Assembly: GCF_009832745.1 (NCBI RefSeq)
Contig: NZ_VRMJ01000005.1
Location: 1-64,000, forward strand
Source of the DNA: Polaribacter septentrionalilitoris
GTDB taxonomy: Bacteria > Bacteroidota > Bacteroidia > Flavobacteriales > Flavobacteriaceae
Length of the DNA: 64,000 bases
Direction of reading: 5' to 3'
In this document: piece after piece, positions 1-64,000 of the stretch
Position numbering within the stretch: position 1 is the stretch's first letter
Layout of the letters: the number at the start of each line of letters is the position of its first letter
The notes under the pieces: model-generated
The model's database searches: none
What the model saw: only the letters and a program-made list of their open reading frames with translations
What the model was told of the DNA's origin: nothing
Made by a program: the position numbers and the translations under genes

Positions 1-117
1 GCTAACAAAATAAGCTATAAAACCGCTAAAAGAAGATTTAAAATGGAACTCAGAAATTTAGCTATTGCCTTGATAGTTCTAAAATGTGAAGGAAATTTAG
101 ACCATTTTGAAACCTAA
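1..117 (+). CDS. 3' end of an unidentified gene (partial)
   Basis: Frame 1 is open from the window edge to a TAA at 115-117 and encodes 38 residues. The peptide is basic at first (YKTAKRRFK) and then hydrophobic-acidic (ALIVLKCEGNLDHFET). I do not recognise the family. The 5' part lies outside the window, so this could be the C-terminus of a real protein or a chance open frame. A weak hairpin downstream fits a gene end, which is the only contextual support. Confidence 0.3.
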   Translation, partial: ANKISYKTAKRRFKMELRNLAIALIVLKCEGNLDHFET

Positions 118-136
118 AAAAATGGCCAGAATTTCT

Positions 137-170
137 TCCGACCATGACTAACTAAATTGTCGGACTTTTT
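137..170 (+). terminator. Weak candidate terminator
   Basis: TCCGAC (137-142) and GTCGGA (159-164) form a 6-bp stem with a 16-nt loop, followed by CTTTTT. The loop is long, so this is weak. The rest of 171-348 is AT-rich non-coding DNA; the only other signal is a promoter-like TATTTTTG at 324-331, 18 nt before the next start codon. Confidence 0.25.
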
Positions 171-348
171 AAATTGCTTGATTTTATATTGATATCATCA
201 AAACATATAAACAGACCGATTTTTGTGAATTTGAATCCACGATAATTTGGTAATATATGTAATGACTTTCCTCATTGTTATTTAATTGATGCATCAAAAC
301 TACATAAAATTATTTGATTATTGTATTTTTGATTTTTAAAAAAATTCT

Positions 349-660
349 ATGAGAAATTTAAAAACCAAGGTAATATTCTATTTTATTTTATCATTTTTAG
401 CGCTAAGTTTTACTAACTGTGCTTCGAAAAGTAAGGCTGTAACAACTAAAAAAGAGACTATAAAAATCAATGCAAAAGAATCTATAAATGATAAAAACAT
501 CCTTTATCTAGTAGACGGAAAAGAGTTTCCTGCAAAGGATATTAATTCTTTAGATGTTAATAAAATTCACTCAGTTACAGTTATTAAAGGTGAAAATGAT
601 ATTAAAAAATATACTGACAAAAAGTATGATGGTGTCATTATTATTGTGCTAAAAAAATAA
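349..660 (+). CDS. Small lipoprotein with a TonB-plug-like tail
   Basis: A 103-residue protein with a signal peptide ending in FTNC (Cys24), so probably a lipoprotein, although the lipobox is atypical. After a Lys/Thr-rich linker, residues about 52-103 (LYLVDGKEF ... VTVIKGENDIKKY ... DGVIIIVLKK) resemble the short plug-domain module of TonB-dependent receptors, where a GVIII-type strand follows a Val-Leu-Lys-Gly segment. Here the module stands alone with no barrel. Similar mini-plug proteins occur in Bacteroidota, but their role is unknown to me. A promoter-like TATTTTTG lies at 324-331. The 68-nt gap to the next lipoprotein gene would allow cotranscription. Confidence 0.6.
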   Translation: MRNLKTKVIFYFILSFLALSFTNCASKSKAVTTKKETIKINAKESINDKNILYLVDGKEFPAKDINSLDVNKIHSVTVIKGENDIKKYTDKKYDGVIIIVLKK

Positions 661-727
661 TCAGATTCTCAAATTCATTAATTTAAAAATCCTAAAAAAA
701 CTAGAGTTTAACACTTACTACGCTTCA

Positions 728-1345
728 ATGAAAAAAACATTCTTATACTTAATTTTACTATTATTTTTGGCAGCATGTAACTCTCAAGACAAACGTCCAA
801 TAGCAGGAGAATCAGCATATCAAATAAAATTAAATACTAGCTATAAAGATGCTTCAAAATCGCCATTAAAAAAGAAAGATTTAAAGAGTTTTAAAGGGTT
901 AGATTTTTTTCCAATCGATTCCACATTTATTGTAAAAGCTAAACTTACAAAAACAGAAAATGCACCAATATTTGAAATGGCTACAACAACAGATAGAAAG
1001 CCATTGTATAAAGAATATGGACTGCTAAACTTTACCTTAAAAGGCATTGATTGTGTTTTAACAATCTATCAAAGTCAAGATGATTTGCGTGATGAAAAAT
1101 ACAAAGACTATTTATTTTTACCTTTTACTGATGACACTTCTGGTGAAGAATCTTATGGTGGTGGACGTTATATGGATGTGATGATTTCTGACATTTCTGA
1201 TGACAATACCATTACATTAAATTTCAACAACACCTATAACCCTTATTGTGCCTATAACGACAAGTATTCTTGTCCGTTAACACCAAGAAAAAACCACTTA
1301 GATGTTGCTATTAAAGCAGGAATTAAGACGTTTAAAAAAGACTAA
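728..1345 (+). CDS. DUF1684 family lipoprotein
   Basis: A 205-residue protein with a clear lipoprotein signal (LAAC, Cys17). The body matches what I know of DUF1684: an FKGLDFFPID segment, a TTTDRKPLYKEYG motif, a GGRYMDV strand and the ending NPYCAYNDKYSCPLTP followed by NHLDVAIKAGIK. The two Cys and the YNPYCAYND motif are typical of the family. Function is unknown. Its TAA (1343-1345) directly abuts the stop codon of the convergent gene (1346-1348), with no intergenic base. Confidence 0.85.
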   Translation: MKKTFLYLILLLFLAACNSQDKRPIAGESAYQIKLNTSYKDASKSPLKKKDLKSFKGLDFFPIDSTFIVKAKLTKTENAPIFEMATTTDRKPLYKEYGLLNFTLKGIDCVLTIYQSQDDLRDEKYKDYLFLPFTDDTSGEESYGGGRYMDVMISDISDDNTITLNFNNTYNPYCAYNDKYSCPLTPRKNHLDVAIKAGIKTFKKD

Positions 1346-1594
1346 TTACTTCATATTTTTGTTGGTCATGTACAAACCATAAAGTGTACTAAAAACAACT
1401 TTATAACCAAAGAAGGTTTTCCATTGGTCACCTGCAAAGTTATTTTGATATAATGCTTTAAAGTCTCCTGAAAAAATTTCTGAAGAGCTATTTATCAATA
1501 AAGAGATGATAGTTACGATAACAAAAAAAGGAACAGCTACTTTGGCAAAGTTTATCCAAAACTGTCCGTTTTGTATTTTTTCAAAAAATGTCAT
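1346..1594 (-). CDS. Small membrane protein of unknown function
   Basis: An 82-residue protein with one strong membrane segment (about residues 15-34, FAKVAVPFFVIVTIISLLIN) and a second possible one near residues 64-78. It is read from ATG at 1594, which overlaps the stop of the upstream MazG-like gene by one base (TAATG), so the two are translationally coupled. I recognise no catalytic motif. Coupling to a nucleotide-hydrolase gene and the lack of a signal peptidase site suggest a small inner-membrane protein; its function cannot be named. Confidence 0.7.
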   Translation of the reverse strand: MTFFEKIQNGQFWINFAKVAVPFFVIVTIISLLINSSSEIFSGDFKALYQNNFAGDQWKTFFGYKVVFSTLYGLYMTNKNMK

Positions 1595-1920
1595 TATTTT
1601 AATTTTTGATTGTTGTGATGACGATCATGATCGCGTTTAGTTTTAATATCTAATTTTTTTTCAAAAGCCTCTTGTAAATCCACACCTGTTTGATTTGCTA
1701 AACATAACACCACAAATAGCACATCTGCCAATTCTTCTCCTAAATCTTTGTTTTTATCAGACTCTTTTTCACTTTGTTCACCATAACGTCTTGCTATAAT
1801 TCTAGCAACTTCTCCAACTTCTTCTGTGAGTTGCGCCATGTTGGTCAACTCGTTAAAATAACGAACTCCGTGATTTTTTATCCAATCGTCTACTTGTTTT
1901 TGTGCGTTTTGTATGTTCAT
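1594..1920 (-). CDS. MazG-like nucleotide pyrophosphohydrolase
   Basis: A 108-residue all-alpha NTP pyrophosphohydrolase of the MazG/dUTPase superfamily, expected to hydrolyse (deoxy)nucleoside triphosphates to monophosphate and PPi. The metal-binding signature is present: LTEEVGEVARIIARRYG and LGEELADVLFVVLCLA, that is ExxE followed by ExxD. The His-rich C-terminus (RDHDRHH) is also notable. I chose ATG at 1920 (MNIQNAQK); the frame extends to a TTG at 1935, which would add only five residues. It is a single-domain form and is followed by a coupled small membrane protein. Confidence 0.85.
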   Translation of the reverse strand: MNIQNAQKQVDDWIKNHGVRYFNELTNMAQLTEEVGEVARIIARRYGEQSEKESDKNKDLGEELADVLFVVLCLANQTGVDLQEAFEKKLDIKTKRDHDRHHNNQKLK

Positions 1921-1947
1921 CTTTTTAGGTTTCAAAGTTATAAGGTT

Positions 1948-3867
1948 CTAAGAAAAAGCAGATACTTGCTCCTCAACTTTTTCCCATTCTTCTAATAAAG
2001 TATCTACTTTTGCTTTTTTGGCTTTGTAGGTTTCAAAGAAATTAGGTTTAGATGATACTTCATCATAATTCTGAGCAAGTTCTAAATCTATTTTTTTTAT
2101 TTCTGTTTCTAAATCAGCAATTTCAGTTTCTATTTTAGAAAGTCTATTATTCAATTTCTTTAACTCTTTTTCCTGCTCTTTTGAAAACTGATAAGCTTCC
2201 TTTTTAGAAGTATCTTTATCTTCGGCAACCACAGTTCTTTTTTCAGCATCCCGTAAACTTTCCATTTTATGCTGCTCTAAGAAATAATCGATATCTCCTA
2301 AATATTCTTTAATTTCTTTGTCTTTAAATCCGTAAACAGTTGTGGTTAACCCTTGTAAAAATTCACGGTCGTGAGAAACCACTATCAACGTTCCATTAAA
2401 ATTATTTAACGCTTCTTTCAATACAGTTTTTGAAGCAATATCTAAATGGTTTGTTGGCTCATCCATTATTAATACATTGAATGGCTGTAATAATAATTTA
2501 CATAAGGCCAATCTGTTACGTTCTCCTCCAGAAAGCACTTTCGCTTTTTTATCTACAGCATCTCCACCAAACAAGAAAGAGCCTAACATATCTCTAACAC
2601 GCATTCTGTTAGAATCTGTAGCAGCATCTTCCATAATTTCTAATACTGTTTTTTCTGGTGGTAAATATTCTGATTGATTTTGTGCAAAATAACCTACCTC
2701 AACATTATGACCTAGTTTTAAATGTCCTTCAAAAGGAATTTCACCCACCATCATTTTTGCTAAAGTTGATTTTCCTTGTCCGTTTTGGCCAACAAAAGCA
2801 ATTTTACTATTTCTTTCAATCAATAAATCAACCCCTTCTAAAACATCTTTATCTCCATAACTTTTAGACAAATTTTCAGCTTCAACAATAATTTTACCTG
2901 GTTCTTTTGAAATTGCAAAACGTACATTCATTGCAGCATTATCATCTTGGTCTACTTCAATCAACTCTACTTTATCTAACTGTTTCATTAGAGATTGTGC
3001 CATTGAAGCTTTACTCGCCTTTGCCTTAAACTTATTAATAAGTTGCTGTTTTTGTTTAATTTCTTTCTCTTGATTTTTCTGAGCTTGTAATTGCTTTTCT
3101 TTGATTTCTGCTCTTAACAACAAAAATTGTGAATATGGTTTTTTATAATCGTAAATCTGTCCTAAAGAAATCTCAATAGTTCTATTGGTTACGTTATCTA
3201 AAAACATTTTATCATGCGAAACTAATACTATAGCACCTGCATAAGATTTTAAAAAGTTTTCTAACCAGATTATAGATTCGATATCCAAGTGGTTGGTAGG
3301 CTCATCTAACAGTAAAATATCATTATTTTGTAATAATAATTTTGCGAGTTCTATACGCATTCTCCATCCACCTGAAAAAGTATCTGTTAGTTTATCAAAA
3401 TCTTCTCTTTGAAATCCTAAACCTTGTAAAATCTTTTCTGTATCTCCTTGGTAATTATACCCTCCTAATAACTCGTAACGTTCTTGAAAGTCTGTTAAAT
3501 CATGAATCAGTTGAGAATAAGCATCACTCTCATAATCAGTTCTTGTGGCTAATTGCGTATTAATTTCATCTAATTTTAGCTCAATTTCTTTAATTTCTTC
3601 AAAAGCTTGGTATGCTTCTTCTAAAATGGTTCTTCCTTGAACAAAATCAATATCCTGACGTAAAAAGCCAATTCTTACATCTTTATCAAAAGCCATTGTA
3701 CCACCACTACTTTCAATATCTTTAGAAAGCACTTTTAAAAGCGTAGATTTCCCTGCTCCGTTTTTTCCTATTAAACCAATTCTATCCCCTTTATTTAATT
3801 TGAAGGTAATTCCAGAAAAAAGATCAGTTCCCATAAAAGAAACCGTTAAATTGTGTACGTTTAACAT
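1948..3867 (-). CDS. ABC-F family ATP-binding protein
   Basis: A 639-residue protein with two ABC ATPase domains and no membrane segments, the hallmark of ABC-F translation factors that act on the ribosomal E site. Domain 1 has Walker A GKNGAGKST (about residue 36), signature FSGGWRMRIELAK and DEPTNHLD. The inter-domain linker (about 225-310) is rich in Lys/Gln and helical. Domain 2 has GQNGQGKST, LSGGERNRLALCK and DEPTNHLD. A charged coiled-coil C-terminal domain (about 545-635) is present, as in Uup/YdiF-type members. It starts at ATG 3867 and is divergent from the DUF983 gene. The exact subfamily cannot be fixed by eye. Confidence 0.92.
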   Translation of the reverse strand: MLNVHNLTVSFMGTDLFSGITFKLNKGDRIGLIGKNGAGKSTLLKVLSKDIESSGGTMAFDKDVRIGFLRQDIDFVQGRTILEEAYQAFEEIKEIELKLDEINTQLATRTDYESDAYSQLIHDLTDFQERYELLGGYNYQGDTEKILQGLGFQREDFDKLTDTFSGGWRMRIELAKLLLQNNDILLLDEPTNHLDIESIIWLENFLKSYAGAIVLVSHDKMFLDNVTNRTIEISLGQIYDYKKPYSQFLLLRAEIKEKQLQAQKNQEKEIKQKQQLINKFKAKASKASMAQSLMKQLDKVELIEVDQDDNAAMNVRFAISKEPGKIIVEAENLSKSYGDKDVLEGVDLLIERNSKIAFVGQNGQGKSTLAKMMVGEIPFEGHLKLGHNVEVGYFAQNQSEYLPPEKTVLEIMEDAATDSNRMRVRDMLGSFLFGGDAVDKKAKVLSGGERNRLALCKLLLQPFNVLIMDEPTNHLDIASKTVLKEALNNFNGTLIVVSHDREFLQGLTTTVYGFKDKEIKEYLGDIDYFLEQHKMESLRDAEKRTVVAEDKDTSKKEAYQFSKEQEKELKKLNNRLSKIETEIADLETEIKKIDLELAQNYDEVSSKPNFFETYKAKKAKVDTLLEEWEKVEEQVSAFS

Positions 3868-3908
3868 GAATTGTAATAATTGTTACAGATTAAGAATGGT
3901 AAAAAATT

Positions 3909-3917
3909 TACCTTTGC
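3909..3917 (+). promoter_or_regulatory. Bacteroidota -7 promoter box
   Basis: TACCTTTGC matches the Bacteroidota -7 consensus TAnnTTTGC and lies 25 nt before the ATG at 3943. It falls inside the longer open frame that begins with TTG at 3880, so it argues for the shorter protein. The nearest TTG upstream (3880-3882) is 26 nt away, outside the usual spacing, so only the -7 element is convincing. Confidence 0.5.
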
Positions 3918-3942
3918 AAAAATATGTAAATTAAATCTTGTA

Positions 3943-4350
3943 ATGTTAAAAAAAGGAACAAAGCTATATAGTATTGCAAAAGGAAAATGTCCGAGGTGTC
4001 ATGAGGGTGAATTCTTTAAATATGGCTTTACCTTTAACCCTACAAAAATTACACAATTGCACGATAATTGTCCTAAATGTGATTTAAAATATATGATTGA
4101 GCCTTCCTTTTTTTACGGAGCTATGTATGTAAATTACGGTATAATTGTGGCCCTTTTTGTGGCTGTTTTTATTATTTCTAAACTAATTTTAGGTTTAACT
4201 ATTATACAAAGCTTTGTTGCTATAATAATTGCTTCTCTAGTTCTTGCTCCATTAAACTTAAGGCTTTCTAGAATTATTTGGATAAATATGTTTATCTCTT
4301 ATCAAAAGATAATTGAGACGACAAAGAAAAAGAACAACTCTAAAAGCTAG
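3943..4350 (+). CDS. DUF983 family membrane protein
   Basis: A 135-residue protein from ATG 3943 (MLKKGTKLYS). It has two CxxC pairs (CPRC at 16-19 and CPKC at 43-46) that would form a zinc ribbon, followed by two membrane segments (about 62-82 and 86-106). This is the DUF983 architecture; function is unknown, although the family is often found near cytochrome oxidase genes in other bacteria. The conserved PSFFYGAMYVNYG segment precedes the first membrane helix. The open frame could begin at TTG 3880, but that start would lie upstream of the promoter box. Confidence 0.8.
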   Translation: MLKKGTKLYSIAKGKCPRCHEGEFFKYGFTFNPTKITQLHDNCPKCDLKYMIEPSFFYGAMYVNYGIIVALFVAVFIISKLILGLTIIQSFVAIIIASLVLAPLNLRLSRIIWINMFISYQKIIETTKKKNNSKS

Positions 4351-4374
4351 CTATTTTAATTTTTTTAAAAAGAA

Positions 4375-4396
4375 AATCGTTTTATAAAAAACGATT
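4375..4396. terminator. Bidirectional hairpin between convergent genes
   Basis: AATCGTTTT (4375-4383) pairs with AAAACGATT (4388-4396), leaving a very short loop. It overlaps the last codons of the minus-strand FAD oxidoreductase and follows the DUF983 gene. Flanking A and T runs are modest, so termination is plausible but not certain. Confidence 0.4.
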
Positions 4397-5422
4397 GATG
4401 TCGATTTCTTCATCCAATTGTTCTTTATATTCTAAGTGATTGAATAAGTTTTTAGCAACAGTTGGCGCAATCATTACTCCACGAGTTCCTAAACCATTTA
4501 AAACACATAATTGCGAGTGTTTTTGATGAACACCAACCAATGGTCTTCGATCTTTTACAGTAGGTCTAACTCCTGCAGTCTGATTGATAATTGTATACGG
4601 AACGTTGATTACTTTTTTTAATTTGGCTACTAACTCTTGTTTCCCTTCTTTAGATGGTAAAGAAGTTTTGTCTTTCCAATTAAATGTTGCACCAATTTTA
4701 TAGTGATGATTTCCTAACGGAAGTACAAAAAGAGTAGATTTTAAGAGAAAATCAATATCTAAGTCTGGTGCGTGTATTGTAATTAACTCTCCTTTGGCTT
4801 CGTTTAATGGTAGATGATTAAAAAACGGATTTTCTTTAATACCAAAACCTTCAGCAAATACTATTTTATGACTTTGGATATTATGATAAACAACTGAATT
4901 ATCAGAAATTTCTAAATTATCATATTTAAATTTCTCGAACTTAATGAGTTCGTTTTCATTGAGGTAATTACGGTAAGCCTTAACCAATTTTAACGTATCA
5001 ATTCTACCAGTCTGTTTTACATTTCCAAAATTATAATCCGCTAAAACTCCAGGATACTTTTTTGTATCTAATTTGGCCTCTAAATACTTATTTAATTTTG
5101 GTTTATCTAAAGCTGCAAACCAATTATTCTGGTCTTCTATAGATTTAAATGATTTTTTAGTAATGAATTTTTCATCAATAGTGATATTCAGTTTTTTTTC
5201 TAAGCTTTCATAAAACGGAAGCGCTAATTCTAATTGCCTTTCAGCATTCCAAACAGGCGTAAATCTTTTTAAAATTACAGGATTATAAACACCACCAGCT
5301 ACCAAAGAAGAAGTTTGAGAGTCATCTTCAAAAACAATAAAACTTTTATTAGCAGTAATCAATTCCTCACAAAATGCCAAACCTGCTAAACCTAAACCAA
5401 CTATAATATAATCTACTTTCAC
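4382..5422 (-). CDS. FAD-dependent oxidoreductase (DAO family)
   Basis: A 346-residue protein beginning with a Rossmann FAD-binding motif (VGLGLAG, residues 8-14). The rest fits D-amino-acid-oxidase-type flavoproteins, including a C-terminal GLGTRGVMIAP segment. The substrate is unknown. The only usable start is GTG at 5422, which places the dinucleotide fold at the N-terminus as expected. It lies just downstream of gldN on the same strand, but a strong hairpin (5447-5480) separates them. In my memory this neighbour of gldN is common in flavobacteria; no role in secretion has been shown that I know of. Confidence 0.8.
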   Translation of the reverse strand: MKVDYIIVGLGLAGLAFCEELITANKSFIVFEDDSQTSSLVAGGVYNPVILKRFTPVWNAERQLELALPFYESLEKKLNITIDEKFITKKSFKSIEDQNNWFAALDKPKLNKYLEAKLDTKKYPGVLADYNFGNVKQTGRIDTLKLVKAYRNYLNENELIKFEKFKYDNLEISDNSVVYHNIQSHKIVFAEGFGIKENPFFNHLPLNEAKGELITIHAPDLDIDFLLKSTLFVLPLGNHHYKIGATFNWKDKTSLPSKEGKQELVAKLKKVINVPYTIINQTAGVRPTVKDRRPLVGVHQKHSQLCVLNGLGTRGVMIAPTVAKNLFNHLEYKEQLDEEIDINRFL

Positions 5423-5446
5423 TTTATAAAAATACTCTTTTTCAAC

Positions 5447-5480
5447 AAAAAAGCATTCCTGAATTAGGAATGCTTTTTTT
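5447..5480 (-). terminator. Terminator after gldN
   Basis: AGCATTCC (5452-5459) and GGAATGCT (5467-5474) form a perfect stem extended by flanking A/T runs, with a 7-nt loop. It sits 18 nt beyond the gldN stop and would end the gldKLMN transcript on the minus strand. The U-run is provided by the complement of the A-run at 5447-5451. Confidence 0.8.
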
Positions 5481-5497
5481 ATATTTTTTTTAGAATA

Positions 5498-6352
5498 TTA
5501 GTAATTCCACATGTCCATTTCTTTATTTCTGATATTTTCTTTAATCTTATTTGCTTCTAATAATTGGAATAAAGAATTACCTCTTACGTAATCTGCAATA
5601 GCTCTATTGCCATAGATATTTTCTTCTCTAACAATTACAGAACTAAATCTTCTTGCGTTTAATAAATGATCGAAAGAAATAGGTTGTGATGCATTTTTAG
5701 GATTAAAGACTTTAGCATCGTGCAACACTTCTCTTGCAGATGGAAAGAAAATCCAAAATAACTCATACAAACTATCATCCTCTATGTCAGCAACTCCAAT
5801 TGTTTGAACATCTTTACCCATTGGTGCTAATGCCAATAATCTGTACTTTAACTCACCATGGCGTTTATCAAAATACCACATCCCTTTAAGCATGTAACCT
5901 TCAACATCTTGCGTTTGTAGTCTTATGGTGTCTGTGTACCCATTTTGTTCTCTGATACTCGTTAATCTTGTGTCAATTTCACTTTTTGTTATTTTAGAAG
6001 TGAAAAAAGAATCTGAATACGCATCTTTAATTTTTCCTTGTTTTATTCCTTTGATTAACGTATCAAATAAAGATCTTCTGTCGTTTGAAATATTAGTGGT
6101 ATCGATTGGAAAATAATAAGGTAAATTTATTTTTTGGTTTAAATCTACAAACTCCCAAACTACTTTAGACCACAATACATCTCTGTCATCAATATATCCA
6201 TAAGGAATTGGACCATCATTATCTGATGCCAATTGTTGATCGCTTTTCTTTCCGATTTCATCAACAGTTTTAGCATTCAATAAATTTGCTTGCGCATATA
6301 TTGAGCTACTCATAATTGAAACGAAAATTAATAATAAACAGTTTTTAAACAT
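5498..6352 (-). CDS. gldN: GldN, type IX secretion ring protein
   Basis: A 284-residue secreted protein with an N-terminal signal peptide (cleavage near YAQ|ANLLNA). GldN/PorN is a periplasmic component that binds GldK and forms the large ring of the type IX secretion system under the outer membrane. Recognisable features are the QANLLNA start of the mature protein and the WYFDKRHGELKYRLLALAP and LFWIFFPSAREVL segments typical of the family. It follows gldM after 17 nt and is the last gene of gldK-L-M-N. No sign of the tandem gldO paralogue known from some flavobacteria is seen here. Confidence 0.93.
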   Translation of the reverse strand: MFKNCLLLIFVSIMSSSIYAQANLLNAKTVDEIGKKSDQQLASDNDGPIPYGYIDDRDVLWSKVVWEFVDLNQKINLPYYFPIDTTNISNDRRSLFDTLIKGIKQGKIKDAYSDSFFTSKITKSEIDTRLTSIREQNGYTDTIRLQTQDVEGYMLKGMWYFDKRHGELKYRLLALAPMGKDVQTIGVADIEDDSLYELFWIFFPSAREVLHDAKVFNPKNASQPISFDHLLNARRFSSVIVREENIYGNRAIADYVRGNSLFQLLEANKIKENIRNKEMDMWNY

Positions 6353-6369
6353 ATTTTATTTTTTTACTT

Positions 6370-7896
6370 CTAATTTGTTAATTCTATATTAACTGGTAAC
6401 ACTTGTTTAAGATCATATCCATTAGCAGAAGCTTTAATACCGTAAATATTAATGATATCGCCTCTTTTTGCTCTAGATAGCTTTTGTTTGGCTGCAGCAG
6501 TTAATTTTGTTCCATTAACTAATATAGTTAATTGACCTGGTACTTTTATTTTAAAGCTTTTTACTTTTATTTTTAAATCAAATTCAAAGTCAGGTAATCC
6601 AGCTGCAATTGGTGCATTAGCTAAACCAGATTTTGGCATTCTAACAGTACCATATTGACCACGAACTGACCCCATAGCTGCAGGAATGTCCTTAATTCTA
6701 AAGGTAGCCTTAGAGTTTACAGTTTTACCACTACTTAATTTTGCACTTACATTAATTGTGGCAAGATTTCCAGCTCCAGGTCTTATACTATATTTTCCTC
6801 TACTCCCTGTTAATTTTCCACCAGAAGCAGAAACATTTAAATTATTATCTCCAACACCTGGCAATGAGACTGATATTGGGTTGTCTAAACCTCTGTAAAC
6901 CACATTCATTTTATCAGCAGAAACTACAGCATTGCTTGGTTCTGGAATAACAGAGTATGAACTTTCGAAAGGAACTTCTACAGGCTCACCTCCTTGTGTA
7001 AATGTTATTTTACCTTTAATATCATGATTTCCTACATTACCAGCTGGCATGTCTACAATAACTTGACCTGCTTCAATGTTATCATAGTCTCTACCATTTA
7101 AAATTACTTTATCAGGAACCATGGTAGCATCATAACGTCCAAGAACAATCTTACCTGTAACTTTTTCTCCTGCAAAATATGCGTTCTTATCTAAAGCAAC
7201 AATACCTTTATAATTAGTTAAGGAAACTTCGCTTTCTAGTTGACCTCCTAATAAAGAATTCAAAATATCAGATTCTGTATTCTTTATATCTGCTTGCATT
7301 TGAGTTAAATTTGTTAAAGAAGCAACTAGAGGAAAACCTTTGTAACGGTAATCCAACCATTTAATTGTTTTACCATCTCTATTAGTCTGCTCTTCAGTAC
7401 TAAATCTATCTTTAATTATTGGTGCAAATTTAGAGTCGGTCCCCAAAACATCTATTAATTCTGTTCTGTAGCTATTGATTTCATTCAAAAATTCTTGTCC
7501 TTCTGGAGTATATTTGTCTCCTTTAAAGAAATACTCATCTAAAAAGGAGGTCTTATCCATTGTTTCGTAATCTTTCTTATCTTCAATATCTGCAGTCATT
7601 TTATTTTTTAGATCTGCTAAATAAGAATAAAATTCTGACGAAGATTTTTTTATTTTATCTGCTTGAGCTTTTAACGGACCAAACTTTGCAGTTTGCTCTG
7701 ATGCTTTTGTTGCTAAATTTGCATAAGCTTCATTATTTTTCTCAGTTGTTGAAATATTGTTTACAGTTAACTTTTCATTCATAAAACCAAAAGCAGATAA
7801 AACTTCTTTACTCATATTTAAAGCTAACATTGCAATAAATACAAGGTACATTAAGTTTATCATTTTCTGTCTAGCAGACATTTTTCCTGATGCCAT
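6370..7896 (-). CDS. gldM: GldM, type IX secretion/gliding motor subunit
   Basis: A 508-residue inner-membrane protein with one N-terminal membrane helix (about residues 12-30) and a long periplasmic part. GldM dimers thread through the GldL pentamer and transmit proton-driven rotation to the outer ring through four periplasmic domains. The start MASGKMSARQKMINLMYLVF is the conserved GldM N-terminus. The periplasmic part shows the expected alpha-helical D1 region followed by beta-rich domains and the ending NGYDLKQVLPVNIELTN. It lies 46 nt after gldL and 17 nt before gldN. Confidence 0.95.
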   Translation of the reverse strand: MASGKMSARQKMINLMYLVFIAMLALNMSKEVLSAFGFMNEKLTVNNISTTEKNNEAYANLATKASEQTAKFGPLKAQADKIKKSSSEFYSYLADLKNKMTADIEDKKDYETMDKTSFLDEYFFKGDKYTPEGQEFLNEINSYRTELIDVLGTDSKFAPIIKDRFSTEEQTNRDGKTIKWLDYRYKGFPLVASLTNLTQMQADIKNTESDILNSLLGGQLESEVSLTNYKGIVALDKNAYFAGEKVTGKIVLGRYDATMVPDKVILNGRDYDNIEAGQVIVDMPAGNVGNHDIKGKITFTQGGEPVEVPFESSYSVIPEPSNAVVSADKMNVVYRGLDNPISVSLPGVGDNNLNVSASGGKLTGSRGKYSIRPGAGNLATINVSAKLSSGKTVNSKATFRIKDIPAAMGSVRGQYGTVRMPKSGLANAPIAAGLPDFEFDLKIKVKSFKIKVPGQLTILVNGTKLTAAAKQKLSRAKRGDIINIYGIKASANGYDLKQVLPVNIELTN

Positions 7897-7942
7897 AATC
7901 TAATTAGTTTTTTAAGTTAATATTCATTTTATATTTAACTAA

Positions 7943-8578
7943 TTAGTTTTTATTCATTGCAGAAAGCATTCCTCCATAGACTGAGTTTAAAGAAGATAGG
8001 TTTTGCGCTAAAGATTGCATTTGTTCTTGAAGTTTTTCTGTATTTTGAACAACGGCAGAATTTAAATCAGCTTGTTTACTTGTATTTTCTACTTGAACTT
8101 TATATAGATTATTTAAAGACTCCATTTGAACAGCTGCTAGAGACATTTGCTCATTGTATTTGTTTGTAGAGGCAACTGATTCTGAAGCAGCTGACAAGCC
8201 TTCTGCAGCCGATTGAAAGTTTTTCATACTATTTCCTAAACTTCCCATTAATTCTGCATCGATATTTGCTTCTTGCAATAAATTATCTAATTTCTGAGAC
8301 AATAAACCTTCGGCACCTACTTTCTCATCAGAAATAATACCATCTTCTCCTAATTCTGGATATACTTTCGACCAATCTAAGTCATCTTCTGGAGCATCAA
8401 AAGCAGATACAGCAAATACCAATGCTTCAGTTACCAATCCTATTGTTAACATCATTCCTCCTGTGATTCCAAAAATTTCAATATGCTGAATTTTGAATAA
8501 AGCTCCAATAATTACTACTGCTGCTCCCATTCCGTAAACGAAGTTCATTGTCTTCTTGTAAGATCTTGATTGTGCCAT
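7943..8578 (-). CDS. gldL: GldL, type IX secretion/gliding motor stator
   Basis: A 211-residue inner-membrane protein with two N-terminal membrane helices (about 13-33 and 36-60) and a cytoplasmic coiled-coil tail. GldL forms the pentameric proton-conducting part of the GldLM motor. Charged intramembrane residues expected for proton transfer are visible: Lys29 and His32 at the end of helix 1, and Glu51 in helix 2 (GLVTEALVF). They match the Lys/His/Glu set described for the F. johnsoniae protein, shifted by two positions. The 30-nt gap to gldK upstream indicates a single operon. Confidence 0.95.
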   Translation of the reverse strand: MAQSRSYKKTMNFVYGMGAAVVIIGALFKIQHIEIFGITGGMMLTIGLVTEALVFAVSAFDAPEDDLDWSKVYPELGEDGIISDEKVGAEGLLSQKLDNLLQEANIDAELMGSLGNSMKNFQSAAEGLSAASESVASTNKYNEQMSLAAVQMESLNNLYKVQVENTSKQADLNSAVVQNTEKLQEQMQSLAQNLSSLNSVYGGMLSAMNKN

Positions 8579-8608
8579 AATTTTTTTTCTAGTTTTTTTT
8601 TGTTTTAT

Positions 8609-9982
8609 TTATTTGTTTGAAGTACCAATATAATTTTGAACGGTTCTAAACCCAATGTAACTTCTAGCGGTGTCTGCATATTCATAATCTCTAGAACCTA
8701 CTTCTAAAAAGTATGCTACATCTTTCCAAGAACCACCTCTTATTATTTTTCTTTTATTTTTTCTATCTTCTACGTTTGGGTTCATTGTTGCTGCCATATA
8801 GTAAGAAGATGTATTATAAGCAGTGTTTGTCCATTCAGAAACGTTACCAGACATATTATACAAACCATAATCATTTGCATTAAAAGATTTTGCTTCCATG
8901 GTATACAAAGCTCCATCTACAGCATAATTTCCACGAACTGGTTTAAAGTTAGCTAGAAAACATCCTCTGTCACTTGTAGTACTTCCAGTACCCCAGGGAT
9001 AAGTAGCAAATTCTAAGCCTCCACGTGCAGCATATTCCCACTCAGCTTCAGTTGGCAATCTAAAATCTGGAACAGACGTTGCGTTCTTTTTACTTCTTAA
9101 ATAATCGTTTTTCTTTTTGGTTCTCCAATTACAAAATGCATTAGCTTGTCCCCAAGTTACTCCAACTACGGGATAATCTCCATAAGATTGATGATAAAAA
9201 TAATCTTGATGCATTGGGTCGTTATACGAATAATTAAAATCTTTAACCCAGACAGTAGTATCAGGATAAATGTTTAAAACTTCGGTTTTTACAAAATCTT
9301 TTCTATTTCCTCCTTGTCTTGCTGCATTATCTCTATCAAACCAAGAATATCTATACTTTAAGAATTTTGTATTGAAGGTTCTAACTCCATCAACAGCTTC
9401 TTCTCTTGGAATAAAAAGTGAGTCCATCACCTCTACATAATCGATATCTGGAAACTCATCTTTTTCCCAAATAATTTCTGGTTCCCAATTTAATGGTTTT
9501 ATAGAATCTAACCCATCTCCCAAACTCCAATAGTTTTCATACATGTATTTTTGATATGCTGTTGCTTCTGTTGTATCTGCAACTGCAAATGCATATTCAT
9601 GAATTCCTCCAGACAGAGGTGTTCCATCAGGATTAGCTGTCCCAGACATTTCAGCAAACTCTTGTTGATACCCTAATCTGGTTCTTACAATAGAATCTCT
9701 TACCCAAAAAACAAACTCTTTGTATTCATTATTTGTTACTTCAGTTTCATCCATATAATATGGTCTTACTGTTACAGTTTTTGTAGGTGAACTCATTGTA
9801 CCAATCAAATCTTGATCTTGTTTACCCATTGTAAATGAGCCTCCAGGAATTAAGGCCATACCAAAAGGTTTTTCAGAAAACCATTTTTTCTTAGACTTTA
9901 CTCCTACTAATTCTCCTCTATCATTAGAGCCACAACTGTAAAAAACTGCTATTAAAAGTGCAAATATTGCTGCTTTTTTCAT
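8609..9982 (-). CDS. gldK: GldK, type IX secretion ring lipoprotein
   Basis: A 457-residue lipoprotein (FYSC, Cys17) with a formylglycine-generating-enzyme/sulfatase-modifying fold: GGSFTMGK near the start, DETEVTNNEYKEF, RLPTEAEWEYAARGG, NVSEWTNTAYN and the terminal IIRGGSWKD/IGFRTVQ motifs. GldK/PorK forms, with GldN, the periplasmic ring tethered to the outer membrane in type IX secretion. It is the first gene of gldK-L-M-N. The 106-nt upstream region should carry the operon promoter, but I see no perfect TAnnTTTGC box there. Confidence 0.95.
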   Translation of the reverse strand: MKKAAIFALLIAVFYSCGSNDRGELVGVKSKKKWFSEKPFGMALIPGGSFTMGKQDQDLIGTMSSPTKTVTVRPYYMDETEVTNNEYKEFVFWVRDSIVRTRLGYQQEFAEMSGTANPDGTPLSGGIHEYAFAVADTTEATAYQKYMYENYWSLGDGLDSIKPLNWEPEIIWEKDEFPDIDYVEVMDSLFIPREEAVDGVRTFNTKFLKYRYSWFDRDNAARQGGNRKDFVKTEVLNIYPDTTVWVKDFNYSYNDPMHQDYFYHQSYGDYPVVGVTWGQANAFCNWRTKKKNDYLRSKKNATSVPDFRLPTEAEWEYAARGGLEFATYPWGTGSTTSDRGCFLANFKPVRGNYAVDGALYTMEAKSFNANDYGLYNMSGNVSEWTNTAYNTSSYYMAATMNPNVEDRKNKRKIIRGGSWKDVAYFLEVGSRDYEYADTARSYIGFRTVQNYIGTSNK

Positions 9983-10088
9983 ATTCTAATATATCTTTAC
10001 TAAAAAGTTCGTAAACCTATTATTTTTTTTGCTAAAATACAATGTTGATAATGCATTTTAACGTTATGTTTTTTGATTATTCTGTATC

Positions 10089-11249
10089 TTACACTAATTT
10101 TCTCATCGCTTTATACCATTTTTCTGGTATAATTTGATTTGTAGCCTCAGTGTAATCTCTATATGTACATGGTATTAACGCATGTCTTTTGTATTTATTA
10201 TCTGATAAAATATTTATCTCCATCCACCATCTTCCAGATTTATTACTTTTGTAAAATACTAAGGGATCATCGTTTTCTAAAAGAACCGTAAACTTCTGAT
10301 AGTTTTCTCTACCTGAAAACGGATAATCTTTAACACGATAATTTACTCCTTCTATAAAATACCATATCATTTGAGCAACTAAATTTGCAGTTTGGTGGTT
10401 GTTATCGTACTTAGAATTGTATTCATAAATCCCAAAAGATGATACTTTATCACTTAAACCAGCATACCTTGATATAGCGCAAATTTCTTCTCCATAAAAA
10501 CCATTAGGTGAGGCATTATTATTTGCAGGAGCTTCACTTTGTCTTACAGAACCTAAATCTATAGAAACAATATCTGCATTTCTAAAAGCGGGTTCTATAT
10601 TTTCTAATTCTTTTGCCTTTCCTAATCTGTATGCATCAAAATTCAAACTTTCTAATAATGCTATTTCTTCTTGAGAGTTAAAATAGGTCTGATAGCCTAC
10701 GTTACAATAATTAAATAGATTATTTGGTTCTTGCATTATAATTTTACTCAAATAGGATTGAGACGTTAACTCATCATCTAAATTACCAATATCAAAACGG
10801 CTATCAACAGCAGTAATATTAACAGTTTGCTCTAAAACGTCATAAGCTCTGTAATTGATATAGGTAATGTCTTGACCTCCACCTATTATTATTGGTATAA
10901 TATTAGTTTTAAGTAAGTCTGTAATTATTTCTTGAACGGCAAAATAAGTGTCTTTAACAGAGTTTCCTTTTAAAACATTACCTAAATCAGCAATTTCTGT
11001 CTCCCAGTTTCCTGGAAATAATTGGTATAGTTTTCTTCTAATAAATTCAAGTTGATCACCGCAACCAAAATTATTTTCAGAATTTCTATCTTCTTGAACT
11101 CCAAAAATGGCAATTTTTACATTTTGTAAGTCAGGAAAACCTTCTTGAGATGAGTGAAACCGAATTTTTTTTCCTAGGCATAAGGAGGACTGCAACACTA
11201 AATGTGCCACAACCGAATCTTTTATAGGGGTTAAAAAATCTTGGTTCAT
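10089..11249 (-). CDS. Arginase-fold protein with degraded metal site (formimidoylglutamase-like)
   Basis: A 386-residue member of the arginase/agmatinase/formimidoylglutamase family. Family hallmarks can be aligned but are altered: GGGQD (Gln126 where a metal-binding His is expected), VDSRFD (Asp149, Arg151 instead of His, Asp153) and SIDLGS (Asp231, Gly233 instead of Asp). Three of six canonical Mn ligands are therefore missing, so hydrolase activity is doubtful. I start it at ATG 11249; the frame extends one codon to a TTG at 11252. It lies 39 nt downstream of topA and 106 nt upstream of gldK, an arrangement I recall from other Bacteroidota. It is often annotated as formimidoylglutamase, which should not be taken literally. 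Confidence 0.8.
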   Translation of the reverse strand: MNQDFLTPIKDSVVAHLVLQSSLCLGKKIRFHSSQEGFPDLQNVKIAIFGVQEDRNSENNFGCGDQLEFIRRKLYQLFPGNWETEIADLGNVLKGNSVKDTYFAVQEIITDLLKTNIIPIIIGGGQDITYINYRAYDVLEQTVNITAVDSRFDIGNLDDELTSQSYLSKIIMQEPNNLFNYCNVGYQTYFNSQEEIALLESLNFDAYRLGKAKELENIEPAFRNADIVSIDLGSVRQSEAPANNNASPNGFYGEEICAISRYAGLSDKVSSFGIYEYNSKYDNNHQTANLVAQMIWYFIEGVNYRVKDYPFSGRENYQKFTVLLENDDPLVFYKSNKSGRWWMEINILSDNKYKRHALIPCTYRDYTEATNQIIPEKWYKAMRKLV

Positions 11250-11287
11250 CAATTTTTTTTAAAAAACATATGCAATATAGGAAATAC

Positions 11288-13786
11288 TTATTTCTTTTTA
11301 GTAGTTTTTTTTGCTGTTGTTTTTCTTTTGGTAGTTTTTTTCTTTGGTGTTTTAGCTTCAATCATTTTAACAGCTTCTTCTTTCTTCAGTTTTTCAATTT
11401 TAGTAGTTTTTGGCAACTCTACCTTAATCTTACCTTTTATAACATTAAATCTTCCCCACCTTGCTTTTTCAACCTTAATTCCAACATCTTCCCAATTATG
11501 GATAACCTTATCAATTTCTTTTTGTTTCTTTTCTTCAATTAAAGTAACAATATCATCATCCGAAAGATTATCAAAATCATATTTCTTATTCACGTTGATA
11601 AACATTCCATTCCATTTTAAGAAAGGCCCAAAACGTCCAACTCCTTTTTGAACTGGTAAATCTTCATAATGATAAATTGGAGCGTCTGCTTTTTGCTTTG
11701 CTACAATTAGCTCTTCTGCTCTTGGCAAATCTACCTCCATAGGGTTTTCTCCTTTATCAAGAGAAACATACATCTTACCAAATTTCACATAAGGTCCAAA
11801 ACGTCCATTAGAAACAATAACTTCTTCACCTTCATAAGTCCCTAAGGTCTTAGGTAGTAAAAATAACTCTAAAGCTTCTTCTAATGTAATTGTTCCTAAA
11901 TGCTGATCTTTATTTAAACTTGCAAACTGCTTTTCTTCATCTTCTGGTGCACCAATTTGTGCAATTGGTCCGAATTTACCTAAACGAACCAAAACAGTTT
12001 TTCCACTTTGTGGGTGTTTTCCTAAAATACGCTCTCCACTTTCTCTTTCTGCATTTTCTTTTACATCTTCAACATTATCATGAAATTTGGTGTAGAAACT
12101 TTTAATCATTTCTGTCCAGTTTTCATCACCTTCAGAAATATCATCAAAAGAATTTTCAACTTTGGCAGTAAACCCAAAATCTAGAATGTTAGAAAAGTTT
12201 GCCACCAAAAAGTCGTTTACAATATTTCCAATATCTGTAGGAACTAACTTGTTTTTATCAGAACCTGTTTTTTCTGTTAGAGATTTACTTTTTACTGAAC
12301 CGTCTACTAAAATTAATTGTTCATATTTACGCTCAACACCTTCATTTTGTCCTTTTTCAATATATCCTCTTCTTTGAACTGTAGAAATTGTTGGTGCATA
12401 AGTTGATGGTCTTCCTATACCTAATTCTTCTAATTGTTTTACCAAAGAAGCCTCTGTAAAACGATAAGGCGGACTCGTAAAACGCTGTGTAGCATTAATA
12501 AAACTATAATCTAATTGATCATTTACTTTTAAGTTAGGCAACATTCCTGCTTGTTCTTCTTCTTCATTATCAGTTCCTTCTAAATATACTTTTAAGAAAC
12601 CTTCAAACTTTATCATTTCTCCATTGGCAGTAAATATTTTATCGTTTTTAGAATTTTCAATCTTTACGTTAGTTCTTTCAAGTTGCGCATCACTCATTTG
12701 AGATGCTAATGTTCTTTTCCAAATTAAATCATACAACCTATTCTGATCATATTCTGATGAAATAGAATGCATTTTCATATTTGTAGGACGAATCGCTTCG
12801 TGAGCTTCTTGAGCTCCTTTTGCTTTCGATTTAAAAACACGTTGTTTACTGTATTCTTTTCCGTAATAATTTACAATTTCTTCTTCAGCTTCATTTCTTG
12901 CATCTACAGATAAATTTACACTATCTGTTCTCATATATGTGATTAACCCTGCTTCATACAAACGTTGTGCAACTTGCATGGTTTTCCCTACTGGAAATCC
13001 TAATTTACGAGATGCTTCTTGTTGTAGTGTAGATGTTGTAAATGGTGCTGCTGGTGATTTTTTTGCTGGTTTTTTTGTTAAATCAGCTATTGAAAAATCA
13101 GCATTTGCACAAGATTTTAAGAAATCTTCTGCTGCAGTTTTAGAATCAAAATTTTTAGGTATGGTTGCTTTAAATTTTTTACCTTCATTATTTTTAAATT
13201 CTGCAACAACCTTATAATGTGTCTCTGCCTTAAATTCTAAAATACTTCTTTCTCTTTCTACAATTAATCGCACAGCTACAGATTGCACTCTACCTGCAGA
13301 TAAACCTCCTTTAACTTTACGCCATAATACAGGTGATAACTCATACCCCACTAATCTATCCAAAACTCTACGTGCTTGTTGCGCATTGACCATATCATAG
13401 TCGATATCTCTAGGGTTTTCAACTGCTTTTAAGATGGCTTTCTTAGTAATTTCGTGAAAAACAATACGTTTTGTATTTTCATCTTTTAAGCCTAATTGCT
13501 CTTTTAAATGCCATGCAATAGCTTCTCCTTCTCGGTCTTCATCACTTGCCAACCAAACAGTTTCTGCTTTCTTTGCTAAAGACTTTAATTTCTTAACAAC
13601 AGGTTTTTTATCATCAGAAATAATGTATTTTGGACTAAAATCTCCTTCAACATCAATCCCTAACTCTTTGGATGGTAAGTCTGCAATATGCCCATAACTC
13701 GATTCTACTTGAAACTCTTTTCCAAGAAATTTTTCGATGGTTTTTGCTTTTGCTGGTGACTCAACTATTACTAAATTCTTTGCCAT
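11288..13786 (-). CDS. topA: DNA topoisomerase I
   Basis: An 832-residue type IA topoisomerase that relaxes negative supercoils. The TOPRIM domain is at the start (VIVESPAKAKTIEKFLG; later SDEDREGEAIAWHL), and the catalytic tyrosine lies in GLITYMRTDSVNLS (near residue 290). The C-terminal part consists of repeated GRFGPYVKFG-type modules without the Cys4 zinc ribbons found in the E. coli enzyme; only one Cys is present in the whole protein. The tail is a Lys/Thr-rich tract of about 30 residues, probably for DNA binding. On the minus strand a TACTTTTGC promoter box lies at 13837-13845. Confidence 0.95.
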   Translation of the reverse strand: MAKNLVIVESPAKAKTIEKFLGKEFQVESSYGHIADLPSKELGIDVEGDFSPKYIISDDKKPVVKKLKSLAKKAETVWLASDEDREGEAIAWHLKEQLGLKDENTKRIVFHEITKKAILKAVENPRDIDYDMVNAQQARRVLDRLVGYELSPVLWRKVKGGLSAGRVQSVAVRLIVERERSILEFKAETHYKVVAEFKNNEGKKFKATIPKNFDSKTAAEDFLKSCANADFSIADLTKKPAKKSPAAPFTTSTLQQEASRKLGFPVGKTMQVAQRLYEAGLITYMRTDSVNLSVDARNEAEEEIVNYYGKEYSKQRVFKSKAKGAQEAHEAIRPTNMKMHSISSEYDQNRLYDLIWKRTLASQMSDAQLERTNVKIENSKNDKIFTANGEMIKFEGFLKVYLEGTDNEEEEQAGMLPNLKVNDQLDYSFINATQRFTSPPYRFTEASLVKQLEELGIGRPSTYAPTISTVQRRGYIEKGQNEGVERKYEQLILVDGSVKSKSLTEKTGSDKNKLVPTDIGNIVNDFLVANFSNILDFGFTAKVENSFDDISEGDENWTEMIKSFYTKFHDNVEDVKENAERESGERILGKHPQSGKTVLVRLGKFGPIAQIGAPEDEEKQFASLNKDQHLGTITLEEALELFLLPKTLGTYEGEEVIVSNGRFGPYVKFGKMYVSLDKGENPMEVDLPRAEELIVAKQKADAPIYHYEDLPVQKGVGRFGPFLKWNGMFINVNKKYDFDNLSDDDIVTLIEEKKQKEIDKVIHNWEDVGIKVEKARWGRFNVIKGKIKVELPKTTKIEKLKKEEAVKMIEAKTPKKKTTKRKTTAKKTTKKK

Positions 13787-13836
13787 TTATCTTCTTTTAT
13801 CACTGAAAACGCCCTAAATCCGTATGATTTGGGACT

Positions 13837-13845
13837 GCAAAAGTA
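13837..13845 (-). promoter_or_regulatory. topA -7 promoter box
   Basis: Read on the minus strand, TACTTTTGC lies 51 nt before the topA start and matches the Bacteroidota -7 element. No TTG is seen at the proper distance upstream, so only half of the promoter is supported. Confidence 0.45.
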
Positions 13846-13927
13846 GTTAGTTTTTTGGTAAAAAAAATTATTTCTTCAAATTTCAATCAATTATTAACAG
13901 AATTACAACATTATTTTTTCTGCCAAT

Positions 13928-13962
13928 TTGTCATAAAAATACAATTTTGGTTGTATCTTTGC
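13928..13962 (+). promoter_or_regulatory. miaB promoter
   Basis: TTG (13928-13930), 23 nt, then TATCTTTGC (13954-13962) gives a two-part Bacteroidota sigma-ABfr-type promoter. The predicted start of transcription is near 13968, leaving about 20 nt of leader before the miaB ATG at 13988. Confidence 0.65.
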
Positions 13963-13987
13963 CCACCTTCTAATGATAAATTGAAAG

Positions 13988-15442
13988 ATGGAACACGTAG
14001 AAAAAATTATCGACGAAAAAATACAAGGAAAAGCACTTGTAACCGAAAATAAAAAAGAAAATACTAAGAAATTATTCATTGAAAGTTACGGCTGTCAAAT
14101 GAATATGAATGATAGTGAAATTGTTGCTGCTATTTTAGACAAAGAAGGTTACAATACTACTCAGATTTTAGAAGAAGCTGATTTGGTTTTGGTAAATACT
14201 TGTTCTATTCGTGAAAAAGCAGAAACTACAGTTAGAAAAAGATTACAGAAATACAATGCTGTAAAACAGGTTAATAAAAAAATGAAAGTAGGCGTTTTAG
14301 GTTGTATGGCTGAACGCTTAAAAGAGAAGTTTTTAGAAGAAGAAAAAATTGTTGACTTAGTTGTTGGACCTGATGCCTACAAAGATTTACCAAATTTATT
14401 AGATGAAGTTAGCGAAGGTAGAGATGCTGTAAATGTAATTTTATCTAAAGAGGAAACGTATGGAGATATTTCTCCTGTTCGTTTAAATTCTAATGGCGTT
14501 TCTGCATTTGTATCCATTACTAGAGGTTGTGATAATATGTGTACTTTTTGCGTGGTTCCTTTTACACGTGGACGTGAGCGAAGTCGTGATCCAAAAAGTA
14601 TACTCGAAGAAGTTCGTCAAATGGTTGACAAAAACTTCAAAGAGATTACTTTATTAGGACAAAATGTTGATAGCTATCTATGGTATGGTGGAGGTTTGAA
14701 AAAAGATTTCAAAAAGGCATCAGAAATGGCACAAGCCACAGCAGTTGATTTTGCGCAGCTATTAGATATGTGTGCTACTGAATTTCCGAAAACTCGTTTC
14801 AGATTTTCTACTTCTAATCCTCAGGACATGAGTTTGGATGTAATTCATACCATGGCAAAACATAAAAATATTTGTAAATACATTCATTTACCTGTTCAAA
14901 GTGGAAGTAACGCAATGCTAAAAGCCATGAACAGACAACACACTCGTGAAGAGTATATGGAATTAGTGGATAATATTTATAAAATCATTCCAGAAATGGC
15001 TTTAAGTCAAGATATGATTGTTGGTTTTTGTGGTGAAACAGAACAAGATCATCAAGACACATTAGATTTAATGGAATATGTAAAATATGACTTTGGATTT
15101 ATGTTTGCATATTCTGAAAGACCAGGAACCCTAGCTGGAAAAAAAATGGATGATGATGTTCCTGCTGATGTAAAAAAACGTCGTTTAACAGAAGTTATCA
15201 ACTTACAACAAAAGCACGCATTATATAGAACTCAGCAGCATTTAGGGAAAGTCGAAGAGGTTTTAATTGAAGGAACTTCTAAGAAAGACCCAAATCAATG
15301 GAAAGGAAGAAACACACAAAACACCGTTATTGTTTTTCCTAAAGAACATTATAAATTAGGTGATTTTGTGAATGTGAAAGTTGAAGATTGTACTTCTGCC
15401 ACTTTAATTGGAATTGCAGTGGGGTATTCTGAAAATAATTAA
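13988..15442 (+). CDS. miaB: tRNA-2-methylthio-N6-dimethylallyladenosine synthase
   Basis: A 484-residue radical-SAM methylthiotransferase that converts i6A37 to ms2i6A37 in tRNA. The N-terminal domain carries the three auxiliary-cluster cysteines (ESYGCQMN, NTCSIREK, LGCMAERL), and the radical-SAM centre is CDNMCTFC followed by RGRERSR. A C-terminal TRAM domain (about 415-480) is present. The N-terminus has about 27 extra, charged residues before the conserved KKLFIESYGC start; ATG 13988 is 20 nt downstream of the predicted transcription start. It is followed by the sigma-54 activator gene after 87 nt. Confidence 0.95.
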   Translation: MEHVEKIIDEKIQGKALVTENKKENTKKLFIESYGCQMNMNDSEIVAAILDKEGYNTTQILEEADLVLVNTCSIREKAETTVRKRLQKYNAVKQVNKKMKVGVLGCMAERLKEKFLEEEKIVDLVVGPDAYKDLPNLLDEVSEGRDAVNVILSKEETYGDISPVRLNSNGVSAFVSITRGCDNMCTFCVVPFTRGRERSRDPKSILEEVRQMVDKNFKEITLLGQNVDSYLWYGGGLKKDFKKASEMAQATAVDFAQLLDMCATEFPKTRFRFSTSNPQDMSLDVIHTMAKHKNICKYIHLPVQSGSNAMLKAMNRQHTREEYMELVDNIYKIIPEMALSQDMIVGFCGETEQDHQDTLDLMEYVKYDFGFMFAYSERPGTLAGKKMDDDVPADVKKRRLTEVINLQQKHALYRTQQHLGKVEEVLIEGTSKKDPNQWKGRNTQNTVIVFPKEHYKLGDFVNVKVEDCTSATLIGIAVGYSENN

Positions 15443-15529
15443 AACTGTTAAAAAAGTTAGAAAGTGGAAAGTAGAAAGTTTAAAAGCAACTTAAGAACTT
15501 TTAACCCCTTTAACTTTAAAACTATATAA

Positions 15530-16756
15530 ATGGAAAACATACAAGCAATAAAACAACGTTTTGGAATTATCGGTAACGATATTCACCTAAATCGTGCTTT
15601 AGAAAAAGCGGTAAGAGTTGCTCCTACTGATATTTCTGTTTTGGTAACTGGAGAAAGTGGTGTTGGTAAAGAAAATATTCCTAAAATTATTCATTCTTTA
15701 TCACATAGAAAACACGCAAAATATATTGCTGTAAACTGTGGTGCAATTCCAGAAGGAACTATAGATAGTGAGCTATTTGGTCATGAAAAAGGCGCGTTTA
15801 CAGGTGCTACTCAAGACAGAAAAGGGTATTTTGAAGTTGCAGATGGTGGAACCATTTTTTTAGATGAAGTTGGAGAATTACCACTAACCACCCAAGTACG
15901 TTTGTTGCGTGTTTTAGAAAATGGTGAGTTTATTAAAGTAGGTTCATCTAAAGTATTAAAAACCAACGTTAGAATAGTTGCTGCTACTAATGTAAATATG
16001 CGCAGTGCTATTGAAAAAGAAAAATTTAGAGAAGATTTATACTACAGATTAAGTACCGTTGAAATTCACTTACCTCCATTAAGAGATCGTAATGAAGATA
16101 TTCACTTGTTGTTCAGAAAATTTGCAGCAGATTTTGCTCAGAAATACAGAATGCCAGCTGTTCGTTTAGATGAAACTGCTGTAAAAATATTGTTGAATTA
16201 TCGTTTCCCAGGAAATATTCGTCAGTTAAAAAACTTAGCTGAACAAATTTCTGTTATTGAAGAAGAAAGAACTATTTCTGGTATAAAATTAAAACAATAT
16301 TTACCTGATAATAATGGGAATTTACCTGCAGTAGTTGGTGGAAAAAAAGAAAATGATTTTTCTACAGAACGTGACATTATGTATAAGATTTTATTTGATA
16401 TGCGTAATGACATCAACGACTTGAAAAAGTTGACTTTAGATTTGATGAAAAGCGGAGATGTAGAGGAAGTTCAAGAAGAACATCATCAATTGATAGAAAA
16501 AATATACGGAGATCAAGATTCACAAAAAACAAGTATCGAAGTATTGAATATTCCTCAGAATTCATCACCTAAGGAAAAAGATTATGATTTTATTGAGACT
16601 ATCGAAGAAGACGAATCTTTATCTTTACAAGAGAAAGAAATAGAAATGATTAAAAAATCTTTAGAAAAAAACAACAATAAACGTAAATTGGCCGCTAAAG
16701 AATTAGGAATCTCTGAAAGAACCTTATATCGAAAAATTAAACAATACGACTTGTAA
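15530..16756 (+). CDS. Sigma-54-interacting transcriptional activator without a sensor domain
   Basis: A 408-residue bacterial enhancer-binding protein. The AAA+ domain occupies residues about 12-245, with Walker A GESGVGKE (41-48), the sigma-54-contacting GAFTGA loop (88-93) and Walker B GGTIFLDE (106-113). There is no N-terminal receiver, GAF or PAS domain. A poorly conserved acidic/Gln-rich linker (about 262-360) separates the ATPase from a Fis-type helix-turn-helix at the C-terminus (RKLAAKELGISERTLYRKI). It is cotranscribed with lptE (3-nt gap). Targets are not proven; a -24/-12 promoter at 37917 and a possible one before groES are candidates. Confidence 0.9.
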   Translation: MENIQAIKQRFGIIGNDIHLNRALEKAVRVAPTDISVLVTGESGVGKENIPKIIHSLSHRKHAKYIAVNCGAIPEGTIDSELFGHEKGAFTGATQDRKGYFEVADGGTIFLDEVGELPLTTQVRLLRVLENGEFIKVGSSKVLKTNVRIVAATNVNMRSAIEKEKFREDLYYRLSTVEIHLPPLRDRNEDIHLLFRKFAADFAQKYRMPAVRLDETAVKILLNYRFPGNIRQLKNLAEQISVIEEERTISGIKLKQYLPDNNGNLPAVVGGKKENDFSTERDIMYKILFDMRNDINDLKKLTLDLMKSGDVEEVQEEHHQLIEKIYGDQDSQKTSIEVLNIPQNSSPKEKDYDFIETIEEDESLSLQEKEIEMIKKSLEKNNNKRKLAAKELGISERTLYRKIKQYDL

Positions 16757-16759
16757 GCA

Positions 16760-17266
16760 ATGAAAAAATTAGCATTTATAATTCTATTTTCGATTAGTTC
16801 TCTTTTGTTTATTGCTTGTGGAGCTTATTCTTTTACTGGTGGAAGTACAGGTACTGCAAAAACCTTACAAGTTGATTTTTTCCCAAATCAAGCGCCTTTA
16901 GTAGAACCAAGTTTAAGTCAGCGATTTACGTTAGATTTACAAGATTTATTTACACGTCAGACAAATTTAACCCCTACAAAATCTAATGGTGATTTATACT
17001 TTAGTGGAGAAATTACAGATTACAGAATAACACCAATGAGTGCTTCTGCAAATCAGACTGCAGCGCAAAATAGGCTAACGATTACTGTAAATGTGAGGTA
17101 TGTCAACAAAACTGACGAGAAAAAAGATTTTGAAAAAAGTTTCTCTTTTTATTCTGATTTTGCCGCTAACGCACAACTTTCTGGTAGTATTCTAGAAACT
17201 GCTTTAGATGAAATATTAGAAAGAATTACTCAAGATATTTTTAACGCTTCAGTTGGAGAGTGGTAA
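16760..17266 (+). CDS. lptE: LptE family LPS-assembly lipoprotein
   Basis: A 168-residue lipoprotein (FIAC, Cys20) beginning with the GAYSFTGG segment typical of Bacteroidota LptE. LptE plugs the LptD barrel and helps insert lipopolysaccharide into the outer leaflet. The LSQRFTLDLQDLFTRQTNL helix and GDLYFSGEITDY strand match the family. It starts 3 nt after the activator gene and is followed closely by a TPR-like protein and secG, so it sits in a four-gene operon ending at the terminator near 18409. Confidence 0.88.
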   Translation: MKKLAFIILFSISSLLFIACGAYSFTGGSTGTAKTLQVDFFPNQAPLVEPSLSQRFTLDLQDLFTRQTNLTPTKSNGDLYFSGEITDYRITPMSASANQTAAQNRLTITVNVRYVNKTDEKKDFEKSFSFYSDFAANAQLSGSILETALDEILERITQDIFNASVGEW

Positions 17267-17294
17267 AAGAAATTGGAAGTTAAAAATTACAAAT

Positions 17295-18053
17295 TTGAAT
17301 AGAGATAAATTCATATCAATTTTAGAACAGAAACAAAATATTCAGCAATTAGAAACTGCTGAGTTAAAGTCTGTAATTGAAGAATTTCCATATTTTCAAA
17401 GCGCAAGAGCATTATATTTAAAAGGATTAAAAAATCAGGATAGTTTTAAATACAACAACGAGTTAAAACATACTGCAGCATACACTACAGATAGAACTGT
17501 TTTGTTTGATTTTATCACGTCTAATAATTTCAATCAAAAAGAAGATATTCATCAACAAATTTCTGAGAAAATATTAGAAGACAAATCTATTCCTTCGATT
17601 GAGAAAGAGATAGTTCTAGAAAAAACAATTAATCAAGAGAAAGAAGAAGTAAAACAAGAATTAGAGATTGGAAAACCCATTTCATTTTCATCTTCTGAAG
17701 GACATTCTTTTAACGAATGGCTACAACTCTCTGTAAAAAAACCAATAGTTAGAGAAGTCAAAAAGAAGGTAGAATCACCTTCTAAAAAAGAAGATTTAAT
17801 TGATAAGTTTATCGAAAATAACCCTAAAATAGAACCTCTAGCAAAGACCAAAAATATCTCTATTCCTGTTAAAGAAAACAAACAAGACGCCTCTTTAATG
17901 ACAGAGACTTTGGCAAAAGTATATTTAGAGCAAAAAAAATATGAAAGTGCGGTTCAAGCATATAGAATTTTAAGTTTGAAATATCCAGAAAAAAGTGGTT
18001 TCTTTGCAGACCAAATTAAAAGAGTACAAATTTTACAAAAAAATAAATCATGA
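17295..18053 (+). CDS. TPR-like protein of unknown function
   Basis: About 252 residues. There is no ATG near the N-terminus: candidates are TTG at 17295 (LNRDKFISIL) and TTG at 17253, which would overlap lptE by 14 nt. I favour 17295 because homologues I remember begin MNR-like just before this motif. The conserved part is FPYFQSARALYLKGLKNQ and TAAYTTDRTVLFDFI. The middle is charged and low in complexity, and the C-terminus (about 210-245) is one TPR hairpin (ETLAKVYLEQKKYESAVQAY). No signal peptide or membrane helix, so cytoplasmic. Its stop overlaps the secG start (ATGA). Confidence 0.75.
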   Translation: MNRDKFISILEQKQNIQQLETAELKSVIEEFPYFQSARALYLKGLKNQDSFKYNNELKHTAAYTTDRTVLFDFITSNNFNQKEDIHQQISEKILEDKSIPSIEKEIVLEKTINQEKEEVKQELEIGKPISFSSSEGHSFNEWLQLSVKKPIVREVKKKVESPSKKEDLIDKFIENNPKIEPLAKTKNISIPVKENKQDASLMTETLAKVYLEQKKYESAVQAYRILSLKYPEKSGFFADQIKRVQILQKNKS

Positions 18054-18382
18054 GTTATACAGCATTTTTAATCTTAATTTTGATTGTAGCTATCGCTCTA
18101 ATCTTAATAGTTATGGTTCAAAACCCTAAAGGTGGAGGATTATCTTCGTCTTTTGGAGGTGGTGGAGCACAATCTTTAGGTGGTGTGCAAAACACAAATA
18201 ACTTTTTAGACAGAACTACTTGGACATTAGCTATTGCAATGTTTGCTTTAATTTTACTAGCAAACTTTGCTATTCCAAGAGGTGGTGATGAAGGTTTTAA
18301 ATTAGACAACACCTTAGATGGAGTTGAAACTTCTACTCCTGTTGATAACACAACACCATCAACTACTAAAGATAGTATCTAA
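18050..18382 (+). CDS. secG: Preprotein translocase subunit SecG
   Basis: A 110-residue protein with two membrane helices (about 3-23 and 58-76) joined by the diagnostic Gly-rich loop NPKGGGLSSSFGGGG. SecG is the third subunit of the SecYEG channel. The C-terminal 30 residues are a Thr/Asp-rich cytoplasmic or periplasmic tail. The ATG overlaps the stop of the preceding gene by four bases, so it is translationally coupled. A strong terminator follows 26 nt after its stop. Confidence 0.93.
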   Translation: MSYTAFLILILIVAIALILIVMVQNPKGGGLSSSFGGGGAQSLGGVQNTNNFLDRTTWTLAIAMFALILLANFAIPRGGDEGFKLDNTLDGVETSTPVDNTTPSTTKDSI

Positions 18383-18408
18383 AGAAACAACAGATAAAAA
18401 AAATTAAA

Positions 18409-18443
18409 ATGCCAACGAAAATGACACGTTGGCATTTTTTTTT
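18409..18443 (+). terminator. Terminator after secG
   Basis: ATGCCAACG (18409-18417) pairs with CGTTGGCAT (18427-18435) and is followed by a run of T. It is one of the strongest intrinsic terminators in the window and separates the lptE-secG operon from groES-groEL. Confidence 0.92.
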
Positions 18444-18482
18444 GGAGAAATTTTCGACTTTAAATTCAATCCAAAGAAAAAT

Positions 18483-18516
18483 TGTCAGTTTCATTGCATT
18501 GGCACAATTTCTGACA
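18483..18516 (+). promoter_or_regulatory. Inverted repeat and possible -24 box upstream of groES
   Basis: TGTCAG (18483-18488) and CTGACA (18511-18516) form an inverted repeat enclosing TTGGCAC (18499-18505), a perfect sigma-54 -24 element. The expected -12 position reads CTGAC rather than TTGCA, so it is not a full consensus promoter. No CIRCE element is present. The region probably carries heat-shock control, but the mechanism is inferred. Confidence 0.4.
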
Positions 18517-18565
18517 CTTGTTAAAAAGTAAAAATTAATTTATTTAATCAAAAAATTATATAAAA

Positions 18566-18841
18566 ATGAGTTTAAACATTAAACCTTTAGCAGACAGAGT
18601 TCTTGTAGAACCTGCTCCAGCAGAAACCAAAACAGCTTCTGGAATTATTATACCAGATAATGCCAAAGAAAAACCACAAAAAGGAACTGTTGTAGCCGTT
18701 GGAAATGGTAAAAAAGATGAGCCATTAACCGTTAAAGTTGGTGATACAGTTTTATATAGCAAATACGGTGGTACTGATTTAAAATTAGAAGGTACAGATT
18801 ACTTAATGATGCGCGAAAGCGACATTTTAGCAATTATTTAA
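18566..18841 (+). CDS. groES: Co-chaperonin GroES
   Basis: A 91-residue Hsp10 of normal length. It caps the GroEL cavity. The start [12 protein letters not shown], the mobile loop region [18 protein letters not shown] and the ending [13 protein letters not shown] are standard. It lies 104 nt upstream of groEL in the usual order, and the pair has its own regulatory region after the secG terminator. Confidence 0.97.
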
Positions 18842-18941
18842 AATTGCTTATAGCTATTAGTATTTTACATATAGCTTACAATAAAACAATTAATTAACTA
18901 AGCCAATAACAAATAGTTAAAGGCAAAAAGCTAAATTATAA

Positions 18942-20582
<1,641 letters not shown>

Positions 20583-20583
20583 G

Positions 20584-20632
20584 CAGCGAATCGCTGTGGA
20601 TAATTATTTCACTGTTGTGTAAAAATAATTAT
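20584..20632 (+). repeat. Two small hairpins in the groEL 3' UTR
   Basis: CAGCGA (20584-20589) with TCGCTG (20591-20596) lies right after the stop codon, and ATAATTATTT (20600-20609) pairs with AAATAATTAT (20623-20632). Neither has a T-run, so they are more likely mRNA-stabilising or incidental structures than terminators. Confidence 0.45.
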
Positions 20633-20646
20633 GTATTCATTTACTT

Positions 20647-20673
20647 GTTATTTCGACCTTGTGGAGAAATCTC
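20647..20673. repeat. TTTCGA-type palindromic repeat remnant
   Basis: GTTATTTCGACCTTGTGGAG followed by AAATCTC contains the inverted pair ATTTC/GAAAT. It resembles the dispersed intergenic ATTTCGA...GAGAAATCTC repeats that I remember from many flavobacterial genomes. Related pieces lie at 24027-24059 and 61559-61585. Confidence 0.5.
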
Positions 20674-20681
20674 AAAACATA

Positions 20682-20717
20682 AAAAATCCGTTAGAAAATT
20701 TCTAACGGATTTTTTTT
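20682..20717. terminator. Bidirectional terminator between groEL and the DUF3179 gene
   Basis: A perfect stem of about 16 bp (core ATCCGTTAGAAA/TTTCTAACGGAT) with A and T runs on both sides. It serves groEL on the plus strand and the DUF3179 gene on the minus strand. One arm (20692-20716) recurs at 22832-22856. Confidence 0.92.
20692..20716 (+). repeat. Direct repeat copy 1 (terminator arm)
   Basis: A 25-nt stretch containing TTTCTAACGGATTTTTTT, 24/25 identical to 22832-22856 in the same orientation. The two copies bracket the DUF3179 and CC-motif beta-barrel genes. Confidence 0.75.
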
Positions 20718-20727
20718 ACTATTTATT

Positions 20728-21801
20728 TTAATCTTGATATATTTCTGTAGTATAAAAGGCTGGTATAGAAAACCAATATCCCATAAAAGAATTTGAAGGT
20801 TTTAAAAACTGACCTTTTCTAGGTCCTGAAATAGCCTCTCCAAAAATATTCCATTGATTACCTTCATTATCATTGAGTAAAATTTCTGTTCCATCATGTG
20901 CATAACTAAACTCTAACAAAGCAGAATTACCTTCCAATAAAAATGAGACTATGAAATCTGAATTCCCAACAACTAAGTAGTTTTCCCCTTCAAAAGAATC
21001 TTTAATAATATTTTTTGATTCGAAACTTATAAATCTATAGGATTTTGCATTTCCATTATCAGAAATAATAGCGTGAACTCTTTCTTTTGATGGCAATCTA
21101 TTATCATTTCTTGAAACTGGAAATAAAAGTATATCATTATTTGTACTATAATCTCCGTAAGGAGATGTACCATAAGATCTAGAAAAGCCTGTGTTTTGTG
21201 TTACAACTTTAGAATTTGGATATAGTTTTTTCCAAGTTCCCCAATTCGTCTCAAAAAGCATTATCAAATCTGCTTTTTGATCTATTAAGCTTCCATTTAC
21301 AGATTTATTTAGAATTTGAGACCAATTACTTTTAGTAGCTCTATCAAAAGGAATTAAATTAGAGTTGTACAACAATCCAGAAACACCAAATGTAGTTTCA
21401 ACCCCATTAACTATTCTACTCCAGCCAATGCCAGTTCCTGTTAGAGGACAATAAGTAATTGCTACAGAAACATCTCCAACATTATCATTAATAATCTCGT
21501 GCCAATCTAAAATTGTATGTGGATAAGCAACAACATTAGTTCCGTTTTTAAAACCAATAACTAAATCTGAATCTTTTAAAAAATTAGATGGTGTTTTAGA
21601 AATTTCTATTAATTCAGGATTTACCAATGCAGGAATACCATCTATTCCAGGACCTCCATCTAATACTTCTGCCAAAGGAATACTCCATTCTTCTCTGTTT
21701 TCTTGAATAAATTCTAAATCAGGATCTGGATTAAATCCATCTTTATCTGAACTACATCCATACAATGCTATAAAAATTACAATTATTAATATTCTATTCA
21801 T
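20728..21801 (-). CDS. DUF3179 domain lipoprotein
   Basis: A 357-residue lipoprotein (LYGC, Cys16). The body is a DUF3179 domain: VVAYPHTILDWHEIIND, YCPLTGTGIGW, the SGLLYNSNLIPFDRATKSNW segment and SYGTSPYGDY. The Cys in CPLTGT and the following residues are diagnostic. Function is unknown; the family is secreted in many bacteria and archaea. It starts 3 nt after the stop of the upstream beta-barrel gene, so the two form a tight pair. The terminator it shares with groEL follows 11 nt after its stop. Confidence 0.88.
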   Translation of the reverse strand: MNRILIIVIFIALYGCSSDKDGFNPDPDLEFIQENREEWSIPLAEVLDGGPGIDGIPALVNPELIEISKTPSNFLKDSDLVIGFKNGTNVVAYPHTILDWHEIINDNVGDVSVAITYCPLTGTGIGWSRIVNGVETTFGVSGLLYNSNLIPFDRATKSNWSQILNKSVNGSLIDQKADLIMLFETNWGTWKKLYPNSKVVTQNTGFSRSYGTSPYGDYSTNNDILLFPVSRNDNRLPSKERVHAIISDNGNAKSYRFISFESKNIIKDSFEGENYLVVGNSDFIVSFLLEGNSALLEFSYAHDGTEILLNDNEGNQWNIFGEAISGPRKGQFLKPSNSFMGYWFSIPAFYTTEIYQD

Positions 21802-21804
21802 ATT

Positions 21805-22779
21805 CTAAAATTTTATAAAACGAGTACTCGTTTTCTTTTTGTTTAATTTATATGTGAAACCTACTGTTAATCTTAACGTTGGAGATAATTGTGTACCATC
21901 TACATAACTGTAGATGGGTAATTCTATTTTTGAATTAAGTACTATGTTAGATGTTATTTCAGAGGATAATTCAGGTCTTACAAAAACCCACTCTCCTCCT
22001 GTATTAGGTAAGTAATTATTATTTATTTTATCTCTTAAGGCCCTTCTATACTTAAAAGTTAGTTTAGGACTAAATAAGGTTTTATACAGTAAAAATTGAT
22101 CTGAATACCCTAAATTAACTTGTAATTCATTTCCAAATTCATAAGTTGATGTATTGTTTAAATACGAGTCATTAACCCCTGTTAGTCTATAACTAAGGTT
22201 TCCAAAAATAAGAGCTGAGGGTTTTGATTTTAATTTCTTAGACAAAGATAACCAGCCTATACCATCAAAAGCTCCACTACCTGGTTGTAAATCTGCAGTT
22301 AATTGAATCCCTTGCTTAGAAATTAAATCTGATTTACCTAAAGGTACCTTTGTACCTATTCCTAAATTAAGTAGTGTATTTTCACCTAAAATATTTTGAA
22401 TGGCATATTTAAACAAAAGAACAGCATCTCCTATACCAGACGTTTCTGTAAAGTTTTCATTTCCAAATTGTCTTATTGTTCTTGTTTGATTTACCCAAGT
22501 AAGAAGTAGTTCTGCAGAAAACTTATCTGTAAAAGAGTATGAAGTATTTATTAAAATGGAATTTGTAATTCTCAAGCGACTATTATCTTCTAGTCTTTCT
22601 GTTCCAGATTTTAATGTATTTAAATTATTGTAATCGTAATTTAATCCAAAAATCCATGAATTTTTACCTTCATTAGGTAGTCCTAAATTATTAGATAATG
22701 GCACACCACCTGAGCAACAAGTTTGTGAATTTGTTTTAAAACATCCTAAAAGAATAATCAAAAGAAAACCATATTTCAT
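21805..22779 (-). CDS. Outer-membrane beta-barrel with mature N-terminal CC motif
   Basis: A 324-residue protein with a signal peptide and a likely cleavage site at TNSQ|TCCSGG, leaving Cys21-Cys22 near the mature N-terminus. The rest alternates aromatic beta-strands (NSWIFGLNYDYNNL, SYSFTDKFSAELLLTW, LTVGFTYKLN), typical of a beta-barrel of the transporter/MetA-pathway type. I chose ATG 22779 because the longer frame starts with TTG at 22803 and puts extra residues before the signal peptide. It is paired with the DUF3179 gene. The substrate is unknown; the CC motif suggests a link to metal or thiol chemistry. Confidence 0.72.
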   Translation of the reverse strand: MKYGFLLIILLGCFKTNSQTCCSGGVPLSNNLGLPNEGKNSWIFGLNYDYNNLNTLKSGTERLEDNSRLRITNSILINTSYSFTDKFSAELLLTWVNQTRTIRQFGNENFTETSGIGDAVLLFKYAIQNILGENTLLNLGIGTKVPLGKSDLISKQGIQLTADLQPGSGAFDGIGWLSLSKKLKSKPSALIFGNLSYRLTGVNDSYLNNTSTYEFGNELQVNLGYSDQFLLYKTLFSPKLTFKYRRALRDKINNNYLPNTGGEWVFVRPELSSEITSNIVLNSKIELPIYSYVDGTQLSPTLRLTVGFTYKLNKKKTSTRFIKF

Positions 22780-22831
22780 GTTTTTTTGTTCGAGTAAAAA
22801 CAAATTCCTTACAAATTACAAAAAAAACAAA

Positions 22832-22856
22832 TAGAAATTTTCTAACGGATTTTTTT
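22832..22856 (+). repeat. Direct repeat copy 2 (terminator arm)
   Basis: 24/25 identical to 20692-20716 in the same orientation (one A/T change in the TAGAAA-TTTCTA stretch). It lies just after the HMA-MauE gene on the minus strand. The other arm of the original hairpin is absent, so it would terminate poorly. Confidence 0.75.
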
Positions 22857-22869
22857 ATTACATCATGTA

Positions 22870-23592
22870 TTAGTATAGTGTTACAAGCATATAAATTGCC
22901 ATAAGAATCATAATGCTATTTTCTATAAACGTAGCTTTAGTCATAGGTAAATTTAAAACAGAACCTAAACAAGCACATTTTATGGTTTTTTTGTCTAACA
23001 AGGATTTTATAACTCCAACTGTTGTAATTCCTAAAATAACTAAAGTAGCAAATAAGGCAAATCTAATTTTGTATTCAAACAAAAATAAAAGACCTAAAGA
23101 AAGCTCTATGAAAGGATATACAAAAGCATATTTAGGAATTACTTTTGCTAATGGATCATACATTTGAAAACTCATTGCAAAACCTTTTACATCTAAAATT
23201 TTAAAGAAGCTAAAAATTATATAAAATAGCCCCATAAAATCTAACATAAAAGCATTGGTTTCCCAAGGATTTATATTCATTAATACTGATGAGACCAAAA
23301 TATAACCAAAGATTAAAAACAATGGATACAATTGCTCACTTTTAGATTTTTTTTCTTCAAAAGCTACATCAGGTATTTTCTTTTTTTCTTTCTTTTTTGC
23401 TATTGTAAATTTTTCTGGCAACGCATTCTGTAAAATTTCAATAGAAACATGAGAACTCATATTAATAGTAGCTTCTTCTTGCTCTAAATTCACAGTTACT
23501 TTCTCTATATTTTCTAGTTCTGAAAGTGATTTATGGACAGAAGACCTGCAACCATCACATGTCATTCCAGAAATGTTATAAGTATGTTTCAT
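22870..23592 (-). CDS. HMA domain fused to a MauE/DoxX-like membrane domain
   Basis: A 240-residue protein. Residues 1-65 form a heavy-metal-associated domain with MTCDGC (Cys12 and Cys15). A Lys-rich linker follows, then four membrane helices (about 91-109, 115-133, 158-196 and 222-239) of the MauE/DoxX redox type, with a second cysteine pair KCACLG (Cys206 and Cys208) before the last helix. The fusion suggests passing a thiophilic metal or electrons across the membrane. It starts 7 nt after the secreted HMA protein gene, so the two are coexpressed. Confidence 0.82.
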   Translation of the reverse strand: MKHTYNISGMTCDGCRSSVHKSLSELENIEKVTVNLEQEEATINMSSHVSIEILQNALPEKFTIAKKKEKKKIPDVAFEEKKSKSEQLYPLFLIFGYILVSSVLMNINPWETNAFMLDFMGLFYIIFSFFKILDVKGFAMSFQMYDPLAKVIPKYAFVYPFIELSLGLLFLFEYKIRFALFATLVILGITTVGVIKSLLDKKTIKCACLGSVLNLPMTKATFIENSIMILMAIYMLVTLY

Positions 23593-23599
23593 TTGTATG

Positions 23600-24007
23600 T
23601 TAGTTATTTTTCTTCACCTTCTTCATTTCACCTTGATGATCTAAAATAATTTTATCATCTCTATATTTACAACACGGATGTACAGAGTTGTATGCTTCTA
23701 AAGAAGCTGTAATTTTTTTATCTTTCAAAATAACATCATGTCCAACATTTGCAATATTTTGTTGTACAATTCCAACTTCAACTTTACGTTCATCCATAAT
23801 TAGATTTAATTGATGTGTTTTTGGACTCCAAAGTGCAAATTTTACACCTTTAGTTTTTAAAGCAGCAGTTTCAATTCGTTTTTTACACATTCCGCAAATA
23901 CCATCAACTTCAAAAGCAACTTTTGCATTTTTCTTCTTTTTAACTTCTTGAGATTGCATAGAAAACCCAATGAATACTAAACTTAATATGAATATAATTT
24001 TTTTCAT
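23600..24007 (-). CDS. Secreted heavy-metal-associated (HMA) protein
   Basis: A 135-residue protein with a signal peptide (cleavage near MQSQ|EVKK). The HMA fold carries CGMC (Cys38 and Cys41) in the metal loop VDGICGMCKKRIETAA, and an extra CC pair (Cys112-Cys113, HPCCKY) sits near the C-terminus, which is Lys-rich. MerP/CopZ-like periplasmic metal carriers have the first motif; the CC pair is an addition. It is followed after 7 nt by the HMA-MauE fusion. Confidence 0.82.
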   Translation of the reverse strand: MKKIIFILSLVFIGFSMQSQEVKKKKNAKVAFEVDGICGMCKKRIETAALKTKGVKFALWSPKTHQLNLIMDERKVEVGIVQQNIANVGHDVILKDKKITASLEAYNSVHPCCKYRDDKIILDHQGEMKKVKKNN

Positions 24008-24026
24008 TTTTACTTATTTTTTATAA

Positions 24027-24059
24027 CTGTCACTAAGAATTATTCACTCGAAGTGACAG
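24027..24059. repeat. Inverted repeat between TonB receptor and HMA genes
   Basis: CTGTCACT (24027-24034) and AGTGACAG (24052-24059) form an 8-bp stem with a 17-nt loop containing a CACTCGAAGTG-type core. It looks like a TTCGA-type REP element rather than a plain terminator, and may set relative expression of the flanking genes. Confidence 0.55.
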
Positions 24060-24100
24060 AATTAATTAATTTTTATTTTATAAAAACCCCACTAATTGGA

Positions 24101-26344
24101 TTAATTTATCTTAAATCGTAAACCTGCATAAATTGCGCGTCCAAAAATAGGTGCGTACACAATTGTAGTATCAAAATTTGAACCAAAAGGATCGTTACTT
24201 GCTAAAATAGGATTTTTCTGTTGAACATTAGTAATGTTCTCTCCTCCTACATACATTTCAAACTTTTCAGAAAACACTCTAGTAACTTGAGCGTTTAACA
24301 ATTGATAAGGATTTGAATATTCTGGCAATTGAAATTGAGCTGGATTTGAACTTGTACTTGGTAATCGTTGTTTACCTATACTATTAAACGTTGCATCAAA
24401 CCTCCATTGAGAGCCTTTCTCTGTCAGTTCTGTATCGTAAGAAAGATTGGCAAAAAAGCGATTTTGAGGCTGAATAGGTTTCTCAAGATTTCCACTTTTA
24501 TAGTCTGTAGAGATATCAAAATATTTATAAGCTGTTCTTAGATTAAAACGTTTTGCAAAGTTATAATTTACTTCAACTTGAAAACTATTGGCAATACTTT
24601 TTCCATCTAAGTTATAAAAAGAGACTTCTTGTGGATTTTCCCAATCTACAACAACTTGATTTTGAAAATCGGTTTGATAAAAATCAAAAGTGATGTCTCC
24701 TTTCTTATCAAACACATTGAATTTCTGCATAAAAGAAACGCCATAATTCCAAGCAATTTCAGGATTCAAACCATAGATATTCCCTCCTTCATTATCAATA
24801 TTAATTTGTCTAGAACTTGCAAACAATTGCTGGTTTTCTGCAAAAATATTGGCACTTCGTTTTCCTCTTCCAATAGAAGCTCTCAATACACTGTTTTCCC
24901 AGGGAACATATCTTAAATGTAAACGTGGAGTAATAAAAGTTCCTAATAAATTATGCGTATCAATTCTTATTCCTGCTGTGAAACTAAAATTATCTAAATT
25001 ATCATAGGCATATTCAAAAAAAGCTCCTAAAGAATTCTCTTTTCTATTAAAGTCTGATGTATTTACAAACTCATCATAATTGTCATAAGTAAAACTAACT
25101 CCTGTTTTAAATTTATTTCTAGTATCACCAATAATAGAATTAAAAATCAAATTAGAATACACACTTTGGTGTTGGATATCATAGACATTCAACCCAAAAT
25201 AAGAGTCTTGCTGATGATTGCTATACGCAAACTGAAATCCAAAACTTTGGTAAGGTAATTCTGGAAACACATACCCTAATTTTGCAGAAGCATCAATTCT
25301 TTTAGTATCAATCTCACTTCCCCAAGCATTTGTTGTTTCCTTATCTACCTTAGGATTAAAATTAAGTTGACCTGTTTGTTTTTCATCATTTAAAAAACGA
25401 AAATTTAGAAAACTCACCCAACCTTTTTCTGCGTCTGTGAATTGCCAACGGTTCATCACATTAATTTGATTCGCCAATGGCATATCTAAAAAACCATCAG
25501 TATTGTTATCAAATTTTTGTCCTCTATAATTTCCATGAATATACAAACCAGTTTGCCATTTCTCAGAAACTTTTTTGTTGATATGTGTATTCAATTCTAA
25601 CCTTCCGTTAATAGAAGAATAGGCATTTAGAAAAAATTTATTATCAGAAAAAGGTTTGACCAATTCTGCATTAATTTGTCCAGAAATACTTTCAAATCCA
25701 TTAACAACAGAACCTGCACCTTTAGAAATTTGAATACTTTCCACCCAAGTTCCAGGCGTAAATGTGAGTCCAAAAACTTGAGATGCTCCTCTTACAGATG
25801 GAATATTTTCTTGTGTGATTAACAAATAAGGACTCGTTAAACCCAACATTTGAATTTGTTTTGTTCCTGTTAAGGCATCAGAAAAACTAACATCTATAGA
25901 CGGATTTGTTTCAAAACTCTCTGCTAAATTACAACAAGCCGCTTTTAGCAATTCTTCTGAGTTCACAGTAAACATATTTGCTGTAACTAAAGTAGACTTA
26001 AATGTTGCTTTCTTTTGAGTTCTTACAGTTACTTCTCCTAACTCACCTTCTTGAGTTAAAAAATGATGAATTGGTTTTAAACTTGTAATTGTAACAGTAT
26101 CCGTTTTATAACCTAAATAACTAACTATTAATTTTTTATATGATTTTTTATAAGGAATCGTAAACCATCCTTTTTTGTTTGTAATTGCACTAACATTAGT
26201 ATTTAACCAATGTACACTTGCACCTTCTACTCCTAAATTATCTTTAGGGTTATTCTTATCCATAATCATCCCTTTTAAATTGGTTTGAGAAAAGATTACA
26301 AAAGGTATAAATAGCAAAAAGCTAGTTATGAAATGTTTTTTCAT
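24101..26344 (-). CDS. TonB-dependent receptor of the cysteine-pair cluster
   Basis: A 747-residue outer-membrane receptor. Order: signal peptide (to about residue 20), carboxypeptidase-like regulatory domain (about 21-95), a TonB-box-like linker, plug domain (about 120-225, with IQMLGL and GAGSVVNGFESISGQINAEL), then a 22-strand-type barrel ending in AIYAGLRFKIN. The plug begins with LKAACCNLAESFETNPSIDV, giving a CC pair at 137-138 that ordinary receptors lack. Together with the neighbouring HMA proteins this points to uptake of copper or another thiophilic metal complex; the substrate is an inference. Confidence 0.88.
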   Translation of the reverse strand: MKKHFITSFLLFIPFVIFSQTNLKGMIMDKNNPKDNLGVEGASVHWLNTNVSAITNKKGWFTIPYKKSYKKLIVSYLGYKTDTVTITSLKPIHHFLTQEGELGEVTVRTQKKATFKSTLVTANMFTVNSEELLKAACCNLAESFETNPSIDVSFSDALTGTKQIQMLGLTSPYLLITQENIPSVRGASQVFGLTFTPGTWVESIQISKGAGSVVNGFESISGQINAELVKPFSDNKFFLNAYSSINGRLELNTHINKKVSEKWQTGLYIHGNYRGQKFDNNTDGFLDMPLANQINVMNRWQFTDAEKGWVSFLNFRFLNDEKQTGQLNFNPKVDKETTNAWGSEIDTKRIDASAKLGYVFPELPYQSFGFQFAYSNHQQDSYFGLNVYDIQHQSVYSNLIFNSIIGDTRNKFKTGVSFTYDNYDEFVNTSDFNRKENSLGAFFEYAYDNLDNFSFTAGIRIDTHNLLGTFITPRLHLRYVPWENSVLRASIGRGKRSANIFAENQQLFASSRQINIDNEGGNIYGLNPEIAWNYGVSFMQKFNVFDKKGDITFDFYQTDFQNQVVVDWENPQEVSFYNLDGKSIANSFQVEVNYNFAKRFNLRTAYKYFDISTDYKSGNLEKPIQPQNRFFANLSYDTELTEKGSQWRFDATFNSIGKQRLPSTSSNPAQFQLPEYSNPYQLLNAQVTRVFSEKFEMYVGGENITNVQQKNPILASNDPFGSNFDTTIVYAPIFGRAIYAGLRFKIN

Positions 26345-26414
26345 TGTTTTTGATTTTAATAATTAAACTTCAGTTTCTCATTATTTTGAGACTGCTTGAG
26401 TGTTAATTATTAAA

Positions 26415-26807
26415 TCAAATTAAAAAAGATTGGTATAAAACCTGAAAATCTTTGAGATTATCTGGTGGTGGAAAGTCTTTATAAATGCTTTTATCAGATT
26501 TTTTTTCCACAAATAAATCGTGATAAGAAATGGTAAAGGCGACTAAAAATTGTTGTTTTTGAAAATTGAAATCGTCAGGAGAGGTTTGTTGCAATTCATC
26601 TTGCCCATCTATTTGATGAACTTCATCTTTACAACATTTCTTTATGACTTTCTCCATATTCATTCCACAATCATCTGCATCACCTGTAAAAGAAACATCC
26701 ATTAAAAACTCGCCACAATAATGTTTTTCTACGGTAAAAGAAAACGTAGAAAACAACACTAAAAGTGCTAGTAAAATTGATACTATTTTAGAAAATGTTT
26801 GTTTCAC
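26415..26807 (-). CDS. HYC_CC_PP family protein
   Basis: A 130-residue protein with one N-terminal membrane or signal segment (about 8-24). It carries the motif set that names the family: HYC (29-31), an additional Cys47, CC (58-59) and FPPP near residues 109-112. The spacing of Cys and His suggests metal binding, but no activity is known to me. The only usable start is GTG at 26807. A promoter box TAAATTTGC lies immediately upstream on the minus strand (26812-26820), leaving little or no leader. It is the first gene of the metal cluster, 70 nt before the receptor. Confidence 0.75.
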   Translation of the reverse strand: MKQTFSKIVSILLALLVLFSTFSFTVEKHYCGEFLMDVSFTGDADDCGMNMEKVIKKCCKDEVHQIDGQDELQQTSPDDFNFQKQQFLVAFTISYHDLFVEKKSDKSIYKDFPPPDNLKDFQVLYQSFLI

Positions 26808-26811
26808 AGTT

Positions 26812-26820
26812 GCAAATTTA
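26812..26820 (-). promoter_or_regulatory. -7 promoter box of the cysteine-pair cluster
   Basis: TAAATTTGC on the minus strand, 4 nt upstream of the GTG start at 26807. No TTG lies at the usual distance upstream. If used, the transcript would be nearly leaderless. Confidence 0.45.
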
Positions 26821-26848
26821 CGATTTGTAATTTTAAAATGATGTTAAA

Positions 26849-27280
26849 TTATCTATTGCTTAGTTTTTGATAGTAAAAAGCTGGAAGTAGTAACAATAAA
26901 AACAATGGATGAATGATAAATCTTCTAATGTAAAAAGGCAATAAATATCCATCTTCAAAATCATTTTTTAGGAGTAACACAAAAGTTACAATTAAAATCA
27001 TGAAAGCTAGCATTAAGAAAAATCCTGAAAACTTTAAGTAATCTTTTCTTTCAAACAAAACCCATATAATTCCTAGGGTTACTAGTGAGTTTAAGGTATA
27101 TCTAAATAACATATTTACAACCAATCTCCAAGTATCTAACACAGGCAAATACATGTAGAGATAGTCATTTTTAAAATATGCAATTAATGGATCGTAAAAA
27201 AGAGTATTCCCATAGCCTCTTATTGCAAATAAGGTCATAAATAAAATAACCAAAAGTATTATTTTAATGTAGGTATTCAT
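26849..27280 (-). CDS. Exosortase F system-associated protein
   Basis: A 143-residue integral membrane protein with about four helices (about 4-22, 44-65, 72-108 and 120-137). Its start overlaps the stop of the exosortase gene (ATGA), and this position directly after XrtF is what defines the exosortase-F-associated family in flavobacteria. The family has no known enzymatic motif; it is presumed to work with XrtF in processing or anchoring a surface protein. Identification rests mainly on context and topology. Confidence 0.8.
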   Translation of the reverse strand: MNTYIKIILLVILFMTLFAIRGYGNTLFYDPLIAYFKNDYLYMYLPVLDTWRLVVNMLFRYTLNSLVTLGIIWVLFERKDYLKFSGFFLMLAFMILIVTFVLLLKNDFEDGYLLPFYIRRFIIHPLFLLLLLPAFYYQKLSNR

Positions 27281-27813
27281 TTTTTATATTTCGAAAATTT
27301 GTTAACCCAAATTACCCAAAGTAAAAAAACTGTTCCGTAGATTATTCCTGGAAAAATAATATCGTGTAAAACTCCTATTTGGTTAGGATATTTATAAATC
27401 ATTACTGTTAAGAGAGAAATTCGTAATACGTTAATCACATAAATAAAAACACTACCAAATAAGAGGTATAATACTGTGGCTTTTATAGATCCAGAAAAAG
27501 CAACAACAAAAGCCATGAACAAAATGATGACACTTATAGAATTACAACCTTCAATAACTCTTGCTGTATATTCCCCTTCTATAATCAATTTCATAGAAAC
27601 CTCTTTATCATGCTGAACAGTTTCTACATTATATCCAAAAAACGTTAACACATCAACAGTTTGATCTGCAACCTTTTTAGTTATAGAAGCTGATTTAAAG
27701 TTGTCTTCTTTTTGCTGAGAGTTTTCTAAATAGTAAGAATAAATTGCAAACAAAATAAAATAAGTAACAAAAAACTTAATTAAAAAAAAGATGATGTTTT
27801 TATGTTTTTTCAC
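27277..27813 (-). CDS. xrtF: Exosortase family protein XrtF
   Basis: A 178-residue membrane protein with the exosortase catalytic triad: Cys90 in VIEGCNSISV, Arg131 in NVLRISLLTV and His150 in GVLHDIIFPG. Helices are at about 11-28, 92-110, 113-141 and 152-172. Exosortases are transpeptidases that recognise a short C-terminal sorting signal on exported proteins. I saw no protein in this window with an obvious PEP-CTERM-like tail, so the target must be elsewhere. The gene is divergent from the GAF-domain gene at 27864. Confidence 0.88.
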   Translation of the reverse strand: MKKHKNIIFFLIKFFVTYFILFAIYSYYLENSQQKEDNFKSASITKKVADQTVDVLTFFGYNVETVQHDKEVSMKLIIEGEYTARVIEGCNSISVIILFMAFVVAFSGSIKATVLYLLFGSVFIYVINVLRISLLTVMIYKYPNQIGVLHDIIFPGIIYGTVFLLWVIWVNKFSKYKK

Positions 27814-27827
27814 AATAAATTTTGATT

Positions 27828-27836
27828 TAATTTTGC
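27828..27836 (+). promoter_or_regulatory. -7 promoter box of the GAF-domain gene
   Basis: TAATTTTGC, 27 nt before the ATG at 27864, matches the Bacteroidota -7 element. No clear TTG lies 19-23 nt upstream. Confidence 0.45.
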
Positions 27837-27863
27837 AACTTATTACAGTAACGAATATACAAA

Positions 27864-28316
27864 ATGAATATAGATATTTTACAAGGCCAAGTTGATAATA
27901 TTATTGCCACAGAAATAACAACATCAGAAAAATTACAAAACATTTGCGATTTATTAGAAAGTAAAATTTCTTATTATGATTGGGTAGGTTTCTATTTTAA
28001 AAACGGTGATAAAAATGAACTAAAATTGGCACAATATACTGGTGAAGAAACTGAGCATACAATTATTCCATTTGGAAAAGGTATTTGCGGTCAAGTTGCT
28101 GTGAGTAATGAGAATTTTATAGTGCAAGATGTTAGCGAACAAGACAACTACATTTCTTGTGGTTGGAAAGTAAAATCAGAAATTGTAATCCCTATTTTTG
28201 TAAATGGAGAAAACATAGGTCAAATTGATATCGATTCTCACACAGCGAATCCTTTTACTAAAAAAGACGAAGAACTTTTAGAATATATTTGTAAAAAAGT
28301 TTCATTGATTCTATAA
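27864..28316 (+). CDS. GAF-type free methionine-R-sulfoxide reductase-like protein
   Basis: A 150-residue stand-alone GAF domain of the fRMsr (YebR) type, which reduces free methionine-R-sulfoxide. Family landmarks: YYDWVGFYF, PFGKGICGQVA (Cys75), NYISCGWKVKSEIVIP (Cys99) and GQIDIDSH. Cys75 and Cys99 have the 24-residue spacing of the catalytic pair in the E. coli enzyme. The additional upstream Cys of the E. coli protein is absent here. It is divergent from xrtF and has its own promoter box. Confidence 0.78.
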   Translation: MNIDILQGQVDNIIATEITTSEKLQNICDLLESKISYYDWVGFYFKNGDKNELKLAQYTGEETEHTIIPFGKGICGQVAVSNENFIVQDVSEQDNYISCGWKVKSEIVIPIFVNGENIGQIDIDSHTANPFTKKDEELLEYICKKVSLIL

Positions 28317-28320
28317 TTAA

Positions 28321-28350
28321 TTGTTTTTTACGAGATTTTTTATATATTTG
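28321..28350 (+). promoter_or_regulatory. Promoter of the tandem micro-ORFs
   Basis: TTG (28321-28323), 19 nt, then TATATTTG (28343-28350): a well-spaced Bacteroidota promoter pointing at the two small ORFs. It begins 4 nt after the stop of the GAF-domain gene. Confidence 0.6.
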
Positions 28351-28404
28351 TTACCATATTATACGATTATTAATTTAATTCTAACATCATTAATCCCTTA
28401 AATA

Positions 28405-28533
28405 ATGAGAAAAGAACATACTACCTCATCAGTTGCATCAGGCAACTTATCACAACAATTTAATTCTGAAAAACAGTCTATTTTAAATCAATTTATGAAT
28501 TGGTTTAGAAATTTTGTTGAAAATGCAGAATAA
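28405..28533 (+). CDS. Micro-ORF 1 (42 residues)
   Basis: An ATG at 28405 opens a 42-residue frame (starts MRKEHTTSSV, ends FRNFVENAE). It is rich in Ser, Asn and Gln with an amphipathic end NQFMNWFRNF. No signal peptide. It lies about 50 nt downstream of a good promoter. The following small ORF has the same length and an almost identical start (ATGAGAAAA then a CAA or GAA). I do not recognise a family; the pairing and promoter are the reasons to believe it is expressed. Confidence 0.45.
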   Translation: MRKEHTTSSVASGNLSQQFNSEKQSILNQFMNWFRNFVENAE

Positions 28534-28570
28534 TTTTTTGTTTATTTTTTAATTTTTAAACCCCTAAATT

Positions 28571-28699
28571 ATGAGAAAACAACCCTCCAGCATTTTGCTG
28601 AAAATGCTTCCGTTTTTGCATAAGAAGCAAGACCGAAGAACACCAAGAGACTACTCAACTCTGGTAGAACACTTTAAAACCAAAATTCAAGTGGAATAG
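28571..28699 (+). CDS. Micro-ORF 2 (42 residues, basic)
   Basis: An ATG at 28571 opens a 42-residue frame (starts MRKQPSSILL, ends KTKIQVE). The middle is strongly basic (HKKQDRRTPRDY). It begins 37 nt after micro-ORF 1 and is preceded by CCCCTAAATT, similar to the CCCTTAAATA before the first. No known family. It could encode a small nucleic-acid- or membrane-binding peptide, or the region could be a structured RNA with chance frames. Confidence 0.45.
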   Translation: MRKQPSSILLKMLPFLHKKQDRRTPRDYSTLVEHFKTKIQVE

Positions 28700-28736
28700 T
28701 TGTTAACTATTTACTGTTTTTGTTACTATCTTTTTA

Positions 28737-28768
28737 TTGCCTTGAAAGAATGCTTTTCTTAAATTTGC
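28737..28768 (+). promoter_or_regulatory. purH promoter
   Basis: TTG (28737-28739), 20 nt, then TAAATTTGC (28760-28768): both halves of a Bacteroidota promoter, 22 nt before the purH ATG. It separates purH from the micro-ORFs. Confidence 0.65.
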
Positions 28769-28790
28769 AAGCTTAATAAGACAACTGGAA

Positions 28791-30317
28791 ATGAGTACTT
28801 CAAAAACAATTAAATCCGCATTAATTTCGGTATTTCACAAAGATGGTTTAGAACCAATTGTGAAAAAATTAAATGAGTTAAACGTAACCATCTACTCTAC
28901 AGGAGGAACAGAAAGGTTTATTAAAGATTTAGGAATAAATGTGATTCCTGTAGAAGATGTTACGTCATATCCATCTATTTTAGGCGGACGTGTAAAAACG
29001 TTACACCCAAAGGTTTTTGGAGGTATTCTAAACAGACAAGACCATGATGGTGATGTTGCTGAATTAGCAGAATACAATATTCCACAAATAGATTTGGTTA
29101 TTGTTGATTTATATCCTTTTGAAAAAACAGTTGCCTCTGGTGCACCTGAACAAGATATTGTTGAAAAAATTGATATTGGTGGAATCTCTTTGATTAGAGC
29201 TGCTGCGAAGAACTTTAAAGATACTTTTATTGTTTCTTCTATGGAGCAGTATGATGATTTTTTAACCATTATTTCCGAAAATAACGGAGAAACAACCATA
29301 GCACAAAGAAAGAAATTTGCTGCAAAATCTTTTAATATTTCTTCTCATTATGATACTGCTATCTTCAACTATTTTAATGAAGATGAAGTAGTCTACAAGG
29401 CAAGCGAACAAACTTCTAAAGTTTTACGTTATGGAGAAAACCCACACCAAAAAGGATATTTCTTTGGTGATTTAGAAGCAATGTTTGACAAGTTACATGG
29501 TAAAGAATTAAGCTATAACAACTTATTAGATGTTGATGCTGCTGTAAATTTGATTCAAGAATTTAAAGGAGAAGCACCAACTTTTGCCATTTTAAAACAC
29601 AATAACGCTTGTGGTTTTGCTCAAAGAGAAACTATAAAAAAAGCATATGTAGATGCTTTAGCAGGAGATCCTGTTTCTGCTTTTGGAGGTATTTTAATAG
29701 CAAATACAGAAATAGATGCAGATACTGCAACTGAAATTCACTCTTTATTTTGTGAAGTAGTCATTGCGCCTTCTTTTTCTGATGAAGCTTTATCTATCTT
29801 AAAAGGAAAAAAGAACAGAATTATTTTAATTCAAAAAGATGTTGAATTACCAAAAACAACTGTTAGAACTTGTTTAAACGGAAATTTAGTTCAAGACAAA
29901 GACAATATTACCGATAAGTTAGAAGATTTAAAATACGTAACTAACAATAAACCATCTGAAAATGAGTTAGATGATTTACTATTTGCTTCTAAGTTGTGTA
30001 AAAACACAAAATCTAATACCATTATTTTAGTTAAGAATAAGCAATTATTAGCTGGTGGAACAGGACAAACAAGTAGAGTTGACGCACTAAACCAAGCAAT
30101 TGAAAAAGCAAATTCTTTTGGTTTTGATTTAAATGGATCAGTAATGGCAAGTGATGCCTTTTTCCCATTCCCTGATTGTGTTGAAATAGCAGATAAAGCA
30201 GGTATTAAAAGTGTTATTCAACCTGGTGGATCAATCAAAGACCAATTAAGTATAGATTATTGTAACGAAAATAATTTATCAATGGTAATGACAGGAACAA
30301 GACACTTTAAACATTAA
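28791..30317 (+). CDS. purH: Bifunctional AICAR transformylase/IMP cyclohydrolase
   Basis: A 508-residue enzyme for the last two steps of IMP synthesis. The N-terminal cyclohydrolase part (about 1-195) has the MGS fold with STGGTERFI and GGRVKTLHPKVFGGIL. The transformylase part carries LRYGENPHQKGYF, LKHNNACGFA and DPVSAFGGI, and ends MVMTGTRHFKH. Length is normal. It has its own promoter and is followed after 78 nt by mreB. Confidence 0.97.
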   Translation: MSTSKTIKSALISVFHKDGLEPIVKKLNELNVTIYSTGGTERFIKDLGINVIPVEDVTSYPSILGGRVKTLHPKVFGGILNRQDHDGDVAELAEYNIPQIDLVIVDLYPFEKTVASGAPEQDIVEKIDIGGISLIRAAAKNFKDTFIVSSMEQYDDFLTIISENNGETTIAQRKKFAAKSFNISSHYDTAIFNYFNEDEVVYKASEQTSKVLRYGENPHQKGYFFGDLEAMFDKLHGKELSYNNLLDVDAAVNLIQEFKGEAPTFAILKHNNACGFAQRETIKKAYVDALAGDPVSAFGGILIANTEIDADTATEIHSLFCEVVIAPSFSDEALSILKGKKNRIILIQKDVELPKTTVRTCLNGNLVQDKDNITDKLEDLKYVTNNKPSENELDDLLFASKLCKNTKSNTIILVKNKQLLAGGTGQTSRVDALNQAIEKANSFGFDLNGSVMASDAFFPFPDCVEIADKAGIKSVIQPGGSIKDQLSIDYCNENNLSMVMTGTRHFKH

Positions 30318-30395
30318 TAAATTATATGCAATTCACAGACAGAATTTTAGTAAGTTTGTAATAATGCATCAAAAATAATATAAGAAATATATTTT

Positions 30396-31424
30396 ATGGG
30401 TTTTTTCGATTTTATGACGGAGGATATTGCGATTGATTTAGGAACCGCAAACACATTAATAATTCACAACGGAAAAGTGGTTATTGATAGTCCGTCTATT
30501 GTTGCTCGAAATAGAATCTCTGGTAATATTATTGCTATTGGTAGAGAAGCCAATTTAATGCAAGGAAAAACCCATGAAAATATAAAAACCATTCGTCCTT
30601 TAAAAGATGGAGTAATTGCAGATTTTGAAGCGTCAGAACAGATGATTAAAGAGTTTGTAAAGCAAATTCCATCTATAAAAAAGAAGCTTTTTCCACCTGC
30701 TTTACGTATGGTAATTTGTATTCCATCAGGAATTACAGAAGTTGAAAAACGTGCAGTTCGTGATTCAGCAAAACATATGAATGCGAAAGAAATTTATTTA
30801 ATTTACGAACCAATGGCTGCTGCAATTGGTGTTGGTATCGATATTATGGAACCAAAAGGAAACATGATTATTGATATAGGTGGTGGAACAACCGAAATTG
30901 CTGTAATTGCTTTAGGAGGTATTGTTTGTGATCAATCTGTAAAAGTTGCTGGTGATTTATTTACAAGTGACATTATGTATTACATGCGTACACAACACAA
31001 CTTACATGTTGGTGAAACTACTGCAGAAAAAATTAAAATTCAGATTGGTGCTGCAACCGAAGATTTAGAAACTCCACCAGAAGAAATGTTAGTTCAAGGT
31101 AGAGATTTATTAAGTGGAAAACCAAAACAAGTACAGGTTTCTTTTAGAGAAATAGCCAAAGCTTTAGATAAATCTATCTTGAGAATTGAAGATGCTGTCA
31201 TGGAAACTTTATCGAAAACTCCACCAGAATTAGCAGCTGACATCTACAATACAGGAATCTATTTGGCAGGAGGAGGCTCTATGCTAAGAGGTTTAGACAA
31301 GCGTTTATCTCGTAAAACAGACTTACCTGTTTACGTCGCTGAAGATCCTTTAAGAGCTGTAGTTCGTGGGACAGGAATTGCTTTAAAAGAATTAAACAAA
31401 TACAAAAATGTATTAATGAAGTAG
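30396..31424 (+). CDS. mreB: Rod-shape-determining protein MreB
   Basis: A 342-residue actin-like protein that forms membrane filaments and steers the elongasome. Actin-fold motifs are intact: IAIDLGTANTLI (phosphate 1), IIDIGGGTTEIAV (phosphate 2) and GGGSMLRGLD (adenosine). The N-terminal MGFFDFMTED is a likely amphipathic membrane anchor. A TAAGTTTG box at 30351-30358 may drive it. It is the first gene of mreB-mreC-mreD-mrdA-rodA. Confidence 0.97.
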   Translation: MGFFDFMTEDIAIDLGTANTLIIHNGKVVIDSPSIVARNRISGNIIAIGREANLMQGKTHENIKTIRPLKDGVIADFEASEQMIKEFVKQIPSIKKKLFPPALRMVICIPSGITEVEKRAVRDSAKHMNAKEIYLIYEPMAAAIGVGIDIMEPKGNMIIDIGGGTTEIAVIALGGIVCDQSVKVAGDLFTSDIMYYMRTQHNLHVGETTAEKIKIQIGAATEDLETPPEEMLVQGRDLLSGKPKQVQVSFREIAKALDKSILRIEDAVMETLSKTPPELAADIYNTGIYLAGGGSMLRGLDKRLSRKTDLPVYVAEDPLRAVVRGTGIALKELNKYKNVLMK

Positions 31425-31447
31425 TAAATTAGAAAGTAATTTAAAGG

Positions 31448-32275
31448 ATGCAGCAGATTATCTATTTTTTCCAGAAATTTAAATATTTTCTGTTCTACCT
31501 ATTTTTAACAATACTTTCATTTGTATTTACTTTTACCAATCTAAACTTTCATAAAAGCAAATTTGTAAATTCTGCAAATAGCATTACTGGTGGTTTATAT
31601 ACTCAAATTTCTAATATCTCTGAATATCTTTCATTGAAAGAAGAAAACAAAAGACTATCAGAAGAAAATACACGTTTAAAAAATCAGATCGAAAAAACTA
31701 CTCTTCGTTTAAGTAGCGATTCTATTGTTATTGATTCATCAAAATATCATCAAAAATACACTTTTACTAATGCTAAAATTATTAAAAATGATTTTACCAA
31801 AGCATTTAACTTTTTAACCATTAATAGAGGTAAAAAAGACGGAATAACAAAAGAAATGGCAGTAATTAATAGTCTTGGAATTATTGGAATTACTGATAAT
31901 ACTTCGAATTCTTACGCCAGAGTTCAATCGATTTTAAATAAAAACAGTAAAATAAACGCAAGATTAAAAGGCAACACTTCTTATTTTGGCACTTTAGAAT
32001 GGGATGGTAATAAATATACTACTGTACAATTGTATGATATTCCAAGACAAGCTCCATTAAAAATTGGAGACACTATAGAAACAGGTGGAAAATCTACAAT
32101 TTTCCCAGAAGGTATTCCAATAGGAACTATCTCTAAACTTTATAAAGGCACTACCGCTAACAATAAAATGGATGTAAAACTTTTTAACGACATGAGTAAC
32201 CTGGGTTATGTAAAAGTTGTAAAAAGTTTAGACAAAAAAGAAATACAATCATTAGAAATTACTAAAGATGAATAG
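31448..32275 (+). CDS. mreC: Rod-shape-determining protein MreC
   Basis: A 275-residue bitopic protein. One N-terminal membrane helix (about 12-30) is followed by a coiled coil (about 58-82, SLKEENKRLSEENTRLKNQI) and the two beta-barrels of MreC, with GTLEWDGNKY, DTIETGG and FPEGIPIGTI as recognisable pieces. It scaffolds PBP2 in the periplasm. Its 3' end overlaps mreD by 8 nt. Confidence 0.93.
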   Translation: MQQIIYFFQKFKYFLFYLFLTILSFVFTFTNLNFHKSKFVNSANSITGGLYTQISNISEYLSLKEENKRLSEENTRLKNQIEKTTLRLSSDSIVIDSSKYHQKYTFTNAKIIKNDFTKAFNFLTINRGKKDGITKEMAVINSLGIIGITDNTSNSYARVQSILNKNSKINARLKGNTSYFGTLEWDGNKYTTVQLYDIPRQAPLKIGDTIETGGKSTIFPEGIPIGTISKLYKGTTANNKMDVKLFNDMSNLGYVKVVKSLDKKEIQSLEITKDE

Positions 32276-32771
32276 TACATTAAGAATTATATTACTGTTT
32301 ATTCTAATTTTATTTCTACAAGTATTTATTTTAAATAATATAAACTTTTTAGGATATATTAATCCGTATTTATACATCGCTTTTGTATTTTATTATCCTT
32401 TAAAAGAAAAAAGATTTACAATTTTATTCTTAAGTTTTCTTTTAGGCTTATTGGTCGATTTCTTCTCAGATTCTGGAGGAATTCATGCATTTTCCTTACT
32501 CACTATTGCTTACCTCAGAGTATTCTTTATCAAACTATACTTTAAAAAAGTTCCTGTTGATTATCCATTTTTTAAACTGAAAGCCGAACCTTTTGGAAAA
32601 GTTTTTAACTATGTGGTAACTTTAACATTGATACATCATTTTATCTTATTTTCTTTTAGTAATTTTAGTATTCAAAATTTTACTGATGTTTTGTCAAACA
32701 CTTTATTTTCTGGCATATTCACATTAATTTTATTTTTTTTAAGCAGCTATATTTTTATTAAAGAAGAATAA
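32268..32771 (+). CDS. mreD: Rod-shape-determining protein MreD
   Basis: A 167-residue integral membrane protein with about five helices, including the LLGLLVDFFSDSGGIHAFSL segment whose DxFSxxGGxHAF pattern is typical of Bacteroidota MreD. It completes the MreBCD complex. It overlaps mreC by 8 nt and the PBP2 gene by one base (TAATG), so translation of all three is coupled. Confidence 0.9.
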   Translation: MNSTLRIILLFILILFLQVFILNNINFLGYINPYLYIAFVFYYPLKEKRFTILFLSFLLGLLVDFFSDSGGIHAFSLLTIAYLRVFFIKLYFKKVPVDYPFFKLKAEPFGKVFNYVVTLTLIHHFILFSFSNFSIQNFTDVLSNTLFSGIFTLILFFLSSYIFIKEE

Positions 32772-34657
32772 TGCAAAGAAGTTTTTTACTTTACATTTTA
32801 ATATCTATTGTTGGCATAATTTTTATAGGAAGATTATTTCAGCTACAAGTGATACGTGGTGCCAATTACAATCCAATTAGAAATGCATCTGTAAAAGTAG
32901 TCTATGACTACCCTGAACGTGGTTATATTTATGATAGAAAAGAAAAATTATTAGTAGCTAATGAGTTGTCTTATGATGTAATGATTCAACCTAATCAAGT
33001 AACTCCATTAGATACATTAGAATTCTGCAACTTGCTTAAAATTGATAAATCAGACTTCTTAAAAAGATTTCAAAGAGCTGAAAGATATGCTTCTTATTTG
33101 CCTTCGGTTTTCTTAAAGCAATTGGCAAAATCAGATTTTGCTTTTCTTCAAGAAAAATTACACAAATACAAAGGTTTTTACATTCAGAAGAGAATCATAA
33201 GACAATATCCAATTAAAGCTGCAGCAAATGTATTAGGTTATATTGGTGAAGTTAATGAAGCACTTGCAAAAAAAAGTGATTATTATCAGCAAGGTGAATT
33301 GCTTGGTAAAGATGGTGTTGAAAGACAATATGAAGACCTATTAAGAGGTGAAAAAGGAAAGAAATACCTTCAAAGAAACAACTTAAATAAAATTACAGGG
33401 TCTTACCTAGAAGGCAAATACGATACATTACCAGTAAACGGTAAAGACTTAACATTAACTTTAGATATTGATTTACAATTGTATGGCCAACAATTAATGT
33501 CTGGAAAAAGAGGTGGAATTGTAGCTATTGAACCATCATCTGGTGAAATTTTAGCGCTTGTAACCTCTCCTACTTATGATCCTAATATGTTGGTTGGTAG
33601 AAAAAGGTCAAAAAATTCTGTAATACTATTTAATGATACAATTAGTAAACCTTCTTACGACAGAGGTCTTTTAGCTGCTTATCCTCCTGGTTCTCCTTTT
33701 AAAATGATGAATGCTTTAATTGGTCTTCAAGAAAATGTAATTAATGAACAAACACACTTTTACTGTTACAATGGTTTCAAATACGGAAGATCTAAAGATG
33801 CTTTTATGGGATGTCATTGCGGAATTTATGCAAAACCCATTAAACTTAAAACAGCCATTGCTAAGTCTTGTAATAGTTATTTCTCTAATACATACAAAAG
33901 AATTGTAGAAAAAAACAACAATCCTTCTAAAGGTTTAGACAATTGGAACAAACATGTCACTAGTTTTGGCTTAGGGGATTATTTAGGGTATGATTTACCA
34001 GCAGGTAGCCCTGGATTAATTCCGGATGGAAAATATTATGACAACATATACAAGTATTCTTGGAGTGCATCTACAAATATATCTAATGCAATTGGTCAAG
34101 GAGAAATATTAACTACTCCAATTCAGTTGGCTAATTTTACAGCAGCCATTGCCAACAAAGGACATTTTTATACTCCTCATATCTTAAAGAAAGTAAGTCA
34201 GAAACCCATTGATAACGAAAATTATGTAACTCCTAAAAAAACAACAATTCAACCAAAATATTTCGAACCAGTTATCCAAGCAATGCATGAAGTATTTAAA
34301 ACCGGTACTGGAAGATGGAGCCAAGTAAAAGGAATTGATATTTGCGGAAAAACAGGTACAGCAGAAAATTTTGCAATTATTGATGGTCAAAAAATACAGT
34401 TACCAGATCATTCTATTTTAGTTGCTTTTGCTCCGAAAGAAAATCCAAAAATCGCATTGGCCATTTTTGTTGAAAATGGAGGTTATGGTTCAACAATTGC
34501 TGCACCAATAACTAGCTTACTAATTGAAAAGTATTTAAACGGAGAAATCTCCGCTAAAAATAAATACAGAGAGCAAAACATGTTAAACCTTAGTTTAAAT
34601 GATATTTACGATAAACTAAATCAAAAACCAGAAGAAATTGCGTCAGGAACGAAATAA
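32771..34657 (+). CDS. mrdA: Penicillin-binding protein 2
   Basis: A 628-residue class B transpeptidase of the elongasome. One membrane helix (about 5-21), a pedestal/dimerisation region (PERGYIYDRKEKLLVAN) and a transpeptidase domain with SxxK in PPGSPFKMMN, SxN in AKSCNSYF and KTG in CGKTGTAEN. It crosslinks peptidoglycan during side-wall growth and pairs with RodA, whose gene overlaps its 3' end by 20 nt. Confidence 0.95.
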   Translation: MQRSFLLYILISIVGIIFIGRLFQLQVIRGANYNPIRNASVKVVYDYPERGYIYDRKEKLLVANELSYDVMIQPNQVTPLDTLEFCNLLKIDKSDFLKRFQRAERYASYLPSVFLKQLAKSDFAFLQEKLHKYKGFYIQKRIIRQYPIKAAANVLGYIGEVNEALAKKSDYYQQGELLGKDGVERQYEDLLRGEKGKKYLQRNNLNKITGSYLEGKYDTLPVNGKDLTLTLDIDLQLYGQQLMSGKRGGIVAIEPSSGEILALVTSPTYDPNMLVGRKRSKNSVILFNDTISKPSYDRGLLAAYPPGSPFKMMNALIGLQENVINEQTHFYCYNGFKYGRSKDAFMGCHCGIYAKPIKLKTAIAKSCNSYFSNTYKRIVEKNNNPSKGLDNWNKHVTSFGLGDYLGYDLPAGSPGLIPDGKYYDNIYKYSWSASTNISNAIGQGEILTTPIQLANFTAAIANKGHFYTPHILKKVSQKPIDNENYVTPKKTTIQPKYFEPVIQAMHEVFKTGTGRWSQVKGIDICGKTGTAENFAIIDGQKIQLPDHSILVAFAPKENPKIALAIFVENGGYGSTIAAPITSLLIEKYLNGEISAKNKYREQNMLNLSLNDIYDKLNQKPEEIASGTK

Positions 34658-35918
34658 TATTTTTGCTGATATCGATTGGATTTTAGTTATCCTTTTTGCC
34701 ATACTTATTGGCTTTGGATGGATGAATATTTATGCAGCTTCAAAAACTTCAGAAGATTTTGAACTACTCAGTTTCTCAACAAAATATGGTAAACAATTTA
34801 TTTTTATCTGTTTAACCATTCCCTTAATTGTTTTTATACTGTTTTTTAACTCCAAATTTTACGAACAATTTGCGAGTATTTTCTATATTATTTCCTTGAT
34901 TTCATTAATAGGGTTATTTGTATTTGGTAAAGAAATTAATGGAGCAAAATCATGGTATAACTTTGGTGTTTTAGGGCTTCAACCCTCAGAATTTGTGAAA
35001 GCATTTACTGCATTAGCTGTCGCAAAACTATTAAGTGACAGGCAGTATAATTTAAAACTCATTAAGAATCAAATTAAAGCATTTATCATTATTTTTCTTC
35101 CAGCTGTATTAATTACATTACAGCCAGATGCAGGTTCTGCATTAATTTATTTAGCTTTCTTTTTTGTATTAAATAGAGAAGGGTTAACCTTAAACTACAT
35201 CATTTTTGGTTCACTATTAATTCTAATTTTTATTCTAACTATTCTATTTGGAGTTAAATCAATCTCAATTGTACTTTTTACTTTATTAACTTTTGCTACT
35301 GCCTATTTCATATATAAAGGTGGAAAAAGGTTTCTAAGATTTAATTTTCTTAAAATAATAGTAATTTACATTGTTACAGGGCTCTTTTTATTTTCTACTT
35401 ACTATGCCTACAATAACGTCTTTAAACAACATCATAGAGATAGATTTGAAATCTTATTAGGCATAAAAAAAGACAATAAAAATATTGGATACAATTCGTA
35501 TCAATCAGAATTAACTATTAGCTCTGGAGGATGGACTGGAAAAGGGTTTTTAAAAGGTGATATTACTAAAGGTAATTTTGTTCCAGAACAACATACAGAT
35601 TATATTTTTAGTACAGTTGGTGAAGAATGGGGGTTTTTAGGATGTTCAATAGTAATCATACTATTTACCTTAATGCTTTTTAGAATTATATATTTAGCAG
35701 ATACTCACACAAACAAATTCGGACGAATATATGGTTATGGTGTGGCCTCTATCCTATTTTTTCACATTATAGTTAATATTGGAATGGTTATTGGCTTATT
35801 ACCAACTGTTGGAATCCCTCTACCTTTCTTTAGTTATGGAGGTTCTTCTCTCTGGGGATTTACAATCTTACTCTTTATATTTATAAGGTTAGACGCACAT
35901 AAAAACTACGACTGGTAG
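34638..35918 (+). CDS. rodA: Peptidoglycan glycosyltransferase RodA
   Basis: A 426-residue SEDS-family polymerase with about ten membrane helices. Family motifs: GINGAKSWYNFG-like (EINGAKSWYNFG), QPSEFVKAFTALAVAK, QPDAGSALIY, FVPEQHTDYIFSTVGEEWG and PLPFFSYGGSS. The start appears to be TTG at 34638, 20 nt inside mrdA; the first ATG downstream would delete the first membrane helix. Overlap and a weak start codon suggest that RodA is made by re-initiation and kept in proportion to PBP2. Confidence 0.93.
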   Translation: MRQERNNIFADIDWILVILFAILIGFGWMNIYAASKTSEDFELLSFSTKYGKQFIFICLTIPLIVFILFFNSKFYEQFASIFYIISLISLIGLFVFGKEINGAKSWYNFGVLGLQPSEFVKAFTALAVAKLLSDRQYNLKLIKNQIKAFIIIFLPAVLITLQPDAGSALIYLAFFFVLNREGLTLNYIIFGSLLILIFILTILFGVKSISIVLFTLLTFATAYFIYKGGKRFLRFNFLKIIVIYIVTGLFLFSTYYAYNNVFKQHHRDRFEILLGIKKDNKNIGYNSYQSELTISSGGWTGKGFLKGDITKGNFVPEQHTDYIFSTVGEEWGFLGCSIVIILFTLMLFRIIYLADTHTNKFGRIYGYGVASILFFHIIVNIGMVIGLLPTVGIPLPFFSYGGSSLWGFTILLFIFIRLDAHKNYDW

Positions 35919-35931
35919 CTTTTAAAGCAAA

Positions 35932-35965
35932 AAAACTCTGAATAAATAAATATTCAGAGTTTTAA
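35932..35965. terminator. Bidirectional terminator between rodA and rpsT
   Basis: AAACTCTGAATA (35933-35944) pairs with TATTCAGAGTTT (35951-35962), loop of 6, with A and T runs on either side. It ends the mre operon on the plus strand and rpsT on the minus strand. Confidence 0.9.
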
Positions 35966-35987
35966 ATAATAAATTTTTGTTCAAAAA

Positions 35988-36239
35988 TTACAAAGCAGCT
36001 ACGTGCTTAGCTAATTTAGATTTTAAATTTGCAGCTTTGTTTTTGTGGATAATGTTATTCTTAGCTAACTTATCTAACATAGAAATAACGTTACCTAATT
36101 TTCCTTCTGCTTCCTTCTTGTCTTCAATGGTACGTAAGTCTCTTACAGCATTTCTAGTAGTTTTATGCTGATATTTATTACGTAACCTCTTAGATTCGTT
36201 ACTTCTGATTCTTTTTAATGCTGACTTATGATTTGCCAT
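35988..36239 (-). CDS. rpsT: Ribosomal protein bS20
   Basis: An 83-residue basic three-helix protein that binds 16S rRNA in the small subunit. The start [21 protein letters not shown] is diagnostic. It lies 33 nt downstream of the tRNA-Glu gene on the same strand and is probably cotranscribed with it from the promoter at 36375-36405, ending at the terminator near 35932. Confidence 0.96.
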
Positions 36240-36272
36240 AATTTTACTTCTTGTGTTTTTATTAAAACTTTG

Positions 36273-36344
36273 TAGTCCGTACGGGAATCGAACCCGTGTT
36301 ACCAGGATGAAAACCTGGCGTCCTAACCCCTAGACGAACGGACC
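36273..36344 (-). tRNA. tRNA-Glu (anticodon TTC)
   Basis: A 72-nt cloverleaf on the minus strand: acceptor GGTCCGT/ACGGACT, D-arm with CTAGGGGTTAGG, anticodon stem CCAGG/CCTGG with loop TTTTCAT (anticodon TTC), and T-arm ACGGGTTCGATTCCCGT. The first acceptor pair is G-U. CCA is not encoded; the gene is followed by CAAAG. It lies upstream of rpsT and has a good promoter of its own. Confidence 0.97.
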
Positions 36345-36374
36345 ATAACAATTAAATATCTCTCAATTGCGGAT

Positions 36375-36405
36375 GCAAATATACAACGTTTTTAAAACTC
36401 TGCAA
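36375..36405 (-). promoter_or_regulatory. tRNA-Glu/rpsT promoter
   Basis: On the minus strand: TTG (36405-36403), 19 nt, then TATATTTGC (36383-36375). This is a perfectly spaced Bacteroidota promoter ending 30 nt before the tRNA 5' end. Confidence 0.75.
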
Positions 36406-36430
36406 TATTTTTTTAAAAAATTTTAAAAAA

Positions 36431-37906
36431 TTAATATGCCTTTGCAAAAAGCACCCTTTTTGTAGATGGTTTACCAGTTAAAACGCAGGCTCCAACCTCT
36501 TCTTTAGCATCATTTGGTATACATCTTATAGTAGCTTTAGTATATTCTTTAATTCTATCTTCTGTTTCTTCTGTCCCATCCCAATGGGCTGAAACAAAAC
36601 CACCTCTTTTTATTGCTTTTTTAAATGCTGCAAAATCATCTACAACTGTAGTGTTCTCTTTTCTATAATCTATTGCTTTTTGAAATAAGTTATTCTGAAT
36701 TTCTTCTAAAAGATGTTCAATAACAACTACAGCATCATTTTGATTGACTGTTTGTTTTTCAAAAGTATCTCTTCTTGCTATTTCTAAAGTTCCGTTTTCT
36801 AAATCTCTGTTACCTATTGCAATTCTAACAGGAACTCCTTTTAATTCATATTCTGCAAATTTTGCTCCAGGCCTAAAAGTATCTCTGTTGTCAAACTTCA
36901 CGGATATTCCTTTTTTGCGTAACTCTTTTACAATTTCATCAACTTTTTTTGAAATAGCTTCTAATTGTTCTTCTCCTTTATATATAGGAACTATTACAAC
37001 CTGAATTGGCGCTAATTTTGGAGGCAACACTAAACCTTTATCATCAGAGTGTGTCATAATTAAACCTCCTATCAAACGAGTTGAAACTCCCCAAGAAGTT
37101 GCCCAAACATATTCTTGCTTTCCTTCTTTTGATGTAAACTTGACATCAAAAGCCTCTGCAAAATTTTGTCCTAAAAAGTGACTTGTACCTGCTTGTAATG
37201 CTTTTCCATCTTGCATTAATGCCTCAATAGTATAGGTATCTTCTGCTCCTGCAAAACGCTCGCTATCAGATTTTACTCCTTTGATAACTGGCATTGCCAT
37301 AAAATTTTCTGCAAATTCTGCATAAACATCTTGCATTTGTTTTGCTTCAACAACTGCCTCTGATTTTGTAGCATGTGCTGTATGGCCTTCTTGCCATAAA
37401 AACTCTGCTGTACGCAAAAACAAACGTGTTCTCATTTCCCAACGTACAACATTTGCCCATTGATTAATTAATAATGGTAAATCTCTGTAAGATTGAATCC
37501 AGCCTTTATAAGTGTTCCATATAATAGCTTCAGATGTGGGTCTTACCACCAACTCTTCTTCTAATTTTGCTTCTGGATCAACTCTCAATTTTCCTTCTCT
37601 ATTTGGATCATTTTGCAAACGATAATGAGTAACAACAGCACATTCTTTGGCAAAACCTTCTGCATTTTTTTCTTCTGCTTCAAACAAACTTTTTGGAACA
37701 AATAAAGGAAAATAAGCATTCTGATGTCCTGTTTCCTTAAACATTCTATCTAATTCTGCTTGCATTTTTTCCCAAATTGCGAAGCCATAAGGTTTGATAA
37801 CCATACAACCTCTTACTGCAGAATTTTCAGCTAAATCAGCTTTTACCACCAATTCATTATACCATTTCGAATAATCTTCTGCTCTTTTTGTTAAATGTTT
37901 ACTCAT
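36431..37906 (-). CDS. proS: Prolyl-tRNA synthetase, archaeal/eukaryotic type
   Basis: A 491-residue class II synthetase charging tRNA-Pro. It lacks the bacterial editing insertion and ends in the AKAY terminus with a final Tyr, both marks of the archaeal/eukaryotic type used by Bacteroidota. Core motifs: [26 protein letters not shown] and [23 protein letters not shown]. The C-terminal zinc site of this type is eroded: [10 protein letters not shown] and GACVLTGKP show Asp, Thr and Thr where three of the four Cys are expected. It is divergent from the lipoprotein gene at 38062. Confidence 0.95.
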
Positions 37907-37916
37907 GATTAAAAGT

Positions 37917-37933
37917 TTGGCACAAATATTGCA
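37917..37933 (+). promoter_or_regulatory. Consensus-like sigma-54 (-24/-12) promoter
   Basis: TTGGCAC (37917-37923), 5 nt, then TTGCA (37929-37933). The GG and GC dinucleotides are separated by exactly ten bases, as required for RpoN. It points toward the lipoprotein gene at 38062, with a predicted start near 37945 and a leader of about 118 nt. It begins 11 nt from the divergent proS start codon, so activator sites would fall inside proS. Confidence 0.65.
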
Positions 37934-38061
37934 ATTTCTTAAAGTGAAATTTCTGTTAAAAGCAATATTTGTATTTACAAAAACGGAACAAAATTAGTAT
38001 ATTTAAAAGAGTTTTTAGCAAGAAAAGACAATAAAATAGTATTCATCAAAATCTCATCATT

Positions 38062-39312
38062 ATGAAACAAGTAAACATAAAATCTAGATTACATCAATTA
38101 GCATTGCTATTTGCTGCAAACGCTTTACTTATTTCATGTGGTACCTATCAGAACGTAAATTATGGAGATGGTATATATGATGATAAACCTATAGTTCAAG
38201 ATACCAGAGAAACTCAAAAAGTTATTGTGGTAGATAAAGATGAATATAACAACTACCAAAACAATTATTTTTTAAGAAAGCTAGACAGCTTAGAAAGGTT
38301 TAATAACAACGATATATTTACAGATGTTGATGATTATAACTCTGTAGACACAATTTATATAGACGAAGACAATAATACAAACTACAACCCTAATCAACCC
38401 TGGGGGTATAATGACAACAATGATGTTGTTGTAAATATAAATCCGTATTGGAATGATCCATGGTTATGGAATAATGGATGGAATAATTGGGGCTTTAACA
38501 ATTGGGGTTGGGGATTCAATAATTGGGGTTGGGGATTCAATAATTGGGGTTGGAATAACTGGGGTTGGAATAATTGGGGCTTCAGAAATCGATTTTGGGG
38601 TGTAAATCCTTATTGGCATCCTTACCATAACTTTGGATGGCAAGGTGGTTTTATAGCAGGCTGGGGTTGGAACAACCGTTTCTTCAACAATAGATATAAC
38701 AGATTTTATACAAATAGGTCCTACGGAAGAAGAACTACTTATAACAGTACTTACAGAAGAAATAACAGTATAAATTTTAGGAATAGAAGTACTACAAGTA
38801 GAAGAAGTTCTACAACCAATACACAATCCACATCAAGAAGAAGTTCTTCCACAACTTACCCTACAAGACGAAGTTCTACAACTAGAAGAAGTTCCACAAC
38901 AACAAGAAGAAGCTCATCTTCAAGAGGTTCTAGTAGTACAAGAAGAAGCTCATCAACGAGAAGAAGTGGTGGCAATAGAAGTAGCGCTAGTATAAATAAT
39001 ACAAGTAGCAGAAGAAACACGAGACAGGTTGTTGTTGTAAGAACGTCTTCAAACTCTAATGTTAACAGAAATTCTTATACCCCATCTAACAGAAGAAACA
39101 CAACTTCTGCTAGAAGTTTTTCAAGGTACATCACTCCAAAATCAAGTTCTTCTACAAGAAGAACAACAAGTAGAAGTACTAATTACAAACCTTCTAGAAC
39201 AAGGAGTTCTTCAAATACGAGAGTAACAAGAAGTTCTTCTACAAGAAGCAGTTCTAGTAGATCTTCTGCAAGGAGCAGTAGAAGTTCTTCTTCATCAAGA
39301 AAAAGAGGGTAA
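38062..39312 (+). CDS. Repeat-rich lipoprotein with basic Ser/Arg tail
   Basis: A 416-residue lipoprotein (LISC, Cys26). Residues about 30-125 are acidic and Asn/Asp/Tyr-rich; residues about 127-175 consist of repeated Trp-Gly-Phe-Asn-Asn units (for example NNWGWGFNNWGW); residues about 210-416 are a long low-complexity tract of Arg, Ser and Thr, strongly positive. No enzymatic domain is visible. The Trp-rich part could bind peptidoglycan, lipid or polysaccharide and the tail nucleic acid or anionic polymer, both guesses. Similar proteins are sometimes labelled vitellogenin-like, which has no meaning here. It is preceded by a sigma-54-type promoter and followed after 36 nt by a FadL-like porin gene. 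Confidence 0.7.
   Translation: MKQVNIKSRLHQLALLFAANALLISCGTYQNVNYGDGIYDDKPIVQDTRETQKVIVVDKDEYNNYQNNYFLRKLDSLERFNNNDIFTDVDDYNSVDTIYIDEDNNTNYNPNQPWGYNDNNDVVVNINPYWNDPWLWNNGWNNWGFNNWGWGFNNWGWGFNNWGWNNWGWNNWGFRNRFWGVNPYWHPYHNFGWQGGFIAGWGWNNRFFNNRYNRFYTNRSYGRRTTYNSTYRRNNSINFRNRSTTSRRSSTTNTQSTSRRSSSTTYPTRRSSTTRRSSTTTRRSSSSRGSSSTRRSSSTRRSGGNRSSASINNTSSRRNTRQVVVVRTSSNSNVNRNSYTPSNRRNTTSARSFSRYITPKSSSSTRRTTSRSTNYKPSRTRSSSNTRVTRSSSTRSSSSRSSARSSRSSSSSRKRG
38491..38580 (+). repeat. In-gene tandem repeat coding for Trp-Gly-Asn units
   Basis: A 21-nt unit (GGATTCAATAATTGGGGTTG plus G) is repeated directly and then degrades into 15-nt GGAATAACTGGGGTT-like units. It encodes the Trp-rich segment of the lipoprotein and could vary in copy number between strains. 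Confidence 0.75.
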
Positions 39313-39348
39313 CAATAAAATAAGTCTTTAGATTACAAAAACTTTAAT

Positions 39349-40746
39349 ATGAAAAAAATTACAGCAATAGCGATTTTATTCGCAGTGACGTTTACATCCT
39401 ACGCTCAATCTTTAGGATACCAAGATTTAGGAGTACTTTTCTCTCAAGATGATCTAAATGGGTCAGCACGTTTTACATCTATGGGTGGTGCATTTGGTGC
39501 TTTAGGTGGCGATGTTTCAGTTATGAATATTAACCCAGCAGGTATTGCGGTTTTTAACAATAGTGTTTTTTCAGGAACTTTTAACTCCAGAAACACTAAT
39601 ATCATGACTACTTATGGTAATCAAAACCTTGAAAGAAATACATTAGGCTCTCAAAATGAGTTTTTTAATCTTTCTCATGCTGGCGCTGTGTTAGTTTTTG
39701 ATTCTGCATATAATTCTGAATGGGGTAAATTTGCACTTGGCGTTAATTATAGAATAACCAAAGACTTTACAAATTCATTTTTAGCTCAAGGTAATAGTGG
39801 AACCGCTACTTTCACTGAATTCCCTTTAGACAACAACAACCCAGCTATTGTTTATGATATTGCTGACGAACAAAGGTTCACAAATAATTATAATGGAGAA
39901 ATTTCTGAGTTTAATGTTGCATTTTCTTCAGTTCACCAAAACAAACTTTACCTAGGTATTGGATTCAACTTTTACAATTTAGATTTTAGTCAACAATCGC
40001 AATTGACAGAATTTAATAGCGATGCCAATGGTAATACTCTTGACGCTAATTTTTATCAAGAAAACATTACTACAGGAAGCGGTTTTTCTGCTAACGCAGG
40101 GTTTATTTATAAAGCCCATAAAAATTTTAGATTTGGACTTTCTTACCAAACTCCAACTTGGTTTTCAGAAATTTTTGAAATAACAAATATTACTGATAAT
40201 GATGGTTTTAACGGAGATACAGAGATAGTTGTTAGTAATGACAATAGAATTTATGATAATACTGCTGGTGGTTTTTTTCCATCACAAGAATTACTATACA
40301 GATTAAAAACTCCAAGCAAATTAACAGCGAGTGCTGCATTAATTTTTGGTAAAAATGGTTTATTAAGTTTTGATTATATCAACAGAAACTACCAAAATAT
40401 GAGGTTAACCAATGATGTTTTTACTCAAGAGAACCAGTTTTTTCAAAATGAGTTAAGAAACACACATTCTTATAATATAGGTACAGAATGGCGTTTGAAT
40501 AGGTTTAGCGTACGTGGTGGATATCGATTTGAACAAAACCCAGATAAAGTAGCTTTAGATTCTGATAATTTAAAAGGATATTCATTGGGTGCTGGTTATA
40601 ACTTTGGAAGTTTTAAATTAGATTTTTCTTACAGTGACAACAATCAAACAGGAGTTTACAATTTTTATTCAGGATTTAATGTGAATCCTGCTGAATTTCA
40701 AATTGATAATAAAACAATTACAGCAACAGTAACTTTAAATCTTTAA
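39349..40746 (+). CDS. OMPP1/FadL-type outer-membrane transport protein
   Basis: A 465-residue outer-membrane protein with a signal peptide (cleavage near SYAQ|SLGYQ). The N-terminal part has GSARFTSMGGAFGALGGDVSVMNINPAGIAVF, the region that forms the plug/hatch in FadL-like proteins (only the start GSARFTSMGGAFGALGG is needed to see it), and the remainder alternates aromatic beta-strands to a C-terminal TVTLNL. FadL proteins move hydrophobic substrates across the outer membrane; the substrate here is unknown. It is probably cotranscribed with the preceding lipoprotein gene and ends at a terminator. Confidence 0.85.
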   Translation: MKKITAIAILFAVTFTSYAQSLGYQDLGVLFSQDDLNGSARFTSMGGAFGALGGDVSVMNINPAGIAVFNNSVFSGTFNSRNTNIMTTYGNQNLERNTLGSQNEFFNLSHAGAVLVFDSAYNSEWGKFALGVNYRITKDFTNSFLAQGNSGTATFTEFPLDNNNPAIVYDIADEQRFTNNYNGEISEFNVAFSSVHQNKLYLGIGFNFYNLDFSQQSQLTEFNSDANGNTLDANFYQENITTGSGFSANAGFIYKAHKNFRFGLSYQTPTWFSEIFEITNITDNDGFNGDTEIVVSNDNRIYDNTAGGFFPSQELLYRLKTPSKLTASAALIFGKNGLLSFDYINRNYQNMRLTNDVFTQENQFFQNELRNTHSYNIGTEWRLNRFSVRGGYRFEQNPDKVALDSDNLKGYSLGAGYNFGSFKLDFSYSDNNQTGVYNFYSGFNVNPAEFQIDNKTITATVTLNL

Positions 40747-40762
40747 TCTAAAAGTTATGCTG

Positions 40763-40807
40763 AAATCCTTATGAAAAAGTGATCCATTTTTTCATATGGA
40801 TTTTTAT
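40763..40807 (+). terminator. Terminator after the FadL-like gene
   Basis: AAATCCTTATGAAAAA (40763-40778) and TTTTTCATATGGATTT (40788-40803) form a 16-bp stem with one mismatch, 9-nt loop, followed by more T. Confidence 0.85.
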
Positions 40808-40846
40808 TTAACAAATTTAAAACAGTACTATTTATCTTTTTTGCCG

Positions 40847-40855
40847 TAATTTTGC
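40847..40855 (+). promoter_or_regulatory. -7 promoter box of the Nfu gene
   Basis: TAATTTTGC, 18 nt before the ATG at 40874. No TTG at the usual distance. Confidence 0.45.
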
Positions 40856-40873
40856 AACTTAATTTTTAGAAAG

Positions 40874-41779
40874 ATGCAAGACGTAAAAATTACAATTCAA
40901 GAAACTACAAACAACACTATTGTAAAGTTTAATAGCAACAAGATTTTAATTAATGGTGGAAGCTATGAATTCTCAAATATAGATGAGGCCAAAAACTCTC
41001 CTTTAGCGCAACAACTATTTTATTTACCTTTTGTAAAAAAAGTTTTTATTACTGCTAATTTTATCGCCGTACAACGTTTTGATATTGTAGAATGGATAGA
41101 TGTTCAAGAGGAAGTTGCTACACAATTAGAATCGTATTTAAGTGATGATGGAATTGTCGTAAACGAAGAGCCAAGATCAAAAAAAGAAGCTATTGAGGTT
41201 TATGCAGAGGTTACTCCAAACCCTGCTGTGATGAAGTTTGGTACTAACAAATCTTTAACGCAAACTGATGTTGAGTATAAAAACATTGAGGAAGCTAGCA
41301 AATCATCGCCTCTAGCACAAGCTATTTTTAATTTTCCTTTTGTAAAAGAAGTTTTTATTTCTGATAATTATATTTCTATTACAAAATATGATATGGTAGA
41401 ATGGAATGAAGTTTTTGCAGAAGTAAGAACATTTATTCGCGAATATTTGGTTGCTGGTAAAACCATCATTCATGAACTACCAAATCAAGAAAAAACTAAA
41501 AATTCAGACAAAGTAAAACAACCTAAAGTACAACTAGAAGGTATTTCTGCACAGATTGTAGACATCTTAGACGAATATATTAAACCTGCAGTAGCTGGTG
41601 ATGGAGGTAATATTGCATTTAGATCTTATGATGAGCAAAACAAAGTGGTAAGCGTTATTTTACAAGGCGCTTGTAGTGGTTGCCCTTCTTCTACTGCAAC
41701 TTTAAAAAACGGTATTGAAAACTTACTTAAAGAAATGCTTCCAAATCAAATTAACGAAGTGGTTGCTATTAACGGATAA
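40874..41779 (+). CDS. Nfu/NifU-type Fe-S scaffold with duplicated N-domain
   Basis: A 301-residue protein that should carry and deliver [4Fe-4S] clusters. Residues about 1-97 and 108-202 are two copies of the Nfu N-terminal domain ([19 protein letters not shown] versus [19 protein letters not shown]). Residues about 222-301 are the NifU C-domain with the cluster-binding CSGC (Cys267 and Cys270). Known Nfu proteins usually have one N-domain, so the tandem copy is noteworthy, although I believe it is shared by flavobacteria. It is followed after 2 nt by ubiE. Confidence 0.9.
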
Positions 41780-41781
41780 GA

Positions 41782-42513
41782 ATGTCAGCAGAAAAAATAA
41801 ATCCATACAAAGATTCTAAACTTGGTAAAAAGGAACAAGTTGCTCAAATGTTTGACAATATTTCTGAAAATTATGACGGATTAAACCGTGTAATTTCTCT
41901 TGGAATTGACGTGAAATGGCGTAAGAAAGTAGTTCAAATTGTTGGAAAAAATAACCCAAAACAAATTTTAGATATTGCTACAGGAACTGGTGATTTAGCG
42001 CTAATGATGGCTGATTTAAATCCGGATAGAATTGTAGGTTTAGACATTTCTGAAGGAATGTTAGCCGTTGGAAAACAGAAAATATTAAAAGCCAATTTGT
42101 CTGACAAAATAGATATGATTGTTGGTGATTCTGAAGCTATGCCCTTTCAAGACAATACTTTTGATGCAATTACAGTTTCTTTTGGCGTTCGAAATTTTGC
42201 AAACCTTAATAAAGGAATTAAAGAAATTGCAAGAGTTTTAAAACCAACAGGGGTTTTAGTTATTTTAGAAACTTCTAATCCTACTAAATTTCCCTTTAAA
42301 CAAGGCTATAAGTTTTATACTAATTTTATTTTGCCTATAATTGGAAAACTTTTTTCAAAAGATAAAGTGGCGTATTCATATCTTTCTGAATCTGCCAATT
42401 CTTTTCCTTTTGGAGAAGCTTTCAACAATATTTTACAAAAAAATGGGTTTACAAGTACAGAAGATAAACCTGTAACTTTTGGAGTTGCTACAATATACAC
42501 AGCGCATCAATAA
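41782..42513 (+). CDS. ubiE: Demethylmenaquinone methyltransferase
   Basis: A 243-residue SAM-dependent C-methyltransferase for the last step of menaquinone synthesis. Motifs: [15 protein letters not shown] at the N-terminus, SAM-binding [20 protein letters not shown] and the [17 protein letters not shown] segment specific to UbiE/MenG. It lies between the Nfu gene (2-nt gap) and porT (3-nt gap), forming a compact operon. Confidence 0.95.
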
Positions 42514-42516
42514 ATT

Positions 42517-43215
42517 ATGAAAAATAGAATTTTAATCTTAAGCTTTTTTATTTTAACTACTTCTGCTTTTTTTGCTCAAAGAGATAAAGTTGAATACTTA
42601 CCTAGTTTCGATAAAAGAAAAATTCACTACGGATTTTACTTAGGGTTAAATCAAAATGATTTTAAGTTTAGCCTAAGAGAAAACACCAATGTTCCTGATG
42701 CTTATATTACCGCTAAACCAGAAATAGGTTTTAATGTTGGTTTAATTGTTGATTTAAGATTACATAAAAATCTAAATCTTCGTTTAGAACCGGGTTTAAT
42801 GACCAATTCAAAGAAAATACACTTCAATCATTTAACAGCACAAGATAGCGTAAGAGATATCAGTTCTACATATTTACACGTTCCTTTAGTTTTTAAATTT
42901 AGTACAGATAGATACAACAATATTCGTCCTTATGTTTTAGGAGGCGTATCTTACAACTATAACTTTTCTAGTAACGAAGCCAATCAAGACGATAATTCTG
43001 CAGGTCAGTTTAGAATGAAAACTCATAACTTTATGTACGAAGTTGGTATTGGTGTAGACATTTACTTGTATTTCTTTAAATTCTCACCATCTATCAGAGG
43101 TATTTTTGCATTTAACAATGAAATTAAATACGATGATGATATAAATAGTAAGTGGACTGCTCCAGTAAACTTTATGGGAACCAGAGGTATATTCTTGAAC
43201 TTAGCCTTTGAATAA
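42517..43215 (+). CDS. porT: PorT, type IX secretion outer-membrane protein
   Basis: A 232-residue outer-membrane beta-barrel of the PorT family, required for type IX secretion. Signal peptide ends near FFAQ|RDKVEY. The conserved KIHYGFYLGLNQNDF strand and the RGIFLNLAFE C-terminus match PorT. Its position directly after ubiE is the arrangement I recall from other flavobacteria. It converges with the RNA methyltransferase gene after a 45-nt gap. Confidence 0.9.
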   Translation: MKNRILILSFFILTTSAFFAQRDKVEYLPSFDKRKIHYGFYLGLNQNDFKFSLRENTNVPDAYITAKPEIGFNVGLIVDLRLHKNLNLRLEPGLMTNSKKIHFNHLTAQDSVRDISSTYLHVPLVFKFSTDRYNNIRPYVLGGVSYNYNFSSNEANQDDNSAGQFRMKTHNFMYEVGIGVDIYLYFFKFSPSIRGIFAFNNEIKYDDDINSKWTAPVNFMGTRGIFLNLAFE

Positions 43216-43260
43216 CTAAAAGATAGGAAGTTTCATAAGCAAAAGGCAACTGCTAGCGCT

Positions 43261-43998
43261 TTAATCTAGACCTCTCCTAAACTCACTTAACAAAATCGCT
43301 GTTGCTGTTGCTACATTTAAACTTTCAGTTTCTTGAGTGTCTCCAAACCTTGGTATCGAAATACTATTATTTACCAGCTCTTTTACCTCATCAGAAACTC
43401 CATTTGCTTCATTACCCATAACTAAAACCCCATCTCTTGGCAGTAAAGTTTTGTAAATATTTTCACCATTCATATCAGCAATAAATTTTGGTAAATTAGT
43501 TGCTGCTAGATACTCAATAATATCTACGTAATGAATTGATATTCTTGTTAAAGACCCCATACTTGCTTGTACAACTTTTGCATTGTAACAATCTACTGTA
43601 TCTTTAGAACAAATCAACTCTTTTATACCAAACCAATCACACAAACGTATAATTGTACCTAAATTTCCAGGGTCGTTAATAGCATCTAAAACAAGAACAA
43701 AACCTTTATCATTTATTTTGTTTTGTTCTGGGATTTTGAATAATCCCAATACTGTATTAGGATTCTTTAAGTTACTTACTTTTTTCAAATCAGTATCAGA
43801 AATACAAACCAATTTATCTTTATCAATATCTTCGTTTACAAATTTATTAGTATGGAAAAGAGTATGTAACTGAAAATTCGAATTCAAAAATTCATTGACT
43901 ACTTTTACACCTTCAACAATAAATAAATTGTGCTTTTGTCTATACTTTTTCTGCGATAAACTTGTTATTAATTTTAGTTGATTCTTTGAGATATTCAT
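43261..43998 (-). CDS. SpoU/TrmH family RNA 2'-O-methyltransferase
   Basis: A 245-residue SPOUT-class methyltransferase. N-terminal substrate-binding domain (about 1-95) and a SpoU domain with motif 1 DAINDPGNLGTIIRLCDWFG, motif 2 GNEANGVSDEV and motif 3 SIPRFGDTQETESLNVATAT, which builds the trefoil knot. It probably methylates ribose in rRNA (RlmB/TsnR-like), but the exact target cannot be told. It is divergent from tamL with a 69-nt gap. Confidence 0.92.
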   Translation of the reverse strand: MNISKNQLKLITSLSQKKYRQKHNLFIVEGVKVVNEFLNSNFQLHTLFHTNKFVNEDIDKDKLVCISDTDLKKVSNLKNPNTVLGLFKIPEQNKINDKGFVLVLDAINDPGNLGTIIRLCDWFGIKELICSKDTVDCYNAKVVQASMGSLTRISIHYVDIIEYLAATNLPKFIADMNGENIYKTLLPRDGVLVMGNEANGVSDEVKELVNNSISIPRFGDTQETESLNVATATAILLSEFRRGLD

Positions 43999-44067
43999 TA
44001 ATTAACTGTTATTGGAAATAAACCGTTGAAAAATACTATTTTTGAAATTGATAGCATTGCTAAATTA

Positions 44068-46569
44068 ATGAAAAAACTTACTTTTTATTTTTTTGTCTCT
44101 CTAATACTAGCTTCATGTAACTCCACAAAGCATGTTACTGAGGATGAACACATGCTTACACAAAACTATATTTTTGTAGACAGTGTAAGAGATAAAAGTA
44201 GTGAATTACAGAAATATATTCTTCAAAAACCCAATGCTCGTTTTTTAGATCTACCTTTTGGTTTATACGTACATAACTTTGGTAATCATGATAAACCTAA
44301 GACTCCGAGCGAATGGGGGAAAAAAAATTCCAGGTCTTACAACTTTATCAAAAGCATTTTTTCTGAAAAACAAAGCATTGCTTATGCCAATTCTTTTATT
44401 GGTTTAAACAATTGGTTTTTAAATTATGAAGCACCTGAAATCATTAACCAAAGAAAGGTAAAACAGACTGCAGATAATCTCTGGGCATACTATAAAACTA
44501 AAGGTTATTTTAAATCTAAAGTAGATACTGTTGTTAATCTATATGATGATAAAAAAGCTACTGTAGAGTACCATATAACCAAAGGAAAAGCCACACTTTT
44601 AGATACTATAAAGCTAAATATTAAATCGAAAGTTTTAGATACTATTTATAATAATTCAGAGTCAACTTCTTTATTGAAAAGTGGTGATCAATACAATGAC
44701 CAAACCTTTAGAGATGAAGCCAGTAGAGTGGTAAAACTTTTTAGAAATAAAGGTATTTACAACTTTACAGAATCTGCTTTAGGTTTTTATGTAGACTCAA
44801 CTAGAGCAGATTACAAAACCAATGTTAATTTTGTAATTTCAGCAAATAGATTGATTGAACAAGGAGGGAATTATGTTCCTGTTCCTTTTAAAGTTCATAA
44901 AATCTCTAAAGTAAACATCATTACAGATTATTCTTTTATTAAAAGAAATGAAACTATTACAGATTCTCTACATTATAACGGAATAAACTTTTTAGCTTAT
45001 GATAAAGTGAAGTACAACCCTAAATATTTATCACAATCAATCTTTTTAAAACCTAATGAAGTATATAAAGATACTTTAAGAAACTTAACTAGAAATCATT
45101 TAAAAGGACTCAAAAATTTTAAATCTACCAATATAGAAATTATACCAATTTCAGGAACAGACAATGAATTAGAAATGCGTGTAAAGCTAGCTCCAATAGA
45201 AAAATACACATTAGGTTTAGAAACAGAGCTTACCCACTCAAACATTAGAGAAATAGGTACATCAGCAAAATTTTCCATTACCAATAGAAATACATTTAGA
45301 GGTACAGAGTTGTTAAAATTATCTTTTTTAGGTTCATACTTTAACTCAAATAATGGTCCTGGTTGGGAAATTGGTGCAGATGCCTCTTTAGAAATACCAA
45401 GATTTGTAGCACCTTTTGGATTAGGTAAGCTTGTACCCAAAGAAATGTCTCCAAGAACACTATTTTCAGTAGGTACTAGTTTTCAGAAAAATATTGGTTT
45501 AGACAGACAAACTTTTACTTTTTTATCTGATTATAGATGGCAATTTAACTCAAAAAAAACAATTCAGTTAGAAGTTTTTAATACACAATACATTAAAAAT
45601 CTGAATATTGGAAGTTACTTTAACATTTATAATTCAGAATTTTCAAATCTCCAATCTATAGCAACTACCTACGACAATACTACTGGCTCTAACTTTTCAC
45701 CTCTTTCTAATAACTTGGAAAACCAAGTTAGTAATGCATTAAATTTCATGAATAATTTAGCAGGAAATAGCACTTTTAGAACAAGTAATCCAGAAGAATA
45801 CAACACAGCTCTTAATATCTTAAATCGATATAATATTATTACATCAGATTTTTTAATTCCAACTTTAGCCTACACTTTTACTTACAATAACCAAGCCAAC
45901 TTTAAAGACAATAACTTTTCTTTTTTTAGGATTCGTTTCGCAAATTCTGGAAATATTTTAGGCTTAATATCCAATAAAAAGAATGCTAATGGTAAAAAAA
46001 CCTTTGCAGATATTCCTTTAGCTCAATATTTTAAAACAGATATAGAATATAAGAAGTTTTGGGATGTTGGCTTAAGTTCTGTATTTGGGTTTCGAACTTT
46101 TTTAGGAGCTATTATTCCTTACGACAATTCAGATATTCCTTTTACAAAAAGTTACTTTGCAGGAGGTTCAAACGATATCAGAGCGTGGCAAACTTATGAG
46201 CTAGGACCAGGTAGCAGAAATACAGGTCTAGAATTTAATATTGGTAGTTTAAAATTTTTAACCAGTGCAGAATACCGTTTTCCTGTTTTTGGGAAATTAA
46301 AAGGAGCGCTTTTTGTTGATGCTGGAAATATTTGGGACATCTCTAATACTGAATTTGAAGATTCAGATGCTCGTTTCAACAACTTTTCATCATTAAAAGA
46401 TATCGCTATAGGTTCCGGATTTGGAGCTAGATTAGACTTTAGTTTTTTAATTCTTCGTTTAGATGTTGGTTTTAAAACATACGAACCTTATTTGAACGGA
46501 AACAAATGGCTACAAAATTTTAATTTAAGTAGTGCCGTTTACAATATTGGTATCAACTACCCCTTCTAA
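44068..46569 (+). CDS. tamL: TamL, BamA/TamA-family outer-membrane lipoprotein
   Basis: An 833-residue lipoprotein (LASC, Cys17) with POTRA domains (about 90-390) and a C-terminal Omp85 barrel with FAGGSNDIRAW and the terminal SSAVYNIGINYPF. Bacteroidota carry this lipidated TamA relative (TamL), which is thought to work with TamB in outer-membrane biogenesis; tamB is not in the window. I start at ATG 44068: the frame extends to TTG 44026, but that would place 14 residues before the lipoprotein signal. Divergent from the RNA methyltransferase. Confidence 0.88.
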   Translation: MKKLTFYFFVSLILASCNSTKHVTEDEHMLTQNYIFVDSVRDKSSELQKYILQKPNARFLDLPFGLYVHNFGNHDKPKTPSEWGKKNSRSYNFIKSIFSEKQSIAYANSFIGLNNWFLNYEAPEIINQRKVKQTADNLWAYYKTKGYFKSKVDTVVNLYDDKKATVEYHITKGKATLLDTIKLNIKSKVLDTIYNNSESTSLLKSGDQYNDQTFRDEASRVVKLFRNKGIYNFTESALGFYVDSTRADYKTNVNFVISANRLIEQGGNYVPVPFKVHKISKVNIITDYSFIKRNETITDSLHYNGINFLAYDKVKYNPKYLSQSIFLKPNEVYKDTLRNLTRNHLKGLKNFKSTNIEIIPISGTDNELEMRVKLAPIEKYTLGLETELTHSNIREIGTSAKFSITNRNTFRGTELLKLSFLGSYFNSNNGPGWEIGADASLEIPRFVAPFGLGKLVPKEMSPRTLFSVGTSFQKNIGLDRQTFTFLSDYRWQFNSKKTIQLEVFNTQYIKNLNIGSYFNIYNSEFSNLQSIATTYDNTTGSNFSPLSNNLENQVSNALNFMNNLAGNSTFRTSNPEEYNTALNILNRYNIITSDFLIPTLAYTFTYNNQANFKDNNFSFFRIRFANSGNILGLISNKKNANGKKTFADIPLAQYFKTDIEYKKFWDVGLSSVFGFRTFLGAIIPYDNSDIPFTKSYFAGGSNDIRAWQTYELGPGSRNTGLEFNIGSLKFLTSAEYRFPVFGKLKGALFVDAGNIWDISNTEFEDSDARFNNFSSLKDIAIGSGFGARLDFSFLILRLDVGFKTYEPYLNGNKWLQNFNLSSAVYNIGINYPF

Positions 46570-46629
46570 AACTACGAAAAGTCTATAACGTTTTCGTTAT
46601 TTTATATAAAGAATCACCCTTATTTTTAG

Positions 46630-46637
46630 TACTTTTG
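46630..46637 (+). promoter_or_regulatory. -7 promoter box of fbaA
   Basis: TACTTTTG, 28 nt before the ATG at 46666. No TTG at the expected distance, so only half supported. Confidence 0.4.
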
Positions 46638-46665
46638 ATGATAAATTAATGATAAAACACTAAAA

Positions 46666-47733
46666 ATGAGTCATAATATAAAACCAGGTGTAGCAACAGG
46701 TAAAGAAGTTCAAGAAATTTTTAACCTTGCTAAAGAAAAAGGATTTGCATTACCAGCTGTAAACGTTACAGGTTCTAATACAATTAATGGAGTTTTAGAA
46801 ACTGCAAGAGATTTAAACGCTCCTGTAATTATTCAATTCTCAAATGGTGGCGCACAATTTAACGCAGGTAAAGGTTTATCAAACGATGGTCAAAAAGCCG
46901 CTATCGCTGGTGGTATTGCTGGCGCAAAACACATTCATGAATTAGCTGTAGCTTACGGAGTTCCTGTAATTTTACATACAGATCATTGTGCTAAGAAATT
47001 ATTACCTTGGATTGATGGCTTATTAGATGCATCAGAAAAACATTTTGCAGAAACTGGGAAACCTCTATATAGTTCTCACATGATTGATTTATCTGAAGAA
47101 CCTATCGAAGAAAATATCGAAATTTGTAAAGAATACTTAGCTCGTATGAGCAAAATGGGTATGACTTTAGAAATTGAATTAGGTATTACTGGTGGAGAAG
47201 AAGACGGTGTTGATAATTCTGATGTTGATGCTTCTAAATTATACACACAACCAGAAGAGGTTGCTTATGCTTACGAAGAGTTATTAAAAGTTTCACCTCA
47301 ATTTACAATTGCAGCAGCTTTTGGTAATGTTCATGGTGTTTACAAACCAGGTAACGTTAAATTGACTCCAAAAATCTTGAAAAACTCTCAAGAATACATT
47401 TCTAAAAAGTACAATGTACCTCATAACACAATCGATTTTGTTTTTCATGGAGGATCTGGTTCAACTTTAGAAGAAATTAGAGAATCTATTGGTTATGGTG
47501 TTATAAAAATGAACATTGATACAGATTTACAATTTGCATTTACAGAAGGAATTCGTGATTATATGCAAGGTAAAGCTGATTACTTAGCAACTCAAATTGG
47601 TAATCCTGAAGGCTCTGATCAACCAAATAAAAAATATTACGACCCAAGAAAATGGTTACGTTTAGGTGAAGAAACATTTAAAGAGCGTTTAAAACAAGCA
47701 TTTTCTGACTTAAACAATGTAGATACGTTATAG
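46666..47733 (+). CDS. fbaA: Class II fructose-bisphosphate aldolase
   Basis: A 355-residue zinc aldolase interconverting fructose 1,6-bisphosphate with DHAP and glyceraldehyde 3-phosphate. Zinc/catalytic motifs: LHTDHCAKKLLPW, FGNVHGVYKPG and FVFHGGSGS, with NMDTD-like KMNIDTDLQ for phosphate binding. Length and ending fit the E. coli FbaA type. A single-gene unit with its own terminator. Confidence 0.96.
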   Translation: MSHNIKPGVATGKEVQEIFNLAKEKGFALPAVNVTGSNTINGVLETARDLNAPVIIQFSNGGAQFNAGKGLSNDGQKAAIAGGIAGAKHIHELAVAYGVPVILHTDHCAKKLLPWIDGLLDASEKHFAETGKPLYSSHMIDLSEEPIEENIEICKEYLARMSKMGMTLEIELGITGGEEDGVDNSDVDASKLYTQPEEVAYAYEELLKVSPQFTIAAAFGNVHGVYKPGNVKLTPKILKNSQEYISKKYNVPHNTIDFVFHGGSGSTLEEIRESIGYGVIKMNIDTDLQFAFTEGIRDYMQGKADYLATQIGNPEGSDQPNKKYYDPRKWLRLGEETFKERLKQAFSDLNNVDTL

Positions 47734-47755
47734 TCTCTATCATTTTTATAAATTT

Positions 47756-47790
47756 AAAAGCATTTTGATTTTTATCAAAGTGCTTTTTTT
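47756..47790 (+). terminator. Terminator after fbaA
   Basis: AAAAGCATTTTGAT (47756-47769) pairs with ATCAAAGTGCTTTT (47774-47787), one G-U pair, followed by T. Confidence 0.85.
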
Positions 47791-47834
47791 ATGACATTAC
47801 TTTACTCAAAAGAACAGTTTAACAAAAAATCTTT

Positions 47835-47842
47835 TACATTTG
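47835..47842 (+). promoter_or_regulatory. -7 promoter box of accD
   Basis: TACATTTG, 55 nt before the accD ATG. No clear TTG upstream. Confidence 0.4.
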
Positions 47843-47897
47843 TATTTCTATTTCTTTCTCAAAAAAAGAAATCAACCTAAAAAACATAACAACAACT

Positions 47898-48770
47898 ATG
47901 GCTTGGTTTAAAAGAACAGATAAAGGTATTCAGACCTCTACAGAAGATAAAAAAGACACCCCTAAAGGTTTATGGTATAAGACTCCTAGCGGAAAAATCA
48001 TAGACACAGAAGAATTAAAAAGAAACCTATATGTAAGTCCAGAAGATGGATACCACGTAAGAATTGGAAGTAAACATTATTTCGAATTATTTTTTGACGA
48101 AAATAAATTCACTGAATTAAATGAGAAATTAACTTCTAAAGACCCTTTAAAGTTTGTAGACACAAAAAAATATCCTGATAGATTAAAAGCAGCACAAGAA
48201 AAGACAAAACTAAAAGATGCAGTTAGAACTGCAGTTGGTAAATCTTTAGGGAAAGACTTGGTAATTGCTGCTATGGATTTTTCTTTTATTGGTGGTTCTA
48301 TGGGATCTGTAGTAGGAGAAAAAATTGCGAGAGCAATCAATTATTCAATAGAGAATAAAATTCCTTTTTTAATGATTTCAAAATCTGGTGGTGCAAGAAT
48401 GATGGAAGCTTCGCTTTCTTTAATGCAATTAGTAAAAACATCAGCAAAGTTAGCTCAATTAGCAGATGCTAAAATTCCATACATTTCTTTATGTACAGAT
48501 CCAACAACAGGTGGTACAACAGCTTCTTATGCCATGTTAGGTGACATTAATATTGCTGAACCAAATGCACTAATTGCGTTTGCAGGACCAAGAGTTGTAA
48601 AAGACACTACTGGAAAAGAATTACCAGAAGGATTCCAAAAATCTGAATTTGTATTAGAGCATGGCTTCTTAGACGCTATCTACGAGCGTAAAGATTTAAA
48701 AAAGCAAGTCAATTTATATATTGATTTGATTCAAAATATTCCTGTCAGAAAAAAGGAAGCAGTATCATAA
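47898..48770 (+). CDS. accD: Acetyl-CoA carboxylase carboxyltransferase beta subunit
   Basis: A 290-residue crotonase-fold subunit that moves CO2 from biotin to acetyl-CoA together with AccA. Core motifs: [34 protein letters not shown] and [12 protein letters not shown]. The N-terminal zinc ribbon is not functional: positions of the four expected Cys are Thr29, Gly32, Ser47 and Asp50 (WYKTPSGK and VSPED), and there is no Cys in the first 60 residues. I recall the same form in other flavobacteria. Flanked by terminators on both sides. Confidence 0.94.
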
Positions 48771-48771
48771 T

Positions 48772-48800
48772 AAAAAAAGCTAGCAATTGCTGGCTTTTTT
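48772..48800 (+). terminator. Terminator after accD
   Basis: AAAAAAGC and AGCAATTGCT with GGCTTTTTT form a nearly perfect stem directly after the stop codon. Confidence 0.85.
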
Positions 48801-48858
48801 ATTTCAATAACTTTCTAAAAAGAAAGAGATTACATCTTTAGGTTATAAAAAATAATCA

Positions 48859-48867
48859 TATATTTGC
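48859..48867 (+). promoter_or_regulatory. -7 promoter box of rpsO
   Basis: TATATTTGC, 54 nt before the rpsO ATG, perfect match to the -7 element. The -33 element is not evident. Confidence 0.5.
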
Positions 48868-48921
48868 AGCTTCAATGAAAACATCATTGATATACATAAA
48901 AATCATTTAAATAATATTGGC

Positions 48922-49191
48922 ATGTACTTAACAAAAGAAATTAAAGAAGGAATCTTCGAAAAACACGGTAAAGGAAAGAATGATACTGGTTCTTCAGAAG
49001 GACAAATTGCGTTATTCACACACAGAATCAATCACCTAACAGGACACTTAAAACAAAATCGTAAAGATTTTAACACAGAGCGTTCGTTAGTAAGAATGGT
49101 AGGTAAACGTAGAAGTTTATTAGACTATTTAAAGAAAACAGATATTGCTAGATACCGTGCAATTATTAAAGAATTAGGAATTAGAAAATAA
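48922..49191 (+). CDS. rpsO: Ribosomal protein uS15
   Basis: An 89-residue four-helix protein binding the central domain of 16S rRNA. Motifs TGSSEGQIALFTHRINHLTGHL and RRSLLDYLKK are standard (the first shown only in part: TGSSEGQIALFTHRI). It lies upstream of pnp, as in many bacteria, but here a strong terminator and 190 nt of spacer intervene. Confidence 0.97.
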   Translation: MYLTKEIKEGIFEKHGKGKNDTGSSEGQIALFTHRINHLTGHLKQNRKDFNTERSLVRMVGKRRSLLDYLKKTDIARYRAIIKELGIRK

Positions 49192-49200
49192 TTCTCATTT

Positions 49201-49233
49201 AAAAAAGAGGCTCTATAAACGTGCCTCTTTTTT
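49201..49233 (+). terminator. Terminator after rpsO
   Basis: AAAAAAGAGGC (49201-49211) pairs with GCCTCTTTTTT (49223-49233), 11-nt loop. Confidence 0.92.
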
Positions 49234-49281
49234 ATTTTTACAAAGTATTTAATTCTGCCTAACAAACAGAATCAAAATAAA

Positions 49282-49299
49282 AGTTAATATCAATTAACT
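49282..49299 (+). promoter_or_regulatory. Hairpin in the pnp leader region
   Basis: AGTTAAT (49282-49288) and ATTAACT (49293-49299) form a perfect 7-bp stem with a 4-nt loop. Downstream of it the leader is nearly G-free and A/C-rich up to the pnp start, i.e. probably unstructured. PNPase autoregulates through its leader in E. coli; a similar role here is only a possibility. Confidence 0.4.
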
Positions 49300-49424
49300 C
49301 TCATTCTTGTTAAAGCAAGAAAAAAAATCAAAAGAACTAACAATCCTTTTGAATTTCCATTGGAAAAACACACAACAACTACAACACAACAACAAACAAA
49401 TTAAAAATTTAGAATTAAAATTTT

Positions 49425-51665
49425 ATGATTCCAAAAGTATTTAGAGAGGTCATTGACCTTGGAGATGGAAGAACCATCTCATTAGAAACCGGTAAATTAG
49501 CAAAACAAGCGCACGGTTCAGTTGTTGTTCAATCAGGTAAATGTATGTTATTGTGTACAGTGGTATCAAACTATCATCAAGCAGATGTAGATTTTTTACC
49601 ATTAACTGTAGATTACAGAGAAAAATTTGCTGCTGCAGGACGTTATCCTGGAGGTTTCTTTAAAAGAGAAGCAAGACCAAGTGATGGAGAAGTATTAACA
49701 ATGCGTTTAGTAGACCGTGTTTTACGTCCATTATTCCCAAAAGATTACCACTCAGAAACTCAGGTTATGATTCAGATGATGTCTCATGATGATGATGTTA
49801 TGCCAGATGCAATGGCTGGTTTAGCGGCTTCTGCTGCTATTCAGTTATCAGATTTACCATTCGAATGCCCTATCTCTGAAGTAAGAGTAGCAAGAGTAAA
49901 TGGTGAATTCGTAATCAACCCAACAAGAGCTCAATTAGAGGAAGCTGACATTGACATGATGGTTGGTGCTTCTGCAGATTCAGTAATGATGGTAGAAGGT
50001 GAAATGGATGAGTGCTCTGAAGAAGAAATGGCAGAAGCTATTAAAGTGGCACACGAAGCAATTAAAGTACAATGTGCTGCTCAAGTTGCTTTAGCAGAAG
50101 CTTTCGGAAAGAAAGAAGTTCGTGAATACGAACCAGCAATTGAAAATGAAGAATTAGAAGCTAAAATTAAAGAATTAGTATACGATAAAACGTATGCAAT
50201 TGCAAAAGCAGGTTCTGCAAAGCATGAAAGAAGTGCTGCATTTAGCGAAATTAAAGAAGAAGTTGTCAACTCTTTCTCTGAAGAAGAGCAAGCTAAATTT
50301 GGTAAACTTATTGGAAAATACGTTGCAAAAGCGCAAAAAACTGCAATTCGTGATTTAACTTTAAAAGAAGGTTTACGTTTAGACGGTCGTAAAACTACAG
50401 ATATTAGACCAATTTGGTGTGAGGTAGATTATTTACCATCTACTCATGGTTCATCAATTTTTACAAGAGGTGAAACGCAAGCATTGGCAACTGTAACTTT
50501 AGGAACTTCTAGAGAAGCAAACCAAATAGATATGCCATCTTTTGAAGGTGAAGAAACATTCTATTTACACTATAACTTCCCTCCTTTTTCAACTGGAGAA
50601 GCACGTCCAATTAGAGGAACGTCTAGAAGAGAAGTTGGTCATGGTAATTTAGCGCAAAGAGCATTAAAAGGAATGATTCCTGCTGATTGCCCTTATACAG
50701 TAAGAGTGGTAAGTGAAGTTTTAGAATCTAATGGTTCTTCTTCTATGGCAACTGTTTGTTCTGGAACAATGGCATTAATGGATGCTGGTGTACAATTAAA
50801 GAAACCTGTTTCTGGTATTGCTATGGGATTAATTTCTGATGGTGAAAACTACGCAGTTTTATCTGATATTTTAGGTGATGAAGATCACTTAGGTGATATG
50901 GACTTTAAAGTGACTGGAACTGCAGATGGTATTACTGCTTGCCAAATGGATATTAAAATCAAAGGATTAAGTTACGAGATTTTAGTAAACGCATTAAAAC
51001 AAGCAAGAGATGGTCGTTTACATATTTTAGGTAAATTAACTGATACTATAGAAACTCCAAATAATGATGTAAAAGCTCATGCTCCTAAAATGATTACCAG
51101 AAGAATCCCTAACGATTTAATTGGTGCATTTATTGGTCCAGGTGGAAAACACATTCAAGAATTACAAAAAGAAACAGAAACTACTATTGTAATTACAGAA
51201 GACCCAGTAACTGAAGAAGGTATCATTGAAATTTTAGGCACAAAACCAGCAGGAATGGATGCTGTGATTGCTAAAATTGAATCAATGTTATTCAAACCAG
51301 AAAAAGGTTCTGTTTACGAAGTAAAAGTAATTAAAATGTTAGATTTTGGTGCGGTTGTAGAATACACAGAAGCTCCAGGAAATGAAGTTTTATTACACGT
51401 TAGCGAATTGGCTTGGGAACGTACAGACAATGTTTCTGACGTAGTGAAACTAGGTGATGTTTTAGATGTAAAATACTTTGGTATAGATCCTAAAACACGT
51501 AAAGAAAAAGTTTCTAGAAAGGCATTGTTAGAAAAACCAGAAGGTTGGACTCCAAGACCTCCAAGAGATAACAATCGTGGAAGAGACAACAGAGGTAGAG
51601 ATAATCGTGGACGTGATAACAGACGTGATGATCGTAGACCTAGACAAGATAGAAAAGAAGATTAA
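49425..51665 (+). CDS. pnp: Polyribonucleotide nucleotidyltransferase (PNPase)
   Basis: A 746-residue phosphorolytic 3'-5' exoribonuclease. Two RNase PH-like halves (about 1-220 and 310-545, the second with [20 protein letters not shown]), an alpha-helical linker, a KH domain ([15 protein letters not shown]) and an S1 domain (about 620-695). The C-terminus adds an Arg-Asp-Asn-rich tail of about 40 residues ([15 protein letters not shown]), probably an extra RNA-binding element. It has its own leader and terminator. Confidence 0.97.
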
Positions 51666-51685
51666 TTTCTTTTTAAATTGATATG

Positions 51686-51716
51686 AAAATCGCCAATATT
51701 AATTGGCGATTTTTTT
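51686..51716 (+). terminator. Terminator after pnp
   Basis: AAAATCGCCAAT (51687-51698) pairs with ATTGGCGATTTT (51702-51713) and is followed by T. Confidence 0.9.
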
Positions 51717-51744
51717 ATGCTTTTTTGTTTCTTTGTGAAACTTA

Positions 51745-52869
51745 ATGAAGATTCAAAAAATAACTTATCTATCTCTAGGAACCAATCAAGGAAACAAACT
51801 AGAAAATCTACAAAATGCTATCAACGAAATAGATCATAAAGTTGGAGCAATTCAAAGTATTTCTTCTATATACAAAACACCATCTTGGGGTTTTAGTGGA
51901 AATGATTTTTATAATATTTGTATTAAAGTCACCACCTACCTAGCATCAGAAATCTTAATAAAATCTCTTTTAGAAATTGAGAATGAATTGGGAAGGGTTC
52001 GTTCTTCAAAGCTGGGTTATCAAAACAGAAACATTGATATTGACATTCTATTATTTGATGATGAAATTATCATTTCTAAAACGTTAACAGTACCTCATCC
52101 TAAAATGCTTCAACGCAAATTTGTGATAATTCCACTAGCGGAAATTGCACCATCCGTAATTCACCCAGTAACAAAACAACAGATTTTTATATGCGCCAAA
52201 AGTTGTGATGATAATTCAAAAATTACAATTATTGATGAAAAATTAACAAGACCTGTTCATCTATCAGAAAAGTACAATTATATCGCTATAGAAGGTAATA
52301 TTGGTGCAGGAAAAACATCATTAGCTAATATGATTTCTGATGATTTTAATGCTAAATTGGTACTAGAAAGATTTGCAGACAATCCTTTTTTACCAAAATT
52401 CTACAAAGATCAAGAACGGTTTGCTTTTCCTTTAGAGATGAGTTTCTTGGCAGACAGATATCAACAACTAACCGATGATTTGGCACAGTTTGACTTATTT
52501 AAGAACTTTATTGTATCAGATTATTATATCTTTAAATCGTTAATATTTGCTCAAATCACTCTACAAAAAGATGAATATAAGCTATATAGAAAAATGTTTG
52601 ATATTATGTATAAAGAAATTACAAAACCAGATTTATACATTTATTTATATCAAAATACAGATCGGTTATTAGAAAATATTAAAAAAAGAGGCAGAAATTA
52701 TGAACAAAGTATTGAAGCATCGTACCTCAAAAAGATTCATAATGGATATAAAAACTTTATTAACACAGAAAAAAATCTGAATTCAATAATTATAGATGTC
52801 TCAAAATTAGATTTTGTTAATAATTACAATGATTACAATTACATTCTAAATAAAATAAAGCATTTTTAA
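51745..52869 (+). CDS. folK: HPPK-deoxynucleoside kinase fusion
   Basis: A 374-residue two-domain protein. Residues 1-165 are 6-hydroxymethyl-7,8-dihydropterin pyrophosphokinase (folate pathway): YLSLGTNQGNKLENL, the Mg-binding RNIDIDILLFDDE (Asp98 and Asp100) and VPHPKMLQRKFVIIPLAEI. Residues about 178-374 are a deoxynucleoside kinase with P-loop GNIGAGKTS (184-192), ERFADNPFLPKFY and the lid-like KKRGRNYEQ, close to bacterial deoxyadenosine/deoxyguanosine kinases. The two activities belong to different pathways. I recall the fusion in other Bacteroidota. The reading frame is continuous with no internal start that obviously separates the halves. Confidence 0.92.
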   Translation: MKIQKITYLSLGTNQGNKLENLQNAINEIDHKVGAIQSISSIYKTPSWGFSGNDFYNICIKVTTYLASEILIKSLLEIENELGRVRSSKLGYQNRNIDIDILLFDDEIIISKTLTVPHPKMLQRKFVIIPLAEIAPSVIHPVTKQQIFICAKSCDDNSKITIIDEKLTRPVHLSEKYNYIAIEGNIGAGKTSLANMISDDFNAKLVLERFADNPFLPKFYKDQERFAFPLEMSFLADRYQQLTDDLAQFDLFKNFIVSDYYIFKSLIFAQITLQKDEYKLYRKMFDIMYKEITKPDLYIYLYQNTDRLLENIKKRGRNYEQSIEASYLKKIHNGYKNFINTEKNLNSIIIDVSKLDFVNNYNDYNYILNKIKHF

Positions 52870-52880
52870 AAAAAAAATGA

Positions 52881-52903
52881 TACTTTTGCGGGAAATAATT
52901 CCC
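52881..52903 (+). promoter_or_regulatory. Promoter box and 5' hairpin of the OmpA-type gene
   Basis: TACTTTTGC (52881-52889) is a -7 element. GGGAA (52890-52894) and TTCCC (52899-52903) form a hairpin at the predicted 5' end of the mRNA. A 5' stem could protect an abundant outer-membrane-protein message, as known for E. coli ompA; this is an inference. Confidence 0.5.
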
Positions 52904-52938
52904 CCAATTGTTTCAAACAGAAAATTATACTTAAAAAA

Positions 52939-54417
52939 ATGAGGAGAATTTTTTTACTAATATTATTTAGCACATTTCTTGTTGCTAAATCTTTCAGTCA
53001 ATTTACTACAGACGAAATTACATACGGAAATAGAATCGATTTAGAAAACAGCAATAGTTGGGCTGTTGGTGGTGGATTTAGCAATTTTATAATGCATGGA
53101 GATTTACGTTCTATTGGTACTGGTGATGATACCAATTATCTAAACTTTGGAGCCTTTGCCTACGTTGATAAAATGTTTAATCCTTTATTAGGTATAGAGT
53201 TTAAAGCTAGCTATTCTAAAATATCGGGGGGAGCTCAGTACTTTTCTACAACTTCAGGCTATGAAATTTTATACACCAAAGATGATGCAGGTTTAATTCA
53301 AGACAATTCTTACTTTGAAGGTGTTGCTTTTGGTGGGGAAATCAATTTGATATTTAGTTTTACTAACTTATATCAAACCACTGCTAGTAAATGGCATGCT
53401 GCTGGTTACTTTGGTGTTGGTTGGCATCAATATGACACAAAGCTATCAGAAAGAATTGATGGTGCACCAGACAGAGTATTAGTAGATTTTGGTAACAACC
53501 CTGCAAGAAATAGTGTTAGTTATGCAAGTTCTATTTATTTATCTGGGCAATTTGGTTTAAAAAGAAGATTAAACAAACGTGTTGACTTAGAGTTTAGAAC
53601 TGGAATGTATTTCAACTATGAAGATCATTTAGACGGGGCTATTTCTAACAAGCAAGATTGGGAAACATTCTTTGTTTCTAGTATAGGTGTTGCTGTTAAA
53701 TTAGGTAAGAAAAAAGTATTTACCATTTGGGGTGATGAAAATGGAGGTACAGATCAATTTAAAATTGTTGATACAGATAACGATGGTGTAATGGATCAAT
53801 TAGATATTGAACCAAATACACCTGCTGGTGTAATGGTATATGGTAATGGTAAAGCTGTAGATTCTGATAAAGATGGTCTACCAGATTATAAAGATAAATG
53901 TCCTTTAAAATACGGACCAATATCAAATCAAGGTTGTCCGTTAAACACAGATGCTGATGGAGATGGCATCATGGATGGGGAAGACTTGTGTCCTAATACA
54001 CCTGGTGTAATAGAAAACAAAGGTTGTCCTAAAAAAGATACAGCTGGTCCTACTAATGTTACTCAGCAAATTGGATTATTAGCTGCAAGTATTTACTTTG
54101 ACACAAATAGTGATAGAATTAAATCTATCTCTTTTGCAACAATTGATAAGATTATCAACTTAATGAAGCAAGTACCTGATGTGAAATTTGTTATTGAAGG
54201 ACATACAGATAATAGAAATAGTGACAGATACAACTTGTACTTATCTCAAAGAAGAGCTGCTAGTGTAAGAAAATACATGATCAAACAAGGAATATCAAAC
54301 TCTAGACTTGAATCTAAAGGTTATGGTGAATCTAGACCTAAGTTCTCTAATGATAATGCAGGTGGTAGACAGTTAAACAGAAGGGTAGAAATTAAACCAG
54401 TTGGTTCATTAGATTAA
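52939..54417 (+). CDS. OmpA family protein with thrombospondin type-3 repeats
   Basis: A 492-residue outer-membrane protein. Signal peptide (ending near SFSQ|FTTDE), an N-terminal beta-barrel (about 25-255), Ca-binding thrombospondin type-3 repeats (about 260-365: DTDNDGVMDQLD, DSDKDGLPDYKDKCP, DADGDGIMDGEDLCP) and a C-terminal OmpA peptidoglycan-binding domain (about 380-490: YFDTNSDRIK, EGHTDNRNSDRYNLYLSQRRA and a terminal LNRRVEIKP). It anchors the outer membrane to the cell wall. Single-gene unit with a very strong terminator. Confidence 0.93.
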   Translation: MRRIFLLILFSTFLVAKSFSQFTTDEITYGNRIDLENSNSWAVGGGFSNFIMHGDLRSIGTGDDTNYLNFGAFAYVDKMFNPLLGIEFKASYSKISGGAQYFSTTSGYEILYTKDDAGLIQDNSYFEGVAFGGEINLIFSFTNLYQTTASKWHAAGYFGVGWHQYDTKLSERIDGAPDRVLVDFGNNPARNSVSYASSIYLSGQFGLKRRLNKRVDLEFRTGMYFNYEDHLDGAISNKQDWETFFVSSIGVAVKLGKKKVFTIWGDENGGTDQFKIVDTDNDGVMDQLDIEPNTPAGVMVYGNGKAVDSDKDGLPDYKDKCPLKYGPISNQGCPLNTDADGDGIMDGEDLCPNTPGVIENKGCPKKDTAGPTNVTQQIGLLAASIYFDTNSDRIKSISFATIDKIINLMKQVPDVKFVIEGHTDNRNSDRYNLYLSQRRAASVRKYMIKQGISNSRLESKGYGESRPKFSNDNAGGRQLNRRVEIKPVGSLD

Positions 54418-54440
54418 TACATAAATTAAATCTACATATT

Positions 54441-54473
54441 AAAAGAGCTGCCAAAATTTGGCAGCTCTTTTCT
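54441..54473 (+). terminator. Terminator after the OmpA-type gene
   Basis: AAAAGAGCTGCCAAA (54441-54455) pairs with TTTGGCAGCTCTTTT. One of the most stable hairpins in the window. Confidence 0.95.
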
Positions 54474-54736
54474 TATTGTAAATAAATGGAACTTAACTTA
54501 GTCCTTATATATTCTAAATTAACGAAATATACTATTCAAAAAAATAATTATTATTTAATAGCATCACTACCTGAGAGAATATCTATTTTTAAAAGTATCT
54601 TGAGAAATAAATAGTTTAGTTCATAAAATTCATATTTAGCTTAAAATTGTAACATTTAAGTAAAAACAAGATTTGCCAAAGTAAAAGTTTCAATAAGCAG
54701 TTGGTTTTAAATTTAATACAAGCTAATTAATAGAAA
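54474..54736. other. Gene-free AT-rich spacer
   Basis: Between the terminators of the OmpA-type gene and gldC the sequence is AT-rich, with no open frame of note on either strand, no RNA gene and no recognised repeat. I see nothing functional in it. Confidence 0.6.
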
Positions 54737-54769
54737 TAAAAAATCCTTCTAAATTTAGAAGGATTTTTT
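54737..54769 (-). terminator. Terminator after gldC
   Basis: AAAAAATCCTTCTAAA and TTTAGAAGGATTTTTT form a perfect stem. It ends the gldB-gldC transcript on the minus strand. Confidence 0.9.
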
Positions 54770-54789
54770 AGTATTAAATTTTAAAAATA

Positions 54790-55125
54790 TTATTTTTTTA
54801 GCTCTAATTTTTCTGCAAAATAATCACAAAAATCACGCATAGTAGCACTCATTTTTTGATCATCTGTAGCACGTTCAAATGTATCTGCCATAGATACTAG
54901 GGTTTGATGATAAAACTGTTTCATTTCATCTACGGGCATGTCTTTAGTCCAAAGATCCATTCTTAGCGTATCTTTCTTTTTATGATCCCATACAGAAATC
55001 ATAATAGACTTAGAAGCTTCATTTTCTATACCTCCATCTTTTGCAGTCCAAGAAATTTCTTCAGGCACTTTATTTTCATCTAAACCTACTTTGAATTTTA
55101 TTTCTGAATTGTGTTTTACTGACAT
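54790..55125 (-). CDS. gldC: GldC, gliding motility protein
   Basis: A 111-residue cytoplasmic protein of the GldC family, which in F. johnsoniae supports GldB and efficient gliding. Conserved pieces: EIKFKVGLDENKVPEEISW, MDLWTKDMPVDEMKQFYHQT and FCDYFAEKLEL. Its ATG overlaps the gldB stop by one base (TAATG), giving translational coupling. No signal peptide, so it does not itself reach the envelope. Confidence 0.93.
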   Translation of the reverse strand: MSVKHNSEIKFKVGLDENKVPEEISWTAKDGGIENEASKSIMISVWDHKKKDTLRMDLWTKDMPVDEMKQFYHQTLVSMADTFERATDDQKMSATMRDFCDYFAEKLELKK

Positions 55126-56084
55126 TATTTTTTGGGTTTATATTTAGATTTCTTGAATAAATCTTCGGGTTTTATTTGTATTAATTTTTGCAAAGATACA
55201 TCATTATGCTTCATATAAGATTTTACAATTTGCCAACCAATCCAAACTCCAATTCTTCCTGGAGAGTTTTTATCAGCTTCTAAATAAAATTTAGAAAAAG
55301 GGGCATTGTCTAAAAATCGTTTATTTAATTTTATATCTGTACTGAACAGTAATTTACGTTCAATAAAATACTTCCATACTTGTTCTTCATTTTCAATCAC
55401 CCAATTTAGCTCATCAATTTGATATCCTATTTTTAATTTGTCTGATATATTTGGTAAATATTTGTCTAATACAAACATTTTTTTTCCTTCATATATCATT
55501 TTATTAATGAAACTTCGATCTCTATTTGGCAAAAATTGCGTTTCTATGATTGATTGTGCCACATCAACAATAATATTGTCTTTAGTATTATTTTCTTTAA
55601 TGTATTTTGGGTAATCAGCATAGAATTTATGTTCTTTACCTAAGTAAACATCCAACGAAATAAACAATAAACTATCTGCATAAATTACTCGACTATCATA
55701 ATCGATATTAGTTAACATCGTAATAACATTTGGAGCTTTAAAATTTGTATTATAATATTTTATATGTTTAAATAATGACGATATTTGACTCTTTAATTTA
55801 GAAATATCCTGAAATACTTTTTGAGTTTCAGTAAATAACTCTTGTTCATCTTTATCGTTAATTTTTGCTATCGCTAAACTATCTGAAAATTGTTTGGGAA
55901 ATAAATAGGGATATTTTGCTTTTACTTTTGGTAATGTTTTTTTATTTGCAGAGTAAAAATCTAGATCATACCTTTTTATAGAATAATCTATAGTTATATC
56001 AGAAACATTAATATGGTCTAATTTTTTATCAGAACAAGAAAAAAACAAGCATAAAACTATGATTACTGTAAAAAAAAATCTCAT
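55125..56084 (-). CDS. gldB: GldB, gliding motility lipoprotein
   Basis: A 319-residue lipoprotein (FFSC, Cys17) of the GldB family, essential for gliding and, in F. johnsoniae, for type IX-dependent phenotypes. The family's DUF2268-like core is seen as IKYYNTNFKAPNVITMLTNI and GYQIDELNWVIENEEQVW, with PGRIGVWIGWQIV near the C-terminus. A CAAAATTA (TAATTTTG on the minus strand) promoter-like box lies at 56120-56127. Divergent from nadE. Confidence 0.92.
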   Translation of the reverse strand: MRFFFTVIIVLCLFFSCSDKKLDHINVSDITIDYSIKRYDLDFYSANKKTLPKVKAKYPYLFPKQFSDSLAIAKINDKDEQELFTETQKVFQDISKLKSQISSLFKHIKYYNTNFKAPNVITMLTNIDYDSRVIYADSLLFISLDVYLGKEHKFYADYPKYIKENNTKDNIIVDVAQSIIETQFLPNRDRSFINKMIYEGKKMFVLDKYLPNISDKLKIGYQIDELNWVIENEEQVWKYFIERKLLFSTDIKLNKRFLDNAPFSKFYLEADKNSPGRIGVWIGWQIVKSYMKHNDVSLQKLIQIKPEDLFKKSKYKPKK

Positions 56085-56143
56085 ATTCTTTGTATCTTAG
56101 TATCTCAATTTAAGAACGACAAAATTACTAAAATAGTTTATCA

Positions 56144-56932
56144 ATGAATACTGAAAAAGTTGCAAAACACATCATACAATGGTTAAAAGAATATGCTGAA
56201 AATGCAAAAGTAAAAGGTTTTGTTGTTGGTGTTTCTGGCGGAATAGATTCGGCTTTAACATCTACATTATGTGCTGAAACTGGATTGCCAACTTTATGTG
56301 TAGAAATGCCTATACACCAAGCAGAAAGTCAGGTTTCTAGAGCAGAAGAGCATATAAAACAACTTAAAGAACGTTTTACAAATGTTTCTGATGTTCGAGT
56401 TGATTTAACAACAACCTTCGAAACTTTTAAAACTGCTGTACCTACTATTGATGATAAAGCTAAAGTAGATTTATCTTTAGCGAATACTAGAGCTAGACTA
56501 AGAATGTCTAGTTTGTATTATTTAGCAGGTATAAATAATTTTTTAGTTGCAGGAACTGGAAATAAAGTAGAGGATTTTGGAGTTGGATTTTACACTAAAT
56601 ATGGTGATGGAGGTGTTGATTTGAGTCCGATTGCAGATTTAATGAAATCTGAAGTATATGAATTAGCAGCATTTTTAGGGGTACCAAATTCTATTCAGAA
56701 AGCTCAACCAACAGATGGTTTATTTGGAGATAGTAGAACTGATGAAGATCAACTTGGAGCTTCTTATGATGAATTAGAATGGGCTATGAAAATGCAAGAG
56801 AAAGGAAAAACTCTTGATGAATTTGAAGGCAGAAAACAAGAAGTTTACAAGATTTACACAAGATTAAACGCTATTAATCAACATAAGATGCTACCAATAC
56901 CAGTTTGTGAAATACCAAATGAACTAAAGTAA
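56144..56932 (+). CDS. nadE: NH3-dependent NAD+ synthetase
   Basis: A 262-residue amidating enzyme converting deamido-NAD to NAD. ATP pyrophosphatase loop SGGIDSAL, the NTRARLRMSSLYYLAG helix and AGTGNKVEDFGVGFYTKYGD are diagnostic. No glutaminase domain, so it uses free ammonia. Divergent from gldB with a 59-nt gap; ends at a strong terminator. Confidence 0.95.
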   Translation: MNTEKVAKHIIQWLKEYAENAKVKGFVVGVSGGIDSALTSTLCAETGLPTLCVEMPIHQAESQVSRAEEHIKQLKERFTNVSDVRVDLTTTFETFKTAVPTIDDKAKVDLSLANTRARLRMSSLYYLAGINNFLVAGTGNKVEDFGVGFYTKYGDGGVDLSPIADLMKSEVYELAAFLGVPNSIQKAQPTDGLFGDSRTDEDQLGASYDELEWAMKMQEKGKTLDEFEGRKQEVYKIYTRLNAINQHKMLPIPVCEIPNELK

Positions 56933-56953
56933 AACTAATTCTTTTAATACAAG

Positions 56954-56989
56954 AAAACCCTAATTTTACATGAAATTAGGGTTTTTTTT
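56954..56989. terminator. Terminator after nadE
   Basis: AAAACCCTAATTT (56954-56966) pairs with AAATTAGGGTTTT (56973-56985) and has an eight-T tail. The A-run on the other side lets it work for a minus-strand transcript as well. Confidence 0.9.
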
Positions 56990-57011
56990 GTATTATTTTC
57001 TTGGTTAGAAC

Positions 57012-57143
57012 TTATAGCAGATTCGCTGCTACCATCATTTTTTTGATTTTCATATATGCTCTTTTCTTTGATCCTTTAGAAATTTCAAAAGGCAATAAAA
57101 TGAACAGTTGGAAAATTTTTAATAATTGTAAAGTTTTTTTCAT
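57012..57143 (-). CDS. Candidate small basic protein (43 residues)
   Basis: A minus-strand ATG at 57143 opens a 43-residue frame: MKKTLQLLKIFQLFILLPFE, then a basic middle and the ending MKIKKMMVAANLL. It is hydrophobic at the start and strongly basic (11 Lys, one Arg). It lies between the convergent nadE terminator, which also works on the minus strand, and dnaG, and has no competing plus-strand gene. I do not recognise it. It could be a membrane-associated peptide or a chance frame. Confidence 0.3.
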   Translation of the reverse strand: MKKTLQLLKIFQLFILLPFEISKGSKKRAYMKIKKMMVAANLL

Positions 57144-57248
57144 AGGTGAGGATTTTTCTTTTCATTTGAGGTTGCAATATATAAAAAAAAAATTTAATCG
57201 ATAAATTAAACACTAGGTGAAAACACCTGATTTTATAATTTAATAATA

Positions 57249-59258
57249 TTAGACCACTCTATTTAGCTTCTCAAACAGCCTCATTTTTAGGCTTGTATAA
57301 TTTTTAATAACCTCTAAATCTATTGCTATTGCTTGGTCTTGTGTGGCTTCCTTCATCAATTCATCTATCTTCTCACCAATTAAAATTCGTCTTAAATTAA
57401 AGACAGCATCATTAACCGCTTTTTCAAGTACTTCAAGATCACTTGTTACAAAAATATTTTGTCCTTCCCAATCACTCAATTGTCGATTTGGGTTTTCTTT
57501 ATCCATTAAAATAGAAGTTACAATATTGGCTACATCTGTATCTTTATGGTTGACAAAATCGTTAATATTCAGTTTATCATTTTGATTTAACTGATGAATA
57601 ATTTCTATATATATGTTTTGAAAAACTTCATTAGAAAACTCTATTTCATCATCTTGTAAATGCAAATAGATTTCTGTAGAAACTTTATTTTGATACTTTC
57701 TAGTTTCAATTGTTTCTTTTCCGTCTTCATCAACGTTTGATATTTCTTCTGTAAACTCAACCTCTTCATTACCGTATAAAACTAAAAGTTTTATAATCTC
57801 TTTCTCTAAAATAGACAATTGATCTATTTTTTTTGAACTAGTTTGACCACCCTTTACCAATCCCATTTGAGCTTGTTCTTGCTCAGCAAAATATTCTGGA
57901 GGTGGTTGGTTTGGGTCTATAATAGGATTTTGAGTTATTTTAGTTCTTTTAGTTGTTTCCTTTTTTAATAATTGAGCCAACTCACTAAATAAAACTCGCT
58001 CTGAAATATCCATAATTCGCGCACACTCTTGCACATAAACCTCTCGCTGAATTCCATCTGGTATTTTAGAGATACTGGTAACAATATCACGTATTACACC
58101 TGCTTTTTTTATAGGATCATTATCTGAATCTTTTAACAACAATGACACTTTAAAGTTGATAAAATCTTGTGCTGAGTTTTCTAAATACGCTGCTAATTCA
58201 GCATCAGAGTTTGCTTTTGCAAAACTATCTGGGTCTTCTCCATCAGGAAACTGAACTACTTTTACGTTCATTCCTTGCTCAAGAATTAAATCAATTCCAC
58301 GAATAGATGCTCTAATTCCTGCTGCATCACCATCAAATAAAACTGTAATATTTTTTGTTAGGCGATTGATTAATCGAATCTGATCTGATGTTAGTGCTGT
58401 ACCTGAAGAAGCCACCACATTCTCGATTCGGGATTGATGAAAAGAAATAACATCTGTATAACCCTCAACTAAAAAACAATTGTCCTGTTTCGCAATTTCT
58501 TTTTTAGCTTGATAAATTCCATAGAGAATTTTACTCTTGTGGTAAATATCACTTTCTGGAGAATTTAAATATTTGGCTGCTTTTTTATCTGCGGTTAAAA
58601 TTCGTCCTCCAAAACCTAAAACACGACCAGACATCGAATGTATTGGAAACATTACACGTCCTTTAAAGCGGTCGAATTGTTTATTTTCTTTAACGATTGT
58701 TAATCCTGTAGAAGCTAAATATTTTAAATCATAGCCTTTTGCTAATGCTGCTTTTGTGAAATTATCCCACTCATCAATACAATATCCTAAATCAAACTTT
58801 TTAATGGTTTCTTCTCTAAAACCACGTTCTTTAAAATAACTTAAACCAATTGCTTTACCTTTATTGGTATTAAGCATTACATCATGAAAATATTCTTTGG
58901 CAAAATTAGACACCAAAAACATACTTTCTCTTTCATTCATCTGAGCTTTTTCTTCGTTAGTTTGCTCAGTTTCCTCAATTTCAATATTGTATTTCTTAGC
59001 CAACCATCTTAAAGCCTCAGGATAAGTATAGTGTTCATGTTCCATTAAGAATGAAACAGCATTTCCTCCTTTTCCTGTAGAGAAATCTTTCCATATTTGC
59101 TTTACTGGAGATACCATAAAAGATGGCGATTTTTCATCCGTAAACGGACTTAAACCTTTAAAGTTGCTCCCTGCTTTTTTAAGTTGTACAAATTCACCAA
59201 CAACCTCCTCTACTCTTGCAGATTCGAAAACACGGTCTATGGTACTTCTTGATATCAT
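57249..59258 (-). CDS. dnaG: DNA primase
   Basis: A 669-residue primase making RNA primers for replication. The TOPRIM core is normal (FLVEGYTDVISFHQ, FDGDAAGIRAS), as is the RNAP-like basic region (GRVMFPIHSMSGRVLGFGGR). The N-terminal CHC2 zinc finger is present in outline but its ligands are replaced: GLSPFT in place of CCPFH and KDFSTGKGG in place of HCFGCG (Ser37, Thr40, Asp58, Thr61). The C-terminal region (about 430-669) has little similarity to the E. coli helicase-binding domain by eye. Confidence 0.94.
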   Translation of the reverse strand: MISRSTIDRVFESARVEEVVGEFVQLKKAGSNFKGLSPFTDEKSPSFMVSPVKQIWKDFSTGKGGNAVSFLMEHEHYTYPEALRWLAKKYNIEIEETEQTNEEKAQMNERESMFLVSNFAKEYFHDVMLNTNKGKAIGLSYFKERGFREETIKKFDLGYCIDEWDNFTKAALAKGYDLKYLASTGLTIVKENKQFDRFKGRVMFPIHSMSGRVLGFGGRILTADKKAAKYLNSPESDIYHKSKILYGIYQAKKEIAKQDNCFLVEGYTDVISFHQSRIENVVASSGTALTSDQIRLINRLTKNITVLFDGDAAGIRASIRGIDLILEQGMNVKVVQFPDGEDPDSFAKANSDAELAAYLENSAQDFINFKVSLLLKDSDNDPIKKAGVIRDIVTSISKIPDGIQREVYVQECARIMDISERVLFSELAQLLKKETTKRTKITQNPIIDPNQPPPEYFAEQEQAQMGLVKGGQTSSKKIDQLSILEKEIIKLLVLYGNEEVEFTEEISNVDEDGKETIETRKYQNKVSTEIYLHLQDDEIEFSNEVFQNIYIEIIHQLNQNDKLNINDFVNHKDTDVANIVTSILMDKENPNRQLSDWEGQNIFVTSDLEVLEKAVNDAVFNLRRILIGEKIDELMKEATQDQAIAIDLEVIKNYTSLKMRLFEKLNRVV

Positions 59259-59277
59259 TAGTTTAATTATAAATTTT

Positions 59278-59315
59278 AAACCCTTCAGGTTTTAAAAACC
59301 TGAAGGGTTTTTAAA
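59278..59315 (-). terminator. Hairpin between clpX and dnaG
   Basis: AAACCCTTCAGGTTTT (59278-59293) and AAAACCTGAAGGGTTT (59295-59310) form a long perfect stem. On the minus strand it would end clpX transcription 150 nt after the stop. Confidence 0.85.
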
Positions 59316-59376
59316 TATTAAAAAGCCTTATTTCTTTTAGTTATTTTTATGCATTACATTTTTAAGTTAGCAATAT

Positions 59377-59456
59377 GCGTTAAGGATTGAAACGACATCC
59401 TTTTTTCTTTTTTTGAAAAAAGATATAGTGTAAAGCCTGACCTGAAAGGTAACGCC
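59377..59456. ncRNA. Candidate three-hairpin intergenic structured element
   Basis: GCGTTA (59377-59382) can pair with TAACGC (59450-59455), closing a domain that contains AAGGAT/ATCCTT (59382-59387 with 59397-59402), a TTTTTTC/GAAAAAA hairpin (about 59409-59421) and ACCT-GAA-AGGT (about 59440-59450). The strand is not clear. I remember elements with the words GGATTGAAACG, GATATAGTG and a closing AACGCC in intergenic regions of many Flavobacteriaceae, but cannot verify this here. It may be a structured RNA or a dispersed repeat. Confidence 0.5.
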
Positions 59457-59465
59457 ATAATAAAA

Positions 59466-60704
59466 TTAAGACGCAGCTCTTAACTTTTTTAGTGTTGTAT
59501 TCGTTAATTTTGCTTCTGCATATTCTTTAGTTACATTAAATTCTTTTTGATCAGAACTTGGTAAATCAAACATTGCATCTGTAAAAATAGCTTCACATAA
59601 AGAACGTAAACCTCTTGCACCTAGTTTATATTCTACCGCTTTTCCAACAATATAATTCAGTGCTTCTTCATCAATGGTAAAATCAACTTCATCCATACCA
59701 AACAATTTTTTATATTGTTTGATAATTGAATTTTTTGGCTCTGTTAAAATTGCACGTAACGTTTTTGCATCTAATGGATTCATATAACTCAATACTGGTA
59801 AACGACCAATAATTTCTGGAATTAATCCAAAAGACTTTAAATCTATAGGTGTAATGTATTGCAATAAGTTATCGTCATCAATTTTATCTTCATCTAATGA
59901 AGCTCCAAAACCAACTGCTTGTCTGTTTAAACGTTTGCTGATAATTCTATCAATTCCTGAAAATGCGCCTCCTGCAATGAATAAAATATCTTTGGTATTG
60001 ACTTCGATAAACTTTTGCTCGGGATGTTTTCTTCCTCCTTTTGGTGCAACATTTACTACTGCTCCTTCTAAAAGTTTTAATAATGCTTGCTGTACTCCTT
60101 CTCCAGAAACATCTCTGGTGATGGATGGATTATCACCTTTTCTGGCAATTTTATCTATCTCATCAATAAAAACAATACCTCTTTCTGCTTTTTCTACATC
60201 GTAATCTGCGGCTTGTAATAAGCGGCTTAAAATACTTTCTACATCTTCACCAACATAACCTGCTTGAGTTAGTACAGTTGCATCTACAATAGAAAAAGGT
60301 ACATTTAACATTTTTGCAATTGTTCTTGCTACTAATGTTTTACCTGTTCCTGTTTCTCCAACCAAAACAATGTTTGACTTTTCGATTTCTACATCATCTT
60401 CATCATTTTTGTCTTGCAACAATCTCTTATAGTGATTGTAAACGGCAACAGCCATGGCTCTTTTTGTTTCATGCTGACCAATAATGTATTGATCTAAAAA
60501 GTCTTTGATTTGAAGCGGTTTCTTAAGCGTTAAATCTTTAGATAAACTATTTGATTTTGCATCAGAAATTTCTTCTTCTACAATTCCGTAAGCTTGCTCA
60601 ATACATTTATCGCAAATATGTGCATCCATACCTGCAATTAGTAAATCGGTTTCCGCTTTTTTTCGTCCGCAAAACGAACATTCTAAGTTTTCTTCTTTTG
60701 ACAT
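59466..60704 (-). CDS. clpX: ClpX, ATPase of the ClpXP protease
   Basis: A 412-residue AAA+ unfoldase. The N-terminal zinc-binding domain is intact (CSFC, Cys9 and Cys12; CDKC, Cys31 and Cys34). Walker A GETGTGKT, Walker B IVFIDEIDKI, pore loop GYVGED and the ClpP-docking IGF loop equivalent are in the usual order. It unfolds tagged substrates and feeds them to ClpP, whose gene lies 75 nt upstream on the same strand. Confidence 0.97.
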   Translation of the reverse strand: MSKEENLECSFCGRKKAETDLLIAGMDAHICDKCIEQAYGIVEEEISDAKSNSLSKDLTLKKPLQIKDFLDQYIIGQHETKRAMAVAVYNHYKRLLQDKNDEDDVEIEKSNIVLVGETGTGKTLVARTIAKMLNVPFSIVDATVLTQAGYVGEDVESILSRLLQAADYDVEKAERGIVFIDEIDKIARKGDNPSITRDVSGEGVQQALLKLLEGAVVNVAPKGGRKHPEQKFIEVNTKDILFIAGGAFSGIDRIISKRLNRQAVGFGASLDEDKIDDDNLLQYITPIDLKSFGLIPEIIGRLPVLSYMNPLDAKTLRAILTEPKNSIIKQYKKLFGMDEVDFTIDEEALNYIVGKAVEYKLGARGLRSLCEAIFTDAMFDLPSSDQKEFNVTKEYAEAKLTNTTLKKLRAAS

Positions 60705-60712
60705 TTTGATTT

Positions 60713-60779
60713 GGTTTTTGGTTGGTAGTTAATGATTATTGGAAGAAACCAATAACTAAAAACCAACAACTAACAACTA
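60713..60779. repeat. Imperfect inverted repeat between clpP and clpX
   Basis: TTATTGG and CCAATAA flank a 6-nt loop, extended by GGTTTTTGGTTGG-like and CCAACAACTAACAAC-like arms. The stem may reduce clpX expression relative to clpP or stabilise the clpP message. Confidence 0.5.
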
Positions 60780-61439
60780 TTACTTTCTTGCTAAAACTTC
60801 ATCAATCATTCCGTAAGCTTTTGCTTCTTCTGCTTTCATCCAGTAATCTCTATCAGAATCGTTATGTACTTTTTCTATAGTTTGCCCTGAATGGTTTGCA
60901 ATAATTGCATACAACTCATCTTTTAACTTTAAGATTTCTCTTGCCGTAATTTCGATATCAGAAGCTTGTCCTTGAGCACCACCTAAAGGTTGGTGAATCA
61001 TAATTCTAGAATGTGGTAACGCAGAACGCTTTCCAGCTTCCCCTGCACACATTAAAACAGCTCCCATTGATGCTGCCATACCTGTACAAATTGTAGCTAC
61101 ATCTGGTTTTATAAACTGCATGGTATCATAAATTCCTAATCCAGCATACACTCCCCCTCCTGGAGAATTGATGTAGATTGAAATGTCTTTGTTTGCATCT
61201 ACACTTTCTAAAAACAACAACTGCGCTTGAATAATATTAGCTACTTGGTCGTTGATACCTGTTCCTAAAAAGATGATTCTATCCATCATTAAACGAGAGA
61301 AAACATCCATTTGAGTGATGTTCATCTGACGTTCTTCCATGATATATGGAGTTAAACTACTTGTTATTTTTGTATAAGAAGTACTACTTATTCCGTGATG
61401 TTTTGTTGCGTATTTTTCGAACTCTTTTCCGTAATCCAT
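60780..61439 (-). CDS. clpP: ClpP, serine protease subunit
   Basis: A 219-residue serine peptidase. Catalytic Ser124 in GMAASMGAV, His149 in [11 protein letters not shown] and an Asp within DSDRDYW (194-198) complete the triad. The sequence has an N-terminal extension of about 30 residues before the conserved [10 protein letters not shown] region. It lies upstream of clpX with a 75-nt gap containing an imperfect inverted repeat, and downstream of tig, the usual tig-clpP-clpX order. Confidence 0.97.
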
Positions 61440-61518
61440 TTCTGTGATTCTATTTTAGGTTTAATACTGTAAAGATAAGAACTATTACGTTAATATTTTG
61501 TTACAGTTATTTGATAAA

Positions 61519-61546
61519 AAAACCTGAATTAAATAATTCAGGTTTT
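61519..61546 (-). terminator. Terminator after tig
   Basis: AAAACCTGAATT (61519-61530) pairs with AATTCAGGTTTT (61535-61546), 4-nt loop, with an A-run at 61516-61520 that becomes the U-run on the minus strand. Confidence 0.8.
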
Positions 61547-61558
61547 ATATTTAATAAG

Positions 61559-61585
61559 ATATCTCTACTGCGCTCGAAATGATAT
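61559..61585. repeat. TTTCGA-type palindromic repeat remnant
   Basis: ATATCTCTACTGCGCTCGAA followed by ATGATAT has matching ends (ATATC/GATAT). Its reverse complement reads ATCATTTCGAGCGCAGTAGA, the classic flavobacterial dispersed repeat. Related to 20647-20673. Confidence 0.55.
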
Positions 61586-61630
61586 TTTAACGACTGAGTG
61601 AGATAATTAAACAGTCTGAGACTGTTATTT

Positions 61631-62953
61631 TTATTTGTATACTTCTTTAATAAAATCTTCGTAAGAAACTTCTTTTGTTTTAAATTTCATGTTCTCTTTA
61701 AAAAACGTCAATAATTTTTGACTAATTAATTGAGATTGTAATTTTTGAGCTTCTTCTTGATTTTGTAAAATTCTACCAGCAATCTCATCCAATTCTTTTT
61801 CTTCTGGATTCATATTACCAAACTGTGCCATTTGTGTTCTGATAAATCCTTTTGCATAGTCTACCAATTCTTGATATTCTAATTTGATGTCATTATCTTT
61901 CATAATCTTACTTTCGATCAATTGATAACGCAAACCTTTTTCAGATTTTTCATACTCAGCAGCAGCTTCTTCTGCAGATAATTCTTTTTCTCCTGCAGTA
62001 GCCAACCATTTTTGTAAAAATTCTGCTGGTAAATCAAACTTCGTATTCTCAATTAAATACTCTTGAACTGCATTTAATAATTGTTGATCTCCTTGCTGTT
62101 GAAATTGCTTTTCGGCATCTTCTTTAATTTTATCTCTTAATTCTGTTACAGTAGATACACTTCCATCAGCAAATAATTTATCAAATAATTCTTTGTCTAA
62201 ATCTGCTGGTTCTGTTTTTGTAATTTCTTCTACAGTTAAGGTAACAGTAATATCTAAATCGTGAATTACATCATGAGAAACACCTAAGATGTGTTGTAAT
62301 TTATGATCGTCTTCGAATAATTTCTTAGTATCTAATTCAATTACATCACCAACTTTAGCACCAATAACTTTCTTCTCGTTTTTCTTTCCTTTTAAGTCGT
62401 TAACTAAGAAAGTAGATTTTTTGTTGATTTCGTGCGCTTCGTTTACAAACGTTCCTGTAACATTTGCATGTTCTGTAGCTTCATCTAAAGAAGACATTTT
62501 ACCATAACGTGTTTGTAAATTCTTTACTTCTTCATCAATCAACTCATCAGTTGCAACAATATTATATTGTTTTACTTTATTCTTTCCATTCAAATCAACT
62601 TCAAATTCTGGAGCTAAACCTAATTCGAACTCAAAAGAAAAAGTATCTGCATCCCAGTTAAAATTATCTTGAATTCTTGGTAACGGATTTCCTAAAATGT
62701 CTAACTTCTCTTCAGTTATAAATTTATTTAAAGAATCTTGTAAAAGCTTGTTTACCTCATCTATCATTACAGATTTACCATATTGTTTTTTAACCATTCC
62801 CATCGGTACATGCCCTTTTCTAAAACCAGGAATATCTGCTTTTTTACGATAATCTGTTAATACTTTTGTTACTTTTTCTTGATAGTCATCAGCAACGATA
62901 TCAACTTTTACAACTGCGTTTAACGCATCTATGTTTTCTTTTGTAATATTCAT
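61631..62953 (-). CDS. tig: Trigger factor
   Basis: A 440-residue ribosome-associated chaperone with peptidyl-prolyl isomerase fold. The ribosome-binding signature is GFRKGHVPMGMVKKQYG (about residues 43-59). The central PPIase region (about 155-240) is weakly conserved and lacks several aromatic residues of active FKBPs. A long helical C-terminal arm follows. Minus-strand promoter at 62987-63017, terminator near 61519. It precedes clpP-clpX, a common neighbourhood. Confidence 0.95.
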   Translation of the reverse strand: MNITKENIDALNAVVKVDIVADDYQEKVTKVLTDYRKKADIPGFRKGHVPMGMVKKQYGKSVMIDEVNKLLQDSLNKFITEEKLDILGNPLPRIQDNFNWDADTFSFEFELGLAPEFEVDLNGKNKVKQYNIVATDELIDEEVKNLQTRYGKMSSLDEATEHANVTGTFVNEAHEINKKSTFLVNDLKGKKNEKKVIGAKVGDVIELDTKKLFEDDHKLQHILGVSHDVIHDLDITVTLTVEEITKTEPADLDKELFDKLFADGSVSTVTELRDKIKEDAEKQFQQQGDQQLLNAVQEYLIENTKFDLPAEFLQKWLATAGEKELSAEEAAAEYEKSEKGLRYQLIESKIMKDNDIKLEYQELVDYAKGFIRTQMAQFGNMNPEEKELDEIAGRILQNQEEAQKLQSQLISQKLLTFFKENMKFKTKEVSYEDFIKEVYK

Positions 62954-62986
62954 TTCTTTGTTCTCTTGTTCTTAAAAAAATCGAGT

Positions 62987-63017
62987 GCAAAATTAATCAA
63001 TTTTATTGATTTAGCAA
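62987..63017 (-). promoter_or_regulatory. tig promoter
   Basis: On the minus strand: TTG (63017-63015), 19 nt, then TAATTTTGC (62995-62987). A well-formed Bacteroidota promoter 33 nt before the start codon. Confidence 0.7.
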
Positions 63018-63040
63018 CTCTTTAAACACTTCTATTTCAG

Positions 63041-63397
63041 TTATTTTAATGATTTCTTATCTTCTTTTAGCAAAGAAAATAAAGCAGACCTAAAAATTGA
63101 CAGTAATATGCTGAAAAACAAGGCCGGCCAAAATCCTGAAACTGCAAATCCATCAACTAATTTATCAGCTAACAATATTATACAAGCATTGATTACAAAT
63201 AAGAACAACCCAAAAGTGACAATAGTTGCTGGTAATGTAAAAAAGATTAAAAGTGGACGTATAAACATATTTAACAATGCAATTACTACTGCTACTATAA
63301 TTGCAGAAACATAACCTGCTACTGATATACCAGGTAAAATATTAGCTAAAACAATTACCGCTAAAGCCGTTAATAAGATTTTTAAAAAAGTTTTCAT
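63041..63397 (-). CDS. Phage holin family 4-type membrane protein
   Basis: A 118-residue protein with four membrane helices (about 5-22, 28-50, 53-78 and 86-108), matching the small membrane family named after a mycobacteriophage holin (phage_holin_4). The NMFIRPLLIFFTLPATIVTFGLF segment is typical (core: RPLLIFFTLPATIVTFG). It is a chromosomal housekeeping-type protein in many bacteria and nothing here indicates a prophage. Function unknown. Confidence 0.85.
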   Translation of the reverse strand: MKTFLKILLTALAVIVLANILPGISVAGYVSAIIVAVVIALLNMFIRPLLIFFTLPATIVTFGLFLFVINACIILLADKLVDGFAVSGFWPALFFSILLSIFRSALFSLLKEDKKSLK

Positions 63398-63545
63398 TTG
63401 TTTAGTTTTAATTTAATATCCTAGTTACCAAAACTATACCAAATAAAATAACCTGCTTTTTTGGCAGAAAAACATCAAGTTTGTTATTTTCTTAATACTA
63501 TTTATAAATTTTTAACTCCATTATTAAATACTATGATTTAATCCT

Positions 63546-63554
63546 TAATTTTGC
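63546..63554 (+). promoter_or_regulatory. -7 promoter box of the threonylcarbamoyl-AMP synthase gene
   Basis: TAATTTTGC, 11 nt before the ATG at 63566, giving a short leader. No -33 TTG in register. Confidence 0.45.
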
Positions 63555-63565
63555 AACCATAAATT

Positions 63566-64000
63566 ATGAGTATCATATCAAAGGACATACAACAAGCCAT
63601 TCATATTTTAACCAACGAAGAATTGGTGGCAATACCCACAGAAACTGTTTATGGTTTGGCTGGGAATATTTTTAGTGAAAAAGCAATCAATTGTATTTTT
63701 TCCACTAAAAAGCGTCCTTTTTTTAATCCGCTGATTGTTCACTTACCATCAGTTGATGCATTGAATAATGTGGTCACTCACATTCCTCCAAAAGCCAAAT
63801 TATTAGCTGAGGCTTTTTGGCCTGGATCTATGACTTTGGTATTGCCAAAAAATAATAAAATCCCAGATTTAATTACCGCAGGAAAAGAGACTGTTGCTGT
63901 TAGAATTCCGAATCATCCTGTAACTTTAGAATTGTTGAAAAATTTACCTTTTCCTTTAGCAGCACCAAGTGCAAATCCTTTTGGAAGTATTAGTCCTACA
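63566..64000 (+). CDS. L-threonylcarbamoyladenylate synthase (5' part)
   Basis: The first 145 codons of a Sua5/YwlC/TsaC protein that makes threonylcarbamoyl-AMP for the universal t6A37 tRNA modification; the gene runs off the window. Motifs: AIPTETVYGLAGN, STKKRPFFNPLIVHL, AEAFWPGSMTLVLPK, VAVRIPNHPVT and PLAAPSANPFG. The window ends inside the PSAN region, so I cannot tell whether a C-terminal Sua5 domain follows. Confidence 0.92.
   Translation, partial: MSIISKDIQQAIHILTNEELVAIPTETVYGLAGNIFSEKAINCIFSTKKRPFFNPLIVHLPSVDALNNVVTHIPPKAKLLAEAFWPGSMTLVLPKNNKIPDLITAGKETVAVRIPNHPVTLELLKNLPFPLAAPSANPFGSISPT

Follow-up and report, generated by a model that had tools for sequence, protein, structure and literature searches.

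A minus-strand gene cluster of Polaribacter septentrionalilitoris would, in the reading towards which we lean slightly, be a copper-responsive trafficking operon, with the HYC_CC_PP protein acting mainly as a nascent-chain regulator and an HMA-MauE fusion protein serving as an inner-membrane Cu(I) transporter.

Gene content and cysteine motifs

The cluster lies in the 64,000-nucleotide stretch of DNA that was analysed (the window). Reading of the open reading frames (ORFs) in this stretch gave six genes, all on the minus strand, as described in the original prediction:

26415..26807, minus strand: HYC_CC_PP gene with a GTG start (NCBIfam NF047658; conservation in 91 sequences)
24101..26344, minus strand: TonB-dependent receptor whose plug carries CC (Pfam TonB_dep_Rec_b-barrel and Plug)
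23600..24007, minus strand: HMA protein, signal-like at the N-terminus, with CxxC and a C-terminal CC (PF00403; conservation)
22870..23592, minus strand: HMA-MauE fusion with an HMA domain, five predicted long membrane helices and CxC (PF07291, PF00403)
21805..22779, minus strand: beta-barrel of outer-membrane type with TCC near the N-terminus and its ATG at 22779 (sequence reading)
20728..21801, minus strand: DUF3179 lipoprotein with CPLTG (PF11376, 264 bits)

Pfam and NCBIfam matches confirmed the DUF3179, MauE, HMA, TonB receptor and HYC_CC_PP assignments; the barrel protein matched neither database, and its designation is a reading of the sequence. The claim that nearly every product carries a CC or CxxC pair held, such pairs being present in five of the six proteins versus 4 of 49 among the remaining window ORFs with 100 or more amino acids (Fisher one-sided p = 2e-4), and CC alone in 4/6 versus 0/49. 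The DUF3179 protein has CPLTG with a single Cys118, and therefore neither CC nor CxxC; Cys118 and Cys16 each recur in 10/10 relatives. Cysteines of the cluster are kept in aligned relatives of all six proteins, and the CC pairs, whose conservation had been named as a check, are conserved in the receptor (30/30), the secreted HMA protein (29/29), HYC_CC_PP (91/91) and the barrel (9/9), where the TCC sits at the likely mature N-terminus.

Composition of the operon in related genomes

A set of 40 receptor-fetched loci, out of 94 genomes with a receptor match, contained the plug CC in 40 cases, the HMA protein in 39, HYC in 34, HMA-MauE in 11, a P1B ATPase in 6 and the barrel-DUF3179 pair in none. 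Comparison of the loci shows HYC, receptor and HMA protein as the conserved unit, with a further member that is HMA-MauE, a CPC copper ATPase elsewhere, or neither. The expected co-occurrence of all six families was thus borne out for the first three, in part for HMA-MauE and not for the barrel-DUF3179 pair, and the presumed six-gene cluster resolves into a four-gene operon (HYC, receptor, HMA, HMA-MauE) and an inserted two-gene pair. The insertion site is marked by two elements:

22832..22856, minus strand: left half of a broken terminator, 25 nt, where the barrel-DUF3179 pair is inserted (match to the intact terminator)
20681..20715, minus strand: intact intrinsic-terminator-like hairpin after the DUF3179 gene (hairpin sequence)

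Save for one base, the broken half is the start of the intact terminator, and a 29-base pattern of the latter (one free base) has 20681..20715 as its sole match in the genome. A terminator of this kind is intact, directly 3' of HMA-MauE, in locus L143. As read from these sequences, the pair is an optional passenger inserted at the operon terminator in the window. The barrel occurs in 11/149 genomes of the family, one of them a weak match; the pair follows the operon also in L123, L124 and L220, lies elsewhere in the genome in G167, G273, G272, G218, G157 and G199, and in L125 occupies this site although the operon is absent. A fixed place of the barrel in the pathway was rejected in view of its absence from the 40 receptor loci, its presence in 11/149 genomes, the separate locations and the terminator insertion. 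That all six genes form a single metal hand-off chain, as had been proposed, is accordingly improbable: the three further loci with the pair 3' of the operon and the conserved barrel CC speak for such a chain, but barrel and DUF3179 protein keep their cysteines when apart from the operon, and in the window they are inserted at its terminator.

DUF3179 as a known enzyme was rejected, its structural model (mean pLDDT 83) giving no PDB match at E < 0.001. The best fold hit was a Rieske oxygenase, with Rieske proteins among several other hits at E of about 0.07 and up, a predicted likeness to be taken as a lead only. The selenoprotein families with UxxC/T tabulated in two reviews include DUF3179 (PMC9312934, PMC13188914), which would fit a redox cysteine in this protein.

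Copper context

RND clusters are headed by HYC in 53/90 HYC loci. A representative RND protein of these clusters passes TIGR00914 (CusA/CzcA), and some of them also hold multicopper oxidase, CusB-like, ATPase or CopM-like genes. In L093, L124, L284, L288, L292, L311 and L315 the gene immediately preceding the receptor, a position taken by HMA-MauE in other loci, encodes a CPC ATPase, and that of L093 passes TIGR01511. Copper is strongly implied as the metal of the operon: clusters for CusA-type efflux, in part with multicopper oxidases, have related HYC genes at their head, and CPC ATPases can replace HMA-MauE. The earlier suggestion of a copper-type operon for a thiophilic metal is supported. 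HMA domains bind Hg, Zn and Cd as well, and the HMA fold fits MerP too. Another soft metal (Hg, Ag, Cd or Zn) as substrate would also agree with the Zn/Cd-type ATPase beside the HYC locus L066 and with the lack of CPC in 5 of 22 ATPases from RND-type HYC operons. It is nevertheless very unlikely, since ATPases directly before the receptor have the CPC motif and related HYC genes lie next to multicopper oxidase and CusA-type genes.

Among 82 HYC operons, HMA-MauE was found in 21, a P1B ATPase in 24 (19 with CPC) and both together in none. The chance of zero co-occurrence is 0.22 for the receptor type, 0.03 for the RND type (0.08 counting CPC ATPases only) and 0.12 in the 40-locus set, while a pooled figure of 1.8e-4 mixes the two operon types. 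In named genomes, 79 HMA-MauE loci (52 receptor-type, 18 RND-type, 9 other) included 7 with a P1B ATPase in the same run, located upstream of HYC in L196, L207 and L216, downstream in L217, and in a run without HYC in L165, L169 and L192; no HMA-MauE was obtained for L189. Neither gene was present in 12/29 receptor operons. An exchange of HMA-MauE and ATPase in one slot would thus have modest statistical support.

Receptor and secreted HMA protein

Both plug and barrel domains are present in the receptor (PF07715, 28.9 bits; PF00593, 81.5 bits), whose only cysteines are C137 and C138:

25931..25936, minus strand: codons of receptor Cys137-Cys138 in ACCNLAESF (counted along the ORF; conservation)

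Of the 35 further plug matches in the same genome, 30 were checked, and none of these plug domains has a CC. The receptor is TonB-dependent and has cysteines in its plug like OprC, which takes up copper across the outer membrane (PMC8610252), but differs by its vicinal CC and by the absence of the CxxxM-HxM site, the residues at +4 being A141 and E142. For Bizionia argentinensis, a survey on copper mentions a receptor that has the OprC motif (PMC11213822), which is absent from the window receptor. The secreted HMA protein scores 25.5 bits against PF00403 (cut-off 24.8) and carries CGMC at 38-41 and C112C113, with CxxC and CC together in all 29 relatives; it is proposed to be a periplasmic Cu(I) chaperone.

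The HMA-MauE fusion protein

HMA-MauE, present somewhere in the genome in 59/149 genomes of the family, scores 61.7 bits against PF07291 (cut-off 27) and 46 bits against PF00403 (cut-off 24.8). Its membrane domain resembles MauE/DoxX-like proteins (PF07291, BT_3928 family), with which it shares K131, E163, C206, C208 and G210, but it differs from ordinary MauE by an N-terminal HMA domain and six invariant methionines. The cysteines are arranged as C12xxC15 and C206xC208, and CxxC and CxC recur in 25/25 relatives, as do M116, M120, M217, M228, M231 and M235. In 30 ordinary MauE domains methionine occurs 0, 0, 0, 0, 1 and 0 times at 116, 120, 217, 228, 231 and 235, the single case being M231. 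M144 was excluded from this comparison, its alignment position differing between runs. The six methionines specific to the fusion suggest a Cu(I) carrier, and HMA-MauE, an unusual membrane protein, may represent a new kind of copper carrier. With CopA-type P1B copper ATPases it has in common the N-terminal HMA domain and a possible place before the receptor, but it has no ATPase domain and comprises about 240 rather than about 830 residues.

The loop with the CxC is the most positive one of the protein (3.2 K+R versus 0.7 D+E) and therefore probably cytosolic. In a fold search with the model of the whole protein, the HMA domain took most of the list, mostly with copper chaperone domains and also MerP. 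The membrane part of this model resembled NACHO/TMEM35A (Z 10.8, rmsd 2.9, 112 residues), which may merely reflect a shared helical-bundle arrangement. This likeness and the CxC, which is common to all 30 ordinary MauE domains aligned, would also suit a redox protein with DsbB/DoxX-like disulfide handling of copper-site cysteines instead of a transporter. Such a function is possible, if doubtful, and is opposed by the methionines peculiar to the HMA form, the CPC ATPases in the same slot and the probably cytosolic CxC loop.

HYC_CC_PP as a candidate copper-sensing leader

The first protein matches NCBIfam NF047658 with 114.2 bits (E 5.8e-33; curated cut-off 28 bits) and consists of 130 amino acids with H29xC31, C47, C58C59 and PP114-115, followed by 15 residues; its N-terminus is hydrophobic as judged by eye. 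Matches were found in 135/149 sampled genomes of the Flavobacteriaceae and in 94/149 of the window's class. H29, C31, C58 and C59 are present in 91/91 sequences and C47 in 89/91. PP occurs in 84/91 and is absent in 7/91, its second proline being invariant in the 91. In the 84 with PP, this motif lies 15 or 16 residues from the C-terminus in 78 and 54-57 residues from CC in 74. The C-terminal residue is Ile in 82/91, and conservation extends beyond the motifs over about 130 amino acids. HYC is in most loci first of the operon, on the same strand as the copper genes; exceptions are L040, L041, L045 and L304, where HYC comes after an HMA-MauE-like gene of the same strand. Two regulatory elements adjoin the gene:

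26813..26820, minus strand: promoter -7 box of the Bacteroidota type, TAAATTTG (TAnnTTTG), just before the HYC gene (motif counts over loci)
26351..26417, minus strand: mRNA hairpin between HYC and receptor, anchored at the HYC stop (RNA folding; statistics over loci)

TAnnTTTG, which we take to be the Bacteroidota -7 consensus, lies within 160 nt upstream of 72/90 HYC loci versus 98/577 other genes, with upstream regions placed by the HYC motif in the former and by the ORF start in the latter. A TTG box 17-23 nt upstream of the -7 box was not clearly enriched (7/90 versus 15/577).

In the predicted hairpin of the window, UGAUUU including the HYC stop pairs with AAAUCA ending 6 nt before the receptor ATG, and the fold has a z of -4.9, with 0/200 shuffles equally stable. 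A stem anchored at the stop codon was found in 72/88 HYC loci versus 61/220 control intergenics (p 2e-18; controls drawn at random, reduced from 332 to 220, gaps outside 50-180 nt excluded), with a median z of -3.93 versus -0.78 and a TGA stop in 75/88 versus 23/220. For receptor-type leaders of this first set, 22/26 were anchored and 16/26 had z < -2. In named genomes, some of them common to the first set, the hairpin was present in 45/48 receptor-type and 12/17 RND-type loci. A third set was weaker, with 20/29 anchored, a stop nucleotide paired in 14/29 and z < -2 in 17/29; PP was missing in 4/29 of its HYC proteins. The covariation score of 0.151 was reached by 0/500 shuffles. RNAalifold on alignment A3, in which row L100 lacks the 3' half, gave 5 inner pairs only and missed the outer stem, and divergence in alignment A4 (receptor-type leaders) was too high for pair counts. 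A search of positions 20500-28500 against Rfam gave no match. That the hairpin usually serves as an intrinsic terminator was rejected, as only 10/72 anchored stems have at least 5 T in the next 8 nt.

The Cys/His motifs, the PP near the C-terminus, the promoter box and the downstream hairpin liken HYC_CC_PP to the nascent-chain copper sensors CutF and CruR, and we infer a related function. CutF of Rhodobacter capsulatus is a nascent exported copper sensor upstream of cutO; it shares with HYC, which may be exported too, a small size, a metal motif built on Cys, a PP close to the C-terminus and a hairpin masking the next start, a predicted one in the case of HYC (PMC9973294). HYC differs by having HYC/C/CC motifs instead of CxxxC, a hairpin that starts at the stop codon, other downstream genes, and a PP mostly 15-16 residues from the end, narrowly outside the published filter of PP within the last 15 (PMC9973294). 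That study counts CutF-like proteins of Bacteroidota in aggregate, and 'HYC' was not found in its main text as accessible (PMC9973294). CruR (DUF2946) of Bordetella pertussis is encoded upstream of the copper receptor gene bfrG/crtA and has a Cys motif 45 residues before its PP arrest motif (PMC9426467). As with HYC, where copper would be the metal, it is encoded by the first gene of a copper TonB-receptor operon and has its Cys motif at a set distance before PP; unlike HYC, it has RAPP three residues from the end, is Rho-dependent, and has a long intergenic region and a dispensable signal peptide (PMC9426467). Six HYC proteins, searched with HMMER filters on, gave no DUF2946 match at E values up to 10. 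Arrest peptides of Bacteroidota have been reported, but upstream of secretion genes (PMC10987492).

HYC_CC_PP is probably a copper-sensing switch that acts during its own translation. Its conservation over about 130 amino acids, not in the motifs alone, would be expected of a functional exported copper-binding protein (carrier or stress chaperone) with a hairpin that sets protein ratios only. This is rather unlikely in view of the near-fixed spacing from PP to the C-terminus, the C-terminal Ile, the stop codon forming part of the stem, the promoter box and the mostly first position in the operon, and a regulatory leader peptide is more likely than a carrier.

Proposed mechanism

Under the favoured model of a copper-responsive trafficking operon, the TonB receptor would admit copper or a copper chelate to the periplasm, past its plug CC, and the exported HMA protein with its CxxC and CC would take it over. 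HMA-MauE would carry it across the inner membrane, inward or outward, along a path that might comprise M116/M120 and M235/M231/M228, then M217, the CxC (C206/C208) and the CxxC of the HMA domain. The HYC Cys/His motif would sense copper during translation and export; it lies about 55 residues ahead of PP and should therefore be outside the ribosome tunnel. PP and the conserved C-terminal tail could slow or halt the ribosome near the stop codon. A ribosome in this position would occlude the 5' arm of the hairpin, which starts at this codon, leaving the start region of the following gene accessible. Copper may either open or close this switch.

The HYC and hairpin device is found before both efflux and receptor genes. 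If the sign of control is the same before both, the receptor operon would be copper-induced, a poor fit to plain starvation uptake. The operon might then serve detoxification instead of acquisition, with HYC on at high copper, the receptor importing or recycling a chelator, and HMA-MauE exporting cytosolic Cu(I) to the periplasmic HMA protein like CopA. We regard this as plausible, although less than probable. TonB receptors import, a direction at odds with detoxification, which is otherwise favoured by the presence of the device at the head of Cus-type efflux operons and by the CPC ATPases that can take the place of HMA-MauE. CutF, the closest studied hairpin system, is turned on by copper (PMC9973294), but bfrG of B. 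pertussis, in a copper receptor operon with a CruR leader, is repressed by it (PMC9426467).

A more far-reaching version of the trafficking model is put forward tentatively and appears unlikely to hold in full. HMA-MauE would represent a new, ATPase-free type of Cu(I) transporter that replaces CopA, in which a Met-Cys relay leads from the periplasmic face to a cytosolic HMA domain, and HYC_CC_PP would be the main copper sensor of the Flavobacteriaceae and their relatives, acting as a nascent exported peptide that arrests the ribosome at the HYC stop codon and thereby opens a stop-codon hairpin before efflux and receptor operons.

Significance for the Flavobacteriaceae

Copper acquisition and sensing in Bacteroidota are little described in the literature searched, in which no mention of 'HYC_CC_PP' was found; judged by title, no paper in which 'MauE' and 'heavy-metal-associated domain' co-occur apparently deals with an HMA-MauE-type protein. 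A small copper carrier replacing a P-type ATPase would, if true, be a new transport solution. Should HYC prove to sense copper translationally and to work with a stop-codon hairpin, copper efflux and copper receptors would be under the control of a single device throughout the Flavobacteriaceae.

Gene content and conservation of the cluster

Reading of the open reading frames (ORFs) in the window agreed with the original prediction for all six genes and their motifs. The claim that nearly every product carries a cysteine pair held for five proteins (CC or CxxC), whereas the DUF3179 protein lacks such a pair. Among the 49 other ORFs of at least 100 amino acids in the window, only four encode CC or CxxC, and CC alone, present in four of the six cluster proteins, was found in none.

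Neighborhoods in relatives were gathered by HYC, by HMA-MauE, and by the TonB-dependent receptor alone. The HYC-fetched set comprised 80 loci, plus 20 loci picked mostly for the barrel or DUF3179 and in few cases for HYC; the 90 HYC genes examined therein stand first in receptor operons (n = 29), in RND operons (CusA-type efflux clusters; n = 53), or in neither (n = 8). In the HMA-MauE set (80 named loci, the best 80 of 581), the gene was readable in 79, and its runs were receptor-type (n = 52), RND-type (n = 18), or other (n = 9). Receptor matches occurred in 94 of the 149 sampled Flavobacteriaceae genomes, with exactly one per genome, and from those outside the earlier fetches 40 loci were picked. 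Since 39 of these contained HMA and 34 HYC, the core of the unit is HYC–receptor–HMA; the single locus without HMA stops at a contig edge.

The most frequent gene order was HYC, HMA-MauE, receptor, HMA, and the order of the window, with HMA-MauE last, recurred in five relatives (loci L143, L213, L215, L313, and L318). In the window and many other genomes the core lies between XrtF/exosortase-F genes and a putative groEL, assigned by size and sequence. The genes for exosortase XrtF (TIGR04128) and the membrane protein associated with it (TIGR04127; window 26849-27813) are located immediately upstream of HYC, and many relatives share this synteny. Nevertheless, HYC seems to be transcribed from a promoter of its own. 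A TAnnTTTG box was found 5' of 72 of 90 HYC genes vs. 98 of 577 control genes.

In loci L115, L106, L191, and L315, extra genes (about 255 amino acids, a second HMA protein, and about 276 amino acids) follow HYC and precede the receptor or ATPase, which makes the operon longer. Outside the family, the gene 3' of HMA in L051 (6576-7271) encodes an HMA-thioredoxin fusion (WCGPC), a further hint of a copper/thiol link. Five small genomes (L300, L304, L307, L317, and L323; 1.3–1.8 Mb, some incomplete) retain the receptor–HMA pair, four of them with HYC, which suggests that this pair, mostly with HYC, is not readily lost.

Copper-related neighbors and the HMA-MauE protein

Clusters headed by related HYC genes contain genes for RND, OEP, and CusB-like proteins, multicopper oxidase, P1B-type ATPase, an AraC-type regulator, CopM-like proteins, and DUF3347; a representative RND protein exceeded the TIGR00914 cut-off. 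HMA-MauE and P1B ATPase occurred in 15 and 2 of the 29 receptor-type and in 6 and 22 of the 53 RND-type HYC operons, respectively (17 of the 22 with the copper motif CPC and HMA), and together in none of the 82. At the 40 receptor-fetched loci the counts were 11, 6, and again none with both. The chance of finding no co-occurrence is 0.22 (receptor-type), 0.03 (RND-type), and 0.12 (40-locus set), which is modest evidence, and one named locus (L217) is a counterexample with both genes 3' of one HYC. For an exchange of HMA-MauE and ATPase, the position of the CPC ATPases counts more than these statistics: in L093, L124, L284, L288, L292, L311, and L315 a CPC ATPase immediately precedes the receptor, which is the place of HMA-MauE.

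An AlphaFold2 model of HMA-MauE (23 sequences, mean pLDDT 85) consisted of the HMA domain and long helices at 89-105, 112-133, 153-171, 176-199, and 217-239. C206 and C208 are common to all 30 ordinary MauE domains compared. In contrast, M116, M120, M217, M228, M231, and M235 are invariant in 25 HMA-MauE proteins, whereas the 30 ordinary domains have no methionine at these positions, save for one domain at that of M231. Since a signal peptide is not apparent and no other loop is as positive as that with CxC, the HMA domain and CxC are probably both cytosolic, in which case a row of thioethers would link helices 2 and 5, at their periplasmic ends, with CxC and the HMA CxxC. HMA-MauE may move copper.

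The predicted conservation of the receptor plug CC was confirmed in all 30 relatives aligned and at all 40 receptor-fetched loci. Within the window's own genome, 31 of 36 matching TonB plug domains were checked, and the other 30 lacked CC. As the CxxxM-HxM site of OprC was not present in the receptor sequence, the plug CC would be a different binding site.

The barrel–DUF3179 pair

The barrel was found in 11 of the 149 family genomes (one match weak) and DUF3179 in 29. As a pair they come after the operon in the window and in L123, L124, and L220, are found at that site in L125, where the operon is missing, and lie elsewhere in the genome in six others. The expected vicinity of all six genes in other genomes applied to the core and partly to HMA-MauE, but not to this pair. 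In a Polaribacter sejongensis MAG (L143), HYC, receptor, HMA, and HMA-MauE are followed at once by a terminator and groEL. In the window, the left half of a similar terminator follows HMA-MauE, then the pair and an intact terminator:

22832-22856, minus strand, broken left half of the terminator, a half copy probably left at the insertion of the pair
20728-21801, minus strand, DUF3179 with CPLTG motif
20681-20715, minus strand, intact intrinsic-type terminator downstream of the pair

Because a half terminator precedes the pair, an intact one succeeds it, and L143 lacks it, the pair (2.1 kb, two genes) is read as a probable later insertion at the terminator. A pattern search of the whole genome found no second match to the intact terminator. 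A loose functional link with the operon is possible, since adjacency in four genomes suggests more than chance. The DUF3179 structure model had no significant Rieske match (weak resemblance, E 0.07 and up); its CPLTG motif may represent a modified Rieske loop. Two reviews (PMC9312934, PMC13188914) tabulate selenoprotein forms of DUF3179 (UxxC/T).

HYC as a candidate leader peptide

Across 91 HYC sequences, including that of the window, His29, Cys31, Cys58, Cys59, and the second Pro were invariant, Cys47 was present in 89, and 82 ended in Ile. PP occurred in 84, of which 78 had it 15 or 16 residues from the C-terminus and 74 had CC 54–57 residues ahead of it.

The 90 intergenic regions after HYC (median 102 nt) had a median folding z of -3.5, with 66 below -2. 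When 88 HYC gaps were matched with 220 other same-strand gaps, the median z was -3.93 vs. -0.78, z < -2 occurred in 69 vs. 71, a stem with one arm close to the stop codon and the other close to the next ATG in 72 vs. 61, and UGA as stop in 75 vs. 23. The HYC stem (median 13 bp, pair types varying among loci) starts at the first base of the stop codon in 55 of the 72 anchored cases, and a median of 6 nt separates the end of its 3' arm from the ATG downstream. Anchored stems were found in 22 of 26 receptor-type leaders of the first set; for the named genomes (some common to the first set) the counts were 45 of 48 (receptor-type) and 12 of 17 (RND-type). Among the receptor-fetched leaders 20 of 29 were anchored, and in 14 of the 29 a stop nucleotide was paired. 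In an alignment of 24 RND-type intergenic sequences, 84.5% of cells pair and 7 of 17 pairs had changes on both sides; covariation was 0.151 vs. 0.094 when shuffled (0 of 500 reaching the observed value) and at most 0.092 when slid, while RNAalifold did not recover the stem from this alignment.

HYC shares its layout (Cys motif, PP, hairpin before the next gene) with CutF. According to the respective papers, CutF and CruR sense copper as nascent proteins; both have a Cys motif plus a C-terminal PP and are encoded 5' of copper genes. CutF turns its target on via a hairpin (PMC9973294); CruR turns its target off via Rho (PMC9426467). As PMC9973294 counts CutF-like proteins of Bacteroidota, the kind is already known; the name HYC_CC_PP was not found in the PMC open literature. 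A ribosome halted at PP would fall short of the hairpin, which lies 45 nt further downstream, whereas approximately the whole 5' arm would be covered by one that waits at the stop codon. This difference and the near-fixed tail length favor stalling or delayed release at the stop codon, as in TnaC-like peptides. Since efflux genes and receptor genes are preceded by the same HYC layout, the receptor operon would be either copper-induced or subject to a sign of control that differs between the HYC types.
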